A stretch of DNA of 26,629 bases from a virus, in the IMG/VR virus record IMGVR_UViG_3300005613_000352, positions 1-26,629 of that record. The stretch is one strand, 5' to 3'. Position numbers and translations under genes: made by a program. This document shows positions 1-26,629 of the stretch, piece after piece (the stretch's first letter is position 1; each line of letters opens with the position of its first letter). The notes beneath the pieces were generated by a model. It was not told the origin of the DNA. It saw only the letters and a program-made list of their open reading frames with translations, and made no database searches.

Positions 1-1
1 T

Positions 2-727
2 AATAATTGCAATCATACACTTATTTTTAATAATATTCTTATGAACACTCAAACTTCAGCGGCATCATTAATTAGACTTGCAAATAGCACTTTAACTTGT
101 CAGGTTTGTAATAATATTTTAATTGGAATTGGAGGATTTCTTGGTGATGCCCCTATTAAAGTTGAATATTCTTCTGGAAAAAATCTTATAACAAATAATA
201 CTTTCAAAATGACTACTTATTCTGGACAAATGATTGATTGTTCTGGAAATAATACAAACATATTAAATAAAGGTGAAACATATTATACAATTATATCCGG
301 TGAAAGAGCTAATTCAAATGCTAATAAAGATGGGACTCAAACTTTTTATCCTAGCTATTATAGATATTATGCAGATAATTTGTCATACAGTGCTTCAAAC
401 AATGGTTTATATTTTTCTTTTACTTCTAAGGATGTTCCGGTTGGCGCAAAAATAAATTCTGTTACCATATTATATAGTTTAACTGGAGCAACAACAAATC
501 TAAAAAGACAATGGTATAAGTTTGAAACAACAACCGATGTAACCACTACTGATGTGGTTGTTAATGCAGATATTGGAGCAACAGGAAGCGATCAAGAAGA
601 GGTTCTAACGCCAGGTGTAGCCACTTATATGGGCGCCGAAGATACACATATTGTATTATTTACTATTGTTAATTCGGGATCATATACTGCTTATATAAAA
701 AGAATATATATTAGTTATACATTATAA
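2..727 (+). CDS. Tail fibre/tail spike protein, C-terminal part (cut by left edge)
   Basis: The frame is open from base 2 with no stop before the first ATG at 41. That ATG has no Shine-Dalgarno sequence, so I read this as the 3' end of a longer gene rather than a gene starting at 41. The upstream codons give an Asn-rich stretch (NNCNHTLIFNNIL) that continues the pattern downstream (CNNILIGIGG, KNLITNNTFK, CSGNNTNILN). Short strand-turn repeats with stacked Asn, as here, are typical of right-handed beta-helix spikes. After about residue 100 the pattern changes to a Ser/Thr/Tyr-rich beta-sandwich-like tail ending in YIKRIYISYTL. By inference it is a receptor-binding or depolymerase-type appendage. 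No catalytic residues can be assigned from this fragment. A short untruncated protein from 41 (228 residues) is the less likely alternative. Confidence 0.6.
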   Translation, partial: NNCNHTLIFNNILMNTQTSAASLIRLANSTLTCQVCNNILIGIGGFLGDAPIKVEYSSGKNLITNNTFKMTTYSGQMIDCSGNNTNILNKGETYYTIISGERANSNANKDGTQTFYPSYYRYYADNLSYSASNNGLYFSFTSKDVPVGAKINSVTILYSLTGATTNLKRQWYKFETTTDVTTTDVVVNADIGATGSDQEEVLTPGVATYMGAEDTHIVLFTIVNSGSYTAYIKRIYISYTL

Positions 728-738
728 AGGAGAAAGTT

Positions 739-1233
739 ATGTCAGAAAAGTCAGGTTTAGAAATGTTAGAAGAGTTAATTCAAAAAGTAAACTTATTAAA
801 TAAGAGATTTGAAGTAATTGAACAAAATACGAAAGAATTAATGAATAGAGCAAATGGATTTGAAAAATCAAAACGTCAAGAAAAACCAATAAGTCCTTCA
901 GAAATAGGTTTGCAGCCAGTAATTTCAAGTACTGTTCCAAATCCAATTGAAGGGAGAGCGCTTGAATCAAAGCCTAAAAATACTACAAAGGTCATTGGTA
1001 AAATTAAAGGCAAAGATAATAAATATCTTAGTGGAGTATTCGTTAAGGTTTTTAACCAAGCAGGAGAAATAGTAAAGGAAACCAAAACAAATAGAGCTGG
1101 AGAATGGATGAGCTTTTTGCCACCTGGAAGATATGGAGCAGAATATTTATTAGAAAACATTATACATGCAAATGTAAATTTTAATGTTTTAGAAGGTCAA
1201 AAAATATTAAGAGTAGCTCAACCTAAGGAGTAA
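739..1233 (+). CDS. Small virion-type protein: N-terminal coiled coil plus carboxypeptidase-regulatory-like beta domain
   Basis: 164 residues. The ATG at 739 is preceded by an aaggag Shine-Dalgarno. Residues about 5-35 have heptad-like spacing (LEMLEELIQKVNLLNKRFEV) and look like a coiled coil. A low-complexity linker follows. Residues about 85-160 read as a transthyretin/carboxypeptidase regulatory-like sandwich (GKIKGKDNKYLSGVFVKVFN, then KTNRAGEWMSFLPPGRYGAE), the fold used for short surface Ig-like modules. The stop lies just ahead of the next gene, whose Shine-Dalgarno overlaps the end of this one, so the two are probably co-translated. Its place between the fibre and a neck-type gene suggests a minor tail or neck decoration protein. 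That role is inference; only the domain resemblance is seen. Confidence 0.5.
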   Translation: MSEKSGLEMLEELIQKVNLLNKRFEVIEQNTKELMNRANGFEKSKRQEKPISPSEIGLQPVISSTVPNPIEGRALESKPKNTTKVIGKIKGKDNKYLSGVFVKVFNQAGEIVKETKTNRAGEWMSFLPPGRYGAEYLLENIIHANVNFNVLEGQKILRVAQPKE

Positions 1234-1236
1234 AAT

Positions 1237-1980
1237 ATGGCAGTAGGCCACAGAGTTTATAGTGATTTATTTGATTTGTCACATTTCGTACAACAGACAT
1301 CTGTTGCACATAGTAAGAATTTAATAATTGACGAATTAAGAGAATATTTTAAACATGATGTTATATATAAATTCCGAGAAGATGGTTTTGGATTTCCATT
1401 AACTCCTGATCATACCGATTTACCTCCAGATATTCAAGAGGAAAGGTCTACTCGAATATATATAGGTGATATATTTAGATATGATAAAAGATATTGGCCT
1501 TCCGTTACTGTACGTTATTCTTCAGGAAGAACATATCATGTTAGTTTCAATCAAAACAAAACAACAAAATATCGTTTGGATTTGGTTTTGGATAGCTATG
1601 GAGAAAGGTCTTATTTAAGAGTTCCTACTCATGAAGTATATGCAGGGGCATGGGATCAAAGTTTTGAAATTATCATAGCAGCCCAAGATATTCCCAATAG
1701 GGAAGAGCTTACTGATTTAATTTCTTCATTTTTTATTTCACAAATTAGACAAGAAATATATGAAAGTGGATTGTTTATTAAAAATGTATCTTTGGGAGCA
1801 GAAAGAGAAGAGGATTGGGGAAATGAAAAAGTTTATCTTCAATCTATTACTTTAGATACATTTACAGAATGGAGAAAAGAAGTTCCATTAAATTCTAACA
1901 ATCTTGTTGAGGCCATTAATTTTTGTTTTGAATATGAAAACACAGTGGTCAAAACACAAACCTCTCAGGATGATTTATAA
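1237..1980 (+). CDS. Putative tail terminator / neck completion protein
   Basis: 247 residues, ATG at 1237 with aaggag at 1225-1230. It is a soluble alpha/beta protein with no membrane segment. It contains a strand-rich middle (PSVTVRYSSGRTYHVSFNQN) and a helix typical of tail-terminator folds (REELTDLISSFFISQIRQEI), then strands with LQSITLDTFTEW. A gene of this size just upstream of the sheath is commonly the gp15-like terminator that caps sheath and tube and joins the tail to the head. I assign that role from position and general fold pattern only. Its stop codon directly abuts the stop codon of the convergent HNH-family gene, with no spacer, so mRNA 3' ends here must run into antisense coding sequence unless transcription continues into the sheath. 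Confidence 0.4.
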   Translation: MAVGHRVYSDLFDLSHFVQQTSVAHSKNLIIDELREYFKHDVIYKFREDGFGFPLTPDHTDLPPDIQEERSTRIYIGDIFRYDKRYWPSVTVRYSSGRTYHVSFNQNKTTKYRLDLVLDSYGERSYLRVPTHEVYAGAWDQSFEIIIAAQDIPNREELTDLISSFFISQIRQEIYESGLFIKNVSLGAEREEDWGNEKVYLQSITLDTFTEWRKEVPLNSNNLVEAINFCFEYENTVVKTQTSQDDL

Positions 1981-2475
1981 TCAAATTTCATTTTGCCAAT
2001 CTCTAATGGCTTTGCAATTTTTACATAATAAAATAGATCCTTGCAATTCTATCATTGCTCTTTTTAATGACATGTTTTTAATTTTACCAATTGAATAAGA
2101 CTTACCGTTTTTAAAAAATTCATAAATTGGAATTGGATAGGAGTTTTGACAATCTTGGCAAATAGCGCCGAAATGTTCTATTAATGTTTCTAGTTTTTCT
2201 TCAAATTTAATTTTTTTTACTTCATCTTGACACTTCCTACAATAACTAAATGGCTTGGAGTTTTTTCTTAAATAAAATTCTTTTTTATCTTTTATTTGAT
2301 TGCATCTAGCACAGAATGCTTCATTTTCTTTTAACTCTATAATATAAGAGCGAGTGTTTCTGCCACCTAAAGGAGAGCACTCTAAACAAAATTTTCTTCC
2401 AGTGAGATTGTATATTTTACCTTTCTTCTTGATTTTATTAAGGAATTTCTTCTTACAGTTTTGGCAAATAGGCAT
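1981..2475 (-). CDS. HNH-family endonuclease-like protein with degenerate active site, antisense
   Basis: Start chosen at 2475 (complement), 164 residues. A perfect GGAGG lies 5 bases before this ATG, and it overlaps the ATG at 2487, which has no Shine-Dalgarno of its own. Six CxxC pairs are present: residues 4/7, 30/33, 55/58, 79/82, 106/109 and 151/154. The block RKFCLECSPLGGRNTR matches a known HNH group usually reading RKYCLECSPFGxHNT. The C-terminal part should read roughly LEFHH...LCANCHRxxH. Here it reads YEFFK...LLCKNCKAIRDW, so both the paired histidines and the terminal histidine are missing while the zinc cysteines are kept. It is the only gene on the minus strand and sits between neck and sheath genes, as free-standing homing endonucleases do. 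It may be an inactivated endonuclease or a zinc-binding DNA-binding protein. Confidence 0.65.
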   Translation of the reverse strand: MPICQNCKKKFLNKIKKKGKIYNLTGRKFCLECSPLGGRNTRSYIIELKENEAFCARCNQIKDKKEFYLRKNSKPFSYCRKCQDEVKKIKFEEKLETLIEHFGAICQDCQNSYPIPIYEFFKNGKSYSIGKIKNMSLKRAMIELQGSILLCKNCKAIRDWQNEI

Positions 2476-2487
2476 TTTGTCCTCCAT

Positions 2488-2668
2488 ATTAAATATAATT
2501 TTATTGATAGTCTTTTTTATTCTTTCAGTATGTATACTTTATATAAGTGTTGGAATTATAATTTCTATCAATAATATGACATTCTCCTGAATGGATTAAT
2601 ATATGATTTTTATTGTATTTTTTTCCAAAAAGAGTGATAAAAATATTTTATCTGGGAGGATCAGTTAA
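2488..2668. promoter_or_regulatory. Divergent intergenic region upstream of sheath, with inverted repeats
   Basis: A non-coding AT-rich gap between the antisense HNH-family gene and the sheath gene. It holds a 10-base perfect inverted repeat (ttattgatag at 2501-2510, ctatcaataa at 2565-2574) and a second perfect 7-base stem close to the sheath start. The sheath Shine-Dalgarno (gggagga) is at 2654-2660. Both flanking genes start here, so promoters for both strands are expected. The -10-like strings I see (tatact at 2533, taatat at 2572) lack a convincing partner at the right spacing, so I do not name a promoter. Confidence 0.4.
2636..2652 (+). repeat. Hairpin just upstream of the sheath ribosome binding site
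   Basis: gataaaa (2636-2642) and ttttatc (2646-2652) form a perfect 7-bp stem around a 3-base loop. It ends one base before gggagga, the sheath Shine-Dalgarno. It could be a translational control or mRNA stability element, or a protein operator. AT-rich sequence makes chance occurrence plausible. Confidence 0.4.
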
Positions 2669-5203
2669 ATGGCAAATATTCCTGGCATTCTAGGTTATAT
2701 ACAACCAACGACCGTTTCAAGAGTAAGAACAGTTTCAAGGGCTGTTTCTATTCCTGGTGGGTTACGTATTCTCGCCGTTGTAGGAGAAGGCTTAAGGGAA
2801 GAGGTAATAATTGATTCTGCTGCTGGTGACGGCACTGATGGATTTAATCCAACTTTTACTGCAGAATCTGATGGATACGGAAGATTCTTTAGAGCTTCCA
2901 ACTATCCTATAATTTCTAATCGTTCTGAATTATATCTTAACGGCAGTGCTCTATCTATTTTAGAAGGAACTGTTGATGGCAGCAGTTTTTCTACTGAATA
3001 TGATGCAAAATTAGAAATTGCAACTGGTAAAATCGAACTTCAAGGGGCTTCTTTAATAGACCAAGGTGGCGCATATTATCTTGCAAATAGTAGCAATTCT
3101 GGCGACGGTTATCTTAGTGATATTACATTGGCAGACACAAATGCTCCAGCAGAAACTTGGACAGTTAGATGTACTGATACATTAAAAGATAGTTATGGTG
3201 CACCAATTCGCGGCCAAGCATCCTTTTTAGTTTCTGGCTCTGTTAGCGGACAGCTTTTGGACGAATATGGTCAACCATATATTTGGAAAAGTGATGGGAT
3301 CGCAATGAGTAATGGAATTCTTTCTTTTGCTATCCATAACATTTCTCCAAGCGCAGTTTTCCAAGTTGGAGATAGATTCTCTATTGGTGTTCAAAGCCGC
3401 GTTCTTCAAATAAACGATAATTTAGAACTTAGATATATCGCTTCTGCTGATGTCAATGATCCAGAAGCATTTACTGATCCAGTACAATTATTTGCAAAAC
3501 ATGGTTCTCCAAGTTCTACCAATACATTGTCATTGGCTGCACAAATGGCGTTTGAAAATGGTGCAACAAGTGTTTTGGCATTACAAGCAAAACCACCGCT
3601 TCCAAGAAAAATAACTGACATTGTGTTGCCCGCTTATAGTGCAACAGGAGGTACAAGCGGTGCTTCTGGAAATTCAGATCCTGATGATTTAATTTTTTAT
3701 ATCGATGATAATGGAAAGCCTGACACAGATACTCAAGTTCAATTTTTTGTTATAGGAACTGATGGGACTGAAACACAAATTTTTCCCAATAAGGTAGATT
3801 TCTATGATCCTGATATTACACAAGCTTTTGCCCAATATGAAGACAGTGGTGTATCTACTAATCTATTAGCTGAATTTATGGATCCGGGCCAAAGCGGATA
3901 TACATATAGTTATACAGTAGTAAGTGATGATAAAATTGAACAAGGTTCTAATGATGCAACCATTGCTCCAATTGGTATTGGTGACTCTGCTACAGTAACA
4001 GCTGCTTCTGCTCAGTTTGTTGCCGCTGATGTTGGAAAATATTTGGATTTCCATAATACATCAACTGCAAATTCTGGACGCTATCAAATTTCAGCAGTTG
4101 CAAGTGCAACTTCTGTTACAATTACTCGTGCTAGTGGCTCTTTTGTTTCTGAAAGTTCTGTAAGATGGCAGCTTTTGGCCTCTTCCGGAACATCACAAAG
4201 AATATTATTTACTACAGACTTGGCACTTACTGCTCAAAAAGGTCTTAAAGTTATGTATACAGATGAAGATGATGCAGATTTTTATGATGCTAACTGGGCC
4301 GATGCCCTTGATGCATTGGAAACACAAGATCTTCAAATTTTAACTATGTTTCCAACTCAAACATTTTCAGCAATTCAACAAGCTGGTAGAGTTCACTGTG
4401 AAAGAATGTCTTCTTCTTACTACAAAAGAGAAAGAGTTTTGATTACGGGAGCTTTAGAAGGTCTTACTGTTGCCAATGTTACCGGACAATCTTTAGCTGC
4501 TCCAGAAGACATTGGTGTTCTTGAAGGAATTCAAGGAGATGATGCATCTGAAGTGTTGGCTGGAAATATTGAAGATTTGGCCGATTATGGAGTTTCAAAT
4601 AGTTTCGGAGATTCTTTCCGTGTTATTTATATGTATCCAGATTCCATTGTTCGTGTAATTAATGGAACAAGGTCTACATTGCCTGGTTATTATATCGCAG
4701 CGGCTGCTGGTGGATATCTTGCAGGCGAAGCAAATATTGCCATGCCATTAACTTTTAAAACCCTTGTTGGATTTACTATTCTTAATAGCAAAGTATATAA
4801 ACAAGAAGAATTAAATAGTTTGGGTGACAATGGAATTACTGTTGTGCAACCAGTTACTGGTGGCGGCCGAGTGTTACATGGAAAAACCACAACTCAAAGC
4901 GGTTATGCAGAAGAAGAAGAGATTTCTATTGTGTTTATTAGAGATCAAGTTGCTCGTACAATGAGAACAAGTTTCCAAGCTTTTATTGGAAAACCAGAAA
5001 CTGACACCCTTGCTCCATCTCTTACTGCGCGTGCAATCAGTTTGCTTAATGCTTTTGTTTCTCAAAATCTTATTACCGCTTATCGAAACCTCTCCGTCGC
5101 TCGCGACGAAACAGAAGCTCGCCAATGGAATATTGTTGTAGAAGTACAACCAAATTTCCCAGTAAACTGGATTTTTATAGATGTCAGTGTTGGCTTATTC
5201 TAA
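2669..5203 (+). CDS. Contractile tail sheath protein
   Basis: 844 residues, ATG with a strong gggagga 8 bases upstream. The N-terminus (MANIPGILGYIQPTTVSR, then GGLRILAVVGEG) and the C-terminus (LTARAISLLNAF, TAYRNLSVARDE, then VVEVQPNFPVNWIFIDVSVG) are the signature ends of the gp18-like sheath family. In that family the terminal strands form the handshake mesh between subunits and the core ratchets during contraction. It is longer than T4 gp18 (about 660 residues), with beta-rich insertions around residues 90-230 and 420-510 that should decorate the outside. The gene is richer in GC (about 40% in sampled lines) than the endonuclease genes beside it. Its stop is 12 bases before the TTG start of the LAGLIDADG gene. 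Confidence 0.93.
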   Translation: MANIPGILGYIQPTTVSRVRTVSRAVSIPGGLRILAVVGEGLREEVIIDSAAGDGTDGFNPTFTAESDGYGRFFRASNYPIISNRSELYLNGSALSILEGTVDGSSFSTEYDAKLEIATGKIELQGASLIDQGGAYYLANSSNSGDGYLSDITLADTNAPAETWTVRCTDTLKDSYGAPIRGQASFLVSGSVSGQLLDEYGQPYIWKSDGIAMSNGILSFAIHNISPSAVFQVGDRFSIGVQSRVLQINDNLELRYIASADVNDPEAFTDPVQLFAKHGSPSSTNTLSLAAQMAFENGATSVLALQAKPPLPRKITDIVLPAYSATGGTSGASGNSDPDDLIFYIDDNGKPDTDTQVQFFVIGTDGTETQIFPNKVDFYDPDITQAFAQYEDSGVSTNLLAEFMDPGQSGYTYSYTVVSDDKIEQGSNDATIAPIGIGDSATVTAASAQFVAADVGKYLDFHNTSTANSGRYQISAVASATSVTITRASGSFVSESSVRWQLLASSGTSQRILFTTDLALTAQKGLKVMYTDEDDADFYDANWADALDALETQDLQILTMFPTQTFSAIQQAGRVHCERMSSSYYKRERVLITGALEGLTVANVTGQSLAAPEDIGVLEGIQGDDASEVLAGNIEDLADYGVSNSFGDSFRVIYMYPDSIVRVINGTRSTLPGYYIAAAAGGYLAGEANIAMPLTFKTLVGFTILNSKVYKQEELNSLGDNGITVVQPVTGGGRVLHGKTTTQSGYAEEEEISIVFIRDQVARTMRTSFQAFIGKPETDTLAPSLTARAISLLNAFVSQNLITAYRNLSVARDETEARQWNIVVEVQPNFPVNWIFIDVSVGLF

Positions 5204-5215
5204 GGGAGATGGTGT

Positions 5216-6823
5216 TTGAAAAAAGAAAGATTGAGGCAGCTGTTAAATACGCATTCTATTAAAGAAATTTCGATTTTAGAAAATATACCATATTCAACTG
5301 TTTGGTACAATGTGAAAAAACATAGATTAACGGCTACAAGACCACTAATCCACAAATATACGCTCTTTGATAATTTTACTTCCGAAAGCTGCTATTGGGC
5401 TGGATTTATAGCTGCTGATGGAAATGTTTTAATTAGGAAAAAAAACGGAACATATAGATTATCTATTAAATTAGCTAGCAAAGACCTACAGCATTTAGAA
5501 AAATTTGATCAGGTAATGGGTTGTGAGAGTAGAGTGTCGACAACTAAATATAAAATGGCACATATTTCTTTTCATTCTAAAAAACTTATTGAAAATATAG
5601 TAAAAAATTTTAATATTGTTCCAAAAAAATCTTTAATTTTGCAACCACCTGTAAAAATGCCTCAGGAATTTAATAAAGATTATATTCGAGGCTATTTTGA
5701 TGGTGATGGGCACATAGGTTATGTTAGTGGCACATATTGTAATTTCAACATTGTTAGCGGTTCATTGCGCATATTGGAATGGATTAGATCGGCACTGATC
5801 GAAGAAAATTTAGTTAATGAAAAATTAAAAATTTATCAAAAAAAACATAATTTATATTGTATAGATATAAATAGCCAAGTTTCTTTAAATATTTTTAAGT
5901 GGCTGTATACTGATTCAAAATGCAATCTTCGTCTAGACAGAAAACATAAAATGTATCAAGAAATTACACAAAAAATAGAAAGTAAAATACAATATTATGA
6001 GCAACAAAATAAAAGAGTTCCATCAGGCTGTAAGGGGTTTAATTTAAATTATAAAAAAATTTCTGAAGAATATTTGACTGGAAAACAATTAAAAGAATTA
6101 TCTAAAAAATATAAAGTCTCTCAATGGACTCTGTTAGATAATTTTAAAAAACTTGGGATCAAAAAAAATAAAAAAAGAAGTCAAGATTCTGAAGTTTTTA
6201 AAATATTTACATCAGAAAGTTGTTATTGGGCTGGATTTATTGCTGCAGACGGTTGGGTTAATAAATATAATTTAGGAATTGAATTATCTATAAAAGACAT
6301 TAATCATTTGAAAAAATTCCGCTCTTTTATAAATAGTAATTGTGACATTTCAACTAGAAAAAAATTTTCTTTTGGTAAAATATTTAAATATTGCAATTTA
6401 TATATTTATAGTAAAAAAATGATTGATGTTTTAAAAGAAAATTTTAATATTGTTTCAAATAAATCGCTTGTTTATGTTATGCCAGAAAAAATTTCTAAAG
6501 ATATGCAAAAACATTTTATTCGCGGTTATATTGATGGAGATGGAAGTATTGGGTGGCACAAACATAATAATAAACCTAGAGTTCATGTTTGTTCTGGCTC
6601 AAAAAAACTCTTAGAACAAATTAAAAAAATTATTAAAGAACAAAATAAAAGAGCTGGGAACCCATCAATACTAAAAACAAAAAGTGGTAACTTATATACT
6701 CTTTCGTTTATGGGACATCAGGCATATGATATTTTAAATTGGCTTTACAAAGATAGTACAATTTACTTAGATAGAAAATATGAAAAATACATAGAGGTAA
6801 TATCGCGATATGACTTATCCTAA
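5216..6823 (+). CDS. Free-standing LAGLIDADG homing endonuclease, internally duplicated (four motifs)
   Basis: 535 residues from a TTG start; gggag at 5204-5208 gives correct spacing and no in-frame ATG fits. Two homologous halves are visible. Each has an N-terminal helix-turn-helix-like segment (residues about 15-38: IKEISILENIPYSTVWYNVK; about 283-313: EEYLTGKQLKELSKKYKVSQ) followed by a two-motif LAGLIDADG domain. The motifs are WAGFIAADG at 61-69, RGYFDGDG at 158-165, WAGFIAADG at 338-346 and RGYIDGDG at 436-443. Acidic residues are present in all four. Each half ends with WLYxDS...LDRK. Such enzymes cut long asymmetric sites and copy themselves into allelic phage. It lies between the sheath and tube genes and overlaps the tube start by 14 bases. 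It is not an intein, because the sheath is complete and stops before it. Sampled lines are near 23% GC, below the sheath. Confidence 0.92.
   Translation: MKKERLRQLLNTHSIKEISILENIPYSTVWYNVKKHRLTATRPLIHKYTLFDNFTSESCYWAGFIAADGNVLIRKKNGTYRLSIKLASKDLQHLEKFDQVMGCESRVSTTKYKMAHISFHSKKLIENIVKNFNIVPKKSLILQPPVKMPQEFNKDYIRGYFDGDGHIGYVSGTYCNFNIVSGSLRILEWIRSALIEENLVNEKLKIYQKKHNLYCIDINSQVSLNIFKWLYTDSKCNLRLDRKHKMYQEITQKIESKIQYYEQQNKRVPSGCKGFNLNYKKISEEYLTGKQLKELSKKYKVSQWTLLDNFKKLGIKKNKKRSQDSEVFKIFTSESCYWAGFIAADGWVNKYNLGIELSIKDINHLKKFRSFINSNCDISTRKKFSFGKIFKYCNLYIYSKKMIDVLKENFNIVSNKSLVYVMPEKISKDMQKHFIRGYIDGDGSIGWHKHNNKPRVHVCSGSKKLLEQIKKIIKEQNKRAGNPSILKTKSGNLYTLSFMGHQAYDILNWLYKDSTIYLDRKYEKYIEVISRYDLS
5375..6253 (+). 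repeat. Internal coding duplication in the LAGLIDADG gene (best-conserved copies at the two ends)
   Basis: Bases 5375-5422 and 6206-6253 encode the same 16 residues, beginning FTSESCYW and ending GFIAADG. They differ at 8 of 48 bases, and every difference is in a third codon position and silent. The similarity extends more weakly through the whole half-protein, about 277 residues apart. Confidence 0.9.
6801..6810. repeat. 10-bp perfect palindrome at the endonuclease/tube junction
   Basis: tatcgcgata at 6801-6810 is a perfect palindrome. It lies between the tube gene's Shine-Dalgarno (agaggt, 6793-6798) and its ATG at 6810, inside the last codons of the LAGLIDADG gene. It may be an operator-like or cleavage-related site, or chance. 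Confidence 0.3.
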
Positions 6824-7397
6824 AACAGGAAGTTTACTTTTCAGTAATGTTCAAACAGGTCTTTCTACACAAATAATTATTAAAGCTGGATTTAACACTA
6901 TTGGTGCAATTCAACAATTAAAAGTCAATCAACGGCGTGATATTAAAATTTGGGAAGAGATTGGAACAGATGGAATTGTAGAAAGTCATCCAATTCATGC
7001 TGCGCAAGTTACTTTAGATGTAACGAGAATTGTATTTGATAATTTAAGAATAGCGGAAGCTTTTGGAAGAGGTTTTATTAATTTACAAGCTCAAAGAATT
7101 CCTTTTGATGTTCAAGTTATTGATACTTCTAATACTAAAGGAGAAATTATCAATTCCATAATTCATGTTTTTCATAATTGTTGGTTTAAAGATGTTTCGA
7201 CATCATATCAATCAGAAAATTTTATTATTACGGAAACGGCAGCATTAAGTTGTGAATATGTAACAACAACAAAACGAGCAGAAAGCGCTGTAGAAGGCGG
7301 TGCTCGTGGAATAACTTATGAATATGATAGTATAGAAAGAGAAACAGATACAAAAGGTCGCCGTGGAAGATTCGATTCCACTGGTATGGAGCCTTAA
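6810..7397 (+). CDS. Tail tube protein, copy 1
   Basis: 195 residues. The ATG at 6810 lies inside the 3' end of the LAGLIDADG gene (14-base overlap), with agaggt at 6793-6798 as Shine-Dalgarno, so the inserted gene carries the tube gene's ribosome binding site. It aligns end to end with the next gene (shared MxYPxTGS, TGLSTQI, GTDG, RIVFD, EAFxRGFIN, IPFD, NCWF). Size, soluble beta-rich content and position right after the sheath fit the gp19-like tube family, whose hexameric rings stack inside the sheath. The C-terminus (about residues 160-195) is charged and probably flexible. Which paralog is the major tube subunit cannot be told from sequence. Confidence 0.75.
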   Translation: MTYPKTGSLLFSNVQTGLSTQIIIKAGFNTIGAIQQLKVNQRRDIKIWEEIGTDGIVESHPIHAAQVTLDVTRIVFDNLRIAEAFGRGFINLQAQRIPFDVQVIDTSNTKGEIINSIIHVFHNCWFKDVSTSYQSENFIITETAALSCEYVTTTKRAESAVEGGARGITYEYDSIERETDTKGRRGRFDSTGMEP

Positions 7398-7424
7398 TAG
7401 TATTTACCTTGGAGGTTAATTAAT

Positions 7425-8063
7425 ATGGTTTATCCAAACACAGGTAGTATTTTGAATAGCCAAATTCATACTGGACTTTCTACCCAAATTAGCATTTTGG
7501 TCAACAATGAGCCAGTAGGAGCTATTCAATCATTAAGCATCACTCAAACAAGAAACCTTGCTAGAATTAAAGAGGTTGGAACTGATGGCGTTTTAGAAAT
7601 AGTTCCAGAAAGGGCCACAGAATATAGTGCAAATATTGAAAGAATCGTTTTTGACCGCTTGAGATTGCCAGAAGCTTTTTCTCGTGGTTTCATTAATATT
7701 AAATCTCAAATGATTCCTTTTGATATTTTAATTTTAGATCGTACCGGTGGGGGTCCAGGATCTGAAGGAGTTGTTAAACATCTTTTAATGAATTGTTGGT
7801 TTAATTCATATAATCCAAAATATGGTGCAGACAACTTTATTCTTTCAGAAAGTGCAACTGTATTTTTTGAAGATATTAGTTCAACTCTTGGAACATCTAA
7901 TAGTTATGCTGCACGTGGCGGCGAACGTGGTATTGCTCAGCAAACACACGAACGTGAACGTCTTACCGACACTAGTTCTGGCGGCATCGCTGGTGAAAGT
8001 GGCACAGGATTCAGAGGCACAATGGATTTCTCAGATCTTATTAATGCCGCTTTTGATGAATAA
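7425..8063 (+). CDS. Tail tube protein, copy 2 (paralog)
   Basis: 212 residues, ATG at 7425 preceded by ggagg. It is a clear paralog of the gene before it, roughly 40-45% identical by eye over the first 100 residues. It has a short glycine-rich insertion (DRTGGGPGSEG, near residue 105-115) and a longer Gly/Ser/Arg-rich C-terminus. A strong terminator follows within 10 bases of the stop, as expected for an abundant virion protein. Tandem tube paralogs could form two parts of the tube (for example bulk tube and a specialised ring) or a heteromeric ring. The divergence outside the core argues against a very recent duplication. Confidence 0.75.
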   Translation: MVYPNTGSILNSQIHTGLSTQISILVNNEPVGAIQSLSITQTRNLARIKEVGTDGVLEIVPERATEYSANIERIVFDRLRLPEAFSRGFINIKSQMIPFDILILDRTGGGPGSEGVVKHLLMNCWFNSYNPKYGADNFILSESATVFFEDISSTLGTSNSYAARGGERGIAQQTHERERLTDTSSGGIAGESGTGFRGTMDFSDLINAAFDE

Positions 8064-8071
8064 AAAGTATA

Positions 8072-8098
8072 AAGGAAGGACACTATGTGTCCTTCCTT
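8072..8098 (+). terminator. Strong hairpin terminator after the tube genes
   Basis: A perfect 12-bp stem (aaggaaggacac, 8072-8083; gtgtccttcctt, 8087-8098) with a 3-base loop is followed by attttcc. The T-run is short, so termination may be partial. The hairpin may also protect the upstream sheath and tube mRNA from 3' decay. A weaker 6-bp stem (8096-8101 with 8110-8115) shares bases with it and could be an alternative fold. It separates high-demand tube genes from low-demand chaperone and tape measure genes. Confidence 0.85.
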
Positions 8099-8171
8099 AT
8101 TTTCCTTCCAATAAGAAAGGTTCCAAAATGTTAAATCTTTCATTTTATGTTAAAAAAAGTAGAGGTATATT

Positions 8172-8642
8172 ATGGTTGAACTCAAGAACACAAGTTTTGG
8201 ATCTATAGGTGCATCTTCTATAGAACCACAAGAAGAAAAAAAGACATTCGATTTAAAATCATTAATTGAAACAGGAATTGTGAAAAGAGAAATAAATATT
8301 GATGATAAAACTTTTATTTTAAAATCACTTTCTATGTCTGAAAGAAAAGAATTAGCAATTATAGCAAGAAAAATTTTGCAACAAAGTGAGGGCCAATCTT
8401 CTATCAATCCAGAAGAAGCTATGGAATTAAACAACGTAACTTTGACTTTTGCTATTTATTCAGTTAATGATGTTCCAATAGAAGATTTACACCCAAATAA
8501 AAAATTACCTGTTTTGCAACGAAAACGTGAAATTATAGACCAAATGCAATTTCATGTTTTAGCAGAATTGATTTCATTTTACAATGAAGAAATTCTTTTA
8601 CCATCTGAGCAGCAAATTGAACCCGGAGAAGTAAAAAACTAG
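8172..8642 (+). CDS. Tail assembly chaperone, short form (G-like)
   Basis: 156 residues. The ATG at 8172 has agaggt just upstream. It is an acidic, mostly helical, soluble protein. Residues about 30-70 (KSLIETGIVKREINIDDKTF) and 70-150 resemble phage tail assembly chaperones that bind the tape measure protein. Identification rests mainly on context: it is the first of two overlapping-frame genes directly upstream of the tape measure. The reading frame ends in GTA-AAA-AAC-TAG, which contains a canonical slippery heptamer right before the stop. The short form (most ribosomes) stops at TAG 8640-8642. A minority is expected to shift into the -1 frame and make the 299-residue fusion. These proteins are not normally part of the finished virion. 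Confidence 0.8.
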   Translation: MVELKNTSFGSIGASSIEPQEEKKTFDLKSLIETGIVKREINIDDKTFILKSLSMSERKELAIIARKILQQSEGQSSINPEEAMELNNVTLTFAIYSVNDVPIEDLHPNKKLPVLQRKREIIDQMQFHVLAELISFYNEEILLPSEQQIEPGEVKN

Positions 8643-8697
8643 CAGAGGAGCCCTGGCACAGGCTCCGCTGGAAACTCTGCAAAACCTTTAAGGTGCC
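8633..8697 (+). promoter_or_regulatory. Programmed -1 ribosomal frameshift signal (slippery site plus stem-loop)
   Basis: The slippery heptamer A-AAA-AAC is at 8633-8639, in the correct phase of the upstream frame, with the TAG stop immediately after it. Seven bases downstream of the heptamer begins a perfect 6-bp GC-rich stem, ggagcc (8647-8652) with ggctcc (8661-8666). It is extended below an A-G mismatch by cag/ctg (8643-8645 with 8668-8670). The loop bases ggcac (8655-8659) can pair with gtgcc (8693-8697), allowing a pseudoknot. Local GC over 8641-8680 is 65%, against about 30% around it. Confidence 0.9.
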
Positions 8698-9070
8698 CGT
8701 TGATAGCGATTTTTTTGAAAATGTAAATACAGCTCAACTAATGTGGTATCAAATACAATTTGCTTTGGATGAAAAAGAAAATTATGAAACATTAAGAGAT
8801 GTTGCTGAACATAATGCTATGTTTGTAAATCCAGAGGGAGTAAAGCAAGTAAAAGAAAGCAGAAAAAATACTTTTGTTGCCTCTGACAATGATTTTGAAA
8901 ATTTTGTTAAATTGCAGTTTGGAAGAGAGTTGCCAAAAAATCAAGAAGAAGAATGTTCCTTTGAAGAAGTTATGAAAAATATGGAAAAATCTAAAGAAAA
9001 AATAAAAGACTATATGGATGTAGAATTGGATGATATAACGTTTACACCATTTACAAGGGGTTCTGATTAA
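8639..9070 (+). CDS. Tail assembly chaperone, frameshift extension (T-like part of the fusion)
   Basis: The -1 frame is open from 8621 to the TAA at 9068-9070. After slippage at 8633-8639, translation continues from 8639 and adds 143 residues to the 156-residue short form, giving a 299-residue fusion. The junction reads LAEEPWHRLRWKLCKTFKVP, whose tryptophan- and arginine-rich pattern looks like real protein, although it lies before any possible independent start. The only start in this frame near the junction, GTG at 8693, lacks a properly spaced Shine-Dalgarno. The rest is acidic and helical (SFEEVMKNMEKSKEKIKDYM). The stop overlaps the tape measure ATG by one base, coupling the two. The role inferred from the lambda G/GT-type system is to bind the tape measure and recruit tube subunits. 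Confidence 0.85.
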   Translation, partial: LAEEPWHRLRWKLCKTFKVPVDSDFFENVNTAQLMWYQIQFALDEKENYETLRDVAEHNAMFVNPEGVKQVKESRKNTFVASDNDFENFVKLQFGRELPKNQEEECSFEEVMKNMEKSKEKIKDYMDVELDDITFTPFTRGSD

Positions 9071-11382
9071 TGGCTGATGATTTTAATATTAAAGATTTTT
9101 TTAAACTTGATCCAAGTTTCAATGAAGAAATTAAAAAATTGCAAAATATTGTTAATTTAGCTAAGGAAGCGTTGGCAGAAGGCATAAAGAATATGCTTCC
9201 TGAAAAAGAAATAAATGCATTGAGAAAAAATCTTGAAAAAGTAGAAGGAAATTTAAAAGAGTATAAAAACGCTTTAACAGAAGCGCAACAAGCACAGGCG
9301 AATTTTTTAGATTTGCAAAATGGATTAGCAAAATCTTTTGGAGCAACTGGAAGTGTTGTAAATACTTTTTCTGACCATTTGCAAGGTTTTGTTAGTGGAA
9401 TTTCTAAATCTGCACACGTTTTGGGAGCTATGGGCAATGCGACATACAAAGATTTTGTTAATCCTATGAAAGATGCAGGCTTAATAGTATTGGGCGCCAT
9501 TCCTGGTTTTAAATCTTTAGATGAAGCAATGCAAAATTTAAAAGATACTCAAAATGTTGCAAGAGTTTCTTCTGTTTTATTAGGAGAAAGTTTAAATGTT
9601 GCAAATAAAAAAGCCAAAGAATATCCTGCTACTTTAAGAGAATCTGCTGCTGTTACAGGAATTAATGCTAAGGAACTTAATGATATGAATACTGCTTTAC
9701 AACAGGTTCCTGGCGCTTTAGACCTAACAGGAAAGGGGTTTGCAGACATTGCCGCCTTGCAAGGAAGATCAATACAAAAAACAGCAGCATTGGCTACCGT
9801 AATGCGTTCTTTTAAAATGACAGGAACAGAGGCCGCTCAATTTGCTGCAGAAGCATGGTTTGATTTTGGACAAACTACAGAAGAAACAATCAAACAAATG
9901 GGTAGAATTGCTAGTGCATCTAAACAAACTGAAGTGGATAGCAAAACGGCAAGTGATCAAATTAAGACTGCAAGTAGTAGTTTGGCACTTTTTGGACAAA
10001 AAACTGGCGCTGCTTCTGAAGTTTGGACAACATTTATGCAAAACTTAAGTAATACTGTCCCAATTAATGAAGTTCAAAAAATGGTTACAGGACTTATTCA
10101 AAGTATTGCTAGTATGAGCGTAGAATCCCGCGCTTTTATGGGAATGATGAGTGGAATTACTTCCGGAAAATCAGCTTTAGGTGGGGCTTTAGAGTTGGAA
10201 TTGGCTTTAAGACCAGGTTCTGATGAAGCTGCCAAAAATGATGGCTTGCAAAAACATATGAAAGGTTTAACTGACACTTTGGCCCGTTTCGCTGGCGGTC
10301 AAATTATCACTTTAGAACAAGCAGCTCATAACCCACAACTTGAAGTTCAATTTCAATTGCAAAGGCAAATGTTGGGAAAATTAACTAATATTACAAATCA
10401 AGAGCAACAAAATAGGGTTTTAGAAGTATTGAAAGGTGTTCAATCAGGTGGCATGGCTGCAATTGAAGGAACTCAAGCTTTGCAAGATGTTTATAAACAA
10501 GGAACAACAATTGCAGATCAACAACTTTCTGCATTAAAAAGAATTGAACAAGTGTTAAGAGTGTTTGTTGGTGACCAGGCAGATAAACAATTAGAGGCCG
10601 CCGATTATTCTTTAAGGTCAGAGAAGCTAAGTTCAATAGGTGCCGCTATAGGAAGAAGCTCTCAGTCTGGTTTTACTGAAACAGAACAAGCTTCTTTTGC
10701 TATGACGGATTTAGGAGAAATGTTTAAAAACGCTCCATCAAAATTTGCTAATGCTGTAGAAATGTCTAGAGGTGAATTGAAAAAAGAAGATATGCAAAAA
10801 ATGCTCTTAAGTTTTTCTAAGGGACTTTCAGGTGAACGTACAAAACTAGTAGAAAATCATGTTCGTATGCCAGGAGAAACAGAAATACAAGGTAATATTC
10901 CAAAAGAAAGAGATTTTAAACAAAATATATTAGAATATGCCGCTAACCTCCCAACTGAAAAAACAACTAATAATATTAATTCAGTTTCTGAAGAATTTAA
11001 TGCACTAGCTTTAAATATGAGTAAAATAAATGCTCAATTGAAAAACTTTTCTTCCGCTCCACCTGTAGAACTTAATGAAACTATTATGCCATTTGATAAG
11101 GTTAATGACTCTTTACAATTGGTTGCCAATTCATTAAATGAAACTAAAAATAATGAAATTTTTACTACAGAAGTTCCTAACTTAAATCAAGAAAATAAAA
11201 CAATAACTAATCCAATAAACGCAAGAATTGAAAATATAAAAAATGGTAATATTAATGTTGAAATTACTGTAAATGGACTTTTAAATGAAAACTTTAATAA
11301 ATCTGCACTTGAAAATGTAGGTAGAGATACAGGAGAAGCATTAAGGAGAGTTCTCGGAATAAATAATGGCGAGGAACAATAG
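9070..11382 (+). CDS. Tape measure protein
   Basis: 770 residues. ATG at 9070 overlaps the preceding stop (TAATG), with aagggg at 9055-9060. It begins with long predicted coiled coil (residues about 17-95, e.g. EIKKLQNIVNLAKEALAEGI) and continues as an Ala/Gln/Ser-rich helical protein. Mildly hydrophobic stretches occur around 110-150 (GLIVLGAIPGFKSL). The C-terminal 170 residues are Asn-rich and low in complexity. It lies directly after the frameshifted chaperones and is helical, coiled-coil rich and of this size, which is the standard signature of a tape measure. At about 0.15 nm per residue it would predict a tail of very roughly 115 nm. I see no lysozyme or peptidase motif inside. Confidence 0.85.
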   Translation: MADDFNIKDFFKLDPSFNEEIKKLQNIVNLAKEALAEGIKNMLPEKEINALRKNLEKVEGNLKEYKNALTEAQQAQANFLDLQNGLAKSFGATGSVVNTFSDHLQGFVSGISKSAHVLGAMGNATYKDFVNPMKDAGLIVLGAIPGFKSLDEAMQNLKDTQNVARVSSVLLGESLNVANKKAKEYPATLRESAAVTGINAKELNDMNTALQQVPGALDLTGKGFADIAALQGRSIQKTAALATVMRSFKMTGTEAAQFAAEAWFDFGQTTEETIKQMGRIASASKQTEVDSKTASDQIKTASSSLALFGQKTGAASEVWTTFMQNLSNTVPINEVQKMVTGLIQSIASMSVESRAFMGMMSGITSGKSALGGALELELALRPGSDEAAKNDGLQKHMKGLTDTLARFAGGQIITLEQAAHNPQLEVQFQLQRQMLGKLTNITNQEQQNRVLEVLKGVQSGGMAAIEGTQALQDVYKQGTTIADQQLSALKRIEQVLRVFVGDQADKQLEAADYSLRSEKLSSIGAAIGRSSQSGFTETEQASFAMTDLGEMFKNAPSKFANAVEMSRGELKKEDMQKMLLSFSKGLSGERTKLVENHVRMPGETEIQGNIPKERDFKQNILEYAANLPTEKTTNNINSVSEEFNALALNMSKINAQLKNFSSAPPVELNETIMPFDKVNDSLQLVANSLNETKNNEIFTTEVPNLNQENKTITNPINARIENIKNGNINVEITVNGLLNENFNKSALENVGRDTGEALRRVLGINNGEEQ

Positions 11383-11391
11383 GAGATAATT

Positions 11392-12210
11392 ATGCCCTTC
11401 GATGATAGAGCTAAAAACGACCCATCTTACCAAAACAATACAGGAACCGAATATAATTCAAGACAAGGAAACTTGTCTTTGCCAGATATTATACAACAAA
11501 ATCCACAAACACCAAAGGCAAAAAGACAGCGCCAGTTGGCGCGATGGCGCATTCCGGCTCTTGGTTTTATTGATATGTATTTAAATCCCCAACAGATTCA
11601 AATTCAAGAAAGAAAAATTATTACAAAACAGCGTACTGCTGGAGGGTACTTGATTCAATATTATGGCGAAGAGTTAATGGAATTAACAATTAGTGGTAGC
11701 ACAGGAGCAAGTGGTATAGAAGGAATAAATATTTTAAGAAGGGTATATAGGGCCGAACAAGAAGCTTTTCAAAAAGTAGAACAAACTCTTGCAGATAGAA
11801 TCAATAGTATGACAAGACAAGGATCTTTAAGTAGTCTTTCTAAACGTGCTCAAGAGGATGGAATTGGAGGGCTTGCCGGAAGTTTAATTAGTGATACCTT
11901 AGGAGGGGCAAAAAACCCTCCATTATTACCTACTTTGGGTTCTCTTGCGGCAGCTGTAGAATTTTATTATCAAGGTTGGGTGTTTAAGGGATACTTTATG
12001 AATTTTGGCGTAACTGAATCTGTACAGAATGGAGTTGGTGTATTTGATTATAATATGTCATTTACTGTAACGGATCGAAGAGGTTTCCGCACCAATAATA
12101 TGCCATGGCATCGACAGCCTGCTACCATTGATACAGCTTCTGGTAAAATGAGTAATTTTAATTCTGCAAACAATGACATTACACCTTTAAATTTTAGCGG
12201 TGAAAAATAA
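11392..12210 (+). CDS. Baseplate hub / tube-baseplate adaptor-like protein
   Basis: 272 residues, ATG at 11392 with aggag 5-6 bases upstream. The N-terminal 45 residues are polar and probably disordered. Then comes a conserved-looking block (ALGFIDMYLNPQQIQIQE, RTAGGYLIQYYGEELMELTI, SGSTGASGIEGINILRRVYR). Its pattern 'NPQQ...RTxGGY...YGEEL..L.ISGSTG' is common in proteins coded between tape measure and hub in contractile-tail phages. A second strand-rich block follows at about 185-240 (VEFYYQGWVFKGYFMNFGVT, VFDYNMSFTVTDRRGF). The likely role is to join the tube to the hub, like T4 gp48/gp54 or a LysM-less XkdP-type protein. This comes from context and pattern only. Confidence 0.55.
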   Translation: MPFDDRAKNDPSYQNNTGTEYNSRQGNLSLPDIIQQNPQTPKAKRQRQLARWRIPALGFIDMYLNPQQIQIQERKIITKQRTAGGYLIQYYGEELMELTISGSTGASGIEGINILRRVYRAEQEAFQKVEQTLADRINSMTRQGSLSSLSKRAQEDGIGGLAGSLISDTLGGAKNPPLLPTLGSLAAAVEFYYQGWVFKGYFMNFGVTESVQNGVGVFDYNMSFTVTDRRGFRTNNMPWHRQPATIDTASGKMSNFNSANNDITPLNFSGEK

Positions 12211-12249
12211 ATTAAATATAATGGAATTTATTGTTTGAAATAAGGAAGT

Positions 12250-13275
12250 ATGAAAATTTGTGAAAAATGTGGCAAAGAATGTAAAACATTAAGAAAAAAA
12301 TATTGTAATTCTTGTTATAGAAAATATTTGCAATTAAAAAAAGAATGTTATTTTTGTAAAAAAATAAAATTTGTTAGAAAAACAACAGCAGAAGGATTTG
12401 TTTGTGATTTATGTTATGAAAAAAATTTTCGTCAAAAAAAAGAATGTATAATTTGTAAAGAAAATAAAATAATTATAAAAAATTTAAAAAAAGGGCCAGT
12501 TTGCAGTCTTTGTTATAAAAAATATTATCAACCAAAAAAAGAATGTATATTTTGTAAAGAAAATAAAACAATTATAAAAAATACAAAAGAAGGTCCAATA
12601 TGTAAGCTTTGTTATAATAAACATAAATTTTCTTATAAAAAATGTTTTAAATGTTTAAAAAATGGTGTTATTGTAAAAAAAACAAAAGATGGCTTAGTTT
12701 GTAATGCTTGTTATATAAGATATTATAGAAAAAAAGAAAAATGTATTGAATGTAATGAGTTAAAAGTTGTTTCAAAAAGAACAAAAAATGGACCAATATG
12801 TGCGAATTGCAATGTTAAAAAATATCGTAAAAAGAAAATATGTACTATTTGCAAACAAGAAAAAATTATTTTAAAAGTTGAAAATAATGAAAATTTTTGT
12901 AAAGTATGTTATATAAAAATAAAAAAACAAAAAGATATTTCTTTTTATGTGCAAGAAACATTAAGAAATCGAATTAGAAAGGCTTTTAAAATATACAGCA
13001 AAAATGGTAAAACGAAAACGTCAGATGAGTATGGAATAAATTATCAAGCGATAGTGGAGCATTTAGGTCCATGTCCAGGGGACCGCGACCTATATCACAT
13101 AGATCACATTTTACCATTATCTGCGTTTGATTTTAATAATTTAACACATATTAAGGCGGCGTTTGCACCCGAGAATCATCAGTGGTTAAAGGTGGAAGAA
13201 AATCTCAGTAAGAATGCGAAGTATGATGACAGGAAATTAGAAATTTATTTAAAAAAGTTTGAGGAAAAGATATAA
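12250..13275 (+). CDS. HNH endonuclease with seven zinc-ribbon modules (putative homing endonuclease)
   Basis: 341 residues. A taa stop lies in frame nine bases upstream, so this ATG is the first start; its Shine-Dalgarno (aggaag) is very close and probably weak. Residues 1-225 consist of seven CxxC...CxxC modules. The first has C4/C7/C19/C22. The next six start at C33, C66, C99, C132, C165 and C198, an exact 33-residue period, and their second pairs start at C52, C85, C118, C151, C184 and C217. Each unit resembles KKECIxCKENKxIIKNTKEG followed by PxCxLCY. Residues about 230-325 form an HNH nuclease domain with YHIDHILPLSAF (H283, D285, H286), PENHQWL (N309) and EENLSKN, so the catalytic set looks intact. 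The stop abuts the hub ATG. Base composition changes sharply between array and nuclease parts. Confidence 0.88.
   Translation: MKICEKCGKECKTLRKKYCNSCYRKYLQLKKECYFCKKIKFVRKTTAEGFVCDLCYEKNFRQKKECIICKENKIIIKNLKKGPVCSLCYKKYYQPKKECIFCKENKTIIKNTKEGPICKLCYNKHKFSYKKCFKCLKNGVIVKKTKDGLVCNACYIRYYRKKEKCIECNELKVVSKRTKNGPICANCNVKKYRKKKICTICKQEKIILKVENNENFCKVCYIKIKKQKDISFYVQETLRNRIRKAFKIYSKNGKTKTSDEYGINYQAIVEHLGPCPGDRDLYHIDHILPLSAFDFNNLTHIKAAFAPENHQWLKVEENLSKNAKYDDRKLEIYLKKFEEKI
12346..12909 (+). repeat. Zinc-ribbon coding array, six units of 99 bases
   Basis: The six regular modules repeat with a 99-base period in frame, from the codon of C33 to the codon of C220. Cysteine positions match exactly in all six. 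The residues between pairs drift, so this is an old, selected repeat rather than recent slippage. The region is about 12-25% GC in sampled lines. Confidence 0.85.
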
Positions 13276-16200
13276 ATGAGTATAATTTTTAGTTCTAATC
13301 TTGATGTTGATGGCCAGAGCAGTTTAACGGGTCAAGCAGTATCTGATACACTTAGTTGGATGGAGTTTGGGGAACCAAATCGTCGTTCTAATATGACATC
13401 TGATATTGCACGTATTCGTGATGGCATTACGGATGTGGTTCACAAGTTACAAGGGGAGAATCAAGAAAATTTTGATAGAAGTTATATTGGTAGTGGTAAA
13501 AAGCTTGTTGTTGAGGGGAGTCATATAGAAGGTGGAAAAGTTTCTCCATTAGAAGAGGCCAACATTAAGCAAGTTTATACGCAGACTCCAAATGTTAGTG
13601 TAGTATTTAAAAAGAGAGCATTTTCTTCATTAGCTCACTTATATGATGCGTCAATGATGGACAAAGCAGAGTTATGGTTGATGCGAGCTACAAAAAGATT
13701 AATTGAGAGAAAATGTTTTATTATGGCGGAATATGAGCGCTTGGTAAAGATAGAACGCATGGCAGATGTTGGTTCTGGAATAGCTGCAATAATGAGTTCT
13801 TTAGTATCTGCATGGATAGATGATGAAATGGATTTCAGTGCGCTTGATATTGGTGGATTGGTGAATCCAAATAAAAGGACGTCTACCAGGGAATTAGAAA
13901 AATTAATTTTAGCACGTAGGCCAGTTAAAACTTCTACATATTTTATAGATCCTGAGGAACCAGAAATTGGAGTTATGGGGCGTGGGTCTGGTGCTTTTGA
14001 ATTTACAACGATAGTCGATGTTTCTACAAGTTTAGATTTAGATGGAAATGGTGATTGCAGATTAAAAATTGAAGATCCTTATCATATTTTATTTGTTACA
14101 GAAGAAGACATTGAGACTGTTATTAGGGAGACAGCAGAGGCATCATTTTCAAATCCTCTTAAAAGTAGAAAGTTGATTTCTTTGTTGACTAGTGCACAAG
14201 ATGGTGATGAACGCCTTTCTGAAAGCAGGAGATCGAGGGGAGTTAGTGATATAACTTTTAATGTAGATTTAGGTTCTAGTTCTGGTGCAACAGCAATTAT
14301 TGATGCAATTGGATTTCCATTAACAACAAGCAATTTGGATGACGTTCCCTCTAATCAAGCTTTAACGCAAGCTGAACAGTCTGCTTTTAGAAGTGTCATG
14401 ACTGGATTAAAAGGTTATGCTGAAGCTGTTCGTTTAAATTATTTGCAAGGCCAAGATAGCACAAAATTACAAGATGACCGCGAATCTGCAGATTATGTTA
14501 GGCAAAAAATGCGTTTATATTATTTAGGTAAAAGCATTATTCAACCAATGGATACTATAAATGTTTTTATGTCTGGTAACACGAGACGTGCTGGAGAGGG
14601 AGAAGATGTAGATGTTGCTGGTGATGTCGCAACATTAGATGGGGCCATTAAAACTGCTGCCAGTGTTTTGTCTCACTATCGTTCTGATGGAGAATTGGGA
14701 GTTGGGGTTGATACAGCCTTAATTCAACAAGAGTTTGAACAATTTAAACAATATGGAAAATCATTCTTATCTTTTGAAGATTTTAAAAAATTAAGAACGA
14801 TTCAGATGACGACAGATGAAATGACTCATGTTTTTGGTGGGTTAATTTTAAGTTCTTCTGAAACTTATAATGCAAGCAATGGCACATATGTATTAAGTGT
14901 TTCAGCTGGTTCTAATATGGAATGGCTAAAAGTTTCTAGATATAATGCTCAGCCGTCTTTAGATCAGACACAAGGTTTAGTTTATGATCCTTTTACTCCG
15001 TTCCAATTTGATGTTGATCCTGTCACAGGTTTACCGATTGGATCTCCGCAATTATTACCTGAAAACAAAAGGATTATTCAGAGCGCAACGGCCAATGGAG
15101 CTAGTTGTAGAGATTTAGAGAACCCACCTCCTCCTCCATTATATTATACTTCTGGCCCTTTAAGGGGAAAGAGAGTGTCTTTAAAAGACTTTGAAGATCA
15201 GTTAAGCTCTGATTTAAAGATGGTTGGTCAAAATATATCTAGATTATTCCAAGATGCTCCAGGATTAAAATATCGTTGGAAAAATGGAATTATGTCTGCA
15301 ATTTATGATATAGGTACAACAAATTCACAAACAGGAAATTATGCGACCTATGAAGAATTAAGAAGAGATGTGGGTTTACCAGTTTCTAATACACCATTTG
15401 ACAATATGGATGCAGCAAATATTATTTCTATAATGGTAACCGGCCAACCGTACAATTTTTCCACTTTTTTAAGAGCTGCCGTTGGAAATACAACATATTC
15501 ATTAAACACAACTTCAAATGTTCAAAAAACATATTTGGCTTCATTATTAGATTTGCAAAAATCTTTTATAAAAGTACATGGTAATTTTGAACCTTATAAA
15601 ACATTAACCATTAGCCCTGCGGATGCAGCGAGGGCAATGTATTTACAAAATCAATTAACTGGGGCTTCTGCAGAGCTGACACAATTGAGAGGGAGTTTTG
15701 CTGGCATTTCTGACAAAATAGCTAATATTAATGGCACTGATAACCCAACTTTTCAATCTTTAATTGATCAATTAAATAGTAAAAAAACATCTATTAAAGA
15801 AAGCATTGAAGAAGCTCAAGAAAAATTTTCTATGTTGTTGGCTTCGGGATCTCAATTAGAAAATAATGTAATTCATATTGCTGGAAATGATGTAAGCTTT
15901 GAATTAAAAGATAAATTTGCCAAATTTTCTAAGATTTTTGGAGACCGTTTATTACATGCAACAATGAAGAGAAAAGAAGATGTTGTATATAATAGAGACA
16001 AAAATTTTCTGATTATATCTGATGAGTATGATAAGGATTATGACATTCAAGCTTTTGTTTTATTATTAAAACAACAGTTAGCAGATATGTGGAAAAGTAC
16101 ATGGCAGCCTGTCTTTGAATTGTGTCAAAATGTGGCGAAAATTTTAAATTTTGAATTTTATTGCAATTCTCAAGGAAATTTGGTTTTTAGACCGCCCCAA

Positions 16201-18159
16201 TATAATAGAACGCCAGCATCTGTTTTAACAGCAATGTTGAGTTATAATCATATGTCTGGCATTAAAGTGTTTCCAGATTTTTTGTTAAAGTTGTTTGCAA
16301 CTAGAGAAGAAAGTTTATTGCGAGACATTAATGTTATTGAGTGGGAAATAAAACAAGATGCTGCCTTATTAGGATATACTACTTTTACAGATGTTCAACA
16401 ATTTATTTCAAGTCAAACAGGTTCTTTATTTTTGTTTTTATATGATCAAGATGAATTAAATTTAAAAAAAGTTATTCAAGGAAATCAAGTTTTAGATCCA
16501 GAAGAAAAATTTTCTCTGCTTAGTGTTATTAGGAGATCCAACCGGGCCGAAAGTGTTCAAACAATAAAAGGTCTTTTTACCTCTTCTGCTCAAATAGATG
16601 TATATAAACAATTGGTAGGACCCAATAGTATTAATTTACCTTCTAATAATAAATCTAAAAAAGATGCTTTTGAAAAAGCAAGTAAACAGCTTTCTATTTT
16701 GACGGGACAACCATTAAATAATATGCCAACTTATGAACAGAGAGAAGTTGGAGTCAAAAAGAATGGAATTTCTACTCCTGCTTCTGACATTTCTTCTATA
16801 ATTTCATCAATTTCTCAAAAAGTAAGTAGACGCGCTTCTTTGTTGAAAGTTTTAGATAAAATGTTAGAACAAAGCATTGAGATGCAAGAAATAAATGAAA
16901 ATGCACAATTTAAACTTGGAACAAAGCCTTATCAAAATATTATGAGTTTATTTTCTTTTGGAGATGATAAAGAAACTTCAGGAATATATGATAGACTTAT
17001 TGAAGATGATTCCAGGGACGCTATTGGTCATATGTCAGGTTCAAGATTTGTTATTAGAGAAGAGCATATTATAAGTTCTACTTTTAATGAAAAACCACCA
17101 ATGATGACTTCAGCAGTTGTTACGGGAACTGAACCTTTAATTGGAGAAAGTGATGGGAATGTGGCTGGAATCCCAATACACAAAGCTTTTACCGTTGATT
17201 TTGACATGTGGAGGCAATATGGTTGGAGAGCAGAGTCGGAATTCCATAAGCCATTCTTTTGGAGTGCAGATAAACAATCAGCTCCATATGGCGTTATGTT
17301 ATTATCTAGGCAAAGAAAAAATATTGTTACCGGTACAGTTCAAATTATAGGAAATGAATTTTATCAAGTTGGTGATGTTGTATATGTTTCTCCAAGACAA
17401 ATGTTATATTATGTTAATAAAGTTTCACATAATTTTTCCTATGAAGGAAGATTTACTACCACTTTGGATTTAGTTTATGGGCATCCCGTAGGGGAATATA
17501 TTCCAACTCCTTTTGATATGATTGGAAAATTGTCTTTTAGTAAAACTATGTCTCAAAATTCTTTTAGGGTTAGGAGAGAAAAGCCTTCTTTAAATCAATC
17601 GTTAGCGGTTATTAGATTTTCTAAAAATGATTTTGCTTCAAATGCACGTTCTGCTTTTTCTTCCATGTTGGGTGGAAATTTTGGGGCAACTAATTTTAAA
17701 AAATTAATAAATTCTGTTGTAGTTGCAAACGGTTATTTAAATCCCAATGATGTTTTAAATAGTCCAAAAATATTTATTATTTCATATGCTGGAGATGAAA
17801 CTATACAAGAATATAGAAGACAAGCTGTTGAAAGGTGGCTGAGTCAACCAGAAAGTCCAATCTCTGCCGCTAATGGAGAGGGAATCGGAGGACTAGGCTC
17901 TGATTTTATGCCAAGTATGTCTTCATCCGGGGTGGGGCAAGATGATTTATCTGGTTATGTTGTTGACACAAATCTTATTAAAAGTGGACACATTCATTTA
18001 TGTTTGCCAGATGGAGAACAGTTTACAGATGTTGAAAGGGACTTATTGGAAAAATATTATGCTGCTCCTTCACGTGAAGCTAGATTAATAGATTCGTCTT
18101 TGAAAAATGTTATAGAAATAAAATTAATTCAACCACCAGCTGGAGGTTGGCCATGGTAA
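13276..18159 (+). CDS. Giant baseplate hub protein (gp27/late-control-D-like C-terminal region)
   Basis: 1627 residues. ATG at 13276 directly follows the HNH stop; its Shine-Dalgarno gagga (13261-13265) lies in the end of the HNH gene. Residues about 1-900 are helix-rich with no family I recognise, with a coiled-coil stretch near 780-855 (ARAMYLQNQLTGASAELTQL). Residues about 940-980 (QPVFELCQNVAKILNFEFYC, then NLVFRPPQYNR) and about 1300-1415 (FYQVGDVVYVSPRQMLYYVN, then FTTTLDLVYGHPVGEYIPTP) match the strand patterns of gp27 / phage late control D hub domains, which form the torus holding the spike. T4 gp27 has about 390 residues, so this is some four times larger. The spike gene follows with a 7-base overlap, which supports the hub call. 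Confidence 0.7.
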   Translation: MSIIFSSNLDVDGQSSLTGQAVSDTLSWMEFGEPNRRSNMTSDIARIRDGITDVVHKLQGENQENFDRSYIGSGKKLVVEGSHIEGGKVSPLEEANIKQVYTQTPNVSVVFKKRAFSSLAHLYDASMMDKAELWLMRATKRLIERKCFIMAEYERLVKIERMADVGSGIAAIMSSLVSAWIDDEMDFSALDIGGLVNPNKRTSTRELEKLILARRPVKTSTYFIDPEEPEIGVMGRGSGAFEFTTIVDVSTSLDLDGNGDCRLKIEDPYHILFVTEEDIETVIRETAEASFSNPLKSRKLISLLTSAQDGDERLSESRRSRGVSDITFNVDLGSSSGATAIIDAIGFPLTTSNLDDVPSNQALTQAEQSAFRSVMTGLKGYAEAVRLNYLQGQDSTKLQDDRESADYVRQKMRLYYLGKSIIQPMDTINVFMSGNTRRAGEGEDVDVAGDVATLDGAIKTAASVLSHYRSDGELGVGVDTALIQQEFEQFKQYGKSFLSFEDFKKLRTIQMTTDEMTHVFGGLILSSSETYNASNGTYVLSVSAGSNMEWLKVSRYNAQPSLDQTQGLVYDPFTPFQFDVDPVTGLPIGSPQLLPENKRIIQSATANGASCRDLENPPPPPLYYTSGPLRGKRVSLKDFEDQLSSDLKMVGQNISRLFQDAPGLKYRWKNGIMSAIYDIGTTNSQTGNYATYEELRRDVGLPVSNTPFDNMDAANIISIMVTGQPYNFSTFLRAAVGNTTYSLNTTSNVQKTYLASLLDLQKSFIKVHGNFEPYKTLTISPADAARAMYLQNQLTGASAELTQLRGSFAGISDKIANINGTDNPTFQSLIDQLNSKKTSIKESIEEAQEKFSMLLASGSQLENNVIHIAGNDVSFELKDKFAKFSKIFGDRLLHATMKRKEDVVYNRDKNFLIISDEYDKDYDIQAFVLLLKQQLADMWKSTWQPVFELCQNVAKILNFEFYCNSQGNLVFRPPQYNRTPASVLTAMLSYNHMSGIKVFPDFLLKLFATREESLLRDINVIEWEIKQDAALLGYTTFTDVQQFISSQTGSLFLFLYDQDELNLKKVIQGNQVLDPEEKFSLLSVIRRSNRAESVQTIKGLFTSSAQIDVYKQLVGPNSINLPSNNKSKKDAFEKASKQLSILTGQPLNNMPTYEQREVGVKKNGISTPASDISSIISSISQKVSRRASLLKVLDKMLEQSIEMQEINENAQFKLGTKPYQNIMSLFSFGDDKETSGIYDRLIEDDSRDAIGHMSGSRFVIREEHIISSTFNEKPPMMTSAVVTGTEPLIGESDGNVAGIPIHKAFTVDFDMWRQYGWRAESEFHKPFFWSADKQSAPYGVMLLSRQRKNIVTGTVQIIGNEFYQVGDVVYVSPRQMLYYVNKVSHNFSYEGRFTTTLDLVYGHPVGEYIPTPFDMIGKLSFSKTMSQNSFRVRREKPSLNQSLAVIRFSKNDFASNARSAFSSMLGGNFGATNFKKLINSVVVANGYLNPNDVLNSPKIFIISYAGDETIQEYRRQAVERWLSQPESPISAANGEGIGGLGSDFMPSMSSSGVGQDDLSGYVVDTNLIKSGHIHLCLPDGEQFTDVERDLLEKYYAAPSREARLIDSSLKNVIEIKLIQPPAGGWPW

Positions 18160-20327
18160 ATAGATATGTAAGTAATAATATTCGCAATGCTATTGTCATT
18201 AATACTGATTATAATTCTGGAGTATCTAATGTCAAGTGGTCTGATGAAACGGAGTCTTTAATTCCTATACCTCATCCATATGCAAGTTCAAATGGAGAAG
18301 GGATTTTTGTGGGAATTAGAGAAGGAACTAATATAGCTATAGGAATGGGTAATTATGAACAAAAAATTCCTTTAGCTACAATTCCCATTAAAAACATGTA
18401 TGGTGATATTAGTGGTGTTGAAGAAACTAATGTTTATAGTTTAAGTTACCCTGATTTAGAAGAAGGTGACATTGTTATTCAGGGCTCTCATGGTGGACAA
18501 TTAAGATTTGATAATGATGGCATAATTAGTATTCTTGATAAAAATAATAAAGGTTTTGTTTTTAGTGATGATCCAACTTTAAATTGCATTATATATAATT
18601 CTCCATTGGTTGAATATAAAATTTCTACTGGTGGAATAAAGTCTTTTGGGCGTGTGCGCAGAGATGTTAAGATAGATGATGATGATGAAGACTATATAGA
18701 TCTTTTATCAAACATATATTCTGAAAATATTTTTGAAGAAATAGGAAGAAATCCTGCTGATCAGACATATATGATTTCTGGCACCCAGTTTCAAAGTGAA
18801 AATGGCAAAGATAAAAAAGTTTTTAATAACCCCTCTTTTGTAGAAGATAGACAAATTATATTTGAGTTTGGAAGAGAATGGAATGTTGAAAGATATGAAG
18901 AAGAATTAGATAAATTAGAAAAAGAGGGCATAATTCCAGAAGTATTTTTGGATGAAAGAAGAAACAATCGAAGTAACATTCTAAGTTTATCTTTAACATA
19001 TCCCAATGAATTAATAGAAGTTGTAAATGGAACTTTAATAGATGTTTTTGGAAATATATTAGATATAAACAAAAAAATTATTGAAGAGCCTCAAGGAGAA
19101 ACTCCAAAAGAACTTTTGTTAGATATGCTGGAAAAAACAAGACATAGTGTTGCTCACTATATGGAAATTAATACTCGAAAGGGATTGTCATCAAGGTTAG
19201 ATTCCAAAACACCTATCTTTTTATATGATGCGCCACAAGTGGACTTATCAGAAAACAATTCACGAGATAGGAGCAAGTGGTCTTATAAAATTGACAAAGA
19301 AGGTTTAACTTCCATTAATGTTCCATCAACTTCGGAAACTGGAAATATTCCTCTTCTTGTTCGTCATGAAAATTCCAGTGTAATTGAAAAACAAGAAGAT
19401 GGCAGTTTTAAAGAGCGAGATACAAACGAAAATAAATATTTGTTTAGAAATGAAGAGTTGCAAGATATTTATTTAGACCAATTTGGTCCAGGAGGAATAA
19501 CTCTTAAAGGTTTAAAAATTCCTAATCGATTAAGTGGAAATAATACGAGTTGGCCTGATGAAGAGGTAAATGAGCCAAATAAATTGCCAGAATTTATAGA
19601 AGCAGGAACGGCCTTTCACAATATAACGAAAACAGCAATTAATATATTGGAAGAAAATATCAATAAAAATGCATCAGATGTATTCGAAGATTCTTCTGTT
19701 TTGGCAGATCCTCCAGCAATAGCAGATGAGATTAATGTAGAAATGCCAGCTGACAGTTCAATGGTTGAAAGTTTGCCAAATGCTGGTGGACGAAGCGCTC
19801 AAATAAATTTAGATGGAAGTTTAGAAACTTCTATAGGAGCAAATTCTATTGACAGAGTTTCTTGGATTTTAGATACTGCTGGTGCTTTAGTTGCTAGATT
19901 GGGAAGAGATAAGCAAGGAAGAAGTGCAGTTATTCAAACAGATGGTTCTGTTGTGTTAGAAGTTGGTGGATGGGATTTTATTGGAGAAGATGCAGGAGAT
20001 GAAGTAGATATGAGATTTGTGGGTGGAGGAGAGGCGAGGTCTGAGTCTTTACCAAATGATCAATATCGTTTTAAAAGTGGCAAAGTAGTAATAAGAATTC
20101 GAAGAGCAAACCCAACAAATAGTGGACCTGATAGCAATGGTGCCGACCATCTTCTAATTTTAGATGAAACTGGCATTAGCATTGAATCTTCTGGAAGATT
20201 AAATTTTAAAAGTGATATGGATATGACCCTAAAAAGTGGTGGTCAACTTGTATTAGATGCGGAAGTGATTAGATGTTATGATCATAATTCCCGTTATATA
20301 ACTAAATCAGGAAGAAGGATGGCATAA
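18153..20327 (+). CDS. Central spike protein (gp5-like: OB fold plus beta-helical C-terminus)
   Basis: 724 residues from ATG at 18153, which has ggagg at 18142-18146 with 6-base spacing. The TTG two codons earlier is unlikely because that ggagg directly abuts it. Residues about 20-75 (VKWSDETESLIPIPHPYASS, then GEGIFVGIREGTNIAIGM) look like the OB-fold of gp5/VgrG/gpV spikes. A long middle region contains an acidic patch (VKIDDDDEDYIDLL). The C-terminal region (about 545-724) has repeated strand units of spike beta-helices (INLDGSLETSIGANS, RSAVIQTDGSVVLEVGG, INFKSD-like turns, TLKSGGQLVLDAEVIRCYDH). I see no lysozyme catalytic motif. A trimeric needle on the hub that pierces the host envelope is inferred. 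Confidence 0.75.
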   Translation: MVNRYVSNNIRNAIVINTDYNSGVSNVKWSDETESLIPIPHPYASSNGEGIFVGIREGTNIAIGMGNYEQKIPLATIPIKNMYGDISGVEETNVYSLSYPDLEEGDIVIQGSHGGQLRFDNDGIISILDKNNKGFVFSDDPTLNCIIYNSPLVEYKISTGGIKSFGRVRRDVKIDDDDEDYIDLLSNIYSENIFEEIGRNPADQTYMISGTQFQSENGKDKKVFNNPSFVEDRQIIFEFGREWNVERYEEELDKLEKEGIIPEVFLDERRNNRSNILSLSLTYPNELIEVVNGTLIDVFGNILDINKKIIEEPQGETPKELLLDMLEKTRHSVAHYMEINTRKGLSSRLDSKTPIFLYDAPQVDLSENNSRDRSKWSYKIDKEGLTSINVPSTSETGNIPLLVRHENSSVIEKQEDGSFKERDTNENKYLFRNEELQDIYLDQFGPGGITLKGLKIPNRLSGNNTSWPDEEVNEPNKLPEFIEAGTAFHNITKTAINILEENINKNASDVFEDSSVLADPPAIADEINVEMPADSSMVESLPNAGGRSAQINLDGSLETSIGANSIDRVSWILDTAGALVARLGRDKQGRSAVIQTDGSVVLEVGGWDFIGEDAGDEVDMRFVGGGEARSESLPNDQYRFKSGKVVIRIRRANPTNSGPDSNGADHLLILDETGISIESSGRLNFKSDMDMTLKSGGQLVLDAEVIRCYDHNSRYITKSGRRMA

Positions 20328-20328
20328 A

Positions 20329-22305
20329 ATGACAGCTCCAGATTTAACACCTAGATTGGTTTTGCCTACAGACAGTGATATACCAATGACTTATGATGAG
20401 TTAATTGATACTATTAGCTGTTTATGTTCAGTAGGTGGTGTAATTAGGCCATCGACATTGCCAAGTGCAACTATTAATTTGGGAGATGTTTTGGTAGACC
20501 AGGCAAAACTGTTAAGTGCATTTACATCCATGTATGGATTTATTGCAGCAATTTTAAGAATGATTTCTTGTATTATGGATGTTTTGTGTGCTTTAACAAA
20601 TCCATTTGCAACTATTAGAGCGGTCATAAGACTTTTTGGAACTTGTTTGCCAGATTTAATTTTAATATTTCCACAAATAACTGTAACTGCCATCATTATA
20701 TGTATAATTAAAATTATTTTAGCAATAGTTGAATATATTACAACAGTTATTGTTCCAATTCTTGAAGAAATTATCCAAGATGTTCAAGATTTAACCGATG
20801 CTTTTGCTGCAAGAAACAAAGATGCACAAGCAGCTGTAGCTTTTAAATTAGCTTCTCTTTTTAAAGAATTATATAATATTCTTGGAATTTTAAAAACTTT
20901 AGATCCAATTATAGAGATGATTAAAACTTTGATAGATATGGCTGTTAATTTGCCTTGTAAAGGTTCTGGCGGATCTTGTGATGGTTGTGGAGACGATCAG
21001 TGTCCAGAAATTTTACAACAAACGGAAATTGATGGTACAGATGGAATTATGATCGTTATTTCAAACGGTGATGATCCTACCGACTTTTTAATTATGTTTA
21101 ATTCTCCTGTAAATTATGCAAACTTTTTAAGTTTAAGAAGTTTTTTCCCACGAGGTGTTGATTATAATGAATTTAAAGATGCAGAAGATATACCATATAC
21201 TATAGAAGTAAACAATACAACATATGGAGTTTCCTCTATTGATAGTGGTGGTAATTTGCATTTATTTAACATTAATCAAGAATTATCTTCTGATGGGTAT
21301 TTAACATATGTTGCTGGTGGCGGCTTAGATAACATTCGTTTTAGTTCTCCAACGGCCGATTTTAGTAGTATAGGAGAATATATCACAATTTCTGACCCAC
21401 AAAATGCTTTTAATAATGGTAATTGGGAAGTGGCTGAAGTATATGATGCATATAATGTGAGATTAAATAGGACTGATGGTCAGCCATGGATAGCATCTGA
21501 TGAAACTTATTGGAAAATGACACCACTGGCGCCCAGCCCTGGAGTTTCAAACAGTTTTACTTTTGGAATTAATCATGCAGAACTTATTAGACATGATATA
21601 ATTGGTTTAGGGTGCCACCCTGCTGTAAAATCTGAAATAAATGGATTGGAAGAAAGGTTTGGTGATATTTTAGATCTTGACGTTCCTGATTTTCCAGAAA
21701 TAGATACGGATGCTTTAGAAGATGCCATTATTGTACCAAAAGATGTCACAACTGATTATATTTTAGACAATTATGATTCCTTAACTCCTGAGACCATTTC
21801 ACAAATGGGGTCAGACATTGAGGGAATTTTAAATGGTTATTCAAATGATGTTAGTGATTATGCAAAAGATACATATGTAAGTCTTTTTGATCCTGAAGCT
21901 ACTACATTAGAAGCAACGCCTTTGACGCAAGTGGTTGGTGATGTTGTAACTGTAAACATGACCGTATATGATAGGTTTGGTGGAATATTAGGAAGTGGAT
22001 TTGCTGAAAATATTGTTGAAGCAGAAATTGCTGCAAATCAAGGTACTATTTCTTCTACAGAACCTGTTTTAAATGACTCTGGAACTATAACGGGTGTATT
22101 TACAGCTACACTTAAAAGTGATGTTCCTCAAATAATTACTTTAACTGCTTCTGTAGCTGGAGTTTCAGTTAGTGATTATTTAGGAAATGTTATGGTTCCA
22201 AAAGAAGTACAGGTTGAGTTTGTTTCTGCGGCAGAACTACAAAGACGTCGTGGTATTGCTGGTGAAGCCTCTATAGAACCTCTTGGCAAGGTACGTTCGG
22301 AGTAA
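20329..22305 (+). CDS. Unrecognised baseplate-region protein with hydrophobic segments, Cys cluster and Ig-like C-terminus
   Basis: 658 residues; ATG at 20329, one base after the spike stop. I do not recognise a family for the whole protein. Residues 61-90 and especially 108-147 (LPDLILIFPQITVTAIIICI, then IKIILAIVEYITTVIVPILE) are strongly hydrophobic and could be membrane-inserting helices or a buried helical bundle. A cysteine cluster follows at 210, 217, 220 and 225 (CKGSGGSCDGCGDDQC), possibly zinc-binding. Residues about 340-397 form a small beta module resembling one in the sheath. Residues about 525-630 look like an invasin/Big-type Ig domain (VVGDVVTVNMTVYDRFGG, GTITGVFTATLKSD). There is no signal peptide. 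Its place between spike and wedge genes suggests a baseplate component, perhaps one that meets the host membrane. Confidence 0.55.
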   Translation: MTAPDLTPRLVLPTDSDIPMTYDELIDTISCLCSVGGVIRPSTLPSATINLGDVLVDQAKLLSAFTSMYGFIAAILRMISCIMDVLCALTNPFATIRAVIRLFGTCLPDLILIFPQITVTAIIICIIKIILAIVEYITTVIVPILEEIIQDVQDLTDAFAARNKDAQAAVAFKLASLFKELYNILGILKTLDPIIEMIKTLIDMAVNLPCKGSGGSCDGCGDDQCPEILQQTEIDGTDGIMIVISNGDDPTDFLIMFNSPVNYANFLSLRSFFPRGVDYNEFKDAEDIPYTIEVNNTTYGVSSIDSGGNLHLFNINQELSSDGYLTYVAGGGLDNIRFSSPTADFSSIGEYITISDPQNAFNNGNWEVAEVYDAYNVRLNRTDGQPWIASDETYWKMTPLAPSPGVSNSFTFGINHAELIRHDIIGLGCHPAVKSEINGLEERFGDILDLDVPDFPEIDTDALEDAIIVPKDVTTDYILDNYDSLTPETISQMGSDIEGILNGYSNDVSDYAKDTYVSLFDPEATTLEATPLTQVVGDVVTVNMTVYDRFGGILGSGFAENIVEAEIAANQGTISSTEPVLNDSGTITGVFTATLKSDVPQIITLTASVAGVSVSDYLGNVMVPKEVQVEFVSAAELQRRRGIAGEASIEPLGKVRSE

Positions 22306-22308
22306 AAA

Positions 22309-23958
22309 ATGGTTGAAATTTCTCAAAATATTAATTATAGTGATTTTGATGTTATAAATTTTGTTAAACAAATTTTAAATGAAATTGAAAGAATTAGAAG
22401 TGTTGGAGATGTTAATCCCAACAATGGTTTCGAAACCATAATTTTTTCATCTCCAAAAGAATCAAGATTAAATGCTTTTTTTAGGCTGGTTGGGTTGCCT
22501 TCTTATGTTGTGAGAAAAAGCATAAAAGAAAAATCTTCTAATGCTAATGAAGAAGGTAGTATTTTGTCTCCTGGATTTCAAATTGGAAGAAATAATGATG
22601 AAAAGATAGAAAATTGTGAAAAATTAGGAAATTTAAACTTAAAAACAATTTTAGCAGATAGAGAAAGGCATTTTTCATCAATTGAAAATGCACGTGGCAG
22701 CGTAATTTCTAATCAAAAAATGACAGAAGCTTTTTATCATCCTATATATATTATTCCTAATATTTCTGAAGATGAAGGGGCCAATGTAGAATCAGGAACA
22801 ACAGTAAAAAGAAATGTATATAGAAAGTTGTTTCCATTGATTACTTCATATCAAAAAATAATGCCAATCAGAAATGAAATTGCAAGACCTTTTGCAACTG
22901 AAGATCAATGTAAAGTAGATGATGAAACTATTTTAATGAAGCCTTTTATAGAAACGGTTGCTAGAATTAGATTTTTAACTGCTGAAAGTTCTGATAATGA
23001 ATCTCAAATAGAAAAAGAAAATAATAAGATGGAATCTTTTCAAAGTATATTATCAGAAGAACAATATACCCAAGTAGAAGAAAGTTTTAAAACAATGAAA
23101 ACTGCCGGAATGTTAGAGAATTTTATTTTAAATAAAATGCTAGCTTCTATAGAAAAATTGGCCCAAAAATGGAATGAGATTATACGAGAGCGTGACAAAT
23201 TAATTTCAGAAAACGCTTTAATTGAAGTAAAGTTAAAAACATCATCTTCTAGAAAAAACATTTTAGGAAAAGCAGTTCAACCATCTTCTAATGTTGAAAT
23301 AAAAAGCAATCATGCTAAAATGAAAAAAACAGAAAATATAAAAAAAATCATTGCAGTTGAAGAGGCTTTTTTAATGTTATTTCCTTCAAATGATGGAATT
23401 AATGTTGCAAAACCAAATCAGGCACAAACACAAAATACAATTAGTAATTCTTTGCAAAATGAATTTAATAAATTAATATATGGTGATATAGATAAATGGA
23501 AAAAAGAATTAAATAAAGAAACTTCACAATTAAATTCTCAAATGCAAAGGGCAGAGAAAATTAGAATTGAAATGGACATGATGACAGGTGAATTTTCTGG
23601 AATTTCAATTTTAGATGTTATTTCTGTAATTTGCGCTTTATTTTTAATTTCAAAACAAGATTTGTTAGCTTTATTTGATAAACAGGCAATAGAAAATATG
23701 AAAAATGAAAATAAAAGTCTTGAAGCTTTTGTAGAAAGTGTTGGAACGCCATCTTCTTTTGAAAGTGCCATATCTAATTTAGAACAAAAGGTAGAAAGTA
23801 TATTTTTATTATTTCAAAGCTTAAACCTTCAATTAAAATATAATAGAAGGAATGTAAAAAGAAAACCTAAAAACAAAAATAAAAATAAAAAAGATAAAAG
23901 AGCGGTACAAACCATTTCTGATATATCAGACCAGTCTTCTGAGTCTGTAGGAGAATAA
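22309..23958 (+). CDS. Unrecognised coiled-coil protein with very basic C-terminus (baseplate cluster)
   Basis: 549 residues, ATG at 22309 three bases after the previous stop, with cggag upstream. I recognise no family. The N-terminal half is mixed alpha/beta and includes a positively charged stretch. Helical, coiled-coil-like segments occur around residues 230-315 (SQIEKENNKMESFQSILSEE, LASIEKLAQKWNEIIRERDK) and 380-430. A hydrophobic helix lies at about 432-455 (ISILDVISVICALFLISKQD). The end (about 515-540) is highly basic (RRNVKRKPKNKNKNKKDKRA), coded by a near-homopolymeric A-rich run. It stops 2 bases before the gp25-like gene, whose start it is probably coupled to. A structural or baseplate assembly role is inferred from position only. 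Confidence 0.5.
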   Translation: MVEISQNINYSDFDVINFVKQILNEIERIRSVGDVNPNNGFETIIFSSPKESRLNAFFRLVGLPSYVVRKSIKEKSSNANEEGSILSPGFQIGRNNDEKIENCEKLGNLNLKTILADRERHFSSIENARGSVISNQKMTEAFYHPIYIIPNISEDEGANVESGTTVKRNVYRKLFPLITSYQKIMPIRNEIARPFATEDQCKVDDETILMKPFIETVARIRFLTAESSDNESQIEKENNKMESFQSILSEEQYTQVEESFKTMKTAGMLENFILNKMLASIEKLAQKWNEIIRERDKLISENALIEVKLKTSSSRKNILGKAVQPSSNVEIKSNHAKMKKTENIKKIIAVEEAFLMLFPSNDGINVAKPNQAQTQNTISNSLQNEFNKLIYGDIDKWKKELNKETSQLNSQMQRAEKIRIEMDMMTGEFSGISILDVISVICALFLISKQDLLALFDKQAIENMKNENKSLEAFVESVGTPSSFESAISNLEQKVESIFLLFQSLNLQLKYNRRNVKRKPKNKNKNKKDKRAVQTISDISDQSSESVGE

Positions 23959-23960
23959 CA

Positions 23961-24389
23961 ATGTCTTTTGATCTTAAAATTGTAAATAACGATTTAAGAA
24001 TTAATGTAGATGGGTCTTTACAAACTGTTAGAAACAATGATAAGTTATTTCAAGATATAATTAAAATTGTTTTAACCCCTTTGGGTTCAAATAAGTTTTT
24101 TAAATGGTATGGAAGTACATTAACCGCCAGAGTGGTAGGACAAGGGCTAGATAGTACCTTAATGCAAATAGAAATACAAAGATCTGTTGAAGATGCTCTT
24201 TTTAATTTAATTTCTTTGCAAAAATCACAATCTTTTACACAATATGTTTCTCCAGGAGAAACGTTAGCAAGTATAAGTGAAATTTCAGTTGTTAGAAATG
24301 AATCTGATCCTCGACAATATGAAATTTATGTATCAGCTTTAACTAGAAAATTAACAATAGTAGAAACGACATTTACTTTAGGGGTTTAA
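23961..24389 (+). CDS. Baseplate wedge protein, gp25/gpW-like (lysozyme-like fold)
   Basis: 142 residues, ATG at 23961 with taggag upstream. The opening pattern (DLRINVDGSLQTVRNNDKLF, QDIIKIVLTPLGSNKFFKWY, GSTLTARVVGQG) is the hallmark of the GPW/gp25 family: the 'TPLGSN..F..YGS.L' block and following helices, with a typical length of about 130-140 residues. In T4, gp25 is the wedge-core protein that connects the wedges to the first sheath ring and starts sheath assembly. Despite the family name, no hydrolase activity is expected. It is followed after 4 bases by the gp6/J-like gene, the usual neighbour. I am confident of this call. Confidence 0.92.
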   Translation: MSFDLKIVNNDLRINVDGSLQTVRNNDKLFQDIIKIVLTPLGSNKFFKWYGSTLTARVVGQGLDSTLMQIEIQRSVEDALFNLISLQKSQSFTQYVSPGETLASISEISVVRNESDPRQYEIYVSALTRKLTIVETTFTLGV

Positions 24390-24393
24390 AAAA

Positions 24394-26629
24394 ATGACTA
24401 ATTTTAAAAGCTTTAACGATATTGTATTAGACATCTTAGAATATTTAAGATTAACACAACCTAGTTTGGATACAAAGCCGAACTCTGTTGCTAGAGATTT
24501 AATGGTAGATGGGCAAGCTTTACAAATTGCAAATTTATATGATGCTTTAAGAGAGATTGCTGCATCGCAATCAATAGCAAATGTTACTGGACAAGATTTA
24601 ACAAATTATGCTTCTAATTTTGGAATTTCTAGAAGATCTGGTACTAAAGCTATTGGAACAGTTGTTTGTACTTTTAGAACATTAAATTCTGATGTAAATA
24701 TTCCTGCAGGATCAATTGTTCAAACACGAAGCGGCATTCCTTTTATAACTGTTTCTTCTACGACAATTTTAACATCTCAGTCAAATTCTCTAAGAGCTAC
24801 CGCTTCTAGGTTAAGAAATAGTTTAGATACAGCTGGAATTACAGATGAATTTGCAATTGAACTGTCAGTTGAAGCTCAAAGTCCCGGGTCTGTTGGAAAT
24901 ATTTCAAAATATTCTGTTATTAGCCATAACATTAGTGGTGTTAATGCAGTAACAAATTTAATTTCTTTTGTAAATGGAACAGATTTAGAAGATGATACTT
25001 CTTTTAGATCTAGAATTTTGGCTACTTTTGCTGGAGCAAATGTCGGAACTTCTCTTGGATATCGTAGTGCTATTTTAAATCTTTCGGACACCATTGATAC
25101 CATCGTTGTTGAGCCAGGAGATGCTTTAATGACGAGAGATGGCACAACAGTTGGAACCGACTCTAATGGCGATGCTATTGTTGTAGAACCTGGAACTGGA
25201 GGGAAAGTTGATATTTATGTAATGGGGGAAAATTTACAATCCAGTCAAGATAGTTTTGTTTTTAATGATCAAAGTGGACAAGATGATCCAACAGATTCTG
25301 ATAATGACCATATTTTAGGTCAAAGCAGTTTAACTGCTGATACAGATTTAACTTTAAATTCTAGACGAGTATCTGCTCTATCCGGCACAAACGAAATACC
25401 TGACCAACCAATTTCTCGAATTGTATCAGTTAGTGGAAGTATTTCTGGACCTAATTTTGTCGCTCAATATACAGATGATGTCGGAAATACAAAAGGAAAC
25501 TTTGTATTAACAAAAGATTCTGGAGATGCTTCTGGAAGTGCATTTGGATTAGATAAATTATCATGGATTTCTGATGAAATAGAGTTAACTGATGAATCAA
25601 ATACAAAAGGAGCAAGGAATAGCATTGATTCTTTGTCTTATACAGATGTGTTAAAAATACCTGCCATTAGACAAAATGTTCAGGTGATTAATGAAAATTC
25701 TACAATATCTTCTGATAGAAATTATATTAGTACTTTGCACACTCCTATAAAGACAGTTAGTAGAGTTTATAATTTAACGACTGGTGAAAGATATGTTATT
25801 TCAGATCAAAATCCTGATGGCAGCGGTACTTTAAATTCAACAGGAAGAGTAAAAATTAGTGGAAGAACTTTACCTACTGCCAGTGATGTTTTACAAGTTG
25901 ATTATATTTGGTCTTATGAATATGATCCACATATTGATTTTGACAATTTTGATCCACAAGATAATAACAATGAAGCACAAGATTCAGTAGAATGGGGATT
26001 TTCTAATTACATTAGAGATGAAGATTCAATCGCAGATTTAGATTCATATAATAATTTAAATGTAATGGTGGATTATCCTATCTCAAGAGTTCTAAGTGTA
26101 AATACTTATGTAATAGAAACTTCAACTGTACAATCTAATAACAATAGAAAAGTGATTCAAGTAAATCAAGCCATTTCAAATATACATAGTATTACAGATA
26201 CCACTCTTTCTTACAATCCTGAAGTTTATAATACTTTAGCAAATGATGGTTCTTTTTCAAATGTATTAATAACTTTACCAACAGACACTTTGGCAGAAAC
26301 AGGAGACCAAGTTTCTGTAATTTATAATTTATCAGATATTTTTGATATAGATGGATATGATAGTGGAGTTTTTTCCGGAAGAAAAATTACTCTAAATCCT
26401 TCAACTGCCACAGAAGATGGATATGATGTTTTAGTTAATTATGTTGCAAACTTTTATAATTTGTTACCATCTACTGATATTTCTAGTTTTCCAATTTCTA
26501 CCGACGGTTATAATTCATTTACAGGAATTGATGGATATCAACCAACTCAAGATATTTATTCTGGCACAAGCGTAATTGCGAACCAAAGAAGATCACCTTC
26601 TAGGTTGAGAGCTACAGTTTCTAATATTC
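24394..26629 (+). CDS. Baseplate wedge protein, gp6/Baseplate J-like (cut by right edge)
   Basis: The ATG at 24394 (with taggggt upstream) opens a frame with no stop to the window end, at least 745 residues. The N-terminus shows the Baseplate_J pattern: FNDIVLDILEYLRLTQPSLD, ASQSIANVTGQDLTNYASNF, GISRRSGTKAIGTV, VNIPAGSIVQTRSGIPF, then VEAQSPGSVGNI and NGTDLEDDTSFRSRIL near residue 195. These are conserved in gp6 and P2 gpJ, which form the ring of the wedge that changes shape on triggering. Beyond about residue 250 come repeated Asp- and Gly-rich strand segments (for example GYDSGVFSGRKITL, TEDGYDVLVNYV), probably appended beta domains on a larger-than-usual protein. The C-terminus lies outside the window. 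Confidence 0.88.
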   Translation, partial: MTNFKSFNDIVLDILEYLRLTQPSLDTKPNSVARDLMVDGQALQIANLYDALREIAASQSIANVTGQDLTNYASNFGISRRSGTKAIGTVVCTFRTLNSDVNIPAGSIVQTRSGIPFITVSSTTILTSQSNSLRATASRLRNSLDTAGITDEFAIELSVEAQSPGSVGNISKYSVISHNISGVNAVTNLISFVNGTDLEDDTSFRSRILATFAGANVGTSLGYRSAILNLSDTIDTIVVEPGDALMTRDGTTVGTDSNGDAIVVEPGTGGKVDIYVMGENLQSSQDSFVFNDQSGQDDPTDSDNDHILGQSSLTADTDLTLNSRRVSALSGTNEIPDQPISRIVSVSGSISGPNFVAQYTDDVGNTKGNFVLTKDSGDASGSAFGLDKLSWISDEIELTDESNTKGARNSIDSLSYTDVLKIPAIRQNVQVINENSTISSDRNYISTLHTPIKTVSRVYNLTTGERYVISDQNPDGSGTLNSTGRVKISGRTLPTASDVLQVDYIWSYEYDPHIDFDNFDPQDNNNEAQDSVEWGFSNYIRDEDSIADLDSYNNLNVMVDYPISRVLSVNTYVIETSTVQSNNNRKVIQVNQAISNIHSITDTTLSYNPEVYNTLANDGSFSNVLITLPTDTLAETGDQVSVIYNLSDIFDIDGYDSGVFSGRKITLNPSTATEDGYDVLVNYVANFYNLLPSTDISSFPISTDGYNSFTGIDGYQPTQDIYSGTSVIANQRRSPSRLRATVSNI

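Follow-up and report, generated by a model that had tools for sequence, protein, structure and literature searches.

What is a long array of regularly spaced cysteine pairs, joined to a nuclease-like domain, doing between two conserved genes of a phage tail region? The question is raised by one gene of a 26,629-base virus record (the window, meaning the whole stretch of DNA analysed), a fragment of a contractile-tailed phage whose tail genes include a sheath gene (2669-5203, recognised by Pfam and PHROG), two tube-like genes, one long gene at the tape-measure position and a baseplate-type gene. The gene, its parts and its neighbours are listed in Table 1. Relatives of the encoded protein in IMG/VR came from a few records, namely G003 (340 kb), G005 (316 kb), G006 (302 kb), G001 (99 kb), G002 and G004.

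Table 1. Positions of the array-nuclease gene, its parts and the two genes around it in the window
Feature	Position	Strand	Details
Upstream conserved gene	11392..12210	+	272 aa; stop 39 bp before the array gene
Array-HNH gene	12250..13275	+	ATG start, 341 aa, intact; free-standing, homing-endonuclease-like
N-terminal degenerate module	12259..12315	+	C4/C7, C19/C22, spacer X11
Module 1	12346..12414	+	residues 33-55, CX2C-X15-CX2C
Module 2	12445..12513	+	residues 66-88
Module 3	12544..12612	+	residues 99-121
Module 4	12643..12711	+	residues 132-154
Module 5	12742..12810	+	residues 165-187
Module 6	12841..12909	+	residues 198-220
C-terminal nuclease region	12931..13272	+	residues 228-341; HNH-like
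GC3 breakpoint, codon 243	12976..12978	+	best split of third-position GC
Downstream conserved gene	13276..18159	+	1627 aa; ATG directly after the array gene's stop codon

The same region holds other genes that bear mention in their own right. A free-standing 535-aa LAGLIDADG protein with four LAGLIDADG_3 stretches is encoded at 5216-6823, between the sheath and tube genes; its site is filled in G006, in G005 (by two adjacent genes) and in L021, and is empty in G003 and L020. An antisense HNH-like gene (1981-2487, minus strand; phrog_2255) separates gene 1237-1980 from the sheath gene. L020, G003, G005 and G006 have homologs of it in the corresponding position; as it is conserved and not patchy, it is perhaps domesticated. 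The neighbouring tube-like virion genes at 6810-7397 and 7425-8063 are related to each other and are duplicated in relatives too.

The six regular modules of the array protein have their first cysteines at residues 33, 66, 99, 132, 165 and 198 and their second pairs at 52, 85, 118, 151, 184 and 217, so that the period is strictly 33 residues, and on the cysteine positions and the period the initial annotation was exact. The divergent seventh module that it placed at the N-terminus is confirmed as well, and is shorter than the others. When residues 1-230 are compared with themselves, just two lags exceed 20% identity, 33 (0.40) and 66 (0.38). Between modules, protein identity is 27-61% and DNA identity 54-77%, modules 2 and 3 sharing 61% of amino acids and 77% of nucleotides over the 33-residue unit; the repeat did not arise by chance. 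The array half and the nuclease half of the gene are unlike in synonymous composition, with the best breakpoint at codon 243, close to where array and nuclease meet, third-position GC rising from about 5% before it to about 30% after it (p about 0.0005, permutation within amino acids). Since most relatives have no such break, codon composition hints that the two halves of the window copy may have been joined recently.

To what fold do these modules belong? AlphaFold2, run on an alignment of 15 homologs, returned a model of the window protein with a mean pLDDT of 89 and a pTM of 0.50, a value that leaves the relative placement of the modules uncertain. Within the modules, all six regular units form a beta-hairpin and then a helix, whose start is at most one residue away from the third cysteine. 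A hairpin followed by a helix at the second cysteine pair is the treble-clef arrangement (PMC4999995), and the model predicts that the array modules are treble clefs of the GATA/LIM type, in which the same CX2C-hairpin-CX2C unit meets the start of a helix. The name zinc ribbon, under which the modules had first been described, is probably that of the wrong fold: in a ribbon both knuckles sit on beta-hairpins, and the predicted structure has a helix after every second cysteine pair. We infer that the array binds zinc.

LIM domains are pairs of treble clefs, and mostly bind protein. Tandem LIM domains are also the top solved-structure matches of the whole model in Foldseek, though weak ones (E 0.006 or worse), and the mixed PDB matches of the module profile include LIM proteins alongside zinc ribbons, with no significant sequence relation to GATA or LIM fingers. 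These matches would fit a LIM-like scaffold that binds protein or RNA and recruits the nuclease to the phage machinery. The LIM resemblance may, however, reflect nothing beyond a shared treble-clef fold, and the strong positive charge of the arrays, their fusion to HNH domains and the integrase partners described below point instead to DNA, so that we hold the scaffold to be very improbable. Net charge is positive in 19 of 19 arrays, the GC-rich phage G003 included, though the least basic of them (G003 310145) would be near neutral once the charge of the Zn(Cys)4 sites is counted. Both the model and the charge bear out what had been recognised at the outset, a modular array of basic character joined to a nuclease of HNH type, and the array probably binds DNA.

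The nuclease itself occupies the last 114 residues, which carry the motif YHIDHILPL...FAPENHQWL...ENLSK. Residues D285, H286, N309, H310, N318 and K321 are invariant in the 15 array proteins and in 19 HNH domains, and W312 is likewise invariant in 19 homologs; by analogy, conserved Asp, His and Asn residues such as D285, H286, N309 and N318 would play a catalytic-type role. Modelled alone, the region reaches a pLDDT of 93 and matches mostly HNH enzymes (Cas9 HNH, I-HmuI, Gme HNH and BrxU), all of them weakly, the solved structure of I-HmuI included (Foldseek E of at least 0.43, Z below 4), and the window protein does not reach the Pfam HNH model. We infer that this C-terminal HNH domain cleaves DNA.

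Profile searches place the domain in a large class of phage HNH proteins, among them those with the signature WHIDHI...NLQPLW..N..K. The latter have the same nuclease domain together with one zinc pair or lysine-rich helical repeats. Beyond this phage group the module count is 0-2, and lysine-rich helical repeats often take the place of modules; among relatives of the nuclease domain, arrays of at least three modules were found only in this phage group. No cellular copy with an array was found, the five genome contigs that matched (mostly DPANN archaeal bins) having the nuclease domain only. The array-less HNH relatives L056-L059 in the DPANN-binned contigs may themselves be viral, as the contig of L059 is exactly as long as the viral contig of L015. 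No relative in cultured phages was recovered by tblastn with whole-protein or array-only queries, a search of limited sensitivity for biased, Cys-rich sequence.

All 15 intact proteins (the window protein and 14 relatives) have the nuclease domain in common, and each has 3-7 modules by profile. Counting modules across homologs had been proposed as a check, and the number indeed varies. Spacing varies as well, mostly between 25 and 37 residues in the relatives, so that the exact 33-residue period, true of the window copy, is local to it and not a general trait of the family. A genome may hold up to six or more paralogs, and a number of copies are disrupted by stop codons, frameshifts or deletions. 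The tree of HNH domains is poorly resolved, almost a star. The HNH domains that share a junction in the window and G003 are not sisters in it, and the best match of the window protein is a G005 copy at another site; the idea that same-site copies at this junction form one clean orthologous clade is therefore not supported. Elsewhere, the array-HNH genes at the terminase junctions of G001 and G002 are mutual best matches. One member (G003 108084-109142) has a DUF723-like stretch ahead of its modules, a weak assignment (Pfam E 0.0064).

The two genes that flank the array gene have orthologs in L020, G005 and G006 that abut directly, with a TAATG stop/start overlap (gap -1), and in G003 the orthologous junction is occupied by a 245-aa array-HNH protein. 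The flanking genes belong to the tail region and are conserved and intact in all phages compared. A direct pattern search of viral contigs confirmed no relatives of the upstream gene, and its orthologs were reached instead by way of the sheath gene and whole-record searches. The pattern extends well beyond this one locus. When all array nucleases of G001-G006 are considered, 12 distinct junctions hold one in one phage and are clean in another, clean meaning a short gap with no ORF between the orthologs in a table read by hand. The window itself carries an empty site at 1233/1237, as the six-module nuclease gene of another HNH type (type B, see below) in G005 (44098-45090) sits between the orthologs of 739-1233 and 1237-1980. 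Recent co-conversion at the window junction was also considered, given the LNFSGE of occupied and the SFGG of empty alleles, but with saturated codons and five phages this is suggestive at most, and it was set aside.

Genes near array nucleases encode the terminase large subunit, a tubulin/FtsZ-like protein, DNA topoisomerase II, PhoH, an exonuclease, PrkA and a head protease, and homing genes of T4 and other phages likewise adjoin such genes (PMC2988022, PMC10448857). Several of these neighbours have features of their own. The G003 DNA topoisomerase II/gyrase B gene (109146-113243; L178:9146-13240) contains a LAGLIDADG-bearing intein and directly adjoins an array-HNH gene. In G003 a phage PrkA kinase gene, encoding an unusually long protein of 1078 aa, is followed by a DUF444 (YeaH-like) gene (306908-311892; L188:6908-11889), with an array nuclease between them in G003 only. 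The tubulin/FtsZ-like gene of G005 (117452-118885; L146:17452-18882) matches Pfam Tubulin at 6e-14 and, weakly, the PhuZ PHROG; it is flanked by array nucleases in G005, and in G006 the array nuclease is on its other side.

The window gene is not part of an intron or intein: its ORF stands apart, with a start and a stop of its own, the genes on either side are intact, and no Rfam match to a group I intron or other RNA element was found within the window. Precise insertion, empty and occupied alleles, decayed copies and neighbours of the essential-gene type together make the pattern of a free-standing homing endonuclease, and the array gene is, with good confidence, a homing-type mobile gene; the homing-like behaviour that the initial annotation had anticipated is borne out by the empty orthologous junctions. 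A nuclease that serves the phage, by packaging, exclusion of rival phages or attack on host DNA, would account for the array nuclease beside the terminase gene in two phages, and phage HNH genes in that position can aid packaging (discussed in PMC10448857). Such a role is quite improbable for the family in the face of its patchy distribution, its many paralogs and decayed copies, and the clean empty sites at the 12 junctions. Two of the shared sites are occupied in G006 by competing nucleases with other treble-clef arrays: at the terminase junction, where G001 and G002 have an array-HNH gene, the G006 occupant joins three DUF4379 fingers to another nuclease-like domain, and beside the sheath gene a decayed array-HNH in G003 has a DUF723-like repeat protein as its counterpart in G006.

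The modules are not confined to one nuclease. The module profile detects them on two further HNH types, one that matches Pfam HNH/HNH_5 (type B; G003 234277-235335 and G005 44098-45090) and one of the VDRxD type (type C; G003 310145-310726 and G003 10523-11398). The latter nuclease is common in cultured phages, where it has one or two other zinc pairs and no array. Searches of viral contigs for further type B and C relatives returned just the same records and one identical contig. The same modules, 6-11 in tandem, also occur on actinobacterial plasmid proteins annotated as site-specific integrases (e.g. WP_331746746.1). These stand third in operons of a tyrosine recombinase, an HTH protein and the 'site-specific integrase' (L197-L201); this third protein bears the array, has no Pfam match and is not a nuclease. 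Eight test proteins were each compared with 300 shuffles that kept the cysteines fixed, and in no case did a shuffle score as high as the real sequence, whereas an unrelated zinc protein of the window, used as a control, did not stand out; the likeness of the modules thus goes beyond their cysteine pattern. This distribution suggests that modules and cutting domains have been mixed and matched among phage nucleases.

What, then, might the array contribute? Among 40 modules with a spacer of 15, positions 11, 21 and 27 are the most variable. GATA-type fingers touch DNA through their hairpin and helix, and the variable positions lie in the corresponding elements of the predicted modules; by this analogy they are candidates for base contact, no more. 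In the strongest version of the idea, each treble-clef module would contact a set number of base pairs, and module number and order would set the target, which we regard as rather doubtful. The long recognition site that the initial annotation proposed for the array gains no support here, and a simple correspondence of one module to one subsite is disfavoured by the window junction itself, whose occupants have seven modules in the window and four in G003. The array could instead be a clamp, non-specific or specific for DNA shape, in which case the nuclease domain and homology-driven repair would choose the site and the gene would still home. The same seven-versus-four comparison fits a clamp well, as do the wide variation of module number and spacing among relatives, the general positive charge and the HNH relatives that have lysine-rich helical repeats and no array. 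That the module family recurs on several recombination and nuclease proteins, and that its variable positions map to the DNA-contacting hairpin and helix of GATA-type fingers, speak against it, and on balance we judge a clamp unlikely.

Phage homing endonucleases with repeated zinc fingers have been described before. T5orf172 enzymes bear repeated CapR, DUF723 or DUF4379-like fingers with shuffled domains, and like the array proteins they combine variable numbers of zinc modules with a nuclease and are inserted near essential genes (PMC10448857). The initial remark that no family with so many regular modules had been described was therefore too strong. The T5orf172 enzymes are, however, of the GIY-YIG type, and the window array is of another module family on another nuclease: the window protein matches no Pfam model for CapR, DUF723, DUF4379 or T5orf172 at E 1, nor the T5orf172 PHROG. 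T4 Mob endonucleases and I-HmuI likewise join an HNH domain to a separate DNA-binding region, and free-standing Mob genes lie between conserved genes (PMC2988022), but in Mob proteins the nuclease comes first and a distinct binding region follows at the C-terminus, whereas the array proteins have the nuclease at the C-terminus behind 3-7 modules. GATA and LIM fingers have the fold that is predicted here; the array differs from them in stringing together five or more modules of one type on a nuclease. Engineered zinc-finger nucleases also put a finger array on a nuclease, theirs being C2H2 fingers with FokI, where the array proteins have predicted Cys4 treble clefs with HNH. No Pfam, PHROG or NCBIfam model recognises the array of the window protein, and no description of this module family was found in the open-licence literature. 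That a phage homing nuclease can bear a modular array of fingers is already known; what differs here is the module family and the nuclease.

Taken together, homing and DNA binding by the array make up the reading that we consider likely, in which a homing HNH gene has its zinc-module array as DNA-binding part. On this reading, a group of large tailed phages would carry the gene as a free-standing homing endonuclease. In co-infection, its HNH domain would nick or cut the uninterrupted allele of a related phage, with the seven treble-clef modules holding or aiming the nuclease on DNA near the target, and repair from the occupied genome would copy the gene into the junction. The array would grow, shrink and be swapped between nucleases through recombination. 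Sequence specificity and gene conversion would be parts of such a scheme, and any module-to-base code would be a putative one. In T4, HNH homing enzymes make a single-strand nick, and free-standing enzymes may cut far from their own gene (PMC2988022), so that the target may lie elsewhere than at the insertion junction.

With the array, an unnamed repeat family joins the DNA-binding parts used by phage homing endonucleases, a family tied both to three HNH nuclease types and to integrase systems of actinobacteria. As one junction is known in occupied and in empty form, array length and sequence can be directly tested as determinants of the target. If the array is a modular reader, it would be the Cys4 treble-clef equivalent of zinc-finger and TALE arrays, re-used on various nucleases and recombinases by phages and by mobile elements of actinobacteria. 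Should the modules read DNA in register, they would constitute a third kind of natural programmable DNA-binding repeat.
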